In this document: piece by piece, positions 1-64,000 of the stretch
How the letters are laid out: every line of letters begins with the position of its first letter
Position numbering within the stretch: the first letter of the stretch is position 1
Assembly (NCBI RefSeq): GCF_028561335.1
Contig: NZ_JAQQTG010000020.1
Span: 186,001-250,000 of the forward strand
Direction: 5' to 3'
Length of the DNA stretch: 64,000 nucleotides
DNA from: Aequorivita todarodis
GTDB taxonomy: Bacteria > Bacteroidota > Bacteroidia > Flavobacteriales > Flavobacteriaceae
Notes under the pieces: model-generated
What the model was told of the DNA's origin: nothing
What the model saw: only the letters and a program-made list of their open reading frames with translations
Databases searched by the model: none
Program-made: the position numbers and the translations under genes

Positions 1-3000
1 CGTTTGTTGAAACGGCCATCGGCAAAAACCCAAGGGCGGCAGCCAAAGCCGTCAACAATACCGCCCGCAGTCGGTCTTTTGTTCCCTGTACTATCAGTTC
101 CTTTTTATCTGTCATACCTTCTTTTTTGAGTTCCTTAAAATGTTCTATCAGCACTATGCCGTTGAGCACCGCAATTCCGAAGAGGGCAATAAAACCGACC
201 CCTGCCGAGATGCTAAAGGGCATATCGCGCAGCCAGAGCAGCAACACGCCACCCACCGCCGCCAAGGGTATGGCGGAATAAATCATCAAAGCCTCCTTGA
301 CCGAATTAAAGGCGAAATACAGCATCACGAATATCAGGAGCAAGGCCACGGGTACCGCTATCAGCAGGCGGTCCTTGGCGCTTTGCAGGTTTTCAAATTG
401 CCCACCGTAATCAATAGTGTAGCCCACGGGCAGCTTGATGTTGGCGTCAATCAATTCCTGTACATCGTCCACCACACTTTGCAGGTCGCGGCTCCGCACG
501 TTGATGCCCACTACTATCCGGCGTTTGGTATCGTCGCGTGAGATTTTTGCCGCGCCCTTTGCGTATTTAATTTCCGCCAGTTCGCGCAGGGGCACTTTTT
601 CCCCGGAAGGGGTATCCACATAGAGGTTTTGCAGGTTTGAAAGGTCGCGGCGGTTGTTTTCATCCAGCCGTACCACGAGGTCGAAGCGTTTTTCGCCCTC
701 AAAAATGCTGCCCATGGATTTCCCCGCAAAGCCCATGGCAATCATTTCGTTTAAATCTTCAATGTTTAGGCCGTAGCGGGCAATTTTGGCACGGTTGAAA
801 GTGACGTTCATCTCGGGCAGGCCGGCTACTTTTTCCACAATAATGTCATCTGCGCCTTCCACATTTTCCACCAGGTTTTTTATTTCGTTGCCAAGGCTGC
901 TGAGCAGGTCGAGGTCTTCCCCAAAAATCTTGATGGCAATATCTGCCCGAACTCCTGTGATAAGTTCGTTAAAGCGCATTTCGATGGGCTGGGTAAATTC
1001 CACTTCCATTCCGGGGATTATCGCCAAGGCCTCCTTAAACTTCTCCGCCAGTTCATTTTTACTTTTGGCCGAAACCCATTCACTTTTTGGTTTAAGGGTA
1101 ATAATAATATCGCTCTCTTCCATGGACATAGGGTCTGTGGGGACTTCGGCGGCACCGATACGGCTTACCACCTGGTCCACTTCGGGGAAATTGTCTATCA
1201 GGATTTTTTCAATCTGGGTGGTGATGGCAATGGTATTGCTAAGGGAGGTTCCCGTTTTCAGCACGGGCTGGATAACAAAATCGCCTTCGTCCAAGGTAGG
1301 GATAAACTCCCCGCCCATTGTTGAAAAGATAAAGATGGTTGCCGCAAGTATCAGCACCGCAACGCCCAACACCAACTTTTTCGCGCCCAAGGCCCAGCGG
1401 ATGGTGGGTTCGTAAAAGCGATTTAGGAAAGCCATAATGCGGACGGAAACATTTCTCTTGGAAGCTACCGTAGGCTCTAAAAAGACCGAGGCGGCCACGG
1501 GCACATAGGTGAAACAGAGCATCATGGCACCGATGAGGGCGAAGCTGAAGGTCTGCGCCATCGGGATAAACATTTTGCCCTCCACCCCACTGAGGGAGAG
1601 AATTGGGATAAAAACGATCAGAATAATCAACTGCCCAAAAATGGCGGAATTCATCATTTTTGAGGAGCTTTTCACGGTAAGCTCGTCTTTTTCCATTTGC
1701 CTTTCGGAAGAAGGAAGGGCATTTAGCTTTGACGCGTGCTTGCTGATTTTAAAGGCGACAAATTCCACGATGATCACTGCCCCGTCTATGATAATTCCAA
1801 AGTCGATGGCGCCCATGCTCATCAAGTTGGCATCTACGCCAAAAATATACATCATAGAAAGAGTAAAGAGTAGCGATAGCGGAATAACGGAGGCCACCAC
1901 GAGCCCCGAGCGGAAATTTCCCAACAAAAGCACTACTACGAAAATCACGATCAGCACGCCCAAAATGAGGTTTTCGGCAATGGTGAAGGTGGTTTTCCCG
2001 ATGAGCACGCTCCTATCGAGAAACGGATTGATGTACACGCCTTCGGGCAGGGATTCGGATATTTCGGCCACCCGGTCCTGCACATCCTTGATAACCTGAT
2101 TGGAATTGGCGTCCTTTAGCATCATTACCTGGCCGAGGATTTTTTCGCCTTGGCCGTTGCCAGTAATGGCGCCAAAACGGGGGGCGCTTCCAAATTGTAC
2201 TTTGGCGATATCCTTCACATAAATAGGAAAGCCATTCTCGTTTTTTACTACTATATTTCGGATGTCCTCCAAAGAGGTAATCAGCCCTTCGCCCCGAATA
2301 AAATAGGCTTGGTTTTCCTTTTCAATATAACTTCCACCAGAAACGCTGTTGTTCTTTTCCAAGGCGGTGAAGACTTCCGCGGCCGCGATGTTCATGGCGT
2401 TCAGCTTATGGGTATTGATGGCCACCTCGTACTGTTTTAAATGGCCGCCCCAAGTGTTTACCTCCACCACCCCGGGAATGCCGGAGAGTTGGCGTTTTAC
2501 GATCCAGTCCTGGATGGTGCGCAGTTCGGTGTCGGTATAGGCGTTCTCATAGCCCGGTCTCACGTCGAGAATGTATTGGTATATCTCGCCCAGCCCTGTG
2601 GTTATCGGGCCCATCTGCGGCGTGCCGAAACCTTCGGGAATGTTTTCGGAGGCCGATTTTATCTTTTCGGCTATGAGTTGGCGCGGCAGATAGGTGCCCA
2701 TACGTTCCTCAAAGACGATGGTAACCACCGAAAGCCCAAATTTGGAAGTGGAGCGGATCTCGATCACCCCCGGCAAATTCGCCATTTCGAGCTCCACGGG
2801 ATAGGTGATAAACTGCTCCATATCCTGGGTGGAAAGGTTGCGGGAAGTGGTGATTACCTGCACCTGGTTGTTGGTAACATCGGGCACGGCACCAATGGAA
2901 AGCTGGGTGAGCGAAAACACCCCAAAGCCTATCAACAGTAGCGTAAAGAGCCCGATGATAAGTTTGTTCTTTATACTGAATTGAATGATTTTAGTTAGCA

Positions 3001-3001
3001 T
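1..3001 (-). CDS. czcA: CzcA-type heavy-metal RND efflux pump, 3' end outside window
   Basis: The reading frame is open for 1000 codons from the ATG at 3001 and leaves the window at base 1, so no stop is visible. It is the inner-membrane proton antiporter of a CzcCBA-type tripartite metal exporter. The N-terminal helix is followed by the porter domain. The TM4 signature has D400, F401, G402, D406 and E413, matching the D402/D408/E415 proton-relay residues of Cupriavidus CzcA, which places it with the divalent-cation (Zn/Co/Cd) pumps rather than Cu/Ag CusA. The visible C-terminal part ends in the motif GFLPMAVST of the second TM half. Many flavobacterial homologues are fused to a TolC domain beyond this point; that cannot be checked here. 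The small secreted protein upstream (3144-3542) is probably in the same transcript. Confidence 0.95.
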   Translation of the reverse strand, partial: MLTKIIQFSIKNKLIIGLFTLLLIGFGVFSLTQLSIGAVPDVTNNQVQVITTSRNLSTQDMEQFITYPVELEMANLPGVIEIRSTSKFGLSVVTIVFEERMGTYLPRQLIAEKIKSASENIPEGFGTPQMGPITTGLGEIYQYILDVRPGYENAYTDTELRTIQDWIVKRQLSGIPGVVEVNTWGGHLKQYEVAINTHKLNAMNIAAAEVFTALEKNNSVSGGSYIEKENQAYFIRGEGLITSLEDIRNIVVKNENGFPIYVKDIAKVQFGSAPRFGAITGNGQGEKILGQVMMLKDANSNQVIKDVQDRVAEISESLPEGVYINPFLDRSVLIGKTTFTIAENLILGVLIVIFVVVLLLGNFRSGLVVASVIPLSLLFTLSMMYIFGVDANLMSMGAIDFGIIIDGAVIIVEFVAFKISKHASKLNALPSSERQMEKDELTVKSSSKMMNSAIFGQLIILIVFIPILSLSGVEGKMFIPMAQTFSFALIGAMMLCFTYVPVAASVFLEPTVASKRNVSVRIMAFLNRFYEPTIRWALGAKKLVLGVAVLILAATIFIFSTMGGEFIPTLDEGDFVIQPVLKTGTSLSNTIAITTQIEKILIDNFPEVDQVVSRIGAAEVPTDPMSMEESDIIITLKPKSEWVSAKSKNELAEKFKEALAIIPGMEVEFTQPIEMRFNELITGVRADIAIKIFGEDLDLLSSLGNEIKNLVENVEGADDIIVEKVAGLPEMNVTFNRAKIARYGLNIEDLNEMIAMGFAGKSMGSIFEGEKRFDLVVRLDENNRRDLSNLQNLYVDTPSGEKVPLRELAEIKYAKGAAKISRDDTKRRIVVGINVRSRDLQSVVDDVQELIDANIKLPVGYTIDYGGQFENLQSAKDRLLIAVPVALLLIFVMLYFAFNSVKEALMIYSAIPLAAVGGVLLLWLRDMPFSISAGVGFIALFGIAVLNGIVLIEHFKELKKEGMTDKKELIVQGTKDRLRAVLLTALAAALGFLPMAVSTN

Positions 3002-3143
3002 AACAAATTATGGTTTTATCAACTTCAACATAAAACTGTTGAAAATCGAAATAATAAAAATTGATACTGACCGCTTTTAAAGCGATAAATGGTGGCCTCT
3101 AGAAGAAATTGGAAACGATTATTTCCGAATAAGGCCCGTTTTG

Positions 3144-3542
3144 TTATGCAAACTTAGGTGGCTGAAAAATTGAGAATTTTTCAAGTGAGGAGTATAGATT
3201 TTGATAGTGGAAGGTGTGCGATTGCCGTGCATGTATTTCCACCTTTACAATAGAAATTTCAAAAGGAACCAGCACCACATCTGTTGAAAGATGGTGGCAG
3301 GAAATATGCTGAAAAGGTAATTCTTCATGCTCCTCGTCTTCCTCATTGTGATTTTTCTGGTGCTCCATTTTTAAGGAGCCGTAGTGTTTTTCAACGAAAG
3401 TGAAGAAATCGTCGCCGTAATTTTCAGAGTGGTATTCAGCGTGCTGAACCAAGCGCCCGAGCAGAAGAATATCCTGCACCCCAAAACCTACGCTTTGGAA
3501 AACGATAAGCAAGGAAAACGTTATGGCAAACAGTGATTTCAT
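3144..3542 (-). CDS. Small His/Glu-rich secreted protein preceding czcA
   Basis: This is a 132-aa protein with an N-terminal signal peptide (hydrophobic residues about 3-20). A central stretch is rich in His and Glu (around residues 55-85, with HQKNHNEEDEEHEE and ISCHHLS), and the tail ends IFQPPKFA. It lies 142 bp upstream of the czcA start on the same strand. The His/Cys/acidic composition and the position suggest a periplasmic metal-binding accessory of the efflux system. That role is inference, as I know no characterised family. Small proteins of this kind with a QPPK-like tail are, to my knowledge, common beside metal RND pumps in Bacteroidota. Confidence 0.8.
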   Translation of the reverse strand: MKSLFAITFSLLIVFQSVGFGVQDILLLGRLVQHAEYHSENYGDDFFTFVEKHYGSLKMEHQKNHNEEDEEHEELPFQHISCHHLSTDVVLVPFEISIVKVEIHARQSHTFHYQNLYSSLEKFSIFQPPKFA

Positions 3543-3595
3543 TCAAAAGGTAAAATTAGTCAATAATTATGAATAGTAGGCGCATAGAAATAAGA

Positions 3596-3736
3596 TTACT
3601 TGTGAACTTCACGCGTACCCCCATGACCTCCGGCCACGATGAGCAATACCTTAAGGCTCAAAAAAATAAATTTAAAAAATTGGATGATGGGGTTCATCAT
3701 CACAAAACGTTTGAATTTTGATATTCTCTGTGTCAT
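3596..3736 (-). CDS. 46-aa small membrane ORF with GGHGGTR tail
   Basis: An ATG-to-TAA frame of 47 codons that is too short for usual gene calling. The product has a basic N-terminus (TQRISKFKRF), a hydrophobic helix at about residues 16-36 and a C-terminal GGHGGTREVHK. The composition (basic start, single TM helix, Gly/His tail) looks like a real small membrane protein rather than chance sequence, and I have the impression that similar short GGHGGTR proteins exist in other flavobacteria. A second in-frame start (MMNP, residues 13-14) is possible. It lies between the His-rich protein and sqr on the same strand. Function unknown. Confidence 0.5.
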   Translation of the reverse strand: MTQRISKFKRFVMMNPIIQFFKFIFLSLKVLLIVAGGHGGTREVHK

Positions 3737-3824
3737 TTCTTATTATTTATTTTTATTACTATTATTATTGGTTTTTGAATACTACCTATGATTCTCACTT
3801 TACTAACTACTGCCTAATGCCTAA

Positions 3825-5282
3825 TTATTCAGGAATTAAATACCAAAAAGGTTTCATTTTGGCCTTGTACATAAAGGCATAGTGCAGCATTAGTTTTAGC
3901 CAATGGCCTGCCAACCCGATTTCTCCAAAGGTTTTTCCCAGTTTTCTGCCCATGGTATCTGGATATTTTTTGTAATCTGGCACAATGGGAAAGGTGGTGA
4001 TACTAACCCCACTGCCCTTTGTGATCCCAAAGCCCGCTGAGGCGATACAGGCCGCGCCCATATTGCCCATAGAGCCTTTATGGTGCAAGGATTCCGTATT
4101 GTTTTTTATACTGTCTATAATATTGTCTGCAACCAATTTGGCCGTAATTCCAGAGGGCATCCCCGTTCTTGGTGGCGCTGGAAAGATTTCGGTGCCATTT
4201 GGACTTTTGCGGGGTTTGGAAATGCTATGCGGCGGTGCAAAAGCAATCCCCGGTGCAAAAATGTTTTTATAGTTTGGGTTTTGATAGGTTTCGGGCCAGT
4301 CCTGCACCGTCCAATCTTCATAAGGTTTTGGCGCGTAGTCTGCATCCACGATCATAAATCCTTTAAAAAGTTTTTCCGTAATGTCGTTATTGTTTTTATC
4401 AAAAGCCTTAAATCCGTGGCCAGAGAAGGATGGAATCAACATCGCAAAATCGTATTCAATGGTTTTATATTCCCCGGTCAAAGTTTCATAATGTGCAATT
4501 CCGTTTTCAATTTTATTTACGCCTGCGCCCAGAATCCAATCAATATTGCGATCTTCAAAAACCATCTCGACCATTTCGTGCGATTTCATAATGTTGCTGC
4601 CGTAGCTTAGCAACATACCGTCCATTCCAAAGTCTCCCAATTCATATTCGTTGGAAATCCAAGTAATTTTAGCTTTGTCGCGAACCTTTTGACGGCGAAG
4701 CTCCTGTTCCACATTCAATATATATTCAAAGGCAGCACCTTGGCAGGTAGCCTTTGCGTGGCCTGTGCCGATAACAATTTTTGCCTCTTTACCCTTTTTC
4801 ATTTCAGCAATTAGGGCCTGTAAACCTTCATTGGCGTGGTCTGCATGGGTATAGGTACAAACCGAATACGTTTTGTTTGTTCCGGGATTCAATCCTTCAG
4901 TAGCCTCAAAATTGAGTTTGGGACCTGTGGCGTTTATGAGGTAATCGTAAGTTATTCTTTCGGTTTCGCCTTTTTTTTCTGCGGAAACATATTCAGCCAC
5001 CACAAATGGCTTTTCAGTTTCGCTATCGCCTTCGGGATAAAAGGAGGTAACTTTCGCCTGCTTAAAACCAATTCCTTTCTTTTTATATAAAGGTGCAAGC
5101 GGAAAAAGTATTTCCTTTGATTTCATTCGGCCAATGCCCACCCAGATGTTTGAGGGAATCCACTGATAATTGCTATTGGGCGAAACCACGATTACTTCGT
5201 GGGTCTTGTCCAGTTTTCTGCGAAGGTGTGAGGCAGCTACGTGACCCGAGATTCCTGCACCCAATATTACGATTTTTGACAT
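3825..5282 (-). CDS. sqr: Sulfide:quinone oxidoreductase (FAD)
   Basis: A 485-aa FAD-dependent membrane-associated oxidoreductase that would oxidise sulfide to polysulfide/persulfide and pass electrons to the quinone pool. An N-terminal dinucleotide-binding motif (GAGISGHVAA, residues 8-17) begins the FAD domain. Three cysteines sit where SQRs carry their redox/trisulfide cysteines: C142 (VCTYTHADHA), C180 (ATCQGAAFEY) and C412 (AACIASAGFG). The conserved AP(P)RTGMPSG segment lies near residue 370-377, followed by an amphipathic C-terminus (HWLKLMLHYAFMYKAK) suited to monotopic membrane binding. Its upstream region carries one of the five GTAAC-N4-GTTAC-like operators (5402-5415). The three-Cys pattern supports SQR over NDH-2 or flavocytochrome c. 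Confidence 0.88.
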   Translation of the reverse strand: MSKIVILGAGISGHVAASHLRRKLDKTHEVIVVSPNSNYQWIPSNIWVGIGRMKSKEILFPLAPLYKKKGIGFKQAKVTSFYPEGDSETEKPFVVAEYVSAEKKGETERITYDYLINATGPKLNFEATEGLNPGTNKTYSVCTYTHADHANEGLQALIAEMKKGKEAKIVIGTGHAKATCQGAAFEYILNVEQELRRQKVRDKAKITWISNEYELGDFGMDGMLLSYGSNIMKSHEMVEMVFEDRNIDWILGAGVNKIENGIAHYETLTGEYKTIEYDFAMLIPSFSGHGFKAFDKNNNDITEKLFKGFMIVDADYAPKPYEDWTVQDWPETYQNPNYKNIFAPGIAFAPPHSISKPRKSPNGTEIFPAPPRTGMPSGITAKLVADNIIDSIKNNTESLHHKGSMGNMGAACIASAGFGITKGSGVSITTFPIVPDYKKYPDTMGRKLGKTFGEIGLAGHWLKLMLHYAFMYKAKMKPFWYLIPE

Positions 5283-5371
5283 TTTTCGAAGGTTTTAAGT
5301 GTCTAAATTACATCACCGAGCAAAACCTTAAAATGATTTTAATCATATAAAGGTGAGTCAATTAGACCTTT

Positions 5372-5415
5372 CAAAATTGCAGTAATTTATAGTGTAGTAC
5401 AGTATCTTTTGTTAC
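5372..5415 (-). promoter_or_regulatory. Operator plus -7 box of sqr (site A)
   Basis: The palindrome GTATC-tttt-GTTAC (5402-5415, one mismatch from GTAAC-N4-GTTAC) is followed after exactly 22 bp by CAATTTTG (5372-5379 on the minus strand), 5 of 6 matches to TAnnTTTG. Spacing and orientation are identical to the four other sites in this block. The predicted transcription start is near 5366, giving a leader of about 85 nt before the sqr ATG. Confidence 0.7.
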
Positions 5416-5435
5416 ATAGCATAAAAAAATTCCTA

Positions 5436-5738
5436 TTAAGGCTTTTTTTCAAGTCTGTTTCTTATAATCTTGACAGCAATCAACCCGATAGCACCACCTA
5501 ATAGTGATACCGCCATATTAATTGCAAACAAAACAACATTTACGCCTCCAGATTCCATTATTGAAATAGGATCAAAACCAAGTTTTCCAAATATTTTAAT
5601 AAAGAAAATACTGCCGAAAATTCCTGCGATGGTATTTGCTGTAAATCCCATTGTATATTTTTTCTTAATGGTGCCATATACATTAGCTCCAATAATGCCA
5701 ACAAAAATGCTGATAATTGCTATGAGTGTATCTGTCAT
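5436..5738 (-). CDS. Small three-helix membrane protein (GlsB/YeaQ-like)
   Basis: A 100-aa protein with about three hydrophobic helices (residues 4-22, 33-50 and 64-92) separated by short basic loops, ending KIIRNRLEKKP. The glycine-rich second helix (TMGFTANTIAGIFGSIFF) resembles the GlsB/YeaQ/YmgE transglycosylase-associated family, but the match is by general pattern only. It starts 23 bp after the cydB stop on the same strand, so it is probably the third gene of the cydAB operon and under the cyd operator. Function in that context is unknown. Confidence 0.75.
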   Translation of the reverse strand: MTDTLIAIISIFVGIIGANVYGTIKKKYTMGFTANTIAGIFGSIFFIKIFGKLGFDPISIMESGGVNVVLFAINMAVSLLGGAIGLIAVKIIRNRLEKKP

Positions 5739-5761
5739 AATAAATGTATTTCAGAATACGG

Positions 5762-6838
5762 TTAATGTTCCCCATAGCCCACATCGTCCATCTTCCCTTT
5801 AAAAATACGATACTGAACAAACATATAAACTGCAACTAGAATGGCAGCAATTACAAACCAATATACACCAACTGACAATCCATATTCATGCGCAGCAACA
5901 TTATAAAGCGTTAAGGAAGGATTCACATCATTGGTTGAAGGCAATACTTTTGGGAATATTGAGGCCACGGTAGTGGTTAATCCGCCAAATAGAAACAAGG
6001 ATGAGAACAAAAAACCCACCCCATCCTTCTTGAAGGACTTTACTTTGAACAAACCGAAAAGTCCCGTGAATGCAATAAGTGGGAAAATCCAAAGCCACGG
6101 ATTTTCTATAAAGTTATGAAAAGGTTTTGGTTCAATAATGTGCCAAGTCAATAATGAGGTTATTACCAAAGCCAACAATCCAATATTCAGTTTAAAAACT
6201 ACTTTTTTTAGCTTTTGATTTAAATCGGAATTTGTTTTGAAGATAATCCAATTTGCTCCGTGAATGGTTAATGACACTACGCCTACCACCCCCAATAACA
6301 ACGTAAACCAATCAATGATACCCAAATGTTCTGCATGGGGGCTAAAGGATGAATTCCAAAGGGGTAAAAAGAAATAATGGGGTTCGTGTGCAGAAACACC
6401 ATCGGTTACCATTCCTAAATTCACGCCCCTAACTACATTCCCCAAGGCAATTCCAAAAAACAGAGCCAATAATAAACTTGCAATTCCAAAGGCTTTATCC
6501 CAAATAATTTCCCACATTTTATTATGGATTTGCCCCCGCAACTCCAGGCCAATTGCCCTAAAGATTAGCAACCACAAAATCATAATTAACGGTAAGTAAA
6601 AGCCACTAAATGATGATGCGTATAAAGTGGGAAAAGCAAAAAACAACACACCTCCAGCAGCAATAAGCCAAACTTCGTTGGCATCCCAAAATGGGCCAAT
6701 TGCGCTTGTTATAGCTTTTTTATCTTTTTCAGTTTTAGCAAAAAATAAATGGATGATGCCTGCACCAAAATCATAACCATCCAAAATAACATAGATGGTC
6801 AACATTGTCATTAAAACGATATACCAAAATAATTCCAT
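5762..6838 (-). CDS. cydB: Cytochrome bd ubiquinol oxidase subunit II
   Basis: A 358-aa polytopic membrane protein, the non-heme-ligating partner of CydA in the bd quinol oxidase. The N-terminal motif ILDGYDFGAGI (residues 18-28) and the FWDANEVWLIAAGG segment (about 49-62) are diagnostic of CydB. The length fits the family (about 335-380 aa), with eight to nine predicted helices. The start lies 2 bp after the cydA stop, so the two are co-transcribed and probably translationally coupled. bd oxidases are known to be far less sensitive to sulfide than heme-copper oxidases, which suits their place beside sqr. Confidence 0.97.
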   Translation of the reverse strand: MELFWYIVLMTMLTIYVILDGYDFGAGIIHLFFAKTEKDKKAITSAIGPFWDANEVWLIAAGGVLFFAFPTLYASSFSGFYLPLIMILWLLIFRAIGLELRGQIHNKMWEIIWDKAFGIASLLLALFFGIALGNVVRGVNLGMVTDGVSAHEPHYFFLPLWNSSFSPHAEHLGIIDWFTLLLGVVGVVSLTIHGANWIIFKTNSDLNQKLKKVVFKLNIGLLALVITSLLTWHIIEPKPFHNFIENPWLWIFPLIAFTGLFGLFKVKSFKKDGVGFLFSSLFLFGGLTTTVASIFPKVLPSTNDVNPSLTLYNVAAHEYGLSVGVYWFVIAAILVAVYMFVQYRIFKGKMDDVGYGEH

Positions 6839-6840
6839 AG

Positions 6841-8175
6841 TTAGATTTGTTTTGTGGTTTCAGGCCCTTTATTGATGATTTTTCCTGCTAGCATTAAAAA
6901 TAGCAATCCCAATAACAAATAAAGACCAATAAAACCAAGCAAGGTGAATAATGTGTTTCCCGATGAGACGGTTGGCGAAATGCCATCAGCAGTTCGCAAG
7001 AGATTATAAACCAACCAAGGTTGCCTACCCAATTCTGCGGTGTACCAACCCGTAGTATTCGCTATATAGGGAAATGGCAACATAAACATCAGAGACCATA
7101 AAATCCATTTGGTTTTATAGAGTTTCTTTCGGAACAATTGAATGCTTGCAAGAAGCATTAAAGCAATAAAAATTGTACCCAAGCCAACCATAATATGATA
7201 TGAATAATACAATCCAGGAATGTTAGTGGGGTATAAACTTTCATCAAATTCATTCAAGCCTTTTATTTTAGCATCCCATCGCTGATAAGTTAAAAAGCTC
7301 AACACATTTGGAACGGCAATTTTGTTGTCGAGTTTTTTATTTTCCGTATCTGGCTGCCCAATTAAAATAATTTCAGAACCTTTATCTTCTGTTTCAAAGA
7401 TTCCTTCCATAGCCGCGAAAGTTACAGGTTGATGTTTTACAACATTTTTAGCGGTCCAATCTCCTGTGGGAAAAGCCACCAAAACGCTAGAAACCAAACC
7501 AAAAATCACTCCAGTTTTTACGAAAAGTTTTCCGAATTCACTATGTTTATTGCTTAACAGATAGAATGCGCCTATGGCTGCCACTACAAAAGATGCTGTA
7601 ATAACTGACGCCAATTGATTGTGCAAATAAGAAGGCAGCAACCAAGGGTTGGAAAATAGAGCCCCAAAATTGTTAAGCACAAATTTTCCATTCTCTAAAA
7701 TTTCATAACCTACCGGATGTTGCATCCAAGAATGGGTAGCTATAATTAAATAACCACTAGCCCAAGACCCTAAAAACACTAGAAATCCCGTTAGGAAATG
7801 GAGCTTTTGACCCATTAATTTTTCTCCAAAAAGAAATAACCCCAAAAACGAAGATTCAAGGAAAAAGGAAAACATCCCCTCCATTGCAAGGGTCTGCCCT
7901 ATAATACCCCCTGTAAGCTCTGAAAACTTTGCCCAATTGGTTCCAAATTGAAATTCCATTGGAATTCCGGTAACAACACCCATTGCAAAATTAAGTGCGA
8001 AAATCTTCATCCAAAATTTCGCGGCATCGTTGTATTTATCAATTTTGGTTCTTAGGAATTTCCATTTAAAATAGACAATCATTAAAGACAGTCCCATGGT
8101 CAATTGTGGAAATAAATAGTGGAAAGTGATAGTAAATGCAAATTGCATTCTATCATAAAAGAGCATATCTTCCAT
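6841..8175 (-). CDS. cydA: Cytochrome bd ubiquinol oxidase subunit I
   Basis: A 444-aa heme-bearing subunit that oxidises quinol and reduces O2. The N-terminal FHYLFP carries H19, the heme b595/d ligand. Further conserved parts are the segment GIPMEFQFGTNWAKFSE, the short periplasmic Q-loop around KIAVPNVLSFL, and the later GWYTAELGRQPW motif. The family length for short-Q-loop enzymes is 440-460 aa. It is the first gene of cydA-cydB-(100-aa membrane gene), driven by the operator/promoter at 8206-8249. Being part of the same operator set as sqr and the peroxiredoxin suggests induction under sulfide or low oxygen. Confidence 0.97.
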   Translation of the reverse strand: MEDMLFYDRMQFAFTITFHYLFPQLTMGLSLMIVYFKWKFLRTKIDKYNDAAKFWMKIFALNFAMGVVTGIPMEFQFGTNWAKFSELTGGIIGQTLAMEGMFSFFLESSFLGLFLFGEKLMGQKLHFLTGFLVFLGSWASGYLIIATHSWMQHPVGYEILENGKFVLNNFGALFSNPWLLPSYLHNQLASVITASFVVAAIGAFYLLSNKHSEFGKLFVKTGVIFGLVSSVLVAFPTGDWTAKNVVKHQPVTFAAMEGIFETEDKGSEIILIGQPDTENKKLDNKIAVPNVLSFLTYQRWDAKIKGLNEFDESLYPTNIPGLYYSYHIMVGLGTIFIALMLLASIQLFRKKLYKTKWILWSLMFMLPFPYIANTTGWYTAELGRQPWLVYNLLRTADGISPTVSSGNTLFTLLGFIGLYLLLGLLFLMLAGKIINKGPETTKQI

Positions 8176-8205
8176 ACTTCAGAAAATTGATGGTGAAAAT
8201 CTAAA

Positions 8206-8249
8206 CAAAGATAAAAGATGCAGCTTCTTTATAATGCAACTTTTGTTAC
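8206..8249 (-). promoter_or_regulatory. Operator plus -7 box of cydAB (site B)
   Basis: GCAAC-tttt-GTTAC (8236-8249, one mismatch from the perfect palindrome) lies 22 bp upstream of a perfect -7 element TATCTTTG (8206-8213, minus strand). The operator centre is 33 bp from the -7 centre, so it lies at about -41.5 from the expected start near 8200. This is class II activator geometry. The leader to the cydA ATG would be about 25 nt. Confidence 0.8.
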
Positions 8250-8336
8250 AGTTTGTAAAATATGCTGCTCCTTTTTCTACCTTTATCTAAATTATCCATA
8301 TTTTGAACCTCAGAAAATACCAATCTATTTAAAACC

Positions 8337-8990
8337 ATGATAGTCCACGACTTCAGCAACGAAAATTCCGTTCTCAACCAATTTGTTCTGGAAATGCGCG
8401 ATGTTTCCATTCAAAAGGATTCCATGCGCTTTCGGAAAAATATTGAGCGTATTGGGGAAATTCTCAGTTATGAGATGAGCAAAACACTTCACTATAAAAC
8501 GGAAGTGGTAAAAACGCCGTTGGGGGAAAAGGAAATGAAAGTACCCGAAACGGATATTGTTGTTTGTTCCATTTTACGGGCGGCCCTGCCCCTTCACACG
8601 GGGGTTATAAGTTTTTTTGACAAGGCCGAAAACGCTTATATTTCTGCATTCCGGCACCACGCCGATGGCGATGATGCCTTTGAAGTGATCGTAAATTATC
8701 TGGCATCGCCCTCCGTTGAGGGAAAAACCTTGATATTGACCGACCCGATGCTGGCAACTGGAAAAACGTTGGAAAATGTGCTTAAAGCCTTTAAAAGTCA
8801 CGGAATGCCAAAGCAAATCCATATTCTATCCATCATCGGCGCCAAACCCGGAATAGCGTATATTCAGGATAAATTTCCCGAAAATACACATCTTTGGATA
8901 GCAGCCGTAGATGAAAAACTAAACAGCCGCGGCTATATTCTGCCGGGCTTGGGCGATGCTGGCGATTTGGCCTTTGGTGTGAAATTGTGA
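8337..8990 (+). CDS. upp: Uracil phosphoribosyltransferase
   Basis: A 217-aa cytosolic enzyme making UMP from uracil and PRPP (pyrimidine salvage). The PRPP loop LILTDPMLATGKT lies at residues 132-144 and the uracil-binding GYILPGLGDAGD at 199-210, both typical of the family; the length also fits (about 208-217 aa). It is the only plus-strand gene in the first 17 kb and has no visible link to the surrounding sulfur genes. Its TGA (8988-8990) directly abuts the stop of the convergent MBL-rhodanese gene, so no room is left for a separate intergenic terminator. Confidence 0.96.
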   Translation: MIVHDFSNENSVLNQFVLEMRDVSIQKDSMRFRKNIERIGEILSYEMSKTLHYKTEVVKTPLGEKEMKVPETDIVVCSILRAALPLHTGVISFFDKAENAYISAFRHHADGDDAFEVIVNYLASPSVEGKTLILTDPMLATGKTLENVLKAFKSHGMPKQIHILSIIGAKPGIAYIQDKFPENTHLWIAAVDEKLNSRGYILPGLGDAGDLAFGVKL

Positions 8991-10331
8991 CTATTTAAAA
9001 TCCTCAACATCGTCACTTAGATCATAAACTTTTTCAATCTTTAACTCTTTCTCCAGAATACTACTACCGGCAGCGCTGCGGTATCCTCCTGCACAGTGTA
9101 CCACTATGGGTTTGTCGGTAGGAATCTCCTCCGCTTTTTCGCGCAATTGGTGTAACGGAATAGCAATGGCTTTGTCAAAGAATTTCCCTTCGGATACCTC
9201 ACTTTCATTACGAATATCAACTATGGTGTACTTTTCTGTATTCTTTTTGAAATCCTCCAAATTGAAAGCAGCCGATTTTTCAAAACTGGCACTCCCGAGG
9301 GTAAATACTGTTTTTACATTGGCTTCATAACCTATCTTAGCCGTACGGTGAAGAATTTTTTCAGCATTTTCAATGGAATCGACAACCAAATGGAATTTCT
9401 CATCAGGCCGTACAATAGACCCCAACCAGGTTTCAAACTTTGATGTGTCGGAAGTAGCCATAATATTTATACTGCCCGGCAAATGGTTTTTCTTAAAATC
9501 TTCCTCATCGCGAATATCAATAATCAGGGCATCATTTTCGGCTTTTTCAACATCCAACTTAAATGAAATACCGCCCAATGCAGTCCGCAGGTTTTTTGCA
9601 CCGTTTTTGTTTATATCCACATTATACCCAAAATAATGCGGGATAAAAGGTTGGGAAACCAGCAAATGATTTACAAACTGCTCCTCTGTCTGCTTCTTAA
9701 ATGCCCAATTGCCAATGCGCTCATTGCCCAACGTACTTGACGAAGCGTCCTCGCTCATTCCTTTTCCGCAGAGGGAGCCTGCGCCATGGGCTGGATAAAC
9801 ATAGGCCGTATCGGGCAAATCGGTAAATTTATTTTGAATGGTATCATACATCATTTTTGCAAGTTCCTCGCGTTTGGCCTTCATATGGCCAGCCTTTTCG
9901 CGTAAATCGGGACGGCCAACGTCACCCACAAACAGGGTGTCGCCTGTAAATAGAGCTGTCTTGTTTTCTTCCGTGGCAACAATGGTAACGCTATCGGGCG
10001 AATGGCCCGGGGTATTTATAGCCCTAAAAGTGGTATTGCCCATTTTAACCTTATCGCCATCGTCAAAAGAGACGTGTGGGTAATCAGCGCCCGTTTTCAC
10101 ACTACAATATAAAGTTGCGCCTGTTTCGTTATGAATTTGAAGATGTGAACTTACAAAATCAGCATGCGGATGGGTTTCAAAAACGGCAACAATTTTAGCA
10201 TCGTTTTCTTCGGCATATTTATAGTATTGCTGTGGGTTTCTTTCGGGATCTACCAATGCCATTTTGCCATCACTGATAATAGCGTATGAAAAATGCGAAA
10301 GAGGTTCGTATTCAAATTGTTTAATTTTCAT
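8991..10331 (-). CDS. MBL-fold persulfide dioxygenase fused to two rhodanese domains (CstB-like)
   Basis: A 446-aa protein with three parts: an ETHE1-type metallo-beta-lactamase domain (residues 1-240; iron/metal ligands H54, H56, D58, H110, D131, H182), a rhodanese-like domain without catalytic Cys (about 255-345), and a C-terminal active rhodanese with C413 in CAGGYRS. C188 in GSLCGK matches the conserved Cys near the metal site of staphylococcal CstB. The same architecture in CstB converts low-molecular-weight persulfides to sulfite/thiosulfate. It follows the peroxiredoxin gene after a hairpin (10356-10396), so it may depend on read-through from the operator-controlled promoter or on its own start. 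A paralogue lies at 62450-63832. Confidence 0.9.
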   Translation of the reverse strand: MKIKQFEYEPLSHFSYAIISDGKMALVDPERNPQQYYKYAEENDAKIVAVFETHPHADFVSSHLQIHNETGATLYCSVKTGADYPHVSFDDGDKVKMGNTTFRAINTPGHSPDSVTIVATEENKTALFTGDTLFVGDVGRPDLREKAGHMKAKREELAKMMYDTIQNKFTDLPDTAYVYPAHGAGSLCGKGMSEDASSSTLGNERIGNWAFKKQTEEQFVNHLLVSQPFIPHYFGYNVDINKNGAKNLRTALGGISFKLDVEKAENDALIIDIRDEEDFKKNHLPGSINIMATSDTSKFETWLGSIVRPDEKFHLVVDSIENAEKILHRTAKIGYEANVKTVFTLGSASFEKSAAFNLEDFKKNTEKYTIVDIRNESEVSEGKFFDKAIAIPLHQLREKAEEIPTDKPIVVHCAGGYRSAAGSSILEKELKIEKVYDLSDDVEDFK

Positions 10332-10355
10332 AATCCTTTTTATTTAAATATAATA

Positions 10356-10396
10356 AAAATCAGCCTTGAAGACAAAACCCCAAGGCTGATTTTTTT
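10356..10396 (-). terminator. Hairpin terminator between peroxiredoxin and CstB-like gene
   Basis: Arms AAAATCAGCCTTG (10356-10368) and CAAGGCTGATTTT (10381-10393) form a perfect 13-bp stem with a 12-nt loop and T-runs on both strands. Placed after the peroxiredoxin stop, it should end or attenuate that transcript before the CstB-like gene. Confidence 0.75.
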
Positions 10397-10402
10397 AAGC
10401 GC

Positions 10403-11065
10403 TTAAATACTTTTCTTCGCCAAATACCAATCTACTTTTTCCAACGAATCGTCTGCCAATCTTTCATTAAGCTCATCCAATGTTTTTGGGGGCCCTACAA
10501 TTACCTTATCCCCTTTTTTCCAATCCAAAGGCATTGCCACGCCATATTTATCTGATGTTTGAAGGGCATTCAGCGCACGTAAAATTTCGTCCATATTTCT
10601 ACCCACATTTAATGGATAGTACATTATCAAACGTATTTTCTTATTGGGATCGATAAAGAATACCGCGCGTACGGCAGCTGTTTCACTTTCATTGGGTTGA
10701 AGCATCCCGTAGCGTTTTGAAACCTTCATATCCAAATCTGCTATAATCGGGAAATCAAAATATACGCCTGTATTTTCCCTTACATTTTGAACCCAGCCCA
10801 AATGTGCGTGTATGCTATCTATACTCAAACCTAAAAGCTCTGTGTTGAGTGCGTCAAACTCACCCTTTCGCTGTGCGAAACCACTCATTTCGGTGGTGCA
10901 GACAGGTGTAAAATCGGCTGGATGCGAAAACATCACTACCCATTTGTCCTTGGCAAAGTCTGAGAACTTTATTTTTCCTTTTGTTGTAACCGCCTCAAAA
11001 TCTGGTGCGTTATCTCCTATTCTCGGCATTGTGTTTACTTGTTGTAATTCTGAAGTTGTTTCCAT
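10403..11065 (-). CDS. 1-Cys (Prx6-type) peroxiredoxin
   Basis: A 220-aa thiol peroxidase that reduces H2O2, organic peroxides or peroxynitrite. The only cysteine is the peroxidatic C56 in SHPADFTPVCTTEM; no resolving Cys exists, and the long C-terminal extension (dimerisation arm) fits Prx6/1-Cys enzymes of about 210-225 aa. The usual family start MPRIGDNAPDF is preceded here by 12 extra residues. The gene is preceded by a perfect GTAAC-N4-GTTAC operator at 11132-11145. Regulation together with sqr and cyd suggests it handles oxidised sulfur species or respiratory peroxide; the link is inferred from position and operator. Confidence 0.93.
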   Translation of the reverse strand: METTSELQQVNTMPRIGDNAPDFEAVTTKGKIKFSDFAKDKWVVMFSHPADFTPVCTTEMSGFAQRKGEFDALNTELLGLSIDSIHAHLGWVQNVRENTGVYFDFPIIADLDMKVSKRYGMLQPNESETAAVRAVFFIDPNKKIRLIMYYPLNVGRNMDEILRALNALQTSDKYGVAMPLDWKKGDKVIVGPPKTLDELNERLADDSLEKVDWYLAKKSI

Positions 11066-11101
11066 AATAATTAATTTTAACTATTCTTTTTAAATTTTAG
11101 A

Positions 11102-11145
11102 TAAAATTAAGCTATAATGAATTTGTGTACAGTAACATAAGTTAC
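11102..11145 (-). promoter_or_regulatory. Operator plus -7 box of the peroxiredoxin gene (site C)
   Basis: The perfect palindrome GTAAC-ataa-GTTAC (11132-11145) is followed after 22 bp by TAATTTTA (11102-11109, minus strand), 5 of 6 matches to TAnnTTTG. Centre-to-centre spacing is again 33 bp. The site begins upstream of, and just clear of, the tauE stop codon at 11147. Confidence 0.8.
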
Positions 11146-11146
11146 A

Positions 11147-11959
11147 CTACTGTTTGACTATAAATTCCATATAGAAGATGAAGATGGCCATTACAAAAAT
11201 AAAATAGCCAAAAGCCTTTTTCAGTTTTTTTCCATCGATAAAATTCCCGAGATAGCTACCGATGAAAATACCTATCAGTGATATTGTTGTGATGGTCAAT
11301 AGAAAAATCCAATCTATCTGTCGTACCAGGGCATCGCCCAGAAAAAAACCAATCAATGAATTTAGCGCAATAATAATAAGTGAAGTCCCTACGGCCACCT
11401 TCATCTCTACATTGGCCAAAAGAACCAGGGCAGGTATTATCAAAAAGCCACCACCCGCACCAATGATACCTGTTACGGCGCCTAAAATCAATCCCTCAAT
11501 CAATATTAAAGGATAGTTGTACTTTACTTTTCCAGTAGTTTTTTTGGTTAGATTTTTTTTTCCATTTAGCATGGAAAAGGCAGCGGGAATCATTAAAAGT
11601 GCGAAAAGACCAAACATCCCCATTCTTCGGGTGAGTTGGAATTGGCCTATGGTCAATAATACATCCGGCAAAGCGGGCACTAAATAATGCCTTACCAATG
11701 TAACCCCGATAATTGCCGGAAAACCAAATACAATTGCAGTCCGCAAATCTACATAGCCTTTGAAATATTGTTTTATTCCACCAACCAGTGCGCTGGTTCC
11801 AACAATGAACAGTGAGTAAGCGGTCGCAGATTTTTCATCTACCGAAAATAAATAAGCCAAAACCGGCACTGCCAAAATAGAACCTCCGCCGCCAATAATG
11901 CCCAAGGATAAACCTATAAACAATGCGCTTATATATCCAAGGATTTCTATTAATGCCAT
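11147..11959 (-). CDS. TauE/SafE-family sulfite/sulfonate exporter
   Basis: A 270-aa inner-membrane permease with about eight helices and the two internal glycine-rich repeats of the family: IGGGGSILAVPVL (residues about 22-34) and GAGGGFLIIPALV (about 167-179). Members export sulfite, sulfoacetate or related organosulfur anions. Here it follows the CstB-like and SQR genes and carries its own perfect operator at 12007-12020, so export of sulfite made during persulfide oxidation is the likely role (inference). It is monocistronic: the next gene downstream has a separate operator. Confidence 0.92.
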   Translation of the reverse strand: MALIEILGYISALFIGLSLGIIGGGGSILAVPVLAYLFSVDEKSATAYSLFIVGTSALVGGIKQYFKGYVDLRTAIVFGFPAIIGVTLVRHYLVPALPDVLLTIGQFQLTRRMGMFGLFALLMIPAAFSMLNGKKNLTKKTTGKVKYNYPLILIEGLILGAVTGIIGAGGGFLIIPALVLLANVEMKVAVGTSLIIIALNSLIGFFLGDALVRQIDWIFLLTITTISLIGIFIGSYLGNFIDGKKLKKAFGYFIFVMAIFIFYMEFIVKQ

Positions 11960-11976
11960 AATTACGGGTTAAGGGT

Positions 11977-12020
11977 CAAAAATAGCTGGTTTAATTGAGG
12001 TATCAAGTAACATCGGTTAC
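11977..12020 (-). promoter_or_regulatory. Operator plus -7 box of tauE (site D)
   Basis: The perfect palindrome GTAAC-atcg-GTTAC (12007-12020) lies 22 bp upstream of a perfect -7 box TATTTTTG (11977-11984, minus strand). The expected transcript starts near 11971, only about 12 nt before the tauE ATG. The N4 core differs from the other sites while both half-sites are exact, which argues for selection on the half-sites. Confidence 0.85.
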
Positions 12021-12034
12021 AATGTGGCTATGCC

Positions 12035-12616
12035 CTATTTTTTTGAAAGCATAAAAAACAATTCATTTCCCGCTCTTTGTGGAATTGAATTATAAGCGAC
12101 CTCCATTGTCTCTATTTTAAATTTTTCTTTAAAAAGGGAGAGATACTCTGTTTTATTTCCCCCGAAAGGAGGTTTGTCATCGTTTAAGGGAATATTGAAA
12201 AGTAATCCTACCAACTTGCCATTTGGCTTGAGCATTTTGTGCATTTTATTTACATATTCTTCACGAAGTGATGGTTCCAACGCACAAAAGAAAGTCTGTT
12301 CCAAAATCAGGTCGAAGGTGTCCTCCAATTCAAAAAAGTCGGCGTGCAAAAGGTTGTCCTTAGGAAATGACGGGAGGCGCTCCGCAAGATTTTTTAAGGG
12401 TATAGATGAAATATCCACCACAAAAACATTGTTAAAACCGTTTTCAAAAAGGTATTCCGCCTCATAGGAATTACCGCCGCCGGGGATCAAAATCTTTAAA
12501 TTTTTATCTGAAAGTTGGTCGATGTATTCCTTTATTGGCGTAGAAACGTAGCCAATATCCCAGCCCGTTTCACCACTAAGGTATTTGTGGTTCCAAAAGG
12601 TTTCGTAATAATTCAT
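12035..12616 (-). CDS. SAM-dependent methyltransferase, thiopurine S-methyltransferase (TPMT) family
   Basis: A 193-aa single-domain class I methyltransferase. The N-terminal WNHKYLSGETGWDIGY (residues 8-23) matches the WexRW..G.tgWd block of TPMT-like enzymes. SAM motif I is LIPGGGNSYEAEYL and motif II FVVDISSIPL. TPMT-family proteins methylate thiols, selenium/tellurium species or other small nucleophiles; in this sulfur block, methylation of a thiol or sulfide is a reasonable guess but not shown. It starts 3 bp after the cytochrome c/DUF3365 stop, so the two are one operon under operator E. Confidence 0.87.
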   Translation of the reverse strand: MNYYETFWNHKYLSGETGWDIGYVSTPIKEYIDQLSDKNLKILIPGGGNSYEAEYLFENGFNNVFVVDISSIPLKNLAERLPSFPKDNLLHADFFELEDTFDLILEQTFFCALEPSLREEYVNKMHKMLKPNGKLVGLLFNIPLNDDKPPFGGNKTEYLSLFKEKFKIETMEVAYNSIPQRAGNELFFMLSKK

Positions 12617-12619
12617 ATG

Positions 12620-13645
12620 CTAATTTTCAAAACGGATACTCCAAATGCCGCGCACTTCATTTTCGCCATAGCCAGTAGCCTTATCCATTGGGTACAGTTC
12701 CTGTATCTTGGACAAGGTGAGGGTTTCCAGTTCCTTTCCGGGCGTGCCGTGACATTTTAAGCACATGGAATTGGTAACGATGGGGTAATAAAATTCTGTT
12801 TCCTTGCCCAAATCAACCACAATCGGGTTTGCCTCGTCTCCGGCAACTACTTGTTTTTTAAAGTTTTCAAGATATTGTAGCTCTGCGGCATTGGCTTTGT
12901 TTTGTGGGTTTCTCGGTTTATCGGTAACGCGTTTTATATGTGCCTTATGGACGGTAGCCATACTGTCCGTTATGGGCAGAGCTTGGACATTACAAAAGTC
13001 AAGTGCAGCGATAACCCCGTTTTTCTGGATCTGGCCCATCAGGTTTTTCCCCAATTCAGCCTTGGTGGACTGGGCCATTTGCATGCCGCGTTCCTTTACG
13101 GAAGGTTGGGCATTTGTATCTCGGTTTTTACCCATTCCTTTGCCATTCCCCATTCCGCGACCCATTCGGCCTTTCATCTGCGGTCTGTCGCCGTGCATTT
13201 GCTTGTAGTGGGCGTCAAACCATTCGGGCTCTTCTATATCGTTATCAAACATATAATCTGCAATTTGCTTGATAGTTTCCTCTGGATAGAATTGATAGGG
13301 CATCAATCCGAATTTCTTGATGGCGCCGGGCATTTTTGATTTTTCTTCGGAAGGATTCTTGGCCCACGCCACCATTGCCTCAATAAATTCTTCCTTTGAA
13401 GTTTCCTCAGAAATATAATGCATCTTTACGGCTACCATCGGAGGGGCAATCATTGCATCTTCGGCAGTTTTTGGATTGTGGCAAACGTAACAGTTGTTTT
13501 CCATCAATTTCTTGCCGGGATGTTCCTGATTTATTTCGGTTTCAGTGTTGTCTGCATTTTCGGCAATCGCCAAATATTCGCTGCGGGGATTGGTATTGCA
13601 GGCAGTGAATAAACTGATCAAAAATAATGTGGCTAAAAGTTTCAT
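12620..13645 (-). CDS. Lipoprotein with cytochrome c and DUF3365 heme domains
   Basis: A 341-aa lipoprotein (lipobox Cys C16, LFTAC). Residues about 40-130 form a small cytochrome c domain with C52-x-x-C55-H56. A Met/Gly-rich linker follows (about 155-170), then a DUF3365 (Tll0287-like) domain ending in a second heme motif, CLKCH, at 295-299. DUF3365 domains are c-heme sensor or electron-transfer modules. The protein is presumably periplasmic and membrane-anchored; both hemes are plausible electron carriers or ligand sensors. It is the first gene of an operon with the TPMT-like gene and is controlled by a perfect operator at 13703-13716. Confidence 0.88.
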   Translation of the reverse strand: MKLLATLFLISLFTACNTNPRSEYLAIAENADNTETEINQEHPGKKLMENNCYVCHNPKTAEDAMIAPPMVAVKMHYISEETSKEEFIEAMVAWAKNPSEEKSKMPGAIKKFGLMPYQFYPEETIKQIADYMFDNDIEEPEWFDAHYKQMHGDRPQMKGRMGRGMGNGKGMGKNRDTNAQPSVKERGMQMAQSTKAELGKNLMGQIQKNGVIAALDFCNVQALPITDSMATVHKAHIKRVTDKPRNPQNKANAAELQYLENFKKQVVAGDEANPIVVDLGKETEFYYPIVTNSMCLKCHGTPGKELETLTLSKIQELYPMDKATGYGENEVRGIWSIRFEN

Positions 13646-13672
13646 ATTTTAAGTATAAAGTTGTGGACACTT

Positions 13673-13716
13673 CAAAAATAAAGGGAAACTTCACCCTTGA
13701 CAGTAACAAAAGTTAC
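13673..13716 (-). promoter_or_regulatory. Operator plus -7 box of the cytochrome c/TPMT operon (site E)
   Basis: The perfect palindrome GTAAC-aaaa-GTTAC (13703-13716) stands 22 bp upstream of a perfect -7 element TATTTTTG (13673-13680, minus strand). It lies in the 102-bp gap between this operon and the end of the Crp/Fnr gene, 32 bp from the regulator's stop codon. Confidence 0.85.
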
Positions 13717-13747
13717 ACTTCAACGGTTTAAATATGTCATCTTAAAA

Positions 13748-14380
13748 CTAAAGTGCGATTATTTTAATACTATTTCGGTTAAGTTCGATTTTCCCCATGG
13801 ATTCCAGCTTTTTCAACAAACGCGATACCACTACGCGCGAAGTATGAAGCTCATATGCAATTTCCTGATGGGTGGAATTGATGAGGGAATCATTGGTTAT
13901 CTTTTGTTTGTTTTGAAGGTATTTTACCAAGCGCTCGTCCATATTGTAAAATGCAATGCTGTCAATGGTTTCAAGCATTTCGGTAAGGCGGGCGTGGTAA
14001 CTTTGAAAGACGAAATTGCGCCAACTTTTATACTTGCCCGTCCACTCCTCCATCTTTTGGATGGGAATCATAATCAAGGTTGTGTCGAGCTCTGCAATGG
14101 CGCGGATCTCACTTTTGGTCTGTCCCAAACAGCAGGTTAGGGTCATTGCGCAGGTATCGCCGCGTTCCAAAAAATAGAGCAGCAGTTCGTCCCCATCATC
14201 GTCTTCCCTTAAAATTTTAATCGCTCCTGAAATAAGCAAAGGCATGGAACGCACGTAATCGCCAATTTCAATTACCTTTTCGCCTTCCTTGACTTCCTTT
14301 AAAACCCCTACTTGGCCAATTTCGTCAATTAGGGCGTCCTCAAAAATATGCGAGAAGTTTTCCTTTAAATTATCGAGCAT
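13748..14380 (-). CDS. Crp/Fnr-family transcriptional regulator
   Basis: A 210-aa regulator with an N-terminal cyclic-nucleotide-like beta-roll (about 20-115), a dimerisation helix (115-140) and a C-terminal winged helix. The ATG at 14380 is chosen over a GTG two codons upstream. Three cysteines (C77, C83, C84) lie in the sensor domain. There is no FNR-type N-terminal Cys cluster, so an [4Fe-4S] sensor is unlikely. The recognition helix TSRVVVSRLLKKLE aligns with CRP so that R180 and R185 are kept (R182, R187) but E181 is replaced by V183, as in cyanobacterial NtcA (GTA-N8-TAC). That half-site preference fits the five GTAAC-N4-GTTAC operators in this block. No operator is visible before its own gene. 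Confidence 0.93.
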   Translation of the reverse strand: MLDNLKENFSHIFEDALIDEIGQVGVLKEVKEGEKVIEIGDYVRSMPLLISGAIKILREDDDGDELLLYFLERGDTCAMTLTCCLGQTKSEIRAIAELDTTLIMIPIQKMEEWTGKYKSWRNFVFQSYHARLTEMLETIDSIAFYNMDERLVKYLQNKQKITNDSLINSTHQEIAYELHTSRVVVSRLLKKLESMGKIELNRNSIKIIAL

Positions 14381-14434
14381 TATCACTTTTGTTTGGTTGG
14401 TTTTTTTTGACTTACGAAAATACCACTTTTATAA

Positions 14435-15421
14435 TTATTTTTCGTTGGCTTCCCGCCTCTCTTGGCGCTCGATTTTTCTGAAATAACCACGGAAAAGGAA
14501 ATTGTGTTTCAACGCCTCCATATTTTCGTTTAATTTTTCGGCGGCTTCCTTTATATTCCCCATCGTGGAATCGATGTTTTTTACCAAAACCTCATCCTGT
14601 GTAATATAGTTCAGAGTTCCCTTTCCAGCCTTTATTTCGGTGAGATAGGCTTCGAGATTTTTGGTTATTTCATTAATGTCCTGGCTCGATTTTTCAAGAT
14701 TGCTGAATACGTCCCTTATTTGGTTGGCAGAAACCGTATCGCTCAAAAGCACTGCAGCCGCACTCTCATCATAATTCACTTTTGAGATAATAGTATTTAT
14801 TTGTGAAATGGCGGCAGAGGTACCCTCAGTAGTTTTTTTGAGTTCTACCACTGTCTGTCTTAAATCCTGCGCCAATACCGTATCGGTAACCAATGCTCCT
14901 AAAGTGCCTTTACCTTCAAGGATTTTATTGGTTATTTTCAACAAATCTGCAGTTAACAAAGCGGCATTTTCATTGGTTGTGTTAAGTGTGGAAAGCATGT
15001 CGTCAGCGCCAATTTTACTGTAAGATTGAATGGTATCGCCCGCAATTACAGCTTGTGTGTTTTGACCCTTCCCGGGAATAATATTCACGACCATACTACC
15101 CACCAACCCATCGGAACCTATGGAAGCTATGGCGTCTTTTTTAATAAATCTTGAGGTTTTTGCCTCAACCTTCATTTGGATAGTGATGGTTCCCTCCTCG
15201 ATCATTTCAATCTTGCTTACCGTGCCCACGTTAATGCCTGAGTAGCGCACGTTGTTGCCTATAATTAAGCCGTTTACGTTTCCAAAGGTAGCGTAGAGCT
15301 CAATGTTTTTGCTGAAAATGTGCTGTCGGTTGCCGATGGAATAAAGCGCCGCAATAAGAATGGCGGTGCCCACCACTACGAAAAGACCGACTTTTATTTT
15401 TTGGGAAGTTGATTTAGCCAT
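14435..15421 (-). CDS. mlaD: MlaD-like MCE-domain lipid-binding protein
   Basis: A 328-aa inner-membrane-anchored periplasmic protein. An N-terminal TM helix (residues about 10-28) is followed by an MCE domain (about 38-118: ATFGNVNGLIIGNNVRYSGI... GSDGLVGSMVVNI) and a long helical C-terminus with heptad-like Asn/Thr-rich segments. MCE proteins form hexameric rings that shuttle phospholipid between membranes. It is the third gene of an mlaE-mlaF-mlaD operon on the minus strand (5-bp gap to mlaF). It ends in a charged tail (RKIERQERREANEK). Confidence 0.9.
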   Translation of the reverse strand: MAKSTSQKIKVGLFVVVGTAILIAALYSIGNRQHIFSKNIELYATFGNVNGLIIGNNVRYSGINVGTVSKIEMIEEGTITIQMKVEAKTSRFIKKDAIASIGSDGLVGSMVVNIIPGKGQNTQAVIAGDTIQSYSKIGADDMLSTLNTTNENAALLTADLLKITNKILEGKGTLGALVTDTVLAQDLRQTVVELKKTTEGTSAAISQINTIISKVNYDESAAAVLLSDTVSANQIRDVFSNLEKSSQDINEITKNLEAYLTEIKAGKGTLNYITQDEVLVKNIDSTMGNIKEAAEKLNENMEALKHNFLFRGYFRKIERQERREANEK

Positions 15422-15426
15422 AATTT

Positions 15427-16176
15427 TTAGTTTTTAAAGAATGCCCGGGTTTGGGGATCACTGGAATTTGACAGTTCATCATAAGTGCCCTCGGCATAGT
15501 TGATTCCATCTACCAGTAATATTATTCTATTCGAAATTACCCTTGCGCAATCCACATCGTGCGTGATAATGAGGGAAGAGGTGTTATACTCTTTTTGGAT
15601 GCTTCGCATAAGCTGGATAATCTCGTTTGCCGTAATGGGGTCCAAGCCCGTTGTGGGCTCATCGTACATTATTATTTTCGGCTTTAAAATTAACGCCCGT
15701 GCCAGTGCTACCCTACGTTGCATTCCGCCGGAAAGTTCGGAAGGCATCAAATCGATTGTGTGCAGCAGTCCCACGCTTTTTAGCGCATCTTGTACGGATT
15801 GTTCCGTACTCTTAAAATCCTCAATTTTATCTTTGTGTCTTCGTAACGGAAACTCCAAGTTTTCCCGAACCGTCATAGAATCGTACAAAGCACTGCCCTG
15901 AAAGAGGAAACCGATTTGCGTCCGCAGAAAATCCAATTCCCTTTGGCCCATGGTGATGATGTCGTGACCGTTAATGGTAATGCTTCCGCTATCGGGCTGG
16001 ATCAAGCCCACAATACACTTGACCATAACCGATTTCCCCGACCCAGACTTGCCCATAATCACCAGGTTTTCCCCTTTAAAAAGTTGAAGATTGAAACCTT
16101 TGAGCACATGGTTTTCGCCAAAGCTCTTATGGATATCTTTTAACTCAAGGACTGGTGTTTGGTTTTCTTTTTTCAT
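15427..16176 (-). CDS. mlaF: MlaF-like ABC transporter ATP-binding protein
   Basis: A 249-aa ATPase powering the lipid transporter. Walker A is MGKSGSGKS (residues about 41-49), the signature LSGGMQRRVALARAL, and Walker B IIMYDEPTTGLDP. The family length is about 250-270 aa. It abuts mlaE (its ATG immediately precedes the mlaE stop boundary) and precedes mlaD by 5 bp, so the three genes are a tight operon maintaining outer-membrane lipid asymmetry. Confidence 0.95.
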   Translation of the reverse strand: MKKENQTPVLELKDIHKSFGENHVLKGFNLQLFKGENLVIMGKSGSGKSVMVKCIVGLIQPDSGSITINGHDIITMGQRELDFLRTQIGFLFQGSALYDSMTVRENLEFPLRRHKDKIEDFKSTEQSVQDALKSVGLLHTIDLMPSELSGGMQRRVALARALILKPKIIMYDEPTTGLDPITANEIIQLMRSIQKEYNTSSLIITHDVDCARVISNRIILLVDGINYAEGTYDELSNSSDPQTRAFFKN

Positions 16177-16959
16177 TTAAACTTCAAAAAATATATCCGA
16201 AACAAATACGGCAATAAAATCTATTATAAACAATAACATAGAGGAATAAACCACTGCTGAATTTGAGGCTTCCCCTACCCCCACGGTACCTTTGGAACAA
16301 TTGTAGCCTTTGTAGGTACCCACCAGGCCGATGGCAAAGCCAAAGAATACGGTCTTGACGGTTGCGGGAAGCACATCGCTAAAGCTCAAGGCGTCAAAAA
16401 CCTTATTAAAATAGAGCGTATAGGAAACATCTCCCTTTAAATTCTCGATTATAGCAGATCCGAATAATGCGACGGTATCTCCCGCAATTACGAGCAAGGG
16501 CAACATTAAGGTAACCGCCAATATTCTGGTAACCACCAAATATTTGAACGGATTGGTGCCCGAGACCTCCATTGCGTCTATCTGCTCGGTTACACGCATG
16601 GAGCCGAGTTCCGCACCTATACCAGAGCCAATCCTTCCCGCGCAGATCAAGGCGATTATTACCGGGCCGATTTCCCGCACTATGGAAATACTGATCATGG
16701 ATGGCATCCACGAGGCCGCGCCAAGATCGGTCAAAGTGGGGCGCGATTGAAGCGTAAAGACCAAGCCCAAAATAAAACCCGTCACCATTACCAAAAACAG
16801 GGAGCGGATGCCCATATTGTAGCATTGGCGTATCAGTTCCCTAAATTCAAATGGCGGACTGAACAATTCCCGAAAAAAACGTCCGGCAAATAAGGTCATA
16901 TCGCCAATTTCAGCGAAAAACGATTTTGTACGGGTTATAAGGGAGTTTTCTTTTTTCAT
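16177..16959 (-). CDS. mlaE: MlaE-family ABC transporter permease
   Basis: A 260-aa permease with five to six helices and the family's EFGSMRVTEQID-like motif (here ELGSMRVTEQIDAMEVSG, about residues 119-136). The ATG at 16959 is taken as start; a TTG two codons earlier is less likely. It is the first gene of the mlaEFD operon. A perfect -7 element TATCTTTG at 16976-16983 lies 17-24 bp upstream. Confidence 0.94.
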   Translation of the reverse strand: MKKENSLITRTKSFFAEIGDMTLFAGRFFRELFSPPFEFRELIRQCYNMGIRSLFLVMVTGFILGLVFTLQSRPTLTDLGAASWMPSMISISIVREIGPVIIALICAGRIGSGIGAELGSMRVTEQIDAMEVSGTNPFKYLVVTRILAVTLMLPLLVIAGDTVALFGSAIIENLKGDVSYTLYFNKVFDALSFSDVLPATVKTVFFGFAIGLVGTYKGYNCSKGTVGVGEASNSAVVYSSMLLFIIDFIAVFVSDIFFEV

Positions 16960-16975
16960 ATACAACAGGGAAAAT

Positions 16976-16983
16976 CAAAGATA
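16976..16983 (-). promoter_or_regulatory. Probable -7 promoter element of mlaEFD
   Basis: TATCTTTG on the minus strand is a perfect match to the Bacteroidota TAnnTTTG element, placed 16 bp upstream of the mlaE ATG. No GTAAC-N4-GTTAC operator is present here, so the neighbouring mla operon is outside the regulon described above. Confidence 0.6.
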
Positions 16984-17165
16984 ATCCTACGAATAGGGAA
17001 TAACTATGACAAACATCAGCAATAAATTTAATTAACAGATTCAAAATCTTATTCTTAGCAAACAGATACCATCCAAATTTAACTATCAATTTTGAGCTCG
17101 ATTATGATTTTGGTCAGGGTTTATTTGCTTTAATTTTTACAATTTTGTTATCAAAATTTAGAACA

Positions 17166-17936
17166 ATGACGAATCTTGGTTTAGTCCTTTCCGGTGGCGG
17201 AGCAAGGGGCGCCGCGCATATCGGGGTATTAAAGGCATTGGAGGAGCACGGCATTTCACCCACCCACGTTTCGGGCACCAGTGTGGGCGCCATTGTGGGG
17301 GCGTTATATTCGGCGGGGGTCCATTGGTCTGAAATATTAAAATTCTTTAAAACCGTTTCAATTTTTACCACCAAAAGATTTGCCTTTAACAAACCGGGGT
17401 TTTTGGATACCGAAAAGTTTTATGACGACCTAAAAGTGTTTTTTCCGAGGGATAATTTTGACGCCCTGGAAAAATCGCTCTATATAACCGCGACCAATGT
17501 GATTTCGGGAAATTTAAAGATTTTCAGCAAAGGCCAGCTTATAAAACCGGTTATAGCTTCCGCTTCCTTTCCGGGCGTTTTTACCCCAACCGAGATTAAT
17601 GGTTCGTACTATATTGATGGGGGAATACTGAATAATTTTCCCGTGGAGCCGCTAAAGCAACACTGCGATACAATTATTGGGGTGTATATCAACTCCCTAC
17701 AGAAAATCAGCATCAAGGATTTGAATCATTCCTATAATGTTGCCGATAGGGCACTTAAAATCAGGGCGGTTTCAGATTCTATAAGAAAATTCCCCGAATG
17801 CGATTTCGTTATTGCGCCCAAAGATGTGGGAGGCTTTGCCATATTCGGTATGAGCAATACGGATGCTATTTTTGAAATGGGGTATTCTGAAGCGATGACC
17901 GCTTTAAAGGAAAACGAAAACCTATTTAAGAATTGA
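17166..17936 (+). CDS. Patatin-like phospholipase (RssA type)
   Basis: A 256-aa serine lipase. It has the oxyanion loop SGGGARGAAHIG (residues 8-19), the nucleophile elbow GTSVG (about 38-42) and the catalytic Asp in YYIDGGILNNFP (about 145-156), the Ser-Asp dyad of patatins. ATG 17166 is preferred over an in-frame TTG at 17145 because the conserved N-terminus (NLGLVLSGGGARG) begins there. It is divergent from mlaE across 200 bp, and both concern phospholipids. The stop TGA at 17934-17936 directly abuts the stop of the convergent exonuclease gene. Confidence 0.93.
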   Translation: MTNLGLVLSGGGARGAAHIGVLKALEEHGISPTHVSGTSVGAIVGALYSAGVHWSEILKFFKTVSIFTTKRFAFNKPGFLDTEKFYDDLKVFFPRDNFDALEKSLYITATNVISGNLKIFSKGQLIKPVIASASFPGVFTPTEINGSYYIDGGILNNFPVEPLKQHCDTIIGVYINSLQKISIKDLNHSYNVADRALKIRAVSDSIRKFPECDFVIAPKDVGGFAIFGMSNTDAIFEMGYSEAMTALKENENLFKN

Positions 17937-18701
17937 CTACAATTCAATTTCAAGTTGGATTGGGCAGTGGTCGGAGCCATAATATTCCGATAATATTGCT
18001 ACATTTTTTATTTTTTCGAGCAAGGATTCACTTACCAAAAAATAATCTATGCGCCACCCACTATTGCGCTCCCGAGCCTTAAACCGATAGCTCCAGTAGG
18101 TGTAGGCCACGCTATCCGGATGGAAATGCCGATAGGTATCCACAAAACCTGCGTTGAGCAAATTGTCCATTCCGTCAATTTCAATTTGGGTATAACCTGC
18201 GGTTTTGTTGTAATTGGCCTTGTCATTTTTAAGGTCGATGGGACGGTGGGCAACATTTAAATCGCCGCAGAGAATTACAGGTTTTGATTTTTTCAAGTTA
18301 ATGAGATAGCTTTGGAAGTCGTCATCCCAAGTCTTTCTATAATCCAGCCTTTCCAGTTGTTGCCCGGAATTGGGAACATATACATTGACCAAAAAGAAAG
18401 CCTCAAATTCCAAACAGATTACCCGGCCTTCGTTGTCGTGTTCCGCAACACCCATGTCGTACGTTACCGCCACAGGTTCCTTTTTGCTCAAGACCGCAAC
18501 ACCAGAATAGCCTTTCCGCTCTGCAGAATTGTAATATTGGTGATACTGGGTAATTTTGGACAAGGCCGTTTTTACCTCATCATCTTGGGCCTTGGTTTCC
18601 TGAAAGCAGATAATATCTGGATCCATGTTTGAAAAATCGTCAAAGAAATCCTTTTTGGTTATCGCCCTTACGCCGTTGATGTTCCACGAAATTATTTTCA
18701 T
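17937..18701 (-). CDS. xth: Exodeoxyribonuclease III / AP endonuclease
   Basis: A 254-aa Mg-dependent exonuclease III-family enzyme for abasic-site repair. The N-terminus KIISWNINGVRA contains the metal-site Asn, FQETKAQ the metal-binding Glu (about residue 34), CGDLNVAHRPID the catalytic Asp/Asn, and YYGSDHCPIQLEI the terminal Asp-His pair. ATG 18701 is chosen because MKIISWNING is the family start; the frame extends further upstream to a TTG. Confidence 0.95.
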   Translation of the reverse strand: MKIISWNINGVRAITKKDFFDDFSNMDPDIICFQETKAQDDEVKTALSKITQYHQYYNSAERKGYSGVAVLSKKEPVAVTYDMGVAEHDNEGRVICLEFEAFFLVNVYVPNSGQQLERLDYRKTWDDDFQSYLINLKKSKPVILCGDLNVAHRPIDLKNDKANYNKTAGYTQIEIDGMDNLLNAGFVDTYRHFHPDSVAYTYWSYRFKARERNSGWRIDYFLVSESLLEKIKNVAILSEYYGSDHCPIQLEIEL

Positions 18702-18783
18702 AGCATCTGTTCTTTTTGTAAATATCTGAAAGGCGTAGAGAAATTGCAATTATATACCTATGAAATATTCGCAATTGCACGAC

Positions 18784-19128
18784 TTAAGAGACACATCTAT
18801 AAAGTACAATAATCACCGCAATACCAAAAATGGTAGTATAAATCAGTTTATTGTATTTCGCCAACCAATTCGGAAGAAAAATATCGAAGTTCGCTTTGGT
18901 GGAGTCGGAGTACTTTCGGGCAATAACCGTAAGCGGACAAAACATTCTAAAAGCCAGCAAAACCAAGCCTTCCATCAAAACAAGCGCAATGCAAATCCAG
19001 ACCCATTTATCAATTTTATTGGCGATGGCGGCGTATAAAAGATAGAAAATCACCACGTTGAAAAACAGCCAAATAACCGTATGTAGGCTTTTTATAAACA
19101 GCAATTTCTTGTTTTTTGAATAGTCCAT
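18784..19128 (-). CDS. Small four-helix membrane protein, conserved hypothetical
   Basis: A 114-aa protein with roughly four hydrophobic helices (about 12-34, 40-60, and 93-112, with a shorter stretch at 60-72) and a conserved-looking motif FRMFCPLTVIARKY followed by NFDIFLPNWLAKYNK. I do not know a characterised family; the CPLT motif recalls small membrane proteins such as DUF2784, but only loosely. It starts 4 bp after the stop of the DUF6544-like gene, so the two are likely co-transcribed. Confidence 0.75.
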   Translation of the reverse strand: MDYSKNKKLLFIKSLHTVIWLFFNVVIFYLLYAAIANKIDKWVWICIALVLMEGLVLLAFRMFCPLTVIARKYSDSTKANFDIFLPNWLAKYNKLIYTTIFGIAVIIVLYRCVS

Positions 19129-19132
19129 TTTC

Positions 19133-20221
19133 CTAATCTGAAATTTTTAAATTGTACTGAACATCCTGTAAATAGAACTTTCCGTAAACAAAATCGCCTT
19201 CGGGAAAGTGCCAAACGGCATCTGCAGCAACGGGCAGTTTATAGCCATTGACCGTGCCGTATTCGGTAACCGGGGTTGAAAACGGAACGTTTTGGTTAAA
19301 ATTCACATCCACCCTATCTTCCGAAATAAAATTGATCAATCGCCCACTCTCGTCGAATTTCAAAATCGCCGATACTGAAACTTCTTCATTGTGAAAAACA
19401 GCCTTTACCGAATTATTATCCAAGGTTTGCCAATCGATCCTTTTATCAATCAAGGCTGCTGGCGCAAAAAGGCACATATCGTTAAAAAAAGTGACGGTCT
19501 CGGTCTTGAACATTTCGGGTTCCGCGATATTTACCACAGGAAAAACGGACAGCAGTTTTATAAGCATCGATGCCTTTCCATCTTTATATCGATGATAGCC
19601 CTGGGTGGGCAAGCCTTTGAAATTGGCCTTCATAAAAAACAAGCGCGTGGGATCTTCAAAAAAATTATACTGTTCCGAAGTGAACGCGAACCAATCCTTT
19701 CCCTTTTCGCGCATTTCCCCTTTAAAAATAGCTCTTGCAGTTTTTATTTTAGGTTTGCCGATTGTCCCGACATATTTGAGATAGTTCTGAACCGGAATAG
19801 GAAGTTGGGCAACATCGGCTTCGGAGATTATTTCTTCGGAAATACCAACATTTTTAAAGGACTGGGAAATATCTTTTTTAAATTCCCTTTCAAAATTCCA
19901 GCTCGCCATTGCCAATAGGGCTACAATAAGAACGATCAAATTGGCGAAAGTGCCAAATTTGGCGTCCTGCCAATTCACAATAATCAAGACCTGAGATACT
20001 ACAACCGTTGCTACGGCGATCCAAAACCAAAGATTGTTTTTTAACAGAAATAGAATTCCTATCGTTATAAAAGTCAAAGCGACCGCGAGCCATAAAAGAC
20101 CTTGCGGTTTTGAGAAATTTTGTGACAATTGTGGAATTTCAGCAAAGCCAAAAGCCTTTAAAAAGCCCATCAAATGAATAAGCCCGTGGAGTAAAAGAAG
20201 AATGAAGAATGCAATTTTCAT
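19133..20221 (-). CDS. DUF6544-like membrane protein
   Basis: A 362-aa protein. The N-terminal 105 residues are membrane helices (HGLIHLMGFLKAFGF near the start, then two to three helices). The remaining soluble part resembles the DUF6544 family: PVQNYLKYVGTIGKPKI, then LFFMKANFKGLPTQGYHRY and the terminal YKLPVAADAVWHFPEGDFVYGKF. Members are annotated only as hypothetical. It is followed 4 bp later by the 114-aa membrane protein. The topology suggests a membrane-anchored domain; no catalytic motif is apparent. Confidence 0.75.
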   Translation of the reverse strand: MKIAFFILLLLHGLIHLMGFLKAFGFAEIPQLSQNFSKPQGLLWLAVALTFITIGILFLLKNNLWFWIAVATVVVSQVLIIVNWQDAKFGTFANLIVLIVALLAMASWNFEREFKKDISQSFKNVGISEEIISEADVAQLPIPVQNYLKYVGTIGKPKIKTARAIFKGEMREKGKDWFAFTSEQYNFFEDPTRLFFMKANFKGLPTQGYHRYKDGKASMLIKLLSVFPVVNIAEPEMFKTETVTFFNDMCLFAPAALIDKRIDWQTLDNNSVKAVFHNEEVSVSAILKFDESGRLINFISEDRVDVNFNQNVPFSTPVTEYGTVNGYKLPVAADAVWHFPEGDFVYGKFYLQDVQYNLKISD

Positions 20222-20248
20222 TTTAAAATACTTTTCGTGATTTCGGTC

Positions 20249-20827
20249 TTAAAAGTCCCAAGCCAAACCAATTCCAAATGAGATATAATTCAGTTTTAAT
20301 TCAGTTGAAGTATTTTCAATCGTTATATCCCTAGAAAGCGAACGGTAGCGAAGCATTGGGCGCAACGCGAGATTGGGGGCAAACTCATAATCTACTCCTG
20401 CAGCAACTTGCCATCCAAATCCGTGGCCAGTGTCGGCGGCAAAACTACCGCTGTTATTTTCCATTTCTATATGATTGTAAACCGCTCCAGCCCTTGCCAA
20501 GTAAGAAAATGCGGAAGTGCCGATAGGTTTTATGATTTGAAAACCGAAGGTGTACCCTGTTTCCCTGAGTTTAATTTCCTCAGTTAAAAAATTATCATCA
20601 CCCTTAAACTCGTTTAATCCCCAACCCGCATAAGCTGCTAAATGGGGCATAATTTTATAGGCTCCCGCAAGTTCGAAACCAAAGCCAATTTTGGTGTCGG
20701 TATTGCCCACGTCACCCGTGGGAAAATTAAGACCAGGCCTGAATTCCAACGAAAATTTTTCCTGTGCTTCCGCTCCAATCGAAAACAGCAGCATGGTGGC
20801 AACAAGAAAAAAACTGAACTTTTTCAT
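20249..20827 (-). CDS. Outer-membrane beta-barrel protein (OmpA/OprF-barrel-like)
   Basis: A 192-aa secreted protein. ATG 20827 gives a clean signal peptide (KKFSFFLVATMLLFSIGAEAQ); a GTG 8 codons upstream is less likely. The mature part is a series of alternating amphipathic strands (FSLEFRPGLNFPTGD, YTFGFQIIKPIGTSAF, GWQVAAGVDYEFAPN, LNYISFGIGLAWDF) ending in an aromatic residue, as expected for an 8-stranded small barrel. Function unknown. It lies 27 bp before the DUF6544-like gene on the same strand. Confidence 0.85.
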   Translation of the reverse strand: MKKFSFFLVATMLLFSIGAEAQEKFSLEFRPGLNFPTGDVGNTDTKIGFGFELAGAYKIMPHLAAYAGWGLNEFKGDDNFLTEEIKLRETGYTFGFQIIKPIGTSAFSYLARAGAVYNHIEMENNSGSFAADTGHGFGWQVAAGVDYEFAPNLALRPMLRYRSLSRDITIENTSTELKLNYISFGIGLAWDF

Positions 20828-20928
20828 AATGTTTACGTTTTCGTGAAACACTCAAATTTACATTGGAAAGCAGTTTTTTACTATGATAAAAATCAGTTAA
20901 ATATTGTTTATCAATAACTTAAATCCGA

Positions 20929-23451
20929 TTAAGAAGAGGAAATAGCTGTTTTTGAAATTTGTTTGCGTTTCCACCATTTCACGATTTCAAACCACAACAC
21001 ACTCGACATCCCGATCCCAACACTGATGCCGAGCCGGTTTATATCAAGTCTTTCAAATTGAAAAAACTTAGTGAAGGGCGGCACAAAAAGGAGCAACAGG
21101 GTAATGCCCACGGTAATGCCCACGATGATTGGCACCAAGTTGTTTTTATATTTGAAAGTGGTAAAAATGGAGTAGATAAAAGAGCGGTTTACAAAGGTCA
21201 GCACAATGTTTGCGGTTATGAGGGCGGTATATACCATGGTCCGGGTTATCGCTTCATTTGCTCCATTGCCTACAGCAATTTGATATACCGCAAGTACGCC
21301 GGCCGTAATCGCCAATCCTTGGACAATACTGGTGAAAAGTTCGCTCCAATTAAAAAAGGTGCTGGAAAAAGGCCGTGGTTTTTGGAGCATGGAATCCTTT
21401 TCCAGCGGTTCGTTTTCATAAACTATCGAGCAGGTGGGGCCCATTATCAATTCCAACAAAATAACGTGTACGGGCGTGAAGATATTGGGATAGACCCAGC
21501 CCAAGACCAAAGGGATAAAAACGGTAAGAATTATGGGAATGTGGATAGAGATGATATACTGAATCGCCTTTTTAAGGTTGGAATATATTTTTCTGCCCAT
21601 CGCCACGGCCTCCACCATTTTGGAAAGGTCGTCGTCCACAAGGATAAGCGAGGCGGATTGTTTGGCTATTTCGGTGCCTTTCTTCCCCATTGCCACCCCG
21701 ATATTTGCGGCTTTTAGCGCCGGGCCGTCGTTTACGCCATCTCCCGTCATCGCCACTATATGGCCCTGCGCTTTTAGGGCGTTGATTATTTTAAGTTTCG
21801 CTTCTGGAAACATTCGCGCAAAAATATTTTTTTCCGAAGTGATCCTTGCCAGTTCCGAATCGTTCAGATGCACAAGGTCATCACCTGAAATAACTTCCCC
21901 CGAGCCCCTGAAATTTACCTTTTTGGCAATGGCTGCAGTGGTTTCGGCAATATCGCCAGTGATGATTTTAACCGCAATGCCCGCATTGTAAAAATCTTGG
22001 AATACTTTTGAAATGTTTCCTTTCGGCGGGTCATAAAAAGCGACGAGGCCCTTAAATTCAAACTTGAAATGCTGTTGTTTTTTTGGCCAGTCAGTTCCTT
22101 CAAATTTTGAAATTCCCACGCCCAAAACCCGATAGCCCTGGGCTGCCAGATCCGTTATTTTCTTTTTTAAAATTTCCTTTTCACTATCACTTAAACCTGA
22201 AACTGCCATCAAAGCTTCGGGCGCACCTTTGGCAGCGATGATTCTATCTCCCTTGTCATTTTCAAAAATATGGGTCATCATCGGGGGTTTGCCTCCCAGA
22301 GGATATTCGTGGACCATTTTGAAATTGGGCCTTTCATCGCTTTCAGCAATCCTTTTATAAAAACGGTGCAGCGATTGCTCCATGGTGTCAAAAGGAATGG
22401 GCTCGCTGGCCCACATTGCGGTAATTATGAGTTCCTTTTCACTGGCGGAAAGTACCTCTTTTACTGAAGTGACCTTATCGGTTTCCAGCGTGAAAATTTT
22501 ATCGAGCCGCATTTTATTCTCCGTAATCGTCCCCGTCTTGTCCACACAGATTATCGTGGCACTACCCAGGGATTCCACGGTTTTCATCTGTTTTACGATC
22601 ACGCCCATATTCATCAGCCGCCACGCGCCAATGGCCATAAAGGTGGTAAAGGCCACCGGGATTTCCTCCGGCAAGATGCTCATGGCAAGGGTAAGGGCCT
22701 TTAACAGACTGTCCAAAACGTCTTCGGAATTGTAATAATTGATGCCCCAAACCAAGAGAAAAACCACCGCTCCGGCGATTACCATCTTTTTTACAAAATT
22801 GTTTATCTGGAGTTCGAGCGTCGATTTTTCGGAAGAAATATCCTCTATGCTCTTCCCTATTTTGCCGACCTTGGTTTGGTTGCCTATTGCGGTTATTTCG
22901 GCAATGGCAAGCCCGCCCCCCACTTGGGTGCCCATATAAATTTTGTTGTCTGCGGAATTTGCCTCCTTTTCAACCGAAAAGGATTCCCCCGTTAAAATGG
23001 ATTCGTTTACCGAAAAGTCGTTGGAGTGGACGATAATGCCATCAGCCACAATGGTTGACCCCTCCTCTACCATTAAAAAATCGCCCACTACCACGTCTTG
23101 GCTCATTATTTCGATGACTTCCCCATTGCGGATTACCTTGCAGTGCGGTTGGGAGAGCTCCTTTAGTTTTTCGAGGGCGTTATGGGTTTTGGCATCCTGA
23201 TAAAGTGAAATGGCGGCAACCAAAAGAATGGCGGCGGCGAGGAAAATACCATCACCCGTATTTCCGGTGAAAAAGTAGAGGGTTGCGGCAACCAGCAGTA
23301 AAATCACCATCGGCTCTTTTGCCAAGCCTTTTATAGCCTCAAGAAAGTGGTTCTTCTTTTTTGATTCGAGAACATTGCTGCCGAATTTTTTCCGCGAAGC
23401 CAAGACCTCGGCGTCGGTCAGGCCTTTTATATTGAAGTTGGTTATGGGCAT
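20929..23451 (-). CDS. P-type cation-transporting ATPase (P2-like, PEEIP variant)
   Basis: An 840-aa ion pump with the full P-type set: N-terminal cation-ATPase domain, TGES actuator motif (154-157), phosphorylated D304 in DKTGTIT, the KGAPEAL nucleotide motif, TGDGVND hinge, and about ten helices. The TM4 ion-binding motif is PEEIP (261-265) instead of the PEGLP of Ca-ATPases. The pump therefore belongs to the related clade with PEE[IF]P, whose substrate is not established to my knowledge. Calcium is the default database-style call, but it should not be taken as shown. No regulatory neighbour is apparent. Confidence 0.93.
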   Translation of the reverse strand: MPITNFNIKGLTDAEVLASRKKFGSNVLESKKKNHFLEAIKGLAKEPMVILLLVAATLYFFTGNTGDGIFLAAAILLVAAISLYQDAKTHNALEKLKELSQPHCKVIRNGEVIEIMSQDVVVGDFLMVEEGSTIVADGIIVHSNDFSVNESILTGESFSVEKEANSADNKIYMGTQVGGGLAIAEITAIGNQTKVGKIGKSIEDISSEKSTLELQINNFVKKMVIAGAVVFLLVWGINYYNSEDVLDSLLKALTLAMSILPEEIPVAFTTFMAIGAWRLMNMGVIVKQMKTVESLGSATIICVDKTGTITENKMRLDKIFTLETDKVTSVKEVLSASEKELIITAMWASEPIPFDTMEQSLHRFYKRIAESDERPNFKMVHEYPLGGKPPMMTHIFENDKGDRIIAAKGAPEALMAVSGLSDSEKEILKKKITDLAAQGYRVLGVGISKFEGTDWPKKQQHFKFEFKGLVAFYDPPKGNISKVFQDFYNAGIAVKIITGDIAETTAAIAKKVNFRGSGEVISGDDLVHLNDSELARITSEKNIFARMFPEAKLKIINALKAQGHIVAMTGDGVNDGPALKAANIGVAMGKKGTEIAKQSASLILVDDDLSKMVEAVAMGRKIYSNLKKAIQYIISIHIPIILTVFIPLVLGWVYPNIFTPVHVILLELIMGPTCSIVYENEPLEKDSMLQKPRPFSSTFFNWSELFTSIVQGLAITAGVLAVYQIAVGNGANEAITRTMVYTALITANIVLTFVNRSFIYSIFTTFKYKNNLVPIIVGITVGITLLLLFVPPFTKFFQFERLDINRLGISVGIGMSSVLWFEIVKWWKRKQISKTAISSS

Positions 23452-23558
23452 TTTTGGAGCGGGCTTAGTTAACCGTTAAAATTATGAATTTCCAACCCAT
23501 TCATTTATGACAACTATCATCTAAAAAAAGAAAATTTCCAAAAAGAGGTCTCAACGGC

Positions 23559-23587
23559 GCCTGCCTGCTCTCCGTAGGAAGGCAGGC
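23559..23587. repeat. GCCTGCCT/AGGCAGGC hairpin
   Basis: Arms GCCTGCCT (23559-23566) and AGGCAGGC (23580-23587) pair perfectly around a 13-nt loop. A related but shorter CCTGC/GCAGG hairpin occurs at 36638-36654. The two look like copies of a small dispersed palindromic repeat lying in gaps between genes. Confidence 0.5.
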
Positions 23588-23616
23588 TCGACCGGACATC
23601 GATGTTACTAAAAAAT

Positions 23617-23714
23617 TTACAACGGAATATTCCCGTGCTTCCTGTTTGGCCGCGGAACGTCCTTTGTTTCCAGCATCCCAAAAGCTTTCAACTATTTTCT
23701 GCGCGTTCGCGGGG
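23617..23714 (-). pseudogene. Decayed 3' end of an acyl-CoA carboxylase beta-subunit gene
   Basis: About 32 codons on the minus strand match the C-terminus of the intact carboxyltransferase gene at 27095-28636. Both end in [19 protein letters not shown] and a stop. The fragment has one in-frame TAG (where the intact copy has CTG) and a 1-nt deletion further upstream. Of the differences I could align, most are synonymous third-base or Leu/Arg codon changes (for example TTG/CTG, ACG/ACA, CGA/AGG, CCT/CCG, TTA/TTG). The copy therefore diverged as a working gene before it broke. Homology stops abruptly upstream of about 23714. Confidence 0.85.
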
Positions 23715-23819
23715 AATTTCCCCTTCACTATTCGCTGTAACAATAGTTATTGTTTTTAAAATCAGATATATACTATTTTCTGGACTGAAAGGAAAGTATC
23801 AAAAAAAATAGCCGCGCCT

Positions 23820-25352
23820 TTATTGTTTTATAATTTTTTGGGTGAATGTTCTTCCTTCTTGAATTGTTGCCGTGAGTATATAAACACCTTTAGATAAATT
23901 TTCAATATTTACTGAAGAAATCCCTGAATCCCTTTTGAATAAAACTTCCTGTCCCAAAAGGTTTGAAATAGAGATTTCCGTAACAGGAGCCTTAGATGCA
24001 AGATAAAGGGAGGTATGAACGGGATTGGGATAGATAACAATGGGGACGGCCACATATTGTTCCAGTGAAAGAACCCCGTCGAGTTTGAACACCCAGAAAT
24101 CGTGCTGCCCGTGATTCCCGCTCACATCGCCATCGTTGGATTTTGAATATCCTGCCAGGGCATAGCCGAAATCGGAAGTGGCAACAACAGCGTTGGTTGT
24201 ATCAAGATCAGAGCCCCCAAAGGTGCTTTGCCATAGAATACCGCCCGAGGAGTCTATCTCCAGCACCCAGGCATCGCGCTCGCCGTGATTGTTTGTAATA
24301 TCTCCATCGGTAGAAAAAGACACCCCGGAAATCACATACCCGCCGTTTGTACTCTCAACGATATAAGAGGAAAGGTCATCAGCACTCCCACCATAGCATT
24401 TCTGCCATTCCAAATTTCCGGCTCCGTCTATTTTAACGACCCAATAATCATTACCGCCGTGGTTACCACTAACTTCACCGTTATTGGATTTAGAATAGCC
24501 GGAAATAATATAGCCATTATCATCTGTCAATAAAATAGCGAGACTATAATCATCTTGGCTGCCCCCGTAGTTTTTTTGCCATTCCATATCTCCAATTGGA
24601 TCCAATTTCAGCACCCAATAATCATAGCCGCCGTGAGGATTTGTTATATCACCATCGGTGGAACGGCTCATTCCGGTAACAATATATCCACCATTGGGGG
24701 TTTGCTTTACGTCCTGTGCATAGTCGCTTTCGGAACCCCCGTATGTTTTTTGCCATTCAATGGTTCCCTGGGCGTTAGTCTTAAAAATCCAATAATCGCG
24801 TTCCCCTTGGTTATTGGTTATATCGCCATCGTTTGAGGTGGTAGGTGCAATAAATAAAAATCCGCCATCGGTGGTTTCAATCATCCCAGTAATATATTCA
24901 TTTAAGCTTCCGCCATACGATTTTTCCCATTGAATATCCCCAACGCTATTCAGTTTGACCGCCCACGCATCGTTCATTCCGTGGTTATTGCTTACATCGC
25001 CATCCGTAGATTCACTTTGCCCTCCAATTAAATATCCGCCATCACTGGTGTTTATAACACTGTACCCAAACTCATAACCTGAACCTCCATAGGAGCGTTC
25101 CCATTCCAGTTGGCCTGCCCCGTTTAGTTTAACCAGCCAATAATCCATATTGCCCTTGTTTTCCGAAACATCGCCATCACTCGATTCACTGTGCCCCATA
25201 ACTATAAAGCCGTTATCAGGTGTCTGTATAATTTTATAGGCATATTCATTTCCAGATCCGCCCAAGGAATTTTGCCATTGCATATTCGCAGGTTGCCCCA
25301 GTAAACTATGGCTACAAATGAAAAGTACCAAAAACGTTAATTGTGTTTTCAT
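23820..25352 (-). CDS. T9SS-secreted seven-repeat (probable beta-propeller) protein, copy 2
   Basis: A 510-aa protein with a signal peptide (about 1-19), seven consecutive repeats of about 58 residues, and a T9SS type A sorting domain (about 430-510; ISISNLLGQEVL... GRTFTQKIIKQ). Each repeat begins GGS and carries a [DN]GGY-like strand, a SxSxDGDVSxNHG turn and a [DY]W[VL]KL strand ending LEW(E/Q)K.Y. Seven blades of this length suggest a seven-bladed propeller; the DGD turns could bind calcium (inference). It is a tandem paralogue of the gene directly upstream, whose stop overlaps its start by 4 bp. Presumably exported to the surface or medium; ligand unknown. Confidence 0.88.
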   Translation of the reverse strand: MKTQLTFLVLFICSHSLLGQPANMQWQNSLGGSGNEYAYKIIQTPDNGFIVMGHSESSDGDVSENKGNMDYWLVKLNGAGQLEWERSYGGSGYEFGYSVINTSDGGYLIGGQSESTDGDVSNNHGMNDAWAVKLNSVGDIQWEKSYGGSLNEYITGMIETTDGGFLFIAPTTSNDGDITNNQGERDYWIFKTNAQGTIEWQKTYGGSESDYAQDVKQTPNGGYIVTGMSRSTDGDITNPHGGYDYWVLKLDPIGDMEWQKNYGGSQDDYSLAILLTDDNGYIISGYSKSNNGEVSGNHGGNDYWVVKIDGAGNLEWQKCYGGSADDLSSYIVESTNGGYVISGVSFSTDGDITNNHGERDAWVLEIDSSGGILWQSTFGGSDLDTTNAVVATSDFGYALAGYSKSNDGDVSGNHGQHDFWVFKLDGVLSLEQYVAVPIVIYPNPVHTSLYLASKAPVTEISISNLLGQEVLFKRDSGISSVNIENLSKGVYILTATIQEGRTFTQKIIKQ

Positions 25353-26908
25353 TGCTTAAGAATTTTTTGAGTAAATGTTCTTCCTTCCTGAAGCGTAGCC
25401 GTAAGAAAATAGGCCCCTTTAGATAAGTTTTCAAGATTTAATGAGGAAATATCAGTATCCCTTTTGTAAAAAACTTGCTGTCCCAATAAGTTTGAAATAG
25501 AGATTTCCGTTACGGGAACCCCAGATTTAATATTAAGGGAATTAGCAACCGGATTGGGGTAAAGTTCAATGGGCACAATCGATACTTCCGGGGAAGAAAG
25601 CAGGCTCTCCAGCTGTATCGAAATAAAGTCTGAAGCTCCGTGGTTGCCAGTTATTTCACCGTCATCGGAATAGGAATATCCTGCAAAAAGTAGATTTCCG
25701 CTATCATTTAAGCCGATAGCATTTATATAGTCATGGTGAGACCCACCGTAGGAACGCTCCCAAGCAATGTTGCCCGTGGCATTTATTTGAAAGACCCAAC
25801 AATCGAAGTTCCCATGATTATTGCCCACATCCCCATCGCTGGATTGACTGCTCGTTCCTATTAAATAATTCCCGGCATCCGTGGGTATGATCGCTTCGCC
25901 AAAATCGCCAAAACTTCCGCCGTATGATTTTTCCCAATCCAAATTTCCGGAAGCATCCAACTTCAAAATCCATACATCGTACCAATCGTAGTGGTTGCCG
26001 ATATCCCCATCACTGGATTCTGAAGCACCTACCACAAGATACCCACCGTCATCGGTCTGAATTACATCTTTTGGGCGTTCCCGTTCGGAACCTCCATAAT
26101 CATGCTGCCATTGCAATGCACCAAAACTATCTGTTTTTACAATCCAATAATCACTGAGGCCCTGATTGCCGGAAACATCCCCATCAGACGATTCAGAATC
26201 GCCAACCAATATATATCCGTTATCAGAGGTTTGTTTTATTGCCCAGACATACTCAATGGCCGAGCCACCGTAATTATTTTCCCATTCAATTGCTCCTGCG
26301 GGGTCTATTTTTACCATCCAATAATCTTGGATGCCATTGTTGGCGCCAACATCGCCATTGGAAGAATACGAATTTCCGGCAACCATGTAACCGCCATCTG
26401 CCGTTTGAATAATAGCTTGGGCATCGTCATTATTTGTTCCGCCATAGGTCTGTTCCCACACTATGTTTCCGGCACTATCCAATTTCAATACCCAAAAATC
26501 ACGACTTCCGTGATTGGACGAAACATCACCATCATTTGAAGCGGTACTGCCCGCAACCATGTAACCGCCATCAGCGGTTTGGATAATTGAATTGGCGCGA
26601 TCGTCCGCGGAGCCGCCAAAAGCCTTTTCCCATTCCAAAACGCCACTGGCATCAAGCTTTACGACCCAATAATCCTTGCCTCCGTGATTTCCGGTGACGT
26701 TCCCGTCATTAGACTCGGTAAAACCCGCCAAAATAATACCGCCATCTTCCGTCACGGCTGAAGATTGGGCTTCATCATTAAGCGTACCACCCAAGGAGTT
26801 TTGCCAGATAATATCGGGCTGCGCAATTATGCAAGAGGTCCAGAACAAAAAAATAAGAGAAGGAAATCCTTTACTAAGGATGTTAGAATTTAAAAAAAAC
26901 GCATTCAT
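25349..26908 (-). CDS. T9SS-secreted seven-repeat (probable beta-propeller) protein, copy 1
   Basis: A 519-aa paralogue of the next gene, with a signal peptide (about 10-31), seven GGS...WE(K/R).Y repeats of about 58 residues (for example GGYMVAGSTASNDGDVSSNHG) and a T9SS sorting domain almost identical to its neighbour's (SISNLLGQQVFYKRDTDISS). ATG 26908 is used; an upstream TTG at 26938 adds 10 unlikely residues. The C-terminal sorting domains are more alike than the propellers, which fits either recent duplication or conversion of that part. First gene of the pair; the overlap ATGA-type junction implies coupled translation. Confidence 0.88.
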   Translation of the reverse strand: MNAFFLNSNILSKGFPSLIFLFWTSCIIAQPDIIWQNSLGGTLNDEAQSSAVTEDGGIILAGFTESNDGNVTGNHGGKDYWVVKLDASGVLEWEKAFGGSADDRANSIIQTADGGYMVAGSTASNDGDVSSNHGSRDFWVLKLDSAGNIVWEQTYGGTNNDDAQAIIQTADGGYMVAGNSYSSNGDVGANNGIQDYWMVKIDPAGAIEWENNYGGSAIEYVWAIKQTSDNGYILVGDSESSDGDVSGNQGLSDYWIVKTDSFGALQWQHDYGGSERERPKDVIQTDDGGYLVVGASESSDGDIGNHYDWYDVWILKLDASGNLDWEKSYGGSFGDFGEAIIPTDAGNYLIGTSSQSSDGDVGNNHGNFDCWVFQINATGNIAWERSYGGSHHDYINAIGLNDSGNLLFAGYSYSDDGEITGNHGASDFISIQLESLLSSPEVSIVPIELYPNPVANSLNIKSGVPVTEISISNLLGQQVFYKRDTDISSLNLENLSKGAYFLTATLQEGRTFTQKILKQ

Positions 26909-27094
26909 AGATAAAAAGTTTAATGGTTTCTGTTGCAAAGATTTACTTAAACCATAAACTTCTTTTGCTCTATTGTTTCAAATAATAGAACAAATGTAAC
27001 AAAGACGATTTTTTTTAAAATTTTACCGAATGGAATATTAAATATTGGGGTGGTTTTTAGGAGTTTCTTTAAAATGTACACTTTAATTTTTAAA

Positions 27095-28636
27095 TCATAA
27101 AGGAATATTCCCGTGCTTTCGGTTTGGCCGCGGAACGTCCTTCGTTTCCAACATGGCAAAAGCCTTCAGCAGTTTTCTGCGCGTTTCGCGGGGCTGGATT
27201 ACCTCATCGATAAATCCGCGCTGTGCGGCCTTAAATGGATTGGCAAATTTTTCGGCATATTCCGCTTCCTTTTCCGAAAGTTTCAGTTCGGGATTGGCAG
27301 CTTCGGCGATTTCTTTTCTAAAAATAATCTCGCTGGCGCCCTTTGCGCCCATCACGGCAATTTCAGCCGTTGGCCATGCGTAGTTCATATCGGTGCCAAT
27401 GTGTTTACTGTTCATTACATCGTAAGCACCGCCATAGGCTTTTCGGGTTATTACCGTAACACGAGGCACGGTTGCTTCGCTTAAAGCAAATAATAATTTT
27501 GCACCGTTTAAAATGATGCCGTTCCATTCTTGGTCGGTTCCCGGAAGAAATCCCGGCACGTCCACCAAAACCAAAAGTGGAATATTGAAACAATCGCAGA
27601 AACGCGTAAACCGTGCACCTTTTTTGGAACTATCCACATCAAGAACACCCGCCAAGCTCATCGGTTGATTTGCAACGATGCCGATACTTCTGCCGCCCAA
27701 TCGTGCAAAACCGACTATAATGTTGTCCGCGTAATCTTTATGCACTTCAAAAAACGAATCCGCATCAATAATTCCCTTGATTACGGCGTGCATATCGTAG
27801 GGTTTGTTTGCGGAATCCGGGACGATGCTTTCCAGTTCCTCCCGAAACTCATCGGCAGCTTCAAAAGGCAGTTTATCAGTTACGGATTTATTGTTCTGCG
27901 GAAGATAGCTGAGCAGGGTTTTAATCTGTTCCAAACACACAATATCATTCGCCGCCGTGAAATGTGTCACCCCACTTTTGGTGGCGTGGGTCCGCGCACC
28001 GCCAAGTTCTTCGGAAGTAACGTTTTCATTGGTTACGGTTTTCACCACGTTGGGTCCCGTAACGAACATATAACTGCTGTCCTGCACCATTAAAGTGAAA
28101 TCGGTCATCGCAGGCGAATACACTGCACCCCCGGCACAAGGCCCCATAATTGCCGAAATCTGCGGGATTACGCCCGAAGCCTGCACATTTCTGTAAAAAA
28201 TATCGGCATAGCCCCCCAAAGACCGTACGCCTTCTTGAATCCTTGCACCACCAGAATCGTTCAAGCCAATCACGGGCGCACCAACGCTCAGGGCGTGATC
28301 CATTATTTTACAGATTTTCTCAGCATGCGTTTCGGAAAGCGCACCGCCAAAAACCGTGAAATCCTGTGCGAAAATATATACCAAACGACCATTGATGGTG
28401 CCATAGCCCGTAACTACACCATCGCCGTAATACACTTCGTTTTGCATATTAAAATCGGTCGTGCGGTGAGTTACGAGGATGCCCATTTCCTCGAAGGAGC
28501 CTTCGTCGAGGAGATATTCCACACGTTCGCGGGCGGTGAGTTTTTTCTTTTCGTGCTGTTTTGCAATTCGTTTTTCGCCGCCGCCTTTTTTGGCTTCGGA
28601 AAGGATTGCTTGCAGTTTTTTATTGTTGTCGGTCAT
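27095..28636 (-). CDS. Acyl-CoA carboxylase carboxyltransferase (beta) subunit
   Basis: A 513-aa carboxyltransferase of the propionyl/methylcrotonyl-CoA carboxylase type (family about 510-540 aa). The two crotonase-like halves carry the conserved [19 protein letters not shown] (acyl-CoA/oxyanion region, about residues 128-146) and [20 protein letters not shown] plus [11 protein letters not shown] in the second half. It is the third gene in a biotin carboxyl carrier - biotin carboxylase - carboxyltransferase order, the split architecture for propionyl-CoA or similar short acyl-CoA. It is separated from the biotin carboxylase stop by a 52-bp gap with a perfect hairpin. Confidence 0.93.
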
Positions 28637-28649
28637 ATTATATGCATTA

Positions 28650-28682
28650 AAACCCCAAAGGTTTTGGAAACCTTTGGGGTTT
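28650..28682. repeat. Perfect 15-bp inverted repeat between carboxylase genes
   Basis: AAACCCCAAAGGTTT (28650-28664), loop TGG, then AAACCTTTGGGGTTT (28668-28682). It lies between the biotin carboxylase stop and the carboxyltransferase start on the minus strand. No strong U-run follows, so it may act as an mRNA-processing or stability hairpin rather than as a terminator. Confidence 0.7.
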
Positions 28683-28688
28683 GGTTTG

Positions 28689-30131
28689 CTACTTCGGCAT
28701 ACGAAGCATTTCTGAATCTTTTAAATATTGTTTTAATGCGAAAAGCGCCGCCACTTTGGCTTCCTCTTCATTGATGGCTTTCAGCTTTTCTTCGGAATAG
28801 TATTTCTTTACAAAATTGGTGTCGAAATTTCCACTTCGGAAGGCTTCGTGTTCAAAAACGAATTTTCCAAAGGGAAGCGTGGTGCTTACACCTTCAATAT
28901 CGTATTCCGAAATGGCTTCCAGCATCCGCTGCATCGCCTCGTTTCGGGTTTTTCCGTAGGTAATCAATTTTGAAAGCATGGGGTCATATTGAATCGGTAC
29001 CTGCATGCCTTCGGTAAAACCGTCGTCCACGCGAATGTTTTTTCCGCTCGGCGGACTATACACTTCCAACTTTCCAACGCTTGGCATAAAGTTGTTCAAT
29101 GGGTCTTCTGCATAAACACGCAATTCAAAAGCATGACCCGAGATTTTTAGATCTTCCTGCGAAAAGGAAAGCTTTTCATTATTGGCAACGTTTATCTGTT
29201 GTTCCACCAAATCGAGGCCGGTAATGAGTTCGGTAACGGGATGCTCCACTTGCAGGCGGGTGTTCATTTCGAGGAAATAGAAATTGTGTTTGTCGTCCAA
29301 AAGAAATTCCACCGTTCCCGCGCCCACATACTCACAGGCTTTTGCAACTTTTACAGCCGCTTCGCCCATTTGGTTGCGCAATTCCGGCGTCAAAACCGAG
29401 GAAGGTGCTTCCTCTACTACTTTTTGGTGGCGGCGCTGAATGCTGCATTCGCGCTCAAAAAGATGGACGGTGTTGCCAAAATTATCTGCCAAAACCTGGA
29501 TTTCGATGTGTCGCGGCGAGGTGACAAATTTTTCAATAAAAACGGAGCCGTCGCCAAAAGCGTTTTCGGCCTCGCTGATGGCGCGCTTCATCTGTTCCTC
29601 AAATTCTTTGGAATTTTCAACAATGCGCATGCCTTTTCCGCCACCGCCAGCGGACGCTTTTATAAGAATTGGGAAGCCAATTTCTTTTGCGATTTCCTTT
29701 GCTGAGGCAACATCGGTAATAGCTTCATCGGTGCCGGGAACCATTGGGATATCGTATTTTTTCACGGCGTCCTTTGCGGCGAGCTTGCTTCCCATGATGC
29801 GGATGGCATGCGATTTTGGGCCGATGAAAATCATTCCGCTTTTTTCGACACTTTCGCCGAATTCGGCATTTTCACTTAAAAATCCGTAGCCGGGATGGAT
29901 GGCATCCACATTCAATTCCTTGGCAACCTTTATGATTTTATCGCCTAAAAGATAGGATTCGTTGGAAGGCGGCGGGCCTATGCAAACGGCTTCATCCGCA
30001 AACTTTACGTGGGGCGCATTTCTGTCTGCTTCGGAAAAAACGGCAACCGTTTTAATGCCCATGTTTCGGGCGGTTTTCATTATTCGCAAAGCAATTTCGC
30101 CTCGGTTGGCGACCAATATTTTCTTAATCAT
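28689..30131 (-). CDS. Biotin carboxylase subunit of an acyl-CoA carboxylase
   Basis: A 480-aa ATP-grasp biotin carboxylase. It has the N-terminal [14 protein letters not shown], the glycine-rich ATP loop [12 protein letters not shown] (about residues 160-171), [17 protein letters not shown] and the catalytic [13 protein letters not shown]. The protein is 25-30 residues longer than E. coli AccC, with a C-terminal extension typical of propionyl/acetyl-CoA carboxylase alpha subunits in this phylum. It overlaps the carrier-protein gene by 8 bp. Confidence 0.95.
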
Positions 30132-30615
30132 TTTTTTTCAATTCAATTAGCAGTTTTCCTTTATCGACGGTTTCGCCTTTGGCAATAGTTACCGATTTTA
30201 CAACGCCATCGCGCGGCGCCGTGAGCGTATTTTCCATCTTCATCGCTTCTAAAACGCAGAGGAAATCGCCTTTTTTTACTTCATCGCCTTCGGAAACGTT
30301 TACTTCCAAAATAATGCCCGGCATCGGGGCGTGGATTTCGTCTTCAAAAGAATCATTCCCAAGTGAAAGTCCCATTTTGGAAATAAGGGCGTCCAGTTCA
30401 TTTTCAATCTTCACTTGATAGCGATTGCTATTTATTGATAGCGTGTAAATTCTATTTCTAAAATCTGCCCCGAGGGTTTCAACCTCAACCGATTTATTAT
30501 TATAAATGATATTGGATTTTTTGTTATCGGAAATCACGTCAAGTGTTTCCAAATCTTTCGCTTGCAATGAAAACTCAAAGGTATCATTGACAATCGTTTT
30601 AAATTTTTCTTCCAT
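30124..30615 (-). CDS. Biotin carboxyl carrier protein of acyl-CoA carboxylase
   Basis: A 163-aa carrier subunit. The C-terminal biotinyl domain (about 92-163) has the biotinylation motif VLEAMKMENT with target lysine K126 and the family's HAPMPGIILEV opening. The N-terminal 90 residues form the small barrel-type domain seen in split propionyl-CoA carboxylases. First gene of the operon; a possible -7 element TACCTTTA lies at 30631-30638, about 16 bp upstream. Confidence 0.93.
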   Translation of the reverse strand: MEEKFKTIVNDTFEFSLQAKDLETLDVISDNKKSNIIYNNKSVEVETLGADFRNRIYTLSINSNRYQVKIENELDALISKMGLSLGNDSFEDEIHAPMPGIILEVNVSEGDEVKKGDFLCVLEAMKMENTLTAPRDGVVKSVTIAKGETVDKGKLLIELKKND

Positions 30616-30681
30616 AAACTGAAATTTTGATAAAGGTAAGATTTGTTGAAAGATTATGCCAATGCTTATCCATCGTAAAAT

Positions 30682-30719
30682 AAAAAACCTCGCTGATAAA
30701 TTATATCAACAAGGTTTTT
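30682..30719 (-). terminator. Hairpin terminator after the CHAT gene
   Basis: AAAAACCT and AGGTTTTT arms flank an inner TGATA/TATCA pair (minus strand hairpin with T-run at its end). It lies downstream-side of the CHAT gene's stop codon (30743) on the minus strand, before the carboxylase promoter. Confidence 0.6.
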
Positions 30720-30742
30720 GCTTTAAACATTTGGCTTTAAAC

Positions 30743-33700
30743 CTATTTTTTGGGCTTTGATTTGGGTTTTGGTTTCGGTTTTGAACTTGCCGCTTTTGGT
30801 TTTGCTTTTACAGCACTTTCTGACTTCAACTTTTTTCTAACCCCGCTTAATGCTGTCCTCAACTCATTGATTCGGGTTTCCAAATCCTTTTGCGGCTTAA
30901 AAACTTCGCCAGGTAAACCTGCTGCTACATTAAGAGAATGGGTCAAAAATTCGAGATGCTCCAGTTCTGCCGCTTTTTTTCCTTCGGAACCGGCTTTTTG
31001 CCATATTTTCTTAAAGTTTTGAATGACCTCATCCCATTTTGTTTCAATTTTTTCATCTTCAATAATCATGAGAAGACATAAATCTATATTCAAACAGGCA
31101 ATCAAGTCCCAATAGTCAAGGTCTTGGACCTCAGATTTTTCTTTTAATTTATTTTGTTGCTCCCCCAGTATTTGTTGTACTTCGGAAATAGATCTCAATT
31201 TATATTTTTTTCGATCTACGGTAAATTCACTGCCATAGCCCATTGCACCGCTCAATACTAATATGCAAGCGAGTTCTATGGAATTTACGATGGAATAAGT
31301 TTTATTTGAATTGAAATCATTAGTATAGGCCCTCTCATAATGGGAGATTGCAGTTTTAAAGGCATTTATTCGCTTTTTGGCGTCTGGAGCCAACATCGCC
31401 AACCGTTTGTAGGCACTGCCCAAAAGATTGTGGCGTTCGGCTGTTTCGCCTGCAAAAAGCAATACGGTAAGGTCGCTGATAACGCGTTCCGTCTTTTGAT
31501 ACGCTTCTTTTTTGGAAGCTGCAGTGGCATTTTCATTTTCGAAAATTTCCTTGATGTACATCTTTGCCCGTGTGTTGCAATATTTTTCCATACAGGAAAA
31601 GGAGAAATCGGCATTTTCCATTTTTAGGAGCTCTTCATAATTATTTGAAGCTTCAATATACATGGCCAGTTCCTGATAAATTTTAGCGACTCTTTCAATA
31701 ATTTGCGGGGTCCTGAAAACATCCCTGTCCACCGCGGTCATAATAGTGTTCAATTCTGCTAAATGGTCTTTATCTGAACTCGTTGTCATCTGTAATTGAT
31801 TCGATAGGTTATCGAGATCTATCTCTGCTTCCTGTGGGACGATATAACTTGGCAACCAAGAACTTTTTCCTGCAGAGACCCCTTTCAGTTTAAAGAAAGG
31901 ATCGCCATAACATTGATAGGCTCCCCAAGTATTGTTGCCCGGATGTTTTTCATAAATATAATTTCGGGCATTTTTCACGGCATCGCCAAAATTATTCCCG
32001 GAGAACATATTGTTATAAAAAACCTGTGCAAAATCCAATGCTGCGGCATCATTAACAGCCCAACCGGCAGCGATCACGGCTTTCACTCCTATGCTTATCA
32101 ATTGTGTGCCAATGTTTGCGGCCAATTTGTACCGGTCCCGATAAAACCTTTCGTCTTCCGAATTAGTATAACCAAGGTGGCAACAGTTTACGAAAACGAG
32201 TTCCGGTACTACGGGCATCTGCTCAATTTCGAATACCGTAAGAAAAATATCCTTGCCGATAACCATTCCCGATTTTCTTGGAGACTTTGCGTTGAAAACC
32301 CCATGACCTGCCAAATGTATTATTGTATAGTCATTGCAGAAAAAACTCTTGACTATGCTCGCGGCGCCTGTTCCTATAAGACTTGTGGTAGGGTAGCCTA
32401 CATTTTCCAATGTATCTTTAACCATAGTTCCCTCTTCTTTTGCACCTGGCAATTGGGAAATAAAACCATCTAATATAGGGTCAGCTATAATCAGGGCTCC
32501 TTTTTCCGCCACACGTTTTATATTGATTCTGTAGTCTTTGGTGGATAACTGTCGTATCATACCGGCACTGATGCAAAGCGGTTTGGAATTGGTTGTATTG
32601 TCCTGAAGCAATTCCCACGGATAGGAAGCTGTTTTGCTATCGAGTATCCAAGAAATGTTTCCTTTTCGTTTAAGTTTCTCCTTTAAGTTATTGGGAATCA
32701 ATAATTCGAAAAGCGTTTTTGCCGTACAGGCAGACCACTGGTTACTGCTGGAAACTTCCGAGATAAAGAGGTCTATCAATGGCGTACTGCTGTAGAGTTC
32801 GTTCTCTTCTTCCCTGGAATCGCGTGTGGAAGAACCAAAAACCATACTGGAAAGTTCTCCGGTTTGTTCGTTGGCTTCTTTGTATTTAATAGTTATCCTG
32901 TTCCACCAATCTTCCGCAGTGTCCAACGGCGTTCTTTTTTGGATACCCAATAAATTTGTGATCCGCTTATTGCCAATAATAATATTGAAAGTTGAATTTT
33001 CCTTATTGGCTATTTTGTTGAGCACATACATACAGTTTAAGGCCCGGTCTGCGTAAAGTTCAACTATTTCAATATGCTGAACCGTGCCGTAACCATCGGC
33101 CCCCAACATTTTTATTTTTTCATTGGCTCTATTAACCCCATAAATAATCGCTTTAAGCGAGCCTTCAACGGAAAGGCCACCGTAGCCCGATGCAACGCTT
33201 AAAGAAGAAACCCCTATGCCTTTTTTGGAAACGGCATCACCTCGGATTATTATCAAATAATTCAAAACTGCTTGTTCCACAGATTTTGAAAGTTGATAAG
33301 CGGTAAGTTGGTCTGGTTCCCCAAGCCCAACGATGATTGCACCTTCAAAGTCGCATTCCTTTATTTTGCGAAATATAGCGCTCGTACCAATTTCACCGGG
33401 GTAAAGCCCCAATCTGTGTTTAGCAGTCAGGCTACCGTTAAGATAATTGTCTATGGACTTTTCCGCATAAAGCACACCATCATTCAAAAAATGGCCTGCA
33501 ATAATTGGATATTCAGCATATCGTAAATCGCCATTACTAACGGTGACGCTAACCGGAATTTGGCTGCCAACCGGTTCTATTTCATCAGCAAGGCCCAAGA
33601 TTGTTTTTTCCAAACCATTTTCGGATAGATCAAAATCTATATCCGGTTCAGCCCTAAAGATTGTTTCCTCCCCGCGCAATAAGGGTTTGGTATTGCGGAG

Positions 33701-36226
33701 CAATTTGGTTTGCCCGGTGGAAAGGATTTCTTCTATCGCATTAAAAAGATCGGGCTCATTGGCCAGGGCACCGTGGGTAACCCGTGAATAATAAACCGCA
33801 TTGGCCTCAACAAGCTGTTTCGGAATACCGGATGCCCAAGTTACACTTTGGTCGCCTTCGCTGGTGTAGAGGAAATACAGTTGCTTTTTCGGCGGAATTT
33901 CGTCGAGATAATAACCACAGGGTGTCATTTTATCCTTTCCGGCAATATAGACCATGCTTGAATAATCTATTTCGTCCCGTTTCTTTAATATGTTGTCGCG
34001 GTAATTTTTAAAGTAATCCAAATCGGACTGCTGCGGTAAGGGCCAATCCGTTTTTCCGAAATATTTCCGCATATTTTCCCAAGTCTCCATTTTTGCGAAA
34101 TCGTTTTTCGGATCGGTTGTTAAAGGCAGCAAGGCCAAAATTCCAGGAAATTTCGAAAACATTTTAAGCAACGTTTCCTTGGTATGGAAAAGGTCCAATT
34201 TGCTCAACTTTTGGATTATGGCGTCCTCTCCGAACAAAACCGAAGGAATACGGAACGAGCCCCCAAGCGGCGATCCGAGAAAGAGCAATCTAAAGCCTTT
34301 TGAATCTTTTAACTCCCGCCAAGTATCGTCGTGGTTTAGAATAAAATCACGCACCAACAGCCCGCCCATGGAATGCCCAATAATCTTTATGGGCTGCCCA
34401 ATTTTAAGCAGACTTTTAATTTTTATATTGAATTCACTTGCACATTCGGGAAGCGGTTTGCGCCAATCAAAGGGATAGACCACCACATCGTATTTGCCCG
34501 ATAACCATTTGTAAAGTTTGAAATATGAAGTTTTTACAACGGAATCCGCAACAATTTTATTTACATTGGAATAGTTAAGGTTTATCAATCCGCCAGTAAG
34601 AATACGTCCGTAATGGAGCCATATTTCCTTGTCTTTTTGCGTAAGGTTGGAGCCCATGATTCCCGGCAGCATAACCACAATGGGTTTGGAGCCGGAAGGT
34701 GGCGATGTGGAAGGATACAGTTCTCCAGATTCCACGAGGGCTCTATCGCTTCCGGGAATTTCATTTTGTGCAATACATTTAAATCCCGGAATAAGCTGCC
34801 CTTCAGCGGTTTTAAGCACCAAGTCTATTGCTTCGCGGGTTTTATCATTTTCGAAGTACTTTACGTGGTTTACGTCAGCCCCTTGGTCGAAGAAATATTG
34901 AATATTGTCCTTGCGCTTTGCACCCAAATACATAGAATCTGTATTCACGACCAAGTCATTGCGTTGCCAGTAGAACAATTTTCCGAGGATTACAAAAAGC
35001 CCCTGTCCTGAAAAGCTTACCCGTCCGTTTCCTGAAATAATAGCCAAAGGTTTTCCGTTGATGGCGGTTTCCGGCGAAGGGTCGTTCAAAATTTTTATAA
35101 ACGGCGATTCCGGTCTTTGGGCTTCCAAACCGGGAAGTACCGAAACGTCGTCCTTACTCTCAACGGCTGCGGAAAGCAATTCCTTTAAAATATCTCCAAA
35201 CGCACCTCCAACCAAGGTTATCAAATTAAAAAACACATTCAGAATGTGATCCAACCTTTTTGAGGCCAGCTTGGTACCCGCGGCGGGACAGCCAACCCTG
35301 ATAAATTTGGCTACGGTTATCTTTTTATGCTTAAAAATTCTGTTGAGCGCTTCTATGTTTTCAATGTCTTCTTCCCTATCGCCTTCTTTTTCGAGCAATG
35401 CAATGTGGTCATTGGTAAACCCAATGGCTGCTTGCTCATTGTTATTGCTGTACTTATTCAGAATATCGCCCACAATCCCGCCTCTGGAATGGGTGAGCAT
35501 ATGCACAACGGAATTATCGGGCAACATTTTGGCCAATTTCACCACATTCAATAACGGACTTTCGGTAAGGGTCCTATGCTGAAAAGCGAGCACGTTTTTA
35601 CCATAAATCTGATGCAGCGTATTCCAAACGGGAGAAGCCTTTAAATCCTGGAATGCCCCAAACGTATCTGAATTCGTTCCGTGTATAAAAAGAAAAAACG
35701 GGCTATTCGAAGGTTTTCCATCGAAAACACCAAATTTAAAATCCCTATCAACCGTAAACAATGCTGCGCCCGTAGCCAAAAAGTTTTTGGGCATAACGGC
35801 AGGGTCTATTTCGTTTTGCAGATGTTGGTCTTCCAGTTTTTTTGAAAGTGCCGCCACGCCACTACCAAGGGCCTTTTTCGCGAATACTTTTAAAAGTTTC
35901 AACGCAATTTTGCCAACAATTCCCCTTTCCGTTGAAGGCGCATCCACCGAATCGGGCATCACAAAAACATCGGGCTGCATATCGCGGCTGCCCGGAGGTT
36001 TTAGGGCTGGATCGAGTTCCGGAAAAACCTCGTGCATGGTCGAGGCATCGCACATCCAAGAGGTGCCGTCGTCGAGAACCAGTTCCAACAACTTGTCATT
36101 TCCCTCTAATTGGATTTCGTGCTGATTGGAAACATCCCTATTGCTGGCCTGTAAATTATAAACAACGGCTCCTTCTGCGTCGGTTTCCTTTTCACCATAA
36201 ACTACTAGTTTTTTGATCGGTTCCAT
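30743..36226 (-). CDS. Giant protein with two alpha/beta hydrolase domains and a CHAT caspase-like domain
   Basis: An 1827-aa protein without a signal peptide, so probably cytoplasmic. Domains in order: a short N-terminal beta module (1-75); alpha/beta hydrolase 1 (about 175-330: FIHGTNSD at 180-187, THSRGG with Ser247); a LCAT-like alpha/beta hydrolase 2 (about 515-835: MLPGIMGSN at 519-527, GHSMGG with Ser619, possible D765 and H818); a middle alpha/beta region (890-1070) loosely like the macro-type N-domain of M17 peptidases; a CHAT domain (about 1160-1450) with the dyad H1308 (HLAGHG) and C1349 (FVNCC); a TPR-like helical region (1470-1780); and a Lys/Pro-rich tail. CHAT domains are caspase-type proteases, often in conflict systems. 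The combination with two lipases is the unusual point. No partner gene is adjacent. Confidence 0.85.
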   Translation of the reverse strand: MEPIKKLVVYGEKETDAEGAVVYNLQASNRDVSNQHEIQLEGNDKLLELVLDDGTSWMCDASTMHEVFPELDPALKPPGSRDMQPDVFVMPDSVDAPSTERGIVGKIALKLLKVFAKKALGSGVAALSKKLEDQHLQNEIDPAVMPKNFLATGAALFTVDRDFKFGVFDGKPSNSPFFLFIHGTNSDTFGAFQDLKASPVWNTLHQIYGKNVLAFQHRTLTESPLLNVVKLAKMLPDNSVVHMLTHSRGGIVGDILNKYSNNNEQAAIGFTNDHIALLEKEGDREEDIENIEALNRIFKHKKITVAKFIRVGCPAAGTKLASKRLDHILNVFFNLITLVGGAFGDILKELLSAAVESKDDVSVLPGLEAQRPESPFIKILNDPSPETAINGKPLAIISGNGRVSFSGQGLFVILGKLFYWQRNDLVVNTDSMYLGAKRKDNIQYFFDQGADVNHVKYFENDKTREAIDLVLKTAEGQLIPGFKCIAQNEIPGSDRALVESGELYPSTSPPSGSKPIVVMLPGIMGSNLTQKDKEIWLHYGRILTGGLINLNYSNVNKIVADSVVKTSYFKLYKWLSGKYDVVVYPFDWRKPLPECASEFNIKIKSLLKIGQPIKIIGHSMGGLLVRDFILNHDDTWRELKDSKGFRLLFLGSPLGGSFRIPSVLFGEDAIIQKLSKLDLFHTKETLLKMFSKFPGILALLPLTTDPKNDFAKMETWENMRKYFGKTDWPLPQQSDLDYFKNYRDNILKKRDEIDYSSMVYIAGKDKMTPCGYYLDEIPPKKQLYFLYTSEGDQSVTWASGIPKQLVEANAVYYSRVTHGALANEPDLFNAIEEILSTGQTKLLRNTKPLLRGEETIFRAEPDIDFDLSENGLEKTILGLADEIEPVGSQIPVSVTVSNGDLRYAEYPIIAGHFLNDGVLYAEKSIDNYLNGSLTAKHRLGLYPGEIGTSAIFRKIKECDFEGAIIVGLGEPDQLTAYQLSKSVEQAVLNYLIIIRGDAVSKKGIGVSSLSVASGYGGLSVEGSLKAIIYGVNRANEKIKMLGADGYGTVQHIEIVELYADRALNCMYVLNKIANKENSTFNIIIGNKRITNLLGIQKRTPLDTAEDWWNRITIKYKEANEQTGELSSMVFGSSTRDSREEENELYSSTPLIDLFISEVSSSNQWSACTAKTLFELLIPNNLKEKLKRKGNISWILDSKTASYPWELLQDNTTNSKPLCISAGMIRQLSTKDYRINIKRVAEKGALIIADPILDGFISQLPGAKEEGTMVKDTLENVGYPTTSLIGTGAASIVKSFFCNDYTIIHLAGHGVFNAKSPRKSGMVIGKDIFLTVFEIEQMPVVPELVFVNCCHLGYTNSEDERFYRDRYKLAANIGTQLISIGVKAVIAAGWAVNDAAALDFAQVFYNNMFSGNNFGDAVKNARNYIYEKHPGNNTWGAYQCYGDPFFKLKGVSAGKSSWLPSYIVPQEAEIDLDNLSNQLQMTTSSDKDHLAELNTIMTAVDRDVFRTPQIIERVAKIYQELAMYIEASNNYEELLKMENADFSFSCMEKYCNTRAKMYIKEIFENENATAASKKEAYQKTERVISDLTVLLFAGETAERHNLLGSAYKRLAMLAPDAKKRINAFKTAISHYERAYTNDFNSNKTYSIVNSIELACILVLSGAMGYGSEFTVDRKKYKLRSISEVQQILGEQQNKLKEKSEVQDLDYWDLIACLNIDLCLLMIIEDEKIETKWDEVIQNFKKIWQKAGSEGKKAAELEHLEFLTHSLNVAAGLPGEVFKPQKDLETRINELRTALSGVRKKLKSESAVKAKPKAASSKPKPKPKSKPKK

Positions 36227-36684
36227 AATATCGGGTATTAGGTTATTTTAAAAAATAGACTGCTTTTTTTAATAGAAAAACCTGGATTTTGGCATACAAT
36301 GCTCAAATACAGCAGTTTGAATAATTTCTAAATTTAAGGTTAAATGAATTAAACAAACCCTAAATCACTGATTGTAAGCTACTTAAATAAAAAAGGGGAT
36401 GTTTCGTGAGGAGATCAAAAGTTACAATAATTTTTCACATTCCGGCAAAATTTTATCGGTTGAATTTTCTGAAGGAAGAAATAACCATTTTTCAACGCAA
36501 TAAATTTTTAAGGGTTTCCATTTTTATAACATAATTTCAGTATCTTTTTGAAAACAAAATGATTATGAAATGCCCATTGCCAAAATGCAAACCAACCGAA
36601 AATGTCCCGGCAGCTATCGGCATGGGCATTCCACCAGCCTGCTTACAAGGCAGGTCTTTCTATTTTTCTAAATATGTTATACAG
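36227..36684. other. 458-bp gene-free region between divergent CHAT and sugar dehydrogenase genes
   Basis: This AT-rich gap holds the divergent promoters. On the plus strand TATCTTTT (36541-36548) and TATTTTTC (36661-36668) are near-matches to TAnnTTTG ahead of the dehydrogenase. A short CCTGC/GCAGG hairpin occurs at 36638-36654, and an inverted pair AATGCCCAT/ATGGGCATT surrounds about 36569-36630. A GTTAC half-site at 36421 lacks the matching left half. An in-frame ATG at 36559 would add 42 residues without signal-peptide character and is rejected as the start. Confidence 0.55.
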
Positions 36685-37803
36685 ATGAAAAAGTACATTG
36701 TCTTTGCAACAGCCTTCATTTTTTTCACATCCTGTGCCCAGCACAAAAAGAAAAATGATGTAGCGCTGAAAACCGAACCGCAAACCTATAAAATTGAAGA
36801 AGCGGTGGACGGGTTGACCATTCCGTGGGGAATGACGTGGCTTCCCGACGGCAGTATGCTCATTACCGAGAAGGATGGGCGATTGATTCATTTTAAAAAT
36901 GGTGAAAAAACCGAGATAGCCAACGTGCCGGCCGTTTACAACAGTGGCCAAGGCGGTTTGCTGGATATAGAATTGCACCCGAATTATAAAGAAAACGGTT
37001 GGATTTATATGACATACGCTTCGGAAGAAGGACCCGGGAAAGGAGGCAATACCGCTTTGATGCGGTGCAAGTTGGAAGGCAATTCGCTTACAAATATTGA
37101 AACCCTTTACAAAGCCGAACCCAATACTACGGCCGGACAGCACTTCGGTTCGCGGATTGAATTTGACAACGATGGTTTTGTGTATTTCTCCATTGGCGAC
37201 CGAGGTGAACGCGATGTAAATCCGCAGGACATAACCCGTGATGGCGGTAAAATTTACCGATTGAACGATGACGGCAGCATCCCAACTGACAATCCATTTT
37301 ACAACGAAGCCAATGCCAAAAAAGCAATTTACACCTTCGGCAACCGCAATCCACAGGGAATGGCAAAGCATCCCAAAACCGGAAAAATCTGGATGCACGA
37401 GCATGGGCCAAAAGGAGGCGATGAAATAAACATTGTAAAGAAAGGCGCCAATTACGGCTGGCCCATTGTAACATACGGTATCAATTACAGCGGTACAAAA
37501 ATTACCGATGAAACCACGAAACCCGGAATTGAACCGCCCATTTATTATTGGGTTCCATCCATTGCGCCCTGCGGGATGGCGTTTGTTACAGGCGATAAAT
37601 ACACGGAGTGGAAATACAAGTTACTGGTGGGTTCTTTAAAGTTTGGCTATGTGGAATTGCTTACTTTGGAAGACGAAGAGGTGACAAATCGTGAAAAAAT
37701 AGCACAGGATATCGGGCGGGTTCGAAACGTAAAAATGGGCCCGGACGGATTGATTTATATCGCCGTGGAAGGGCAGGGAATTTTTAGATTAGTGCCTGAA
37801 TAA
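36685..37803 (+). CDS. PQQ-dependent aldose sugar dehydrogenase-like lipoprotein
   Basis: A 372-aa secreted lipoprotein (signal MKKYIVFATAFIFFTSC, lipid Cys at residue 17) of the soluble glucose dehydrogenase/YliI six-bladed propeller family. Conserved parts are GLTIPWGMTWLPDGSMLITEKDGRL near the N-terminus of the mature part, the HFGSRIEFDNDGFVYFSIGDRG block, GNRNPQGMAKHP and HEHGPKGGDEINI, which contribute the PQQ/active-site His and Arg. It oxidises sugars with PQQ as cofactor if PQQ is available; whether the host makes PQQ is not visible. The start is set by the signal peptide. Confidence 0.9.
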   Translation: MKKYIVFATAFIFFTSCAQHKKKNDVALKTEPQTYKIEEAVDGLTIPWGMTWLPDGSMLITEKDGRLIHFKNGEKTEIANVPAVYNSGQGGLLDIELHPNYKENGWIYMTYASEEGPGKGGNTALMRCKLEGNSLTNIETLYKAEPNTTAGQHFGSRIEFDNDGFVYFSIGDRGERDVNPQDITRDGGKIYRLNDDGSIPTDNPFYNEANAKKAIYTFGNRNPQGMAKHPKTGKIWMHEHGPKGGDEINIVKKGANYGWPIVTYGINYSGTKITDETTKPGIEPPIYYWVPSIAPCGMAFVTGDKYTEWKYKLLVGSLKFGYVELLTLEDEEVTNREKIAQDIGRVRNVKMGPDGLIYIAVEGQGIFRLVPE

Positions 37804-37806
37804 AAA

Positions 37807-37850
37807 ATGACCACGAATATATTTATAAAATTATTCGTGTATTCGTGGTC
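37807..37850. terminator. Bidirectional terminator between convergent sugar dehydrogenase and lepB genes
   Basis: TGACCACGAATA (near 37807) and TATTCGTGGTCA (near 37850) form a 12-bp stem around an AT-rich loop. It sits in the 52-bp gap between the convergent stops, so it should serve both directions. Confidence 0.8.
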
Positions 37851-37855
37851 AACCT

Positions 37856-39415
37856 TTACTTTTTAGTTCCTTTTTTTCTTTTTCTCCAGAAATCAAAAAC
37901 GAACCAACCGATAACGGCAATCACAAAATACATCAGGTAAGAAACTGGCTTCCCGCTACCTCCAACGGTGGTGAAAAGCCTGTCCCAACGTACTTTTTTG
38001 TTTACTCCGTCCCAGCTCATCCATACAAAAACCGGTTTCCCCACCACGTGGTTGAAAGGTACAAAGCCCCAGGTACGGGCATCCTCACTGTTGTTTCGGT
38101 TGTCGCCCATCATCCAATAATAATCCATTTTAAAGGTGTAATCTGTAAGTGGCTGCCCGTTCAATAAAACTTCGGTGCCGGATTGGGTTATTTTATTGTC
38201 GATACCGAGTTCACTTCCTTCATATACTTCAATAATGCGTTTGTACAATGGCAGTGTTTCCGGGGTAATGGCAACGGTTGCGCCTTTCTTCGGAATATAT
38301 AGCGGCCCAAAAAAATCGTTGTTCCAAGGATAGTTGTGGTTGTTTGGGAAAATGCCTTGGTCCCATATTCCTTTTTCATTGCGAAGACGCGCAATTTCAA
38401 CCACATTTGGGTTGTTTTTCAGCATATTCAACGATTCTTCCGAAATCGCCGAAAAACGATAAGTCCCGTTTTGATAGCCATAACGGTCAGTAATGTCGTA
38501 ACGGTTGTTAAGCATTTCGGGGTTTAGCTGCCCGTTTACTTTCACATCGTAAGAAAACTGAATTTTTGCGCGATCGGGCAAATCATTCTTTTTTCCGTTG
38601 ATGAAAACATAGCCATCACGCACTTCCAAAGAGTCGCCCGGAAGTCCAACGCAACGTTTAACATAGTTCGATTTTTTATCGATAGGCTTGTAATAATATT
38701 TTCCGTCGCCGTACTGCTGAAAGGCATTTACCGTATCCACGGGCCAGTTGAAAACTACAATGTCGTTATGCTTTATATCCTGAAAACCCGGAAGACGGAA
38801 ATAAGGAATCTGCGGTTCAGAAAGATATGATTTTGTGTGAACCACCGGAATGGTATCGTGTACCATCGGAAAGGCAACGGGCGTCATAGGAGTACGCGCG
38901 CCGTAATGGAATTTACTCACAAAGAGGAAATCGCCCACCAAAAGTGTTTTTTCCAAAGAAGAAGTGGGGATGGTAAACGGCTGCATAATATAGGTATGCA
39001 CTATAGTAGCGGCAACCACAGCAAACAAAATAGAACTCACCCACTCCCCTGTTGAAGTTCGAGGTTTTAGGCTTCTATCCTTTATATGAGATACTTTTTG
39101 AGTGTAGTTAATGTAATAGATATAAAGACCCAAGGTCACAATTCCCAAAATGGTATCTGTCGTCGAATTTCGGCCAAAACTGCGCAAGGTTTCTACCCAA
39201 ACTACTGGGAACATAATTAGATTAACGATGGGCACGAAAAGCAAAATGGTCCACCACCACGGACGGTTGATAATCTTCATCAAAACCACGGCATTGTAAA
39301 CCGGCACGGCTGCTTCCCAAGCTTTTCTACCCGCTATTTGGTACAACTTCCAGGTGCCGGCAAAATGGATTACCTGAACTATCAAAAAAAATATAAACCA
39401 ACCTGTCCAACTCAT
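37856..39415 (-). CDS. lepB: Signal peptidase I (large Bacteroidota form)
   Basis: A 519-aa membrane peptidase cleaving Sec signal peptides. An N-terminal membrane domain of about 120 residues is followed by the catalytic domain: Ser in QPFTIPTSSLEKTLLVGDF (about residues 157-175) and the general-base Lys in NYVKRCVGLPGDS. Later comes the box E-like MMGDNRNNSEDARTWGFV. Large insertions between boxes give the length seen in flavobacterial LepB (over 500 aa against 324 in E. coli). ATG 39415 starts the first helix; the upstream TTG lies in a C/G-rich repeat. Last gene of the parA-parB-DUF5683-dapB-lepB cluster. Confidence 0.94.
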   Translation of the reverse strand: MSWTGWFIFFLIVQVIHFAGTWKLYQIAGRKAWEAAVPVYNAVVLMKIINRPWWWTILLFVPIVNLIMFPVVWVETLRSFGRNSTTDTILGIVTLGLYIYYINYTQKVSHIKDRSLKPRTSTGEWVSSILFAVVAATIVHTYIMQPFTIPTSSLEKTLLVGDFLFVSKFHYGARTPMTPVAFPMVHDTIPVVHTKSYLSEPQIPYFRLPGFQDIKHNDIVVFNWPVDTVNAFQQYGDGKYYYKPIDKKSNYVKRCVGLPGDSLEVRDGYVFINGKKNDLPDRAKIQFSYDVKVNGQLNPEMLNNRYDITDRYGYQNGTYRFSAISEESLNMLKNNPNVVEIARLRNEKGIWDQGIFPNNHNYPWNNDFFGPLYIPKKGATVAITPETLPLYKRIIEVYEGSELGIDNKITQSGTEVLLNGQPLTDYTFKMDYYWMMGDNRNNSEDARTWGFVPFNHVVGKPVFVWMSWDGVNKKVRWDRLFTTVGGSGKPVSYLMYFVIAVIGWFVFDFWRKRKKGTKK

Positions 39416-39417
39416 AA

Positions 39418-39450
39418 TTAATAAGCCCCCCGGCCCCCGAAGAGGGAGCA
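39418..39450. repeat. C/G-rich dispersed repeat upstream of lepB
   Basis: TTAATAAGCCCCCCGGCCCCCG followed by AAGAGGGAGCAAGAGG (shown in two parts). It belongs to the same loosely conserved family as 39523-39547 and 48377-48404: C-run, short spacer, C-run, then a G-run that can fold back. Confidence 0.4.
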
Positions 39451-39522
39451 AGAGGAAATTTTTAAAATGTTATTTTTATAATCAAATTTGTAAATTCTAA
39501 ATTCAAATGGATCTGCTCTATA

Positions 39523-39547
39523 TTCCCCCTTTGGGGGTTAGGGGGCC
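39523..39547. repeat. CCCCCTAACCCCC-type repeat forming the dapB 3' end
   Basis: TTCCCCCTTTGGGGGTTAGG followed by GGGCC. On the minus strand the last dapB codons (GCC CCC TAA) lie inside this repeat. A related copy is at 48377-48404. Confidence 0.6.
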
Positions 39548-40236
39548 AATACCTCTTTCATCGTAAAAATACCTTTTTTATCCTTTAAAAACTCTGCGGC
39601 CAAAATGGCTCCCAAAGCAAACCCCTCGCGGCTGTGGGCTTCGTGTTTTAGGGATATGGTATCTAAGGAAGAGTCGTAGGAAACGATATGGGTTCCCTTT
39701 ACATCTTCTTCCCGTTTTGCTGTAATATTTAAAAAATTTTCTTCGGAAGTATTTAGCTTCCAATCCTTTTTATCACTGTGCTTCAATATTCCCTCGGCAA
39801 TGGTGATGGCCGTGCCGCTGGGCGCGTCCTTCTTTTGAAGGTGATGGATTTCTTCTACGGAAACATTATAATCTTTCCACTTCGCCATCATCTTTGCGGC
39901 ATAATCGTTTATGCTGAAAAAAAGGTTTACCCCCACGCTGAAGTTGGACGCATAGATAAAGCTTCCGTTACGGTTTTTACATAAGTTTACCATTTCATCA
40001 TATTTATCAAGCCAGCCCGTTGTGCCCGAAATAATAGGTATTCCGGCTTTCAACGCCTTGGAAATATTTTCAACCGCGGCTTCGGGCGAAGAAAATTCGA
40101 TGGCAACCTCAGCGTCCCCAAAATTTCCTTCGGAAGATTCGCTCGTACTTTTAAAAACGATGGAATGGCCCTTTTCCAAAGCCAATTTTTCAATGGTCTT
40201 GCCCATTTTTCCGTAACCGAGAAGTGCTATTTTCAT
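39538..40236 (-). CDS. dapB: 4-hydroxy-tetrahydrodipicolinate reductase
   Basis: A 232-aa NAD(P)H-dependent reductase of lysine/meso-DAP synthesis. It has the N-terminal GYGKMGKTIEKLA dinucleotide motif, the SGTTGW loop, EIHHLQKKDAPSGTA with catalytic His and substrate-binding Lys/Gly-Thr, and the terminal HEAHSREGFALGAI. It is shorter than E. coli DapB (273 aa), as usual for Bacteroidota. ATG 40236 is the family start; the frame extends upstream through a GGGTG-rich repeat. The C-terminal Ala-Pro and the stop codon come from a C-rich dispersed repeat. Confidence 0.96.
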   Translation of the reverse strand: MKIALLGYGKMGKTIEKLALEKGHSIVFKSTSESSEGNFGDAEVAIEFSSPEAAVENISKALKAGIPIISGTTGWLDKYDEMVNLCKNRNGSFIYASNFSVGVNLFFSINDYAAKMMAKWKDYNVSVEEIHHLQKKDAPSGTAITIAEGILKHSDKKDWKLNTSEENFLNITAKREEDVKGTHIVSYDSSLDTISLKHEAHSREGFALGAILAAEFLKDKKGIFTMKEVLAP

Positions 40237-40240
40237 AATT

Positions 40241-40295
40241 GGCGGGTGTTGGGTGCGGGATGCTGGGCGCGGGATGACGAGTGACGGGTGACGGA
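40241..40295. repeat. GGGTG-rich degenerate simple repeat
   Basis: Irregular GCGGGTGTTGGGTGCGGGAT and GACGAGTGACGGGTGACGG-like units between dapB and the DUF5683 gene. The pattern closely resembles that at 49948-50002. Confidence 0.5.
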
Positions 40296-40379
40296 AGTAT
40301 GAGGAATACATACAAAAAGTTGCATCCATTCTTGGTTCATATTTCTTTGTTCTCTCATCTTTATTCTGTTCTCTGTATT

Positions 40380-40961
40380 CTACTTAAACCGATACGTCAA
40401 CGACATTCCGTACTGCGGTTTGGCGTTAAATTGGTTATAATCAAAATTGGGTTGCAGCGAAAGGTCCTCGCTTACTTCATATTGCCGTAAATGCGCATCC
40501 ACATTGGCATCAACTACATTTAATAAATAAAAAGCAACCGTAACGATAATACTGATGCTCTTGTTTTTTTGGGCAGATTTTTGGGCATTTATCAAACGGT
40601 CGTCCGAGATTCCCTGAAACTCATCATCTGTATATCCCGCCAATCTTCTTTTATAAGCATTTCGAAAACGGTCGTAATCATCATCCTGCTGTTTGTAAAA
40701 GTAGATTCCGGCCGCCATTCCTGCGTAAATGATTGGGATTTTCCAATATTTTTTATTGTAAACCTGTCCAAGCCCGGGAACCACTGCGGAATAAAAAGCA
40801 GCCTTTGCCGGAGCCAAGGGGTTGTATTCTTCCTTTGGAAGAAGCGAATCGCTCACCACAATTACCCTTTCTTCCTTTTTTACAGTCAAAGAATCGGAAG
40901 TCTGCGCAAACAGTGCTGTGGCGAAGATTGAAAAAAAAATATTTAGGAACTTACTTTTCAC
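40380..40961 (-). CDS. DUF5683 membrane protein
   Basis: A 193-aa protein with a signal peptide (MKSKFLNIFFSIFATALFAQ), then PLAPAKAAFYSAVVPGLGQVYNKKYWK (about residues 48-74, shown as the DUF5683 signature), one or two membrane helices (about 75-90 and 130-150) and an aromatic C-terminus (GMSLTYRFK) like a closing beta strand. Its GTG start overlaps the end of parB by 11 bp; no later Met gives the signal peptide, so the GTG is accepted. It is a constant member of the parAB-dapB-lepB cluster; function unknown, perhaps envelope assembly. Confidence 0.85.
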   Translation of the reverse strand: MKSKFLNIFFSIFATALFAQTSDSLTVKKEERVIVVSDSLLPKEEYNPLAPAKAAFYSAVVPGLGQVYNKKYWKIPIIYAGMAAGIYFYKQQDDDYDRFRNAYKRRLAGYTDDEFQGISDDRLINAQKSAQKNKSISIIVTVAFYLLNVVDANVDAHLRQYEVSEDLSLQPNFDYNQFNAKPQYGMSLTYRFK

Positions 40962-41850
40962 TTTTGATCAGCTTCAAAATGCGCTCGAAGTCTTCTTTGT
41001 TCTTAAAAGGAACCACAAGCTGCCCTTTTCCCGATTTAGAAACCTTGACCTCTACCGAAGTCTCAAAAAGATCGGTCAATTCTTTCTTTGCCTTTTTGGC
41101 GAAAGGGGGCGCAGTCGCTTTTTGTGGCTTCGCTTTTTCTTCAGGGTTTTTATAGCCCCGTACCAAAGCCTCGGTATCGCGAACCGAGAGGCTTTGGCTT
41201 AAAATTTTTTCGTAAATATCAAGCTGGTCACTATTATCTTCAACATTTATCAATGCACGGCCGTGGCCCATCGTGATGAAGCCGTCGCGCATTCCTGTTT
41301 GGATGATGGGGTCCAATTTCAGCAAACGCAGATAGTTGGCGATCGTGGAACGGTTTTTCCCTACCCTGTCGCTCAGTTCCTCTTGGGTTACGTTTATTTC
41401 CTCGATCAACCGTTGGTAGGAAAGCGCGATTTCAATGGGATCCAAATCCTGCCGTTGGATGTTTTCCACCAAAGCCATTTCTAGGGATTCCTGATCGTTT
41501 GCAATACGAATATAGGCTGGAATAGTCTCCAAACCGACCAATTTTGAAGCGCGAAAACGGCGTTCGCCACTTACCAATTGATATTTGTTGAAATCCAGTT
41601 TTCGAACCGTGATGGGCTGGATAACGCCCAATTCCTTAATGGACGAGGCCAATTCACGAAGCGATTCTTCGTTAAAACTGGTTCGCGGCTGAAATGGATT
41701 TACTTCAATACTGCCCAATTCCAGCTCTACAATGCTGCCCACAACCTTGTCGGCATTTTTGTCTGCAACTGATTTTATATCGTTGGACGGGTCTTTCAAA
41801 AGTGCTGAAAGTCCGCGGCCCAAGGCTTGTTTTTTGGTCGCTTTCGCCAT
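40951..41850 (-). CDS. parB: Chromosome partitioning protein ParB
   Basis: A 299-aa DNA-binding CTPase-type partition protein. The ParB/sulfiredoxin box is NPFQPRTSFNEESLRELASS with LVSGERRFRASKL (about 51-105), then the HTH (TQEELSDRVGKNRSTIANYLRLL) and GHGRALI. The C-terminal dimer domain ends KSGKGQLVVPFKNKEDFERI. It abuts parA. No full-length parS palindrome (CACGTG-centred 16-mer) was found in the window. Confidence 0.96.
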   Translation of the reverse strand: MAKATKKQALGRGLSALLKDPSNDIKSVADKNADKVVGSIVELELGSIEVNPFQPRTSFNEESLRELASSIKELGVIQPITVRKLDFNKYQLVSGERRFRASKLVGLETIPAYIRIANDQESLEMALVENIQRQDLDPIEIALSYQRLIEEINVTQEELSDRVGKNRSTIANYLRLLKLDPIIQTGMRDGFITMGHGRALINVEDNSDQLDIYEKILSQSLSVRDTEALVRGYKNPEEKAKPQKATAPPFAKKAKKELTDLFETSVEVKVSKSGKGQLVVPFKNKEDFERILKLIKSEK

Positions 41851-42621
41851 TTATTCTTTTTCGTTTTTCTGAATTAATTCGTGCGCCAGACTTAAATAAT
41901 TGTCGGCGCCTTTACTCGCGGCATCGTAACTGATAATGCTTTCGCCATAGCTGGGCGCTTCACTTAAACGCACGTTTCGCTGAATGATTGTTTCAAAAAC
42001 CATTTCGTCAAAATGCTTCTTCACTTCATCCACCACTTGGTTTGAAAGGCGTAGTCGCTGGTCGTACATAGTCAACAACAGACCTTCAATATCGAGGTTT
42101 ACGTTGTGAATTTTTTGGACACTTTTAATGGTGTTCAAAAGCTTCCCAAGCCCTTCCAAGGCGAAATATTCACACTGAATTGGAATAATTACCGAATCTG
42201 CCGCAGTAAGGGCATTCAACGTAAGCAATCCCAGCGATGGCGCGCAATCAATCAGGATATAATCGTAATCTGCCTTTAGGCCATTGATGGCCTTTTTCAG
42301 CATATATTCGCGGTTTTCCACATCTACCAATTCAATCTCGATAGCAACCAAATCTATGTGTGAGGGTATTAGGTCTAAGTTGGGTGAATTTGTGGAAACG
42401 ATGGCTTCCCTTGCGCTGGCGCTGTGCTCAAGCAATTGGTAGGTTCCCACTTCAACACTTTCCACATCAATGCCCAAACCTGAGGTGGCATTGGCTTGTG
42501 GATCTGCATCTATGAGTAAAACCTTCTTCTCCAAAACGCCCAATGCGGCCGCTAAATTTACTGAGGTCGTGGTCTTTCCGACGCCTCCTTTTTGGTTTGC
42601 AATTGCAATAATTTTACCCAT
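41851..42621 (-). CDS. parA: Chromosome partitioning ATPase ParA (Soj)
   Basis: A 256-aa Walker-type ATPase with deviant Walker A KGGVGKTTTSVNLA (residues 10-23), Walker A' DADPQANAT and Walker B LIDCAPSLG. It works with ParB in segregating chromosome origins. First gene of the cluster; a possible -7 box TACTTTTA lies at 42646-42653. Confidence 0.97.
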   Translation of the reverse strand: MGKIIAIANQKGGVGKTTTSVNLAAALGVLEKKVLLIDADPQANATSGLGIDVESVEVGTYQLLEHSASAREAIVSTNSPNLDLIPSHIDLVAIEIELVDVENREYMLKKAINGLKADYDYILIDCAPSLGLLTLNALTAADSVIIPIQCEYFALEGLGKLLNTIKSVQKIHNVNLDIEGLLLTMYDQRLRLSNQVVDEVKKHFDEMVFETIIQRNVRLSEAPSYGESIISYDAASKGADNYLSLAHELIQKNEKE

Positions 42622-42716
42622 TAATTTGCTTAAGATTTTAGTGGTTAAAAGTACAATTATTTATGTGGATAGAAAATTGTATTTGTTAACAGGAAGTAAA
42701 CATTACCCCCTCCGTC

Positions 42717-42757
42717 AAAACAAACCGTTTCTGCCATAAACAGAAACGGTTTGTTTT
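42717..42757. terminator. Perfect 17-bp hairpin terminator
   Basis: AAAACAAACCGTTTCTG (42717-42733), 7-nt loop, CAGAAACGGTTTGTTTT (42741-42757). It lies on the minus strand after the SDR gene and before parA, so it isolates the two units. Confidence 0.85.
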
Positions 42758-42852
42758 GCCACCTCTCCCTGAAAAAGGGGGAGGAACTTTTGGGGAAATT
42801 CCAAATAATATTCAATTAGCAAAATTCAAAGCTAATAACACGTGCCATTTTT

Positions 42853-42882
42853 TTGGAATTTGGTGCTTGTAATTTGGAATTT
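42853..42882. repeat. TTTGGTGCTTGTAATTTGGA dispersed repeat, copy 1
   Basis: This stretch directly follows the SDR stop (42885). A near-identical copy at 55162-55187 forms the end of trmH. Both lie at 3' ends of minus-strand genes. Confidence 0.55.
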
Positions 42883-42884
42883 CT

Positions 42885-43766
42885 TTATTTGGTTTTTTTA
42901 GATCGGATCATCTCCTCCAGCATATCCCACATCTGTTGGGGAACTTCTTCTAAAAGATTCATCTGTCCCGCTCCTTTCAGCCATTCGCCGCCGTCAATAA
43001 CCACTACTTCACCGTTGATGTATGCCGAAAAATCGGAAACTAAATATGCGGCGAGGTTAGCGAGTTCCTGATGTTCGCCCACGCGTTTTACGGGAACTTT
43101 TTTCGCGGGATCGAACTTTTCCTTTAAATCGCCCGGCAGCAGTCTGTCCCAAGCACCTTTTGTAGGGAAGGGTCCCGGGGCAATGGCGTTAAAGCGGATG
43201 CCGTATTTTGCCCATTCCACAGCTAATGAACGCGTCATTGCCAATACGCCGGCTTTTGCCGTGGCACTGGGCACAACATAAGCAGAGCCTGTAAAAGCGT
43301 AGGTTGTAACGATATTTAAAACGGTTTTGTTCTCTTCTTTTTTATCTATCCAATGTTTTCCAAAGGCGAGGGTACAATTTTTAGTTCCTTTTAAAACGAT
43401 GTCAATGATGGTATCAAAAGCATTTGCGGAAAGCCGTTCGGTGGGCGAAATGAAGTTGCCAGCAGCATTGTTCAGCAAAACATCCACGGTGCCAAATTCT
43501 TTCACAGAGGCTTCCACCATTGCTTCCACTTCGTCGTAATTGCGCACATCGCATTGTACGGGTAAAACTTTTCCGCCCGTTTGTTTTTCAAGCTCCTCTT
43601 TTACGGTTTGTAGTTTTTCAAGGTTTCGGGAAGTGATTACTACATTGGCGCCGAGCTCCAAAAAGTAGGTCGTCATTGCTTTTCCAAGGCCGCTGCCGCC
43701 GCCGGTTACTACTATCGTCTTTCCTTTTAGCGCGTCGTCGCGAAGCATTTTTGCTGTGTGGTCCAT
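42885..43766 (-). CDS. SDR-family 2,4-dienoyl-CoA reductase-like oxidoreductase
   Basis: A 293-aa short-chain dehydrogenase with the NADP-binding TGGGSGLGKAMTTYF (residues about 21-35), NNAAGN (98-103) and a DECR-like active region VPSATAKAGVLAMTRSLAVEW. The catalytic Tyr of ordinary SDRs is absent before the Lys, as in animal DECR-type dienoyl-CoA reductases. PGPFPTKGAWDRL further supports that group. Likely role is beta-oxidation of unsaturated fatty acids. A perfect -7 box in a dispersed repeat lies at 43785-43792. Confidence 0.88.
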   Translation of the reverse strand: MDHTAKMLRDDALKGKTIVVTGGGSGLGKAMTTYFLELGANVVITSRNLEKLQTVKEELEKQTGGKVLPVQCDVRNYDEVEAMVEASVKEFGTVDVLLNNAAGNFISPTERLSANAFDTIIDIVLKGTKNCTLAFGKHWIDKKEENKTVLNIVTTYAFTGSAYVVPSATAKAGVLAMTRSLAVEWAKYGIRFNAIAPGPFPTKGAWDRLLPGDLKEKFDPAKKVPVKRVGEHQELANLAAYLVSDFSAYINGEVVVIDGGEWLKGAGQMNLLEEVPQQMWDMLEEMIRSKKTK

Positions 43767-43781
43767 ATTTTATGTGTTATT

Positions 43782-43820
43782 ACGCAAAGATACGCAGAGA
43801 GGCGCAGAGTTGCACGGAGA
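43782..43820. repeat. CGCAAAG/CGCAGAG-type repeat carrying a promoter element
   Basis: Tandem degenerate units ACGCAAAGATACGCAGAGAG and GCGCAGAGTTGCACGGAGA. On the minus strand it contains TATCTTTG (43785-43792), a perfect TAnnTTTG -7 element placed 18 bp upstream of the SDR ATG. Confidence 0.6.
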
Positions 43821-43858
43821 ATTCACTCTAAATAAACATTCAAAAAGACAGGTTTTAT

Positions 43859-44542
43859 TTATTCAGATTTCCAAAGCAGTTTCTGTGCGGTGCCGTGATC
43901 ACCCAGCTGATAAACGCGCAACGATGCAGCTTTAAATTTAATCGGTTTAAAAACATTTTCCGCCAAGCTGTCCAACACAATTTTCTGGGCAACCCCAAGA
44001 CTGATGTGCGGATCGAAATTTTCATAACTGTATTTGTCCACAAATTTTGGAACATAAGCAACGGTAGATTCACTAATGGGGCTGCCGTCGGGGTTTTGAA
44101 TGAATGATGCTTCGGAGCCGTTCTTCACTATAAACGGTTTTACCAGTGCAATCGTTTTCTCGTGAAGTTTCAATAATTGCCCACTTTTTCCAACGGAAAT
44201 CATTGCGAAACTTTCTGCTTCGGCGTTATTATAGGAAATACTTTCGGCACTTAAACTGTCCTTTGCAATTGTTTGGAACAAACCCTCCAGAACTTTCTTC
44301 ACTTTTGGCAAATCTTCTTGATTTATAAAACACTGCAAAAGCGTGATGTGCGGCACGTGGTTTTCGTCGAGCTTGATGGTTTTGGGATTGTTTTGATTTA
44401 TCAGTGAATTCAACTGAAGCGATTGTGCATACATTTCTTCCGAAGGAATTAAAAGCACATCTATCGCGATTGTATTTTGCTTTTTTGGTGCGCACGAAAA
44501 AATGCCCAAACCAATAGCCAGAACAATTATATATTTCCCCAT
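43859..44542 (-). CDS. Lipoprotein with 2H-phosphoesterase (RNA ligase/cyclic phosphodiesterase) motifs
   Basis: A 227-aa protein with a lipoprotein signal (Cys 17 in GIFSC). Two H-x-T/S motifs, H65-I-T67 in VPHITLLQ and H179-I-S181 in FDPHISLGV, are spaced as in the 2H phosphoesterase superfamily (2'-5' RNA ligase, LigT, CPDase). These enzymes act on 2',3'-cyclic phosphates or 2',5'-linked nucleotides, normally in the cytoplasm. An exported lipidated form suggests a nucleotide- or nucleic-acid-derived substrate in the periplasm (inference). Confidence 0.75.
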   Translation of the reverse strand: MGKYIIVLAIGLGIFSCAPKKQNTIAIDVLLIPSEEMYAQSLQLNSLINQNNPKTIKLDENHVPHITLLQCFINQEDLPKVKKVLEGLFQTIAKDSLSAESISYNNAEAESFAMISVGKSGQLLKLHEKTIALVKPFIVKNGSEASFIQNPDGSPISESTVAYVPKFVDKYSYENFDPHISLGVAQKIVLDSLAENVFKPIKFKAASLRVYQLGDHGTAQKLLWKSE

Positions 44543-44555
44543 TCTTAAAACCGCT

Positions 44556-46202
44556 TTATTTTACAATCATTTTTATGGTTTGGGAAGTAACGTTATTGTC
44601 CAATTTCAACAAATAAATTCCACTTGCAAGATTGTGGCCCCAGGTAATATTTTGCTGTGGTAAGCTCCAGGTCTGCTCCATCAATTTCTGACCGGAAATG
44701 CTGAAAACCGAAGTTGTCAATTTATTGTTTGAAGCATGCTTCGGAATTGCTATAACGATGTTGTTTGAGACCGGATTTTGCGAAAGCACGAATTGATTGT
44801 CCAAATGGTTTTCTGAAATTCCTATCGTTCCATTTCTAATTTCATCCAAAGCAAACTGGGCGCTTGCTGCGGTAACGGTTACGTGGTCTTCATTTTCGTT
44901 GGGAATGTAAAAATTGACAAAGGGCGAATTGGCCAAATTGGGTATGGCGAACCAATCGGGGTCGTCAATCGCCAAAGCGCTCATGGTTGGAACGAAGGAA
45001 TACAAATCCTGTTGCAGGGCATTGATGAAATCTATCAAAACCTGATTGCCGCCACCATCGCCAAGGGCATCGCTGATGCTACCCGTTCCGCCGGGGGCAC
45101 TGTCAACGCCATCGCTGGTACCTGTAGCTTGCGAAATAGTCTGGTATGTATTTATGGGAATACCAAAAAAGTTGACGGTTACATCGGTAACCGTATTGGT
45201 TTGGTTGGCGGCTGGTGTAAACTTTAGCGCCACGTCCACATCGGTGGTTGCGTCTATGGTAAGATTGGTATCAATCACCGTAATTCCCGGGCTTCCTGTG
45301 GTAGTACCGTTTCCGGCGCCATTGATCATTGTTACGTTTCTTACGTTGCTTGGGAAACCCAAGGCGTCCAGTTCTGCCTGAAACTGGTCTCTAAAACCCG
45401 GAGCGCCCAAGGGCAAGAGTTTGGTGGGGTCTTGTTCGTAGTCTGATCCTGCCAATAAATGCCCCAGCAGATGGTCCACGAGCATTTCCTTGGCGGCTGG
45501 CGAATTCAACAACTGGTCCACAACCTGTTGTGCTGTGGGATCGCCCACCTGTACTGCGAAATAGTTTATTAAATACTGAAGGCTTATCGGGATGTTTGCG
45601 CCGCGGTGGGGGGAATCAAACGAAAGGTACAATCGTGTTTCGGAATCAAGACTGTTGTCCTCCATATAAGCCAAGGCATAGCGGGCAATAAGGCCACCCA
45701 TACTTGGACCGAGGACTACGAGTTCTTCATTGCCCACTTTGTCTGCGTTTAATTTCTGGATCATTGCAACCAAGACCATGGCGTTGCGCTGAATGTAGTC
45801 CGCACCGCCGTCTATGTCTTTTCCGCCTGTGTTGTATAATGGTGCGTTAAGGATGACGATATCAAACCCTTCATCGCGGAGGATGTCCGCAAGATTTTGG
45901 CCGTCAAAACTTAAGCTGGCGTAAAGTCCGCCGATATCGCGAGAATCGCCCGGGTCAAAGCCATCGAGAACGAGTATGGGCTTGTCCAGCACGCCATCTA
46001 CATTATCCAAATAGATTTCGTATTCCCCTTGCCCAAAATAGGCTTGGGTTTCGTCATAACCTTGGTAAGCGATAGTCGCGGTAATGGTTTCGACCACCGT
46101 GCTTTCAGGGTATATTGCGTTTTCAGGAATATTTTGAAAACGTATTTGGGCGAAGGTCAGCTGGGCAGTAAAAATTAAAAGCAGGATGTAAAGGTTTTTC
46201 AT
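44556..46202 (-). CDS. T9SS-secreted alpha/beta hydrolase (lipase/esterase-like)
   Basis: A 548-aa secreted protein: signal peptide (MKNLYILLLIFTAQLTFAQ), alpha/beta-hydrolase domain (about 75-300), linker, and a C-terminal T9SS sorting domain (about 465-548; KLMEQTWSLPQQ... GIYLLKLDN). The nucleophile elbow is LGPSMGGLIARYALAYM (Ser in GPSMGG), with DSPHRGANIP following. The fold resembles bacterial lipases/PGAP1-type esterases. Substrate unknown; a surface or released esterase is likely. Confidence 0.85.
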   Translation of the reverse strand: MKNLYILLLIFTAQLTFAQIRFQNIPENAIYPESTVVETITATIAYQGYDETQAYFGQGEYEIYLDNVDGVLDKPILVLDGFDPGDSRDIGGLYASLSFDGQNLADILRDEGFDIVILNAPLYNTGGKDIDGGADYIQRNAMVLVAMIQKLNADKVGNEELVVLGPSMGGLIARYALAYMEDNSLDSETRLYLSFDSPHRGANIPISLQYLINYFAVQVGDPTAQQVVDQLLNSPAAKEMLVDHLLGHLLAGSDYEQDPTKLLPLGAPGFRDQFQAELDALGFPSNVRNVTMINGAGNGTTTGSPGITVIDTNLTIDATTDVDVALKFTPAANQTNTVTDVTVNFFGIPINTYQTISQATGTSDGVDSAPGGTGSISDALGDGGGNQVLIDFINALQQDLYSFVPTMSALAIDDPDWFAIPNLANSPFVNFYIPNENEDHVTVTAASAQFALDEIRNGTIGISENHLDNQFVLSQNPVSNNIVIAIPKHASNNKLTTSVFSISGQKLMEQTWSLPQQNITWGHNLASGIYLLKLDNNVTSQTIKMIVK

Positions 46203-46320
46203 TGGGTATTGTTTTGGTTTTGATTTGGAAAGGTAGTGAAAATTTAGTTTTCGGTTTTGGCGAATTCAGAGCGCATCATACAAATAGCATTACCGTTATT
46301 TTTTGTGGAATATACTTTCG

Positions 46321-46328
46321 TATCTTTG
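46321..46328 (+). promoter_or_regulatory. Probable -7 element of the mntA-hepT operon
   Basis: TATCTTTG is a perfect TAnnTTTG match, 16 bp upstream of the mntA ATG, giving a leader of roughly 9 nt. Confidence 0.6.
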
Positions 46329-46343
46329 GAAAAAGGCTTGATT

Positions 46344-46640
46344 ATGACCACAAAAGAAGAAATTTTGAAAATTTTGAAATCAAACCAATCAAAGTTTGTG
46401 GAGTTTGGTATTCAGAATATTGGGTTGTTCGGTTCCTACGGGCGTGGGGAGCAATCCAATGCAAGCGATATTGACTTTTTAATCGATTTTGAGCCCAAAC
46501 ACGAAAATTTCGACAATTTAATGAAGGTATATGATTTTTTGGAGGAATTGTTCCCAAATGAAAAAATCGAAATAATTACCAAAAATGGATTGAGTCCGCA
46601 TATCGGCCCCCATATTTTAAACGAAGTACAGTATGCATAA
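46344..46640 (+). CDS. mntA: MntA-type minimal nucleotidyltransferase antitoxin
   Basis: A 98-aa minimal nucleotidyltransferase (ATG 46344, MTTKEEILKIL; an upstream ATG at 46257 would be in front of the -7 box). The catalytic signature GSYGRGEQSNASDID matches GSx10DxD. In the MntA-HepT toxin-antitoxin family the MntA protein adds AMP groups to a Tyr of the HEPN toxin and so silences it. It overlaps the hepT start by 8 bp. Confidence 0.88.
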   Translation: MTTKEEILKILKSNQSKFVEFGIQNIGLFGSYGRGEQSNASDIDFLIDFEPKHENFDNLMKVYDFLEELFPNEKIEIITKNGLSPHIGPHILNEVQYA

Positions 46641-46965
46641 TAACACCACGGAATTTCTTAAGCATATTTTGGATGAGTGTCGGTACATTATTTCGGTTAC
46701 AGAAAATTGTAGCTATGAACAATTTTTGGAGGATGAAACTCTGAAACGGGCCATTGTAAGGAGTTTAGAAATCATAGGCGAAGCAACCAAAAAAATTCCA
46801 GCCGATTTCAAACTAAAATGGAATTCCATTGAATGGAAAAACATGGCTGGTATGCGCGACCGATTGATTCACGATTATATGGGAGTCAATTACATTATTG
46901 TCTGGGATGTAGTGAAAAATAAAATTCCAAAACTCACGCTACAACTGCAACAAGTTCTCGAATAG
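46633..46965 (+). CDS. hepT: HepT-type HEPN RNase toxin (DUF86)
   Basis: A 110-aa all-helical HEPN protein. The active-site motif RDRLIHDY (R-x4-H-x-Y) contains the catalytic R and H and the tyrosine that MntA AMPylates in studied pairs. The HepT N-terminal helix and the FLKHILDECRYI segment are typical. In characterised systems the toxin is an RNase (tRNA target in some). The pair sits between a T9SS hydrolase and an ALDH with no mobile-element signs. Confidence 0.88.
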   Translation: MHNNTTEFLKHILDECRYIISVTENCSYEQFLEDETLKRAIVRSLEIIGEATKKIPADFKLKWNSIEWKNMAGMRDRLIHDYMGVNYIIVWDVVKNKIPKLTLQLQQVLE

Positions 46966-46980
46966 TTTTCAAAGAAAACC

Positions 46981-48342
46981 TTAAAACCTCAAAAACCACC
47001 GCATCAATTTCAATCGCAAAGGTGTATGCGGATAGTATCGAATAGAAGGGTCCAACCAAGTAGGCTTGTCCATAACACTTTTGTAATGCGTAAAGGCCCT
47101 AAAGCCCGCCTCGCCGTGGTAATTGCCGATGCCGCTTTGGCCCACGCCGCCAAAAGGCAGGTTCGAATTGCTGATGTGCATTACCGTTTCATTAATTGCG
47201 CCGCCTCCAAAGGAAATCTCTTTTAATACTTTCTTCTTTATGGAACTACTTTTTGTAAAGAGATAACAAGACAACGGTTTGGGAAGACTATTCACTTTAG
47301 CAATAGCCTCTTCAATAGTTTCATAAGTGAGTACAGGCAGGATGGGGCCAAAAATTTCCTCTTGCATCACCGCATCATCCATAGTCACGTTTTTTAGAAT
47401 AGTGGGCTGGATGTAACGGGTTTCTTTGTGGGTTTGGCCGCCATAATATATTTTTTCGGGATTGAGCATTTTGATAAGCCGCTCAAAATTATCGTTATTG
47501 ATTATTTGAAGATAATTATCATTTTCAAAAGCAAAGTGCTGGCTTATGATTTCCTCTTTTGCCCGTTCGAGAAATTTCTGTTCGATGCTTTTGTGGACGA
47601 GGATATAGTCTGGGGCAATACAGGTTTGGCCTGCGTTCAGAAATTTCCCCCAAACCAGTCGTCTTACCGAAACTTTCAGATTGCAGTTTTCAGTAACTAT
47701 TGCGGGGCTTTTACCACCTAATTCTAAAGTTACGGGCGTGAGGTTTTCTGCTGCGGCCTTATAAACTATCTTGCCTACTTTGGTGCTACCGGTAAAAAAT
47801 ATTTTGTCGAATTTCTGCTTTAAAAGTTCTTGGGTCTCTTGTACTCCACCTTCAACTACCGTGAAAAAAGCTGGGTCAAAATTTTCCTTTACAATTTTCG
47901 CCATTGCGGCGGCAGTGTTTGAGGGAAGTTCGCTGGGTTTTAGTATTACCGTGTTCCCCGCGGCAATGGCTGCAATTACCGGGGCGAAGGAAAGTTGGTA
48001 TGGATAATTCCAAGCGCCAATCACAAGACACACGCCCAAAGGCTCCGGAATGATGTAGCTGGAAGCCGGAAAATTTAGAATCCCCGTAGAAACGGGCTTG
48101 GTGCGTGTCCATTTAAAAATATTGCTCCGTGCTTCCTTAATATCCTTGAAAAGCAGGGAAAGCTCGGTAGTGTAATTATCAAACTCTGACTTTTTAAAAT
48201 CGTTGTAAATAGCTTCGTGAAGCAGGGACTCATTTTGTTGTAATGCCTGTTGAAGAATTTTTAATTGCTTTCTTCTAAAGTGAAGGTTTTTGGTGGCGTG
48301 AGTGTTGAAGAAGTTGCGCTGCCGGTTGACGATTTCATTCAT
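46981..48342 (-). CDS. Aldehyde dehydrogenase (class 3-like)
   Basis: A 453-aa NAD(P)-dependent enzyme oxidising aldehydes to acids. It has the catalytic Cys in NAGQTCIAPDY, the active-site Glu in ELGGKSPAIV, the cofactor loop FTGSTKVGKIVYKAA, and the C-terminal GGVGQSGIGNYHGEAGFRAFTHYK (family tail). The length of about 450 aa and the last part MRWFLRF with a hydrophobic tail suggest the membrane-associated ALDH3-like group acting on fatty aldehydes. Confidence 0.94.
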   Translation of the reverse strand: MNEIVNRQRNFFNTHATKNLHFRRKQLKILQQALQQNESLLHEAIYNDFKKSEFDNYTTELSLLFKDIKEARSNIFKWTRTKPVSTGILNFPASSYIIPEPLGVCLVIGAWNYPYQLSFAPVIAAIAAGNTVILKPSELPSNTAAAMAKIVKENFDPAFFTVVEGGVQETQELLKQKFDKIFFTGSTKVGKIVYKAAAENLTPVTLELGGKSPAIVTENCNLKVSVRRLVWGKFLNAGQTCIAPDYILVHKSIEQKFLERAKEEIISQHFAFENDNYLQIINNDNFERLIKMLNPEKIYYGGQTHKETRYIQPTILKNVTMDDAVMQEEIFGPILPVLTYETIEEAIAKVNSLPKPLSCYLFTKSSSIKKKVLKEISFGGGAINETVMHISNSNLPFGGVGQSGIGNYHGEAGFRAFTHYKSVMDKPTWLDPSIRYYPHTPLRLKLMRWFLRF

Positions 48343-48376
48343 AGTTTTGTTGTAATTTTACTCCTATCGTGAACAT

Positions 48377-48404
48377 CCCCCTAGCCCCCTTCAAAGGGGG
48401 AATT
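48377..48404. repeat. CCCCCTAGCCCCC-type dispersed repeat
   Basis: CCCCCTAGCCCCCTTCAAAG followed by GGGGAATT, able to fold through its C and G runs. It lies in the gap before the ALDH start and is related to 39523-39547. Confidence 0.5.
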
Positions 48405-48450
48405 GATTCTGACTTAATTCGTGAAGCGTCAAAAAAAATAAATTTCAAAA

Positions 48451-49215
48451 TTATTTATCCCTATTCAAAATCTTGTATTCCTCATAACAGCCGCTGATGG
48501 CATCGAGAATCTGCAGATCGTTGGCGGTGCGGATAAAGTCTTTGGAAAAACTGCACTTGTTTAATATTTCGTCAATATCTGCACGCTCCAATTGGAGGAC
48601 GGCCATTAAGGTTTCGCGATCGTATTTGCTTTGAAGGAGGTTTCGTATTTCGTCGTCTTCCTTCATTTGTCGTAGTTTTCGCATCTGTTTCGGTCGTTTT
48701 CCGAAGACGTTATAGAGAAAATCGGCAGGATTGAAAATAGAACTTAACACCTTACTTACCGCCCCCGGCTGATTGCTGCCGCCTTCGTAGCCGGTATTCA
48801 ATCCCGAAATTCTGTACCGGTAATTATCGTAAATAGGGATGAGTTTGGCGTCAATTTCAACATAACCCGTTAGCTGTACGGGCTTGATTACTACTTCTTC
48901 CAAAGCGATGCCCAACTCGGTCATTTTTACCTTTATATCGCCAAACCTAAGCCAGTCATTGGTCACCCGAACACGCAGCGACTTGAAACCGAGGTACGAA
49001 AAATAAAGCGTGTCATTAACGGCAGCCCTTATGGCAAACTCTCCTTTTTCGTTGGTAGTGGTACCTATAACCTGGTTAAGGTTCACGATGTTTACGTTTT
49101 CCAAAAGATTATCGTTGGCATCGTTCATCACGGTACCTTTGATTATCGTATTTTCCTGGGCAAAGGAAATTGCGGCAACAAAAAGAAGGGCAAAAAGTAG
49201 GACGTGTTTTTTCAT
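48451..49215 (-). CDS. Secreted CarboxypepD_reg-like domain protein
   Basis: A 254-aa secreted protein. ATG 49215 gives the signal peptide MKKHVLLFALLFVAAISFAQ (a GTG 10 codons upstream is rejected). A carboxypeptidase regulatory-like (transthyretin-type) domain follows (about 22-105: IKGTVMNDANDNLLENVNIV...GTTTNEKGEFAIRAA... YLGFKSL). This is the domain seen in TonB-dependent receptor N-termini. The helical rest carries KRPKQMRKLRQMKEDD. Function unknown; it is conserved in Flavobacteria next to envelope genes. Confidence 0.82.
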   Translation of the reverse strand: MKKHVLLFALLFVAAISFAQENTIIKGTVMNDANDNLLENVNIVNLNQVIGTTTNEKGEFAIRAAVNDTLYFSYLGFKSLRVRVTNDWLRFGDIKVKMTELGIALEEVVIKPVQLTGYVEIDAKLIPIYDNYRYRISGLNTGYEGGSNQPGAVSKVLSSIFNPADFLYNVFGKRPKQMRKLRQMKEDDEIRNLLQSKYDRETLMAVLQLERADIDEILNKCSFSKDFIRTANDLQILDAISGCYEEYKILNRDK

Positions 49216-49241
49216 ATTGTGAATTAATATACGGAAAAATT

Positions 49242-49868
49242 TCACTGGGAGGAAATGTTCCGCTCTTTTTCAATTTTAGCTTTTAGATTTTCTTTTACCC
49301 CGCCAAACCATTCATCCTTTAAAATACTCAGCACGATGCTGTCCCTTCTTCCTTCGGGTGCGGCGCAATTGCTTCGCAAAATGCCTTCCACAGTGCAGCC
49401 GATGCTTTTCATGGCGGCGATGCTTCTTTCATTGTTTGCATCTGCACGAAACTCTACACGGTCTATGCCAAGTTTTTCAAAAGCGAATTCGAGCATCAGC
49501 ATTTTGCATTGCTTGTTTAGTCCGGTGCCCTGAAATTCCTTTCCGTACCAAGTATAGCCCAACTGGACTGTGTTGTGGTTTTTTTGAAAATCGTAGAAGC
49601 GGGTGCTGCCCGCAATCTGCTGGGTGCGCTTGTCAAAAACAATAAAGGGGTATGCCGTTTCATCTTTTCTTCCCTGTAAGGCCATTTCCACATAAACTTT
49701 TAAATTTTCAGGACTGTTGGCGGGCTGAAGGGAATATCTCCAGAGCTCGGGCTGCTGTTCGGAAAAATGCAAGAGTCTGTCAATATCGGAATGATGCAAA
49801 GGATTGAGCCGCACTGCATCGTTTTCCAATATGTATTCCTGCAGAAAATTGAAGGTTTGCATAAGCAT
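49242..49868 (-). CDS. GNAT-family N-acetyltransferase
   Basis: A 208-aa RimJ/RimL-type acetyltransferase: QLGYTWYGKEFQGTGLNKQCKMLMLEFAFEKLGIDRVEFRADANNERSIAAMKSIGCTVEG is the classical GNAT core (here given only by its ends: Q/RGTG-like acetyl-CoA loop GTGLNK near residue 117 and the NERSIAAMKSIG helix near 145-156). The start is either ATG 49868 or ATG 49862 (MQTFNF). A terminator-shaped hairpin ends directly before the start codon. Confidence 0.88.
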   Translation of the reverse strand: MLMQTFNFLQEYILENDAVRLNPLHHSDIDRLLHFSEQQPELWRYSLQPANSPENLKVYVEMALQGRKDETAYPFIVFDKRTQQIAGSTRFYDFQKNHNTVQLGYTWYGKEFQGTGLNKQCKMLMLEFAFEKLGIDRVEFRADANNERSIAAMKSIGCTVEGILRSNCAAPEGRRDSIVLSILKDEWFGGVKENLKAKIEKERNISSQ

Positions 49869-49875
49869 AAAAAAA

Positions 49876-49902
49876 TACGGGCCTCGTTCTTAAAGGCCCG
49901 TA
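49876..49902 (-). terminator. Terminator-shaped hairpin abutting the GNAT start
   Basis: Arms TACGGGCCT (49876-49884) and AGGCCCGTA (49894-49902). On the minus strand the stem is followed by seven T residues and then directly by the GNAT start codon. It could end the helicase transcript or act as an attenuator for the GNAT gene. Confidence 0.65.
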
Positions 49903-49947
49903 AATATAATTATATCGACGTTAAAGTGATGCTAAAGTTTTAAACAT

Positions 49948-50002
49948 GCTGGGTGCTGGGTGCGGGGTGCTGGGTGCGGGGTGACCGATGACGGGTGTTG
50001 GA
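49948..50002. repeat. GGGTGC-rich degenerate simple repeat
   Basis: Units CTGGGTG and CGGGGTG repeated about seven times, then GACCGATGACGGGTG. Closely similar to 40241-40295. Confidence 0.6.
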
Positions 50003-50151
50003 TGATGATAAGAAACAACTGAACCCAGAAATATAAACGTCTCGGCTTATCAACCCGTCAGCATTACTCCCAGTCCTTAAGGAAGAGCCTTGCTCGCACC
50101 CTTTAGGGCTGGGGGCAATTGTCTATCATAATTTTAAGCCCTAAACTCCGC

Positions 50152-50207
50152 AACTCATAACTCATAACTCATAACTCATAACTCATAACTCATAACTCAT
50201 AACTCAT
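50152..50207. repeat. Exact heptamer array (AACTCAT)8
   Basis: Eight perfect tandem copies of AACTCAT end seven bases before the DEAD helicase stop codon. Such 7-bp arrays are prone to slipped-strand length change. Confidence 0.9.
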
Positions 50208-50213
50208 AAAAAA

Positions 50214-52028
50214 CTATCCCTTTCTTCTGCGTCTTCCGCCTGTGCCTTTTGCATCTGGGCGCGGGGCTCCCCTACGGCTTTTTCCTTTGAATTTTGGTTT
50301 ATCTCCTCCATCAAAACCACCGCTGCGTTTTTTGAAACCACCTTTTCTTCCGCCGCCATCGCCACGGTCGTTTCTGTCGCCTCTTCTTTTGCCGCGATCA
50401 CGACTGCCACCACCGCTTCTGCCTTTGCTGCGACCGGTATCTTTGGAAATTTCAATATTTATCTGGCGGCCATCAAGTTTGAAATCATTGAAAATGCCCA
50501 TTACCAATTCCTGATGTGTGGTATCGGTATTGAAAAAAGAGAAACTGTCCTTTACGTCAACTTTATAAACATCCTCTTTGCCCAATTGAAGCAAATCGCG
50601 GAGGAAATCCTTTAGGCTCATCCAATCGAAATCGTCTTTTGAACCTATGTTGATGAAATAGCGGGTACTGTCCTTTGCGTCTTCATCAGAAAAATTGCGT
50701 TCCCCAGAAATATTGAGGTCTTTGCTGTTTTTGTAATAATTCAAGAAACGTGTAAATTCTACGGAAAACACTTTTTTGATGAGCTCTTCCTTTGAAAAAT
50801 CTGCCAATACTTCGTTTATATTTGGAAGATAGGCGTTTATTTCAGGGTTTATTTTCGCATCCTTAATATTGTTTGCCAAGTGGAACATTTGTACTTCACA
50901 GATTTCCATTCCCGAAGGTATTTCCTTGGCAATGAATTTCTTTTGGATCATTTTTTCAATCGTGTGAATTTTTCGCACTTCACTTTTTGAAACAATCACC
51001 ATGGAAATACCCGTTTTTCCAGCCCGTCCGGTACGGCCACTACGGTGGGTATAGGTTTCTATTTCGTCTGGCAGTTGGTAGTTAATTACGTGCGTAATAT
51101 CGTCCACGTCAATGCCCCGGGCGGCAACATCGGTTGCTACCAGCATCTGTATTTGGCGATTTCGGAACGACTTCATTACCGTATCGCGTTGGCTCTGGCT
51201 CAAATCGCCGTGAATGGCCGCGGCGTTGTAACCGTCTTCAATAAGCTGTTCGGCAACTTTTTGGGTGTCGCGTTTTGTTCTACAGAAAATCACGGAAAAG
51301 ATTTCAGGATTTGCATCTGCCAAACGCTTCAAGGCGTTGTAGCGGTCGCGGGCGTTTACCAGATAATATTCGTGCGAAACTTGGTCGGAACCAACGTTTT
51401 TGGTACCCACGGTAATTTCCACGGGCGTGTGCATAAATTTCTTTGCGATCGTGGAAACCTCCTTCGGCATCGTCGCGCTGAAAAGCCAAGTGCTTTTCTC
51501 TTTTGGCGAATGTGAAAGAATTTCGGTGATGTCCTCGTAAAAGCCCATGTTGAGCATTTCGTCGGCTTCATCGAGCACGCAGTATTCTATTTTTGAAATA
51601 TCAATCAGACCACGACCTATCATATCTTTCATTCGGCCCGGGGTTGCCACGATAATCTGTGAACCCTTTTTAATTTGGCGCGCCTGATCGGTAATGCTTG
51701 CCCCACCATACACTGCGGTAACGTTAAGGCCCGGCATATACTTGCCGTAGGCGATCATTTCATTTGTAATCTGAAGGCACAGTTCGCGGGTGGGCGAAAG
51801 GATAAGTCCTTGGGTAGTGCGACTGTTTACGTCAATTTTTTGCAACATGGGGAAACCAAATGCTGCGGTTTTACCGGTTCCGGTCTGGGCCAGGGAAACC
51901 ATGTCGGTCTCGCGTTCCAAAAGGATTGGGATTGCTTTTTCCTGTACTTCCGAAGGGGTTTCAAAACCCATGTCGGCGATGGCTTTTAGAAGATTTTCTT
52001 CCAAGCCGAGTGCTTTAAATGCTGTCAT
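50214..52028 (-). CDS. deaD: DEAD-box RNA helicase (DeaD/CsdA type)
   Basis: A 604-aa ATP-dependent RNA helicase: motif I AQTGTGKTA (residues about 45-53), DEAD in LDEADEMLNMGF (about 153-164), SAT, VATDVAARGIDV and HRSGRTGRAGKTG. A DbpA-like RNA-binding domain (about 450-540) follows, then an Arg/Gly/Lys-rich low-complexity tail (GGGSRDRGKRRGDRNDRGD and more), as in cold-shock helicases for ribosome assembly and mRNA unwinding. It is preceded by a long 5' leader (see promoter at 52172). Confidence 0.95.
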   Translation of the reverse strand: MTAFKALGLEENLLKAIADMGFETPSEVQEKAIPILLERETDMVSLAQTGTGKTAAFGFPMLQKIDVNSRTTQGLILSPTRELCLQITNEMIAYGKYMPGLNVTAVYGGASITDQARQIKKGSQIIVATPGRMKDMIGRGLIDISKIEYCVLDEADEMLNMGFYEDITEILSHSPKEKSTWLFSATMPKEVSTIAKKFMHTPVEITVGTKNVGSDQVSHEYYLVNARDRYNALKRLADANPEIFSVIFCRTKRDTQKVAEQLIEDGYNAAAIHGDLSQSQRDTVMKSFRNRQIQMLVATDVAARGIDVDDITHVINYQLPDEIETYTHRSGRTGRAGKTGISMVIVSKSEVRKIHTIEKMIQKKFIAKEIPSGMEICEVQMFHLANNIKDAKINPEINAYLPNINEVLADFSKEELIKKVFSVEFTRFLNYYKNSKDLNISGERNFSDEDAKDSTRYFINIGSKDDFDWMSLKDFLRDLLQLGKEDVYKVDVKDSFSFFNTDTTHQELVMGIFNDFKLDGRQINIEISKDTGRSKGRSGGGSRDRGKRRGDRNDRGDGGGRKGGFKKRSGGFDGGDKPKFKGKSRRGAPRPDAKGTGGRRRRKG

Positions 52029-52171
52029 TTTATGTATTAAAATTTTTATATGTGTGCTAATGGGAAGCTACTGGACATATAAAAAACGGACAGCTTCACT
52101 ATAACACTCCTCACCCTGAGGATTTTTCCTGAAAACCAAAAGCTTCTGGCGATTGATTTTTTTCAAGGGCG

Positions 52172-52179
52172 CAAAAGTA
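52172..52179 (-). promoter_or_regulatory. Probable -7 element of the DEAD helicase gene
   Basis: TACTTTTG on the minus strand is a perfect TAnnTTTG match. The mRNA would start near 52166, giving a leader of about 137 nt with two short hairpin-forming segments (AGGAAAAATCCT and CCTCAGGGTGAGG). Confidence 0.5.
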
Positions 52180-52305
52180 GTGTTTTATTTATGATATACG
52201 ATGTACGATTGTAGATTTTTTTTGATTATTGAGTCCGGAGGAAATCGTCCATAAAAATTCAAAGAAACAGGAACTATCATTTAATACACCCAATGGATAG
52301 TGGAA

Positions 52306-53682
52306 CTATTTTTTTACAATTTTAACGACCTGTATATTTGTATCGGAAATTACTTTTATTATATAAATGCCAGAAGAATATTTGCTGTAATCAATAGCCA
52401 CCGATTGTTGATGATAAGAATTACGCTCAATAAGCTGACTTCCAATATTATAAACTTCAACGCTATAAATAACAAGAGGTGAAGTAATATTTAATATATC
52501 AGTTACTGGATTAGGATGAACGGCTATGCCTACGGATGGATTTTCTGATACATTTAGCACGGTTAAGTTCTCGTACCAAGCAATTTTATAATCTGCAATA
52601 GAAGCTGAGAGTACATCATTGTCTCCATCATTATCAATATCCGCAGCATATACAGAACGTGGATTGTCAGTAAGTGTTGTAATGACTTTTTCTGTACTAA
52701 AAGTTCCCAGACCATCTGTATTTTCAAACCAAACTACTTTGTCATCGGTTCCAGAGGCAGATAGCACATCTACATCGCCATCATTATCTAAATCTATCGA
52801 AAACACCATATAAGGCGTAATAAGGGTGGAGGTAATAATTTGTTGAGGGCCAAAAGTAGCTAAGCCGTCTGTATTCTCAAACCAAGATAGCCTATCTCCT
52901 CCAAACTCCGCTGCAAGTACATCATTATCATCATCACCATCTATATCTATTGCAAAAACCGAAACAAAGCCTCCAAAATCCGAGGTTTCAACAATGAGTT
53001 GATCGGGACCAAAAGTTCCCAATCCATCCAGATTCTCGTACCAATACAAGCGTTTGTTTCCAGAAGAGGTTGCCACCAAATCTATATCCAAGTCCCCATC
53101 GAGATCTGATGCGTAAACTGAAAACCCAGAAAGGGCAGAATTAGTAACAACCTGTTTTGGACCAAAATCTCCAAGACCGTTGGTATTTTCAAACCAAATG
53201 ATGGCATTTTCCCCACGAGAAGAAACAACAACATCCTCATCGCCGTCACCATCTATATCGGCTGTAATAATTTCACTTGGCAAAATAGTGGAGGCGTCAA
53301 TAATACGCTGTGGACTAAAGCTACCTAATCCGTCCAAATTTTCAAACCAAACTACCAAATCTCCAAAACCCGATATCCCCAAAATATCCATATCCCAATC
53401 TCCATCCAAATCGGCAGCAGCCACATACACCGTTTGGTCTAATGAAGTTGTAATCATTTGCTGAGGCCCAAAAGCACCAAGCCCATCCAAGTTTTCCTGC
53501 CAAGCAATGGTATCGCTTCCCCTAGAAGCTGAGGCAATATCCATATCCCCATCGCCATCAATATCTACCGCAATAACCAATTCAACTCCAATAGCCTCCG
53601 TAGTAATAACTTGCTGTGGTCCAAACTGAGCAGAGGCTACTATGCACAAAAAACACAAAAGAATAGAAAAATAACTCCTCAT
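52306..53682 (-). CDS. T9SS-secreted FG-GAP/VCBS seven-repeat propeller protein
   Basis: A 458-aa protein: signal peptide (MRSYFSILLCFLCIVASAQ), seven repeats of about 52-54 residues each with a calcium-type D-x-D-x-D/N-G-D-x-D loop (e.g. DIDGDGDMDIASAS, DLDNDGDVDVLSAS) and W(F/Y)EN(L/T)DGLG(T/A)F, then a T9SS type A sorting domain (about 375-458). Seven FG-GAP repeats form an integrin-like seven-bladed propeller. Shares architecture (seven blades plus T9SS) but not repeat type with the pair at 23.8-26.9 kb. Confidence 0.9.
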   Translation of the reverse strand: MRSYFSILLCFLCIVASAQFGPQQVITTEAIGVELVIAVDIDGDGDMDIASASRGSDTIAWQENLDGLGAFGPQQMITTSLDQTVYVAAADLDGDWDMDILGISGFGDLVVWFENLDGLGSFSPQRIIDASTILPSEIITADIDGDGDEDVVVSSRGENAIIWFENTNGLGDFGPKQVVTNSALSGFSVYASDLDGDLDIDLVATSSGNKRLYWYENLDGLGTFGPDQLIVETSDFGGFVSVFAIDIDGDDDNDVLAAEFGGDRLSWFENTDGLATFGPQQIITSTLITPYMVFSIDLDNDGDVDVLSASGTDDKVVWFENTDGLGTFSTEKVITTLTDNPRSVYAADIDNDGDNDVLSASIADYKIAWYENLTVLNVSENPSVGIAVHPNPVTDILNITSPLVIYSVEVYNIGSQLIERNSYHQQSVAIDYSKYSSGIYIIKVISDTNIQVVKIVKK

Positions 53683-53693
53683 TGCTTAGGTTT

Positions 53694-54317
53694 TTAGTTA
53701 TTCTCCTTATAAATTACAGTTTCTTCGTTAGATCCATCTATAAAAACTTTTTCAATTTTGTACAAGCCTTGTTGCAAAGTATTAATTAAATTAGGGTTGT
53801 TTATTCCTAAAGAATCTTGTGGCGTTACCGTAATATTGGAGTTAAATACATCATCGTTAAACTTGGTAATACTTCCTCCGCTGGGAGTACGATTAAAGTT
53901 ATCATAACATCTCTCAACTTGAGTATCCTGAAAGGCAATATCAACTTCTTCGATATTAATTGCCGAGTGGTTAGGGTGAAAAATTGTTGCGTAATTTGTT
54001 TCATTTGGGCTCACATATTTTAAAACTCTAGCAACATTATAGTTAAAAGGAGTGCCATAAGGAGCAGGTTGCGGGCAATTGCAATTACATTCCACAAAAC
54101 GATATTCAAAACCAGGTTGAAATAATGGTATATGCTCCGGTAAGGTAGGACCGGCATTATAATAGGTTCCTTTATAGGGCTCATAAAGTGACGCTATATC
54201 TGTTTCAACTGGGCCAAAAACAGCAGGGTTATCATTTATCGTCTGCCAAACCCGAACTTTTTGTCCAACTGTAAAACTATCGGGACACGGGCTGCTCCAT
54301 GGAATATAGCTCATCAT
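53694..54317 (-). CDS. Hypothetical protein with CNCNCP motif
   Basis: A 207-aa protein of unknown family. It starts MMSYIPWSSPCPDSF and contains the Cys cluster VECNCNCPQPAPYG (about residues 76-89), many aromatic and proline residues, and no signal peptide or membrane helix. The two adjacent ATG codons leave the exact start open by one residue. It precedes the FG-GAP T9SS gene by 11 bp on the same strand, so the two may be one transcript. No function is proposed. Confidence 0.7.
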   Translation of the reverse strand: MMSYIPWSSPCPDSFTVGQKVRVWQTINDNPAVFGPVETDIASLYEPYKGTYYNAGPTLPEHIPLFQPGFEYRFVECNCNCPQPAPYGTPFNYNVARVLKYVSPNETNYATIFHPNHSAINIEEVDIAFQDTQVERCYDNFNRTPSGGSITKFNDDVFNSNITVTPQDSLGINNPNLINTLQQGLYKIEKVFIDGSNEETVIYKENN

Positions 54318-54477
54318 AGTTCTTACGGTATTTTCGAAAATAACGAAAATCTCTTTATAATAATTGGATCTGTTTTCAAGTTTAAAAATTTTTACATTGG
54401 TTAGTCATTAGTTAGGAGTTTATACTTCTAAAGTAAGGAATTTTATTCTATCAAGCTAAACTTTTACATATCGTTGA

Positions 54478-55050
54478 TCAATCAGAGAGGTAATCAATCA
54501 ACTGCCGCATCGCCTTTCCACGGTGGCCTATTTCGCTTTTTTGGGTGAGGGTCATTTCGGCGAAGGTTTTATCGAAGCCTTTGGGTTGAAAGATTGGGTC
54601 GTAACCAAAGCCTGAATCGCCCCGGGGTTCTTTGATTATTTCACCTTCGCAGATTCCGAGAAACATAATCTCTTCGTGTTCCATATTCAAGGCAATTGCA
54701 GTTTTGAATCTTGCCGAGCGGTCTTCTTTGCCTTCCAAATTTTTCAGCAGTTTTTTAATATTCGCGGTTGAATCGTGCGAAACTCCCGCATAACGGGCGC
54801 TGTAAACTCCCGGCTCGTTGTTTAGGGCTTTTACTTCCAGCCCGGTATCATCCGCAAAACAGTTTAAATTGTATTTATTGCGAACGTAATTCGCCTTTAA
54901 AATTGCGTTGCCCTCAATGGTGTCTGCCGTTTCGGCAATGTCTTCGTCACAACCAATATCATCTAAACTAAGTAATTCAATATGGTTCGGAAGCATAGCT
55001 TTTACTTCTGCGAATTTGTTTTGGTTGTGGGTGGCGAAGACGAGTTTCAT
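54478..55050 (-). CDS. rdgB: Non-canonical purine NTP pyrophosphatase (RdgB/HAM1)
   Basis: A 190-aa housecleaning enzyme hydrolysing ITP/XTP to the monophosphates. It has ATHNQNKFAEVKAML at the N-terminus (substrate Lys), FADDTGLEV with the metal-binding Asp, GVYSARYAG, and the terminal GDSGFGYDPIFQPKG and SHRGKAM-like IGHRGKAMRQL. Family length 190-200 aa. Confidence 0.95.
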   Translation of the reverse strand: MKLVFATHNQNKFAEVKAMLPNHIELLSLDDIGCDEDIAETADTIEGNAILKANYVRNKYNLNCFADDTGLEVKALNNEPGVYSARYAGVSHDSTANIKKLLKNLEGKEDRSARFKTAIALNMEHEEIMFLGICEGEIIKEPRGDSGFGYDPIFQPKGFDKTFAEMTLTQKSEIGHRGKAMRQLIDYLSD

Positions 55051-55152
55051 ATTTATTTCCCGCGAAGGCGGGAATCTTTTTTAAGGGTTAGATTTTGATT
55101 TGCGATTTACGATTGTCGATTGTCTAACTTTTGAACATTGAATTTTGAATTT

Positions 55153-55833
55153 TTATTTGTTATTTGGTGCTTGTGATTTGGAATTTTCAAGATAATACCT
55201 TTCAATTATTTCTTCCGAAGATTTAATCGTTTTCTTCATCCACTCCATTTCAATCTCCAGTTTCTCGGATTCGGAAAGTTGCCAGTTTACTTTATGCTGC
55301 TTCATTTTTGAAACAACGCTTTGCAAAATAATCGCTGCGGAAACCGAGATGTTCAAACTTTCGGTAAACCCGTACATCGGGATTTTTAAAAAACCATCGG
55401 CGGCGTTCATTACCGTATCGCTGAGGCCGTCGCTCTCCTTTCCGAAGAAAAAGGCGCTCTTTTTTGAAACGTCAAATTCGTGCAACAAGGTCGAAGCATC
55501 GTGCGGTGTGGTGGCAATAATTTGATAGCCCGAACCCCTAAGATTTTTAATACAATCGGTGATGGAGTGGTACCGCTTCAAACTTACCCATTTCTGCGCG
55601 CCCATGGCAATTTCCTTATCCACGCGCTTTCCCAGGCGTTCTTCCACCACGTGCAAATCCTGAATGCCAAAAACATCGCAGGTACGCATTACCGCGCTGG
55701 TGTTGTGGAGCTGGTACACGTCTTCGGTTGCCACGGTAAAATGACGGGTTCGTTCGGAAAGCACTTTTTGGAAAAGGTCTTTTCTGCGCTCCGTGAGGTA
55801 GGTTTGTAGGTATTTTAGTAATTCTAAATCCAA
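55153..55833 (-). CDS. trmH: TrmH-type tRNA (Gm18) 2'-O-methyltransferase
   Basis: A 226-aa SpoU-class SAM methyltransferase with the knotted-fold motifs VYQLHNTSAVMRTCDVFGI, FFFGKESDGLS and the NISVSAAIIL motif near residue 165-175. The start appears to be TTG (55833): the conserved MDLELLKYL N-terminus begins there and no ATG precedes motif 1. The last residues (NSKSQAPNNK) are encoded by a dispersed repeat, so the C-terminus is probably not native. Confidence 0.9.
   Translation of the reverse strand: MDLELLKYLQTYLTERRKDLFQKVLSERTRHFTVATEDVYQLHNTSAVMRTCDVFGIQDLHVVEERLGKRVDKEIAMGAQKWVSLKRYHSITDCIKNLRGSGYQIIATTPHDASTLLHEFDVSKKSAFFFGKESDGLSDTVMNAADGFLKIPMYGFTESLNISVSAAIILQSVVSKMKQHKVNWQLSESEKLEIEMEWMKKTIKSSEEIIERYYLENSKSQAPNNK
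55162..55187. repeat. TTTGGTGCTTGTGATTTGGA dispersed repeat, copy 2
   Basis: Near-identical to 42853-42882. It encodes the last codons of trmH and is bounded by its stop at 55153-55155. Confidence 0.6.
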
Positions 55834-55843
55834 GGTTGGAGAG

Positions 55844-55940
55844 AGTTATTGGGTTATTGAGTTATTCAGTTATTGAGTTATTTGTTAAGAGTTAAGTGTT
55901 AAGTGTTAAGCGTTATTCGTTAATCGTTAATCGTCAATAT
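55844..55940. repeat. GTTATTGA / GTTAAGT simple-repeat cluster
   Basis: Degenerate tandem GTTATTGA, GTTAAGTG and CGTTAATC units upstream of trmH and the Sir2 gene, similar in style to the other simple-repeat gaps in this window. Confidence 0.55.
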
Positions 55941-56031
55941 CTTCGATTTGGCTAAGATAAAAGTTATTGATTTAATAGTTCCTTTTTAAAAACGGCAATT
56001 ATGAATAACTTAGTAACCAAATAACTTAGTT

Positions 56032-56703
56032 ATGAAAATAGCAGTATTGACAGGCGCCGGGGTGAGCGCGGAAAGTGGCATAAAAACATTTCGGGACAGT
56101 GATGGGCTTTGGGAAGGCCACGACGTGATGGAGGTTGCCTCGCCAGAAGGCTTTAAGAGAAACCCGGAAGTGGTACTCGATTTTTACAACCAGCGCCGAA
56201 GACAGCTTTTAACCGTGCAACCAAACGCCGCGCACAGAGTCTTGGCAGCACTTGAAAAAACGCACGAGGTAACTATCATTACCCAAAATGTGGACGATCT
56301 GCACGAACGGGCGGGCAGCACTAATGTAATACATCTTCACGGAGAATTGCTGAAAGTGCGCAGCACCTTTGATGAAGATTTGGTTTTAGACTGGAAAGAG
56401 GACTTGAACTTGGGAGATTTCTGTGAAAACAACCACCAACTGCGCCCCCACATTGTCTGGTTTGGCGAAATGGTCCCGATGATTGAGGTTGCGGCCGATG
56501 TTGTAGCGCAAGTCGATTCGATTATTATTGTGGGAACCTCGATGCAGGTATATCCCGCGGCGGGATTGGTACAGTATGCCAAACCGGATGCACATATTTA
56601 TTTTGTGGATCCCAAACCTTCCATTTCAGAGAGTAAAAGAATAACGGTTTTTACCGAAAAAGCTTCCACCGGTGTACCAAAGGTTGTAGCACTTTTAAAA
56701 TAG
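56032..56703 (+). CDS. cobB: Sir2/CobB-type NAD-dependent deacylase lacking the zinc cysteines
   Basis: A 223-aa sirtuin: GAGVSAESGIKTFR (NAD loop, residues 8-21), TQNVDDLHERAG (84-95), catalytic His103 in HLHGEL, and the GTSMQVYPAAGL segment. Y52-x-x-R55 (FYNQRR) matches the Tyr/Arg pair that marks SIRT5/CobB desuccinylase-type substrate binding. The two CxxC pairs of the zinc ribbon are missing: the protein has a single Cys (C131). Such short zinc-less forms occur in Bacteroidota to my recollection. It leads an apparent two-gene unit with the next gene (7-bp gap). Confidence 0.9.
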   Translation: MKIAVLTGAGVSAESGIKTFRDSDGLWEGHDVMEVASPEGFKRNPEVVLDFYNQRRRQLLTVQPNAAHRVLAALEKTHEVTIITQNVDDLHERAGSTNVIHLHGELLKVRSTFDEDLVLDWKEDLNLGDFCENNHQLRPHIVWFGEMVPMIEVAADVVAQVDSIIIVGTSMQVYPAAGLVQYAKPDAHIYFVDPKPSISESKRITVFTEKASTGVPKVVALLK

Positions 56704-56710
56704 AAATTGT

Positions 56711-57277
56711 ATGCTTCCCGAAGATTTAAAAGCGAAATTGGCCGAGGTTGACAGCAGCCGACAAAAAAGACAGGAGATCGCTTCATGGATTGTCAAAAAG
56801 CCCCGTTACGTTCGGGAAACACTGCAATGGTGTTTTACGGAGGAAAGTGAACTGCTGGTACAGGCTGCGTGGGAATTGGAACTGATTTGTGAGCGCAGGC
56901 CCGAACTTTTTTTGAAATATATGAACCTATTTTTTGAAAGACTTCCCACAATAAAAAATGATTCGGCGCTTCGTTCCTGTGCTAAGATCTGTGAAATGCT
57001 CTGCCATTTCCACTACATGGAAACACTCGATATGTTTTCCGAAATCTTAAATGAAGAGGAACGAAAAACTATTACCGAATGCTGTTTTGATTGGCTCATC
57101 ACGGACCAAAAAGTGGCCTGCCAGGCACCGGCTATGGAATGCCTCTATTATTTGGGATGGGACGAAGACAAGCAATGGATTTATCCTGAACTAAAGAACA
57201 TTCTTACCGAAAATGCTCCCAATAAAAGTGCCGGCTATCAAGCAAGGGCGCGAAAAATACTGAAACAGATTTCCTGA
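56711..57277 (+). CDS. Helical repeat (HEAT-like) hypothetical protein
   Basis: A 188-aa all-alpha protein. Repeats of paired helices such as YVRETLQWCFTEESELLVQAAW, FLKYMNLFFERLPTIKNDSALRSC (shown in part) and CFDWLITDQKVACQAPAMECLYYLG resemble HEAT/ARM-type scaffolds. There is no catalytic motif. Some databases label similar short proteins as adenylosuccinate lyase, which I reject because no lyase motif is present. It follows the Sir2 gene by 7 bp. Confidence 0.75.
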   Translation: MLPEDLKAKLAEVDSSRQKRQEIASWIVKKPRYVRETLQWCFTEESELLVQAAWELELICERRPELFLKYMNLFFERLPTIKNDSALRSCAKICEMLCHFHYMETLDMFSEILNEEERKTITECCFDWLITDQKVACQAPAMECLYYLGWDEDKQWIYPELKNILTENAPNKSAGYQARARKILKQIS

Positions 57278-57392
57278 AATTGAAAAGCGCTTTTGTTAAA
57301 ATATATTTAACCAATAATTGAAACAAGGGATATTTCTTTAGTTTTATGATAATAAACCTCTAAGATTCCATAACAACCTAACAAATAGCGCT

Positions 57393-57881
57393 ATGAAAAA
57401 TTATCTTTTAATTTTTGCAATTCTTGGTACAATTTCAATCACTTCCTGTAAAAATGAAACAAAAAAAGAGAACTCCGAAGGGATGGCGCCCCAACAAGCG
57501 GATATCGTGGAAAGCGACGTGAATTCCCCCGAAATAGCTTGCTATCGGTACGTTTCAAAAAAAGACACCGTGTTGCTCCAAATGGAAAAGATGAACGATG
57601 AGGTAGCAGGTACCTTAAGCTATAATTATTTTGAAAAGGACAAAAGCGACGGTACGTTTGAAGGAAAAATGGTTGGCGACACACTTTTTGCAGATTATAC
57701 CTTCGGTTCGGAAGGCACTCTTTCAGTTCGTGAAGTTATGTTTTTGAAAAAAGGAAACAAGCTCGTGGAAGGTTTTGGGGAAGTGGAAGCAGGAGATGGC
57801 AAAATGAAATTCAAAAACAATACAGAATTCACTCTTAATGACGCAATGCCTTTGGAAGAAATAAATTGTGATGAAAATTAA
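57393..57881 (+). CDS. Small lipoprotein of unknown function
   Basis: A 162-aa protein with a lipoprotein signal (MKNYLLIFAILGTISITSC, Cys 19). The mature domain has beta-rich strands (ACYRYVSKKDTVLLQMEKM, VAGTLSYNYFEKDKSDGTFEG, GDTLFADYTFGSEGTLSVREVMFLK) typical of small envelope lipoproteins. No assigned function. A terminator follows at 57903-57930. Confidence 0.85.
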   Translation: MKNYLLIFAILGTISITSCKNETKKENSEGMAPQQADIVESDVNSPEIACYRYVSKKDTVLLQMEKMNDEVAGTLSYNYFEKDKSDGTFEGKMVGDTLFADYTFGSEGTLSVREVMFLKKGNKLVEGFGEVEAGDGKMKFKNNTEFTLNDAMPLEEINCDEN

Positions 57882-57902
57882 ATAACAAACCTAATTTTCG
57901 GG

Positions 57903-57930
57903 GCCCGATCATCTTGGTTGGGCTTTTTTT
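57903..57930 (+). terminator. Rho-independent terminator after the lipoprotein gene
   Basis: GCCCGA (57903-57908) pairs with TTGGGC (57918-57923, one G-T pair), and seven T residues follow at 57924-57930. Confidence 0.75.
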
Positions 57931-58041
57931 GTCGTAAATCCCCCTTACAATTGGCGTATTTACACTTCAATTTTCACAAGAAAGGTCTCTAAATTTGTAA
58001 GGAATACAAAATACGACAGCAACATTAAAAACCTAAAAACT

Positions 58042-58452
58042 ATGACAACAGAATATTGGCTCAACCTTCCCATAAAAGATATAAAGCGATCTAAAAAGTT
58101 TTTTACCGAAATAGGTTTCTCCTTCAAAATTGAACGCGAGACCGAGACAATGACGGCACTATTGGTAGGAAAAGCAACCATGCCGATTATGTTTTTTGAA
58201 GAGAAAATGTTTGAAGGGGTTATTCAGAACAAGATTTCAGACACTTCAAAAGGAACTGAAATGATGATTTCCTTTAATGCCGAAAGCAAAAAGGAAGTGG
58301 ATGAAATGGCAAAAAAAGTAGAAAGCGCTGGCGGCGATGTTTTCAGTAAACCCCAAGAAATACAAGGCTGGATGTACGGTTTTGCTTTTAGTGATTTGGA
58401 TGGCCATCGTTGGAATATGCTTTATATGGATATGGAAAAAATGCCGAAGTAA
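58042..58452 (+). CDS. VOC-family (glyoxalase-fold) protein
   Basis: A 136-aa vicinal-oxygen-chelate fold protein with the usual pair of beta-alpha-beta-beta-beta halves: WLNLPIKDIKRSKKFFTEIGF at the start and the terminal GFAFSDLDGHRWNMLYM. It resembles the YP_/lactoylglutathione-lyase-like group of unknown substrate. Its TAA overlaps the ATG of the next gene (TAATG), so the two are translationally coupled. Confidence 0.88.
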   Translation: MTTEYWLNLPIKDIKRSKKFFTEIGFSFKIERETETMTALLVGKATMPIMFFEEKMFEGVIQNKISDTSKGTEMMISFNAESKKEVDEMAKKVESAGGDVFSKPQEIQGWMYGFAFSDLDGHRWNMLYMDMEKMPK

Positions 58453-59228
58453 TGCAAAATTCAAATCCTAAAAACACGGATGAATACATAAGCCCGTTTC
58501 CGAAAAAAGTTGGTGATATTCTGAAACGTTTACGCAAAACAATAAAGCGAGCAGCACCTACGGGCGTGGAAACAATGAGTTATGGAATGCCGGCTTTTAA
58601 ATTGAAGGGGAAACCCCTGGTTTATTTTGCGGGCTATAAAAACCATATTGGGTTTTACGCGCTTCCCTCGGGAAATGAGGCTTTTCAAAAAGAACTTTTA
58701 AATTACAAAACCGGGAAAGGCTCTATTCAATTTCCTATTAGTGAAGAAATTCCCTGGAAACTGATTCGTGATATTGTAAAATTTAGAACGAAGGAAATTG
58801 AAGAAAATTCAGAAAATAAAAGAACTTTCAGAAAAATAAATTTTAAAATCATGTTACAAAATTCAGAGGCGTTCAGCGGCTATTCCGTAAAAGATATTGA
58901 AAAGGCAAAAAAATTTTATGAAAATTTGCTTGGTCTTAAAGTAAAAGATAATCCAATGGGGCATTTGGAACTCCATTTCCAAAATGGGCATAGTGTTATT
59001 CTTTACCCCAAAAACGATCACGAAACCGCCACGTTCACAGTTCTTAATTTTCCTGTAAAAAATATTGAAAATACAGTAGATAAACTTATCGAGAAAGGAA
59101 TAGCATTTCTTCAATACGAAGAGCCAATAAAAACAGATGATAAAGGGATTTGCTGGAGCGACAAAGGCCCAGACATTGCTTGGTTTAAAGATCCGGCAGG
59201 AAATATATTATCGGTTTTAGAAGAATAG
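58452..59228 (+). CDS. DUF1801-VOC fusion protein
   Basis: A 258-aa protein made of two parts normally found as separate small genes: a DUF1801 (YdhG-like) domain (about 1-118: YISPFPKKVGDILKRLRKTI, ETMSYGMPAFKLKGKPLVYFAGYKNHIGFYALPSG) and a VOC domain from about residue 134 (MLQNSEAFSGYSVKDIEKAKKFYENLLG) to the end (WFKDPAGNILSVLEE). The ATG at 58452 is taken because it overlaps the preceding stop. The joining stretch (residues 119-133) is low-complexity Lys/Asn-rich. It may be a true fusion or two genes joined by loss of a stop codon. Confidence 0.8.
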   Translation: MQNSNPKNTDEYISPFPKKVGDILKRLRKTIKRAAPTGVETMSYGMPAFKLKGKPLVYFAGYKNHIGFYALPSGNEAFQKELLNYKTGKGSIQFPISEEIPWKLIRDIVKFRTKEIEENSENKRTFRKINFKIMLQNSEAFSGYSVKDIEKAKKFYENLLGLKVKDNPMGHLELHFQNGHSVILYPKNDHETATFTVLNFPVKNIENTVDKLIEKGIAFLQYEEPIKTDDKGICWSDKGPDIAWFKDPAGNILSVLEE

Positions 59229-60428
59229 TTATCGATTGAATTTATAATACTCCAAATAAGGATGTGGTGTTTTGTTGATTGAATGAACAACGGCATCCAT
59301 CCCCATAACGCTGAAGGTAATGCCATTGCCGCCAAAACCTAAAATATAATGTTCGTTCCTTTTAGGATCGGGTTTTCCGAAATAGGGCAGGCCGTCCTTT
59401 GTTTCGCCAAAAGTGCCCGCCCAAGAATAGTCTGCAATAAATTCAATTTCGGGAAAACATTTTTTGAAACTTTTTGCCAATTCCTTTTCCTTTTTTGGAA
59501 GCAACGCATCACGGCGCATCGCATTTTTAAAATCCCTATCGCCACCACCCATCACAATCCGGTTGTCATCCGTACTTCTAAAATATAAATAGGGCGCATC
59601 CGTATTCCAGTAAATTCGATCTTTAAATGCTTTTGGCATGGTGTAAAAAGATTCGGAAGCCAATGCAAACGTGCTTTTGAGCTTTACAATATCCTCTTTC
59701 ACCGTTTCAGTACTCTCATAACCGGTGCAGTTTACAACGTGTTCAACTTCAATGGTAAAATCCTCTTTTGTTTTCGCTATGGTTATATCATTTTTGGTCT
59801 TTAGTTCTTCCACAGAAGTTCTATCATATATGGCCAATCCTTTTTTGTTGCAGTATTTCAAAATATCATTTGCCAACACATAAACATCCATCACCGCACC
59901 AGATTTTGACTCAATCGCGCCATAGGCTTTCAAACCTATTCTTTGGAGTTCTTCTCTGGAAAGCCATTTTACATCAAAACCATGCGCTTCTCTTGCTTTA
60001 AATTCATTCCTTAAAAATTCTAAATCCTTCTTAGTAGAAGTAAAATATACACTTTTCATATATTTAAATCCGCATTTACTGCCAACTGCGGTTGCGATTT
60101 TTCGTATCTCCTTTATTGCATTTTCACAATTTTGGTAACTGGAAACGGCACAGGTTAAGCCCACCTGCTCTATTAATTTGTGTAAGGGCACATCAATTTC
60201 ATACTGCAACATGGAAGTGCTTGCCGCGGTGCTGCCATTGCAAATATCCCTTCGGTCAACCATCACGATTTTTTTTCCCTCACCTATAAGTTTATAGGCT
60301 ATGAGGGCGCCCGTTATTCCCGCTCCAATTATCAAAATGTCAGCGGAAATGGATTTTTTTAGGGAAGGATAGCTTTGGGGAAGCGAGTTTTTGATTAACC
60401 AATACGGTTCATTTGAGCGTATATCCAT
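59229..60428 (-). CDS. FAD-dependent oxidoreductase (DAO family)
   Basis: A 399-aa flavoprotein with an N-terminal Rossmann FAD motif ADILIIGAGITGALIAYKL, a GSTAASTSMLQYEID segment that contacts the flavin, and a C-terminal GFGGNGITFSVMGM loop. The DAO fold covers glycine oxidase, sarcosine oxidase and related amine/amino-acid oxidases; the substrate is not evident. It is convergent with the DUF1801-VOC gene (their stops abut at 59228/59229). Confidence 0.9.
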   Translation of the reverse strand: MDIRSNEPYWLIKNSLPQSYPSLKKSISADILIIGAGITGALIAYKLIGEGKKIVMVDRRDICNGSTAASTSMLQYEIDVPLHKLIEQVGLTCAVSSYQNCENAIKEIRKIATAVGSKCGFKYMKSVYFTSTKKDLEFLRNEFKAREAHGFDVKWLSREELQRIGLKAYGAIESKSGAVMDVYVLANDILKYCNKKGLAIYDRTSVEELKTKNDITIAKTKEDFTIEVEHVVNCTGYESTETVKEDIVKLKSTFALASESFYTMPKAFKDRIYWNTDAPYLYFRSTDDNRIVMGGGDRDFKNAMRRDALLPKKEKELAKSFKKCFPEIEFIADYSWAGTFGETKDGLPYFGKPDPKRNEHYILGFGGNGITFSVMGMDAVVHSINKTPHPYLEYYKFNR

Positions 60429-60588
60429 ATTTTTTTTAGAAAGTTACTGAAACAATGGGTTGAAGCGACATGCTTTGGCAATTATTTATTACTTCCCCAC
60501 TTTTTTAAAATCTTAAATTCCTTTAACACCAGGCGTTAAAGACTCCTCAATTGTGAAATTGCTAAGAATTATTTGTTACTGCCGATGC

Positions 60589-60596
60589 TATCTTTA
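60589..60596 (+). promoter_or_regulatory. Probable -7 element of the DUF2383 gene
   Basis: TATCTTTA matches TAnnTTTG at 5 of 6 fixed positions, 26 bp upstream of the ATG at 60622. Confidence 0.4.
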
Positions 60597-60621
60597 AACG
60601 AAAAATTTAAAACAAAAGACT

Positions 60622-61104
60622 ATGGAAACGACAAAAGAAAAAGCCGACCAAAACATCCACAAAGAGATTGTGAACAATCTTCAGGATTTATTGGAAAAAA
60701 ATTATGATGCCGAAAAAGGGTTCACCAAGGCGATGAAAGATGCAAAAAATCAAAATTTGAAGCGCTTTCTTCAAAGACAAGCATCACAGCGCAACCGGTT
60801 TGCCACAGAACTTGACCAGCAGATCAGAAACTTGAACGAAAAGCCTAAGGAAAGTGGAAGTTTAACGGGAGATCTACACAGGACTTGGATCGATATTAAA
60901 AGTTCCGTTGCCGGAAATACTGACGAAGCAATTTTGGAAGAGTGCATCCGCGGTGAAAAAGCGAGCTGGAAGGAATATGAGAGCAAACTTCAAAACCAAA
61001 ATTTTCCTTCCACTATTTTTGAAGTACTTAAAAACCAAGCAACAGAAATACACAATACACTGAATCAAGTAAAAACTTTGGAAGACCTTGCCGATGTTGA
61101 ATAA
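60622..61104 (+). CDS. DUF2383 (PA2169-family) four-helix bundle protein
   Basis: A 160-aa all-alpha protein: IVNNLQDLLEKNYDAEKGFTKAMKDA, FLQRQASQRNRFATELDQQIR, LHRTWIDIKSSV and ILEECIRGEKASWKEYESKL form the ferritin-like four-helix core of the PA2169 family, found in stress-response contexts. No metal site is confirmed. Located between a divergent FAD oxidoreductase and a T9SS gene. Confidence 0.88.
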   Translation: METTKEKADQNIHKEIVNNLQDLLEKNYDAEKGFTKAMKDAKNQNLKRFLQRQASQRNRFATELDQQIRNLNEKPKESGSLTGDLHRTWIDIKSSVAGNTDEAILEECIRGEKASWKEYESKLQNQNFPSTIFEVLKNQATEIHNTLNQVKTLEDLADVE

Positions 61105-61136
61105 CTCAGCACGTTGAAGAATAAAAATGGCAAGAA

Positions 61137-61168
61137 AAAGCCCTGCAACTTAATGGTTTGCAGGGCTT
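61137..61168. terminator. Bidirectional terminator between DUF2383 and DUF4397 genes
   Basis: AAAGCCCTGCAA (from 61137) and TTGCAGGGCTTT (to 61168) form a stem, with a T-run on both sides. It serves both convergent genes. Confidence 0.85.
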
Positions 61169-61192
61169 TCAGTTTAATTAAATTTACAATCA

Positions 61193-62197
61193 CTAATTTT
61201 TAACAAACTTTTTATTTATTAAAATCTTGTTACCGTCCAGGACTGTCAGGTTATATATTCCTTCACTCAAATTGCTGATATCAATCATTCCGTCAATGTT
61301 AATTTCAGTTTTTATAACTATACGTCCCAACATATCTGAAACCGCTATTGAATATTGGCTTAAATCTATTCCCGATGCGCTTATGTTTACCCTTTCACTT
61401 GCGGGGTTTGGATAAAGGGCAAAAGCCGAGGAATCAAATTCAGAAATACCTAAAGGAACTGATGGAAGTGCCAACAGGGCACCACCTAAGGGACTTGCAA
61501 CGTAAAGCCCAAAAGCGGGACCATTTGAATTTTGTGAAGGATCTAAAAATCCAGAAGCTAATACGGTCAAGGCCGCTCCGTCCAATCCTAAAGTTGCCAA
61601 TGGAGCCTGATACCTTGCAACCGTAACCGTCCCCGTCTCATCTGTAATATCGAGGATATAATCTTCTGTTGGCAGCTCTAAGTAGCCCTGAAATTCTGTG
61701 TATGATATATTATCTACCACAGTGCCCGCGCCTATTCCTGTTTCAACAACATCAACTGTTGGGGCATCGGTGGAACCATGGTGCACAAGTACATCTACAT
61801 TCGTTGGATCCATCGCCATTTCACGAGCCATTGGAAAAACCTGAAGACTTAGTGGCGGTGCCGGATTATAGCCAGTTGGACTAACAATACCGTCCGCTAC
61901 CACAATATATTTTTCATTTTCAGTAAGCGTTACGGGAACTGTTAGTAATACATCGCCTACATCTGTACTGTTTCCAGGAGCTATACCTATATTAATCTCT
62001 ACACCTGCCGGAAGATCAAGAAACGGTGTGGCCGTTCTAAAAGCGAAATCATCTATAGCTAAATCTGAATTTATATAAACATCTACTTCTGCTGCAGCCG
62101 CATCGGCTGAGTTGTGTATCACTTGTACACGTGCTGTCTGTGCAATTGAATTGATTGTAAATAAAGCAATTGCAATAATTGGTAATACTTTTTTCAT
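61193..62197 (-). CDS. T9SS-secreted DUF4397 protein
   Basis: A 334-aa secreted protein: signal peptide (MKKVLPIIAIALFTINSIAQ), a DUF4397 domain in two parts (VQVIHNSADAAAAEVDVYIN... and VLVHHGSTDAPTVDVVETGIG...), and a T9SS sorting domain at the C-terminus (about 260-334; SVSDMLGRIVIKTEINIDGMIDI... NKKFVKN). DUF4397 is a beta-sandwich of unknown ligand found on the cell surface. Confidence 0.9.
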   Translation of the reverse strand: MKKVLPIIAIALFTINSIAQTARVQVIHNSADAAAAEVDVYINSDLAIDDFAFRTATPFLDLPAGVEINIGIAPGNSTDVGDVLLTVPVTLTENEKYIVVADGIVSPTGYNPAPPLSLQVFPMAREMAMDPTNVDVLVHHGSTDAPTVDVVETGIGAGTVVDNISYTEFQGYLELPTEDYILDITDETGTVTVARYQAPLATLGLDGAALTVLASGFLDPSQNSNGPAFGLYVASPLGGALLALPSVPLGISEFDSSAFALYPNPASERVNISASGIDLSQYSIAVSDMLGRIVIKTEINIDGMIDISNLSEGIYNLTVLDGNKILINKKFVKN

Positions 62198-62389
62198 AAT
62201 AAATAGTTTTTAGTTCGAAGTAAAACTAAGAAACAAATCATTTTGTTTAATCTTTTTTCTGAAAAGTTTAACAAAATAATTTTAAGTGCTGAATTACAGC
62301 TATCTATGAGTTATTCAAAAAGTATAAAAAGGATGATATTTTGGGAATGTAGAAAGAATTAAAAGCAAAAAACCATATTAAATAGCTAT

Positions 62390-62430
62390 AAAAGTAAAGC
62401 CCTCAATTGTTCATTAAGGGCTTTACTTTT
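62390..62430. terminator. Terminator downstream of the second CstB-like gene
   Basis: AAAAGTAAAGCCCT (62390-62403) and AGGGCTTTACTTTT (62417-62430) form a 14-bp stem with T-rich flanks. It ends the minus-strand CstB-like gene and isolates it from the DUF4397 gene. Confidence 0.85.
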
Positions 62431-62449
62431 ATGAATTTATTTTTTGAAA

Positions 62450-63832
62450 TTACAGGACGGGAATGCCAGCATTTTTAATCGCAGCAAAACCACCGGCAAC
62501 ATTCACCACATTGTGGATGCCCCGTTTTTTCAAGATAGAGGCGGCAATTACGGAGCGGTAGCCGCCCGCGCAATAGAGGTAACACTTGTCGCCATCGGGA
62601 AAAGCATTAACATATTGGTTCAAAAAACCCAAAGGAGCGTGGGCCGCACAGGATATTCGGCCATTGGCATATTCGCCATCGTTGCGAACATCAAAAACAG
62701 GAATCTTATTTTCCAGTTTTTCCTTAAAGGTTTCCGCGTCAACGGATTCCAAGGTATCGATTTCCTTTCCGGCTTCTTTCCAGGCATCTATGCCTCCCTG
62801 CAAATACCCGAGGGTTCTGTCAAAACCTACTCTTGATAATCTGGTAACCGCCTCTTCTTCCCGTCCCGGAGGCACTACCAACAATATTTTTTGTTCCACA
62901 TCTGCGAGCAACGCTCCCACCCAAGGTGCAAAACCTCCGTCCAGTCCGATAAATATGGAGCGTGGAATGTGGCCATCGATAAAGTCAATCTGATTGCGGA
63001 CGTCCAAAACAACGGCATCGGTCTCATTGGCCATTCTTTCAAAAGTCTCGGGGTCCAAAGGCGTTGTTCCCTGTGCAATTACCGCATCAAAAGAAGTGTA
63101 ACCTTCGCGATTCATTTTAACGTTCATTGGAAAATACAACGGTGGCGGGGCTAGGCCATCGGTTACTTCTTTAATGAATTCCTCGCGGGTCATGTCTGCG
63201 CGAAGGGCATAATTCATCTTTTTTTGGTTGCCCAAAGTATCGACGGTTTCCTTCATCATGTTTTTTCCGCAGGCGGAACCAGCACCGTGGGCAGGATATA
63301 CAATAACGTCATCTGCCAACGGCATTATTTTGGTGCGAAGGCTATCAAACAAAATTCCCGCTAAATCTTCCTGCGTTATCTCATTTGCTTTTTGGGCAAG
63401 ATCTGGGCGGCCAACATCTCCCAAAAAAAGTGTGTCGCCAGTGAAGATTGCGTAGTCCTTTCCGTTTTCATCTTTCAGCAAATAGGTTGTGCTTTCCATG
63501 GTGTGGCCCGGCGTGTGGATGGCGGTAATAGTAACATCGCCCAATTTATAGACCTCCTCATCTTTCGCCAGAATAGCATCAAAAGACGGATTGGCGTGTG
63601 GCCCGTAAACTATGGAAGCTCCGGTCTGTTGTGCCAACGTAATGTGCCCACTCACAAAATCTGCATGAAAATGGGTTTCAAAAATATATTTTATTTTCGC
63701 GTTGTCCCGCTGCGCACGTTCCAAATAAGGCCTTGTTTCGCGCAAAGGATCAATAATCGCGGCCTCGCCCTTGCTCTCTATATAATATGCTCCCTGGGAA
63801 AGGCACCCGGTGTAAATTTGTTCTACCTTCAT
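62450..63832 (-). CDS. Second MBL-fold/rhodanese (CstB-like) protein
   Basis: A 460-aa paralogue of the 8991-10331 protein with the same three-part layout: MBL metal ligands H54, H56, D58, H110, D133, H182, the conserved C188 (GSACGK), a rhodanese-like domain lacking the catalytic Cys (about 255-355, VRNQIDFIDGHIPRS), and an active rhodanese with C421 (CAGGYRS). It has no GTAAC-N4-GTTAC operator upstream and stands alone, so its regulation and perhaps its role differ from the first copy. Confidence 0.9.
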   Translation of the reverse strand: MKVEQIYTGCLSQGAYYIESKGEAAIIDPLRETRPYLERAQRDNAKIKYIFETHFHADFVSGHITLAQQTGASIVYGPHANPSFDAILAKDEEVYKLGDVTITAIHTPGHTMESTTYLLKDENGKDYAIFTGDTLFLGDVGRPDLAQKANEITQEDLAGILFDSLRTKIMPLADDVIVYPAHGAGSACGKNMMKETVDTLGNQKKMNYALRADMTREEFIKEVTDGLAPPPLYFPMNVKMNREGYTSFDAVIAQGTTPLDPETFERMANETDAVVLDVRNQIDFIDGHIPRSIFIGLDGGFAPWVGALLADVEQKILLVVPPGREEEAVTRLSRVGFDRTLGYLQGGIDAWKEAGKEIDTLESVDAETFKEKLENKIPVFDVRNDGEYANGRISCAAHAPLGFLNQYVNAFPDGDKCYLYCAGGYRSVIAASILKKRGIHNVVNVAGGFAAIKNAGIPVL

Positions 63833-63944
63833 CGTTTTTCTGTTTTTTTACAAATATACGGATTGTCTTTTTCAAAAATTTGAAACAAAAAAACCAAAGT
63901 GCCTATTTTCACAAAACTTTTGCATTAAGCCTTCCAACTTATTT

Positions 63945-63952
63945 TATCTTTA
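63945..63952 (+). promoter_or_regulatory. Probable -7 element of the gene leaving the window
   Basis: TATCTTTA matches 5 of 6 fixed positions of TAnnTTTG, with a TTG 22 bp upstream (63920-63922). It stands 25 bp before the ATG at 63977. Confidence 0.4.
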
Positions 63953-63976
63953 CGCATTAACCTAAAAAAGAATATC

Positions 63977-64000
63977 ATGAAAAAAATCGCATTTATTTTA
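63977..64000 (+). CDS. Start of a secreted protein, truncated by the window
   Basis: Only eight codons (MKKIAFIL) are visible. A basic start followed by hydrophobic residues suggests a signal peptide. Nothing more can be said. Confidence 0.55.

Follow-up and report, generated by a model that had tools for sequence, protein, structure and literature searches.

A palindromic operator at fixed spacing marks a predicted Crp/Fnr-controlled sulfide regulon in Flavobacteriaceae

The window analysed here is a stretch of 64,000 nucleotides from Aequorivita todarodis (contig NZ_JAQQTG010000020.1, positions 186,001 to 250,000). Its minus strand carries a Crp/Fnr regulator gene (13748..14380; Pfam cNMP_binding and HTH_Crp_2), with a start ATG at 14380 and an in-frame GTG at 14386, beside a set of genes for sulfur handling and respiration on the same strand. 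These encode a protein with a cytochrome c domain and a Tll0287-like domain (12620..13645; Pfam Tll0287-like 2.2e-23, Cytochrom_C 9.5e-05), a TPMT-like methyltransferase (12035..12616; Pfam TPMT 4.3e-24), a TauE/SafE sulfite-exporter family protein (11147..11959; Pfam E 4.8e-37) and a peroxiredoxin of the AhpC/TSA type with a 1-Cys Prx C-terminal domain (10403..11065; Pfam 1.8e-33; above the cut-off of NCBIfam NF009668). The next gene encodes a persulfide-dioxygenase-like protein combining an MBL fold with a rhodanese domain (8991..10331; Pfam Lactamase_B and Rhodanese), whose solved relatives are 3tp9, BpPRF (5ve3) and ETHE1 (4chl); its co-transcription with the peroxiredoxin gene is presumed, since an inverted repeat (10355-10394) separates the two. 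The cyd unit comprises cydA (cytochrome bd oxidase subunit I, 6841..8175; Pfam E 9.8e-149), cydB (subunit II, 5762..6838; Pfam E 4.9e-77) and a last gene for a 100-residue protein (5436..5738), which has no match in Pfam or NCBIfam and is kept 3' of cydB at two related loci (L129, L133). The sqr gene (3825..5282; Pfam Pyr_redox_2) encodes a sulfide:quinone oxidoreductase (SQR)-like FAD protein whose listed solved relatives are all SQRs (3hyv, E 2.1e-36 over residues 3-291); it scores below the cut-off of SQR_III_seleno (66.4 vs 525), the only NCBIfam SQR model listed, which describes a special subtype.

Five palindromic operators precede these genes, all read on the minus strand. As the earlier note had reported, GTAAC-N4-GTTAC is perfect in the promoters of the peroxiredoxin gene (11132..11145), tauE (12007..12020) and the cytochrome c/TPMT-like pair (13703..13716), and has one mismatch in those of sqr (5402..5415, GTATC) and cydAB (8236..8249, GCAAC). 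In every case exactly 22 bp separate it from a -7 box: CAATTTTG for sqr (5372..5379), TATCTTTG for cydAB (8206..8213), TAATTTTA for peroxiredoxin (11102..11109) and TATTTTTG for both tauE (11977..11984) and the cytochrome c/TPMT-like pair (13673..13680). Palindromes with at most one mismatch number 8 in the window, compared with 1.04 expected (sd 1.08), and none of 100 shuffles gave that many. On neither strand do the remaining three (23737, 38498 and 56269, each with one mismatch) show a -7 box 22 bp away. Boxes scoring at least 5/6 occur at 0.95% of window positions; for five of five at one offset p is about 5e-9, with 30 offsets and 2 strands allowed for and positions taken as independent. 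For sigma-A of F. psychrophilum, TAnnTTTG is printed at -12 to -5 (PMC9723704), and start sites were placed from the -7 box accordingly; each of the five window operators is then centred at -41.5. At these predicted start sites, the arrangement is that of a class II Crp-type promoter, in which a site near -41.5 stands in for the upstream core element.

Taken by itself, the palindrome is less frequent in the whole genome than its reversed control (exact, 5 vs 10; at most one mismatch, 84 vs 272), and of its five perfect copies the one on C23 lies inside a repetitive open reading frame and is without a -7 box; on these counts the palindrome alone was rejected as a diagnostic. What stands out is the operator together with the spaced -7 box. 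The exact composite (operator, N22, TAnnTTTG) occurs three times, twice in the cluster and once before a TolC-type efflux operon. Allowing one mismatch gives 7 composites, and 6 of these, including all 3 exact ones, lie within about 34 kb of one contig. A composite with one mismatch, at C37:2311, is located upstream of an apparent repeat of a neighbouring gene. With up to three mismatches the counts (49 vs 94 in the reversed control) are at noise level. The regulon of five promoters proposed in the earlier note is supported and extends further, as sites at the 22-bp spacing also precede two units 26-34 kb from the cluster, a DUF302 gene and a TolC-MFP-RND operon. Aequorivita relatives retain the operators gene for gene, and in one related locus (L131) the DUF302 and TolC sites adjoin the cluster. 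The operator also recurs upstream of SQR (L078, L128, L130, L133), cydA (L129, L133) and the peroxiredoxin gene (L129, L130, L133, L134).

We extended the scan to 149 Flavobacteriaceae genomes from 148 genera. The exact composite is present in 192 copies in 94 of these genomes, repeatedly before the same gene families, against a single copy in the reversed control. Scatter of palindrome and spacing over unrelated promoters, which the earlier note had named as the observation that would count against it, was seen neither here nor in the A. todarodis genome, where the composites are clustered on one contig. The low palindrome counts and noisy weak composites of that genome are what chance palindromes near AT-rich promoters would give; however, the ratio of 192 to 1 and the sharp 22-bp spacing leave this reading with next to no probability, and a chance origin of the composite does not survive the shuffles and reversed controls. 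In 80 named regulator neighbourhoods GTAAC-N4-GTTAC tops 6261 dyads (185 seen vs 1.1 expected) and is present at 77 of the loci. A -7 box (at least 5/6) follows at 22 bp in 174 of the 185 copies, while the other offsets between 18 and 26 account for 1-6 of 185 apiece; in some genomes the spacing is 21 or 23 bp. Of 175 promoters, 95 have ACTG at -33 and 2 have TTTG in the stretch 15-25 bp before the -7 box, partly by construction, as the fixed half-site overlaps this stretch.

The composite travels with the regulator. It is found in exact form in 92 of 116 genomes with a close regulator copy (24 have none) and in 2 of the 33 others (Fisher p = 9e-15), the latter being G010 and G088, which have no close orthologue. 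With weaker orthologues (E 1e-60 to 1e-75), 16 of 33 genomes contain it. Across the phylum, 118 of 345 genomes encode a relative of the window regulator at E <= 1e-40. Outside the family, the exact operator lies within 1.5 kb of the regulator at three of nine phylum-search loci (L220, L231, L235), and the short flanks of the other six contain no exact operator.

The regulator itself belongs to the Crp/Fnr superfamily, with PF00027 (4.9e-10) at the N-terminus and PF13545 (6e-09) at the C-terminus, both above cut-off, and its fold matches Crp, NtcA and FNR structures. Its best solved relative is 3dv8 from Eubacterium rectale and its second-best is NtcA. It remains under the NCBIfam cut-offs for NtcA (equivalog; 38.8 bits vs 244.95), Fnr (24.1 vs 228) and CRP (50.4 vs 266). 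The recognition helix reads SRVVVSR, with R and V presumably placed as in NtcA. At three loci where the helix has E for V (L230, L233, L236), a sample too small to weigh, none of the palindromes tried was found in 1.5-kb flanks. The protein has three cysteines, Cys77, Cys83 and Cys84, in a stretch that we take to correspond to the ligand pocket of Crp. Among the 29 best phylum-search matches (L208-L236; 20 in Flavobacteriaceae) they are conserved in 29, 27 and 28, respectively; at the 80 named loci part of their conservation stems from the search itself, one of whose two patterns included these cysteines. A structure model has pLDDT <50 at residues 79-88, the cysteine segment, and its cysteine geometry was discarded as unusable.

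Binding of the operator by this regulator is a prediction, and two genomes have the site without a close orthologue; another DNA-binding protein might therefore use it, with the adjacent Crp/Fnr gene a mere neighbour. We regard this as very unlikely in view of the gene linkage, the co-occurrence and the sites before the regulator's own gene at 8 named loci. Crp/Fnr dimers use two-fold operators at -41.5, which is where this one is centred, and the helix resembles that of NtcA. The printed NtcA site is GTAN8TAC (PMC3898017). The proposal that the Crp/Fnr gene encodes the common activator is supported by co-occurrence and by the 8 of 161 linked sites that stand before the regulator gene.

The genes following the sites are largely those of sulfide, persulfide, sulfite, thiosulfate and sulfate. 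At 161 linked sites in the named relatives, the first gene is most often of the MBL-rhodanese cluster (45, of which 41 match the window protein) or TauE (38), followed by Sulf_transp of the YeeE type (14), SQR (12), cytochrome c/Tll0287 (10), the regulator (8), Prx (7), SulP (5), TolC (3) and others. A second set comprised 59 first genes at 60 places chosen as away from the regulator, 2 of which turned out to have a regulator-type gene about 2 kb or less away; it includes OEP/TolC (14), rhodanese (8), Thioredoxin_9 (7), TauE (5), SulP (3), DsrE (2), YgaP-like (2) and CydA (1). Thioredoxins, cytochrome bd, peroxiredoxin and the efflux pump are among the other targets, and members of the fatty-acid-hydroxylase and alpha-acetolactate-decarboxylase families, HMA and plastocyanin-type proteins are targets without an evident sulfur role. 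For the sulfide, respiration and peroxide regulon initially described, handling of sulfide and sulfane sulfur suits the targets better than the peroxide label does.

We conclude that the Crp/Fnr protein is very probably a lineage-conserved class II activator of a sulfide/sulfane-sulfur regulon. Its dimer would bind TGTAAC-N4-GTTAC(TG), an NtcA-type GTA-N8-TAC site, centred at -41.5, and the downstream half-site would take the place of the -33 box of the Flavobacteriaceae promoter, so that RNA polymerase would depend on the regulator. The lack of TTTG at -33 in 173 of 175 promoters, in part a product of construction, favours such dependence. In the window the regulator would switch on sqr for sulfide oxidation, tauE for sulfite export, the cytochrome c/TPMT-like pair, the peroxiredoxin and MBL-rhodanese genes for persulfide handling, and cydAB; at 26-34 kb it would switch on the DUF302 gene and the TolC-MFP-RND efflux operon. 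Cytochrome bd oxidase is sulfide-tolerant. A repressor could block the -33 position, which the operator overlaps, and cytochrome bd among the targets would fit an FNR-like activator working only at low oxygen. Either role appears very unlikely, given the missing TTTG (with the same reservation), an Fnr score far below cut-off and targets that are mainly sulfur genes.

For the class II activator proposed here, the likeliest signal is sulfane sulfur, as persulfide or polysulfide, on Cys77, Cys83 and Cys84, an assignment to which we give about even chances. Even so, a regulon correctly drawn might respond to redox state or oxygen by way of bound heme, a mechanism put forward for PgRsp from the same phylum, and sulfur genes would then be one of its outputs. 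The targets cydAB and peroxiredoxin would suit such a signal, as would Cys76 and Met78 of PgRsp, spaced like Cys77-x-Met79 of the window regulator, and the E. rectale origin shared by the final PgRsp model and 3dv8 (reported for PgRsp in PMC6955866). We consider this alternative possible but rather unlikely: genes for sulfide, persulfide, sulfite, thiosulfate and sulfate dominate the targets, and in the PgRsp experiments reported in PMC6955866, heme binding survived single changes of Cys76, Met78 or His85, and added heme left DNA binding unaltered.

Thiosulfate oxidisers in marine sediments are reported to include Flavobacteria, and Bacteroidota are one of the phyla in which added sulfide is reported to raise sqr and pdo transcripts (PMC12345210). 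A search of titles and abstracts, mostly of open-access literature, returned no published description of this regulon and no described regulator of sulfide or thiosulfate oxidation for Flavobacteria or Bacteroidota. A 14-bp operator and one spacing define the regulon, which makes it directly testable, and they predict further sulfur-linked genes, among them those for an unnamed protein of about 120 residues, DUF302 and the TolC-MFP-RND pump. The sharp 22-bp rule would further give a clear example of how class II activation works on the unusual Bacteroidetes promoter. In its full form, the proposal is of a Crp/Fnr sensor of sulfane sulfur that uses the conserved Cys-x5-Cys-Cys of its cyclic-nucleotide pocket and drives a sulfide-oxidation regulon across the family Flavobacteriaceae. 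It may or may not hold with similar probability and, if true, would add a sulfur sensor to the Crp/Fnr superfamily.

FNR and cAMP-CRP share the Crp/Fnr domain plan and class II geometry with the window regulator, which differs in falling under their NCBIfam cut-offs; their half-sites also differ from GTAAC...GTTAC. Among sulfide regulators, CstR (CsoR-like), SqrR/BigR (ArsR family) and FisR (sigma-54 activator) similarly combine a cysteine-based response to sulfide or persulfide with sulfide-handling targets, but CstR and SqrR repress, FisR acts together with sigma-54, and none is described as Crp/Fnr in the relevant part of PMC9774590, so that a sensor of the proposed kind would form a class beyond those described there. 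A1S_1182 of Acinetobacter baumannii is a Crp-like regulator found highly persulfidated in sulfide-exposed cells; it is, however, near E. coli Crp (50%) and Vfr (54%), and the account of it in PMC7315123 does not describe control of sulfide genes. PgRsp of Porphyromonas gingivalis is likewise a Bacteroidetes Crp/Fnr protein outside the best-known families, with Cys-x-Met near the same numbering, an E. rectale Crp homologue as template and binding to its own promoter, but it is described as a redox sensor that binds heme and acts on hmu and bcp (PMC6955866). NtcA, the Crp-family regulator of cyanobacteria, is close in operator: its printed sites lie at -41.5, and in one case 22 nt separate the site from the -10 box (PMC3898017). 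Its GTA-N8-TAC is contained in GTAAC-N4-GTTAC and the class II position is the same, but NtcA serves nitrogen control with 2-oxoglutarate, whereas the system in the window has the extended GTAAC...GTTAC site and sulfur targets.

All five palindromes that the earlier note had read as operators (GTAAC-N4-GTTAC) are present in the window exactly as it described them, on the minus strand: three are perfect, at 11132 (prx), 12007 (tauE) and 13703 (cytochrome c/TPMT-like), and two carry one mismatch, at 5402 (sqr) and 8236 (cydAB). Its five -7 boxes are also in place, each separated from its operator by 22 bp. Eight matches to the operator with at most one mismatch lie in the window, against 1.04 expected; the other three lack a -7 box at that spacing, and positions scoring at least 5/6 for the box make up 0.95% of the window. 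When the box is set at -12 to -5, where the accessible part of PMC9723704 places it for F. psychrophilum sigma-A, the operator centre falls at -41.5 in all five, as had been proposed, and the predicted 5' UTRs are about 85 (sqr), 26 (cydAB), 32 (prx), 13 (tauE) and 23 nt (cytochrome c/TPMT-like).

We scanned the 3.33-Mb A. todarodis assembly (51 contigs, window included) for further copies. By itself, the palindrome is not enriched in this genome over a control with the reversed pattern (five exact copies vs ten; 84 vs 272 with at most one mismatch). Three of the five perfect copies fall in the window cluster. Another, at C13:165567 (C13, C23 and C37 are contigs), is separated from the sqr operator by 26 kb and from the most distant operator of the cluster by 34 kb; it is followed after 22 bp by TATGTTTG and precedes a TolC (OEP)-MFP (HlyD) operon, with a large transporter, RND-like by eye, downstream. 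The fifth falls within a repetitive C23 ORF and lacks a -7 box. The composite of operator, 22 bp and TAnnTTTG has three exact matches and seven with at most one mismatch. Six of these seven fall within the 165-200 kb stretch of C13, one of them preceding a DUF302 gene that adjoins the TolC gene; C13 also carries the sqr site, which departs from the composite at two positions. The seventh (C37:2311-2354) stands before an apparent repeat of a neighbouring gene and is either a chance match or an additional target. Composites with up to three mismatches were dropped as evidence: their count is below that of the control (49 vs 94), which makes such weak matches meaningless.

The DUF302 and TolC sites adjoin the sulfide cluster in an Aequorivita relative (L131), and in another Flavobacteriaceae genome (G027) the TolC site lies 83 kb from the regulator on one contig. 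In A. todarodis the intervening stretch (C13:167000-189000) holds transposase-like, ParA-like, helicase- and nuclease-like genes and a heavy-metal-type RND/MFP pair, all recognized by eye, as well as a type IIG restriction enzyme-methyltransferase (PADLOC, E 4.4e-295). Because these genes look island-like and both parts adjoin in the relative, the stretch may be an inserted island.

In a set of 149 Flavobacteriaceae genomes from 148 genera, 94 carry the exact composite, with 192 copies in all; the reversed control turns up once. With the gap freed to 8-38 bp, a setting at which the reversed control is no longer empty, the matches listed mostly have 22 bp, some 21 or 23, and others are scattered. 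The operator stands at 21 bp in G025, G047, G137, G120 and other genomes, which may form a subgroup of shifted geometry. We also ranked all 6261 5-bp inverted dyads with gaps of 0-10 over 80 named regulator neighbourhoods (1.46 Mb; kin genomes included, ten of them Aequorivita). GTAAC-N4-GTTAC came first, with 185 copies against 1.1 expected, in 77 of the 80 loci (z score 177; runner-up 24). For 174 of the 185 copies, a -7 box scoring 5/6 or better stands 22 bp away in one orientation or both; each of the other offsets within 18-26 bp has one to six such copies. In the logo the operator is flanked by T on the left (87%) and by TG on the right (67% and 65%). Of 175 promoters, 95 carry ACTG at the -33 position and two have TTTG 15-25 bp upstream of the box, partly by construction, since the fixed half-site fills part of that stretch.

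In the named loci, 175 sites are oriented, and for 161 of them an ORF starts within 300 bp, at a median of 23 bp past the box. Clustered by BLAST, these first genes encode MBL-rhodanese proteins (45, of which 41 match the window protein), TauE (38), Sulf_transp of YeeE type (14), SQR (12), cytochrome c/Tll0287 (10), the regulator itself (8), Prx (7), SulP (5), TolC (3) and the fatty-acid-hydroxylase family (3). One pair and seven singletons also occur, among the singletons a sulfite-oxidase-type molybdoprotein, an alpha-acetolactate-decarboxylase-family protein and CydA. Seven more are the protein encoded before the regulator, which has no Pfam match and which we take to be DUF983. To reduce neighbourhood bias, we surveyed 60 places judged to lie away from the regulator among the family composite matches listed, two of which turned out to be no more than about 2 kb away from a regulator-type gene. 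They yielded 61 sites, with 59 first genes: OEP/TolC 14, rhodanese 8, Thioredoxin_9 7, TauE 5, Lactamase_B 4, SulP 3, fatty-acid hydroxylase 3, DsrE 2, YgaP-like 2, and CydA, Tll0287, Sulf_transp, plastocyanin-type and HMA one each (families overlap within proteins; counts are from the best 25 of 30 families).

Among Aequorivita relatives, operators recur gene by gene. The window gene at 3144-3542 lies behind sqr without an operator of its own; its homologue in Aequorivita vitellina follows an exact operator whose -7 box scores 6/6 (L132:14605). In six relatives (L242, L245, L253, L259, L270, L286) an unannotated protein of 117-121 aa, similar by eye, begins 5-9 bp past the -7 box of an exact composite and is a candidate new regulon member. 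Between prx and the persulfide-dioxygenase-like MBL-rhodanese gene (8991-10331, minus strand) lies a perfect 14-nt inverted repeat (10355-10394) with A/T runs at the ends of its arms, perhaps an attenuator or a bidirectional terminator within the proposed operon of these two genes.

The regulator (13748-14380, minus strand) is a Crp/Fnr member by domain matches; its closest named loci are from Aequorivita (86-94% identity), and its nearest solved relatives are 3dv8 (E. rectale) and NtcA. Composite sites occur in 92 of 116 genomes with an orthologue (E <= 1e-60) vs two of 33 others, ten of which have only a weaker regulator match (p = 9e-15). The proportion is 76 of 83 for the closest orthologues (E <= 1e-75) and 16 of 33 at E 1e-60 to 1e-75. 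In the phylum search, an exact operator lies within 1.5 kb of the regulator at 11 of 20 loci inside the family and three of nine outside (L220, L231, L235). Over the 80 named loci the recognition helix SRVV[VI]SR hardly varies (S, R, S and R in 80, first V in 79); E replaces the first V in three of 29 phylum-search loci. Its R and V positions are those of NtcA, with V standing in place of the Glu by which Crp reads TGTGA. Linkage, co-occurrence, autoregulatory sites and helix type support the regulator as the putative binder of the operator. The shared regulon proposed earlier is supported and widened, with more targets and family-wide sites, and the data support class II Crp-type activation, here of a sulfur regulon, in a lineage for which the literature searched yielded no described sulfide regulator.

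Three cysteines are conserved among the best phylum-search hits (Cys77 29/29, Cys83 27/29, Cys84 28/29; 20 of the 29 in Flavobacteriaceae) and invariant in the first 23 regulators, where they are numbered 79, 85 and 86. The counts in the named loci (80, 80 and 79 of 80) are biased, because one of two search patterns contained these cysteines. Their stretch, which the fold model renders with low confidence, presumably corresponds to the nucleotide pocket of Crp. Together with the target genes, this suggests sulfane sulfur as the predicted signal, a reading to which we give about an even chance; according to the accessible part of PMC7315123, an A. baumannii Crp-like protein is persulfidated under sulfide. 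The leading alternative is a heme/redox sensor of the kind of PgRsp, the heme-binding Crp/Fnr protein of Porphyromonas gingivalis, whose Cys76 and Met78, in the part of its description available, come close in numbering to Cys77 and Met79 of the regulator. The regulator scores below the NCBIfam thresholds for Crp, NtcA and Fnr. The NtcA-like R and V of its helix agree with an operator of the GTA-N8-TAC type; the NtcA site, as the accessible part of PMC3898017 gives it with its spacing, is contained in GTAAC-N4-GTTAC.
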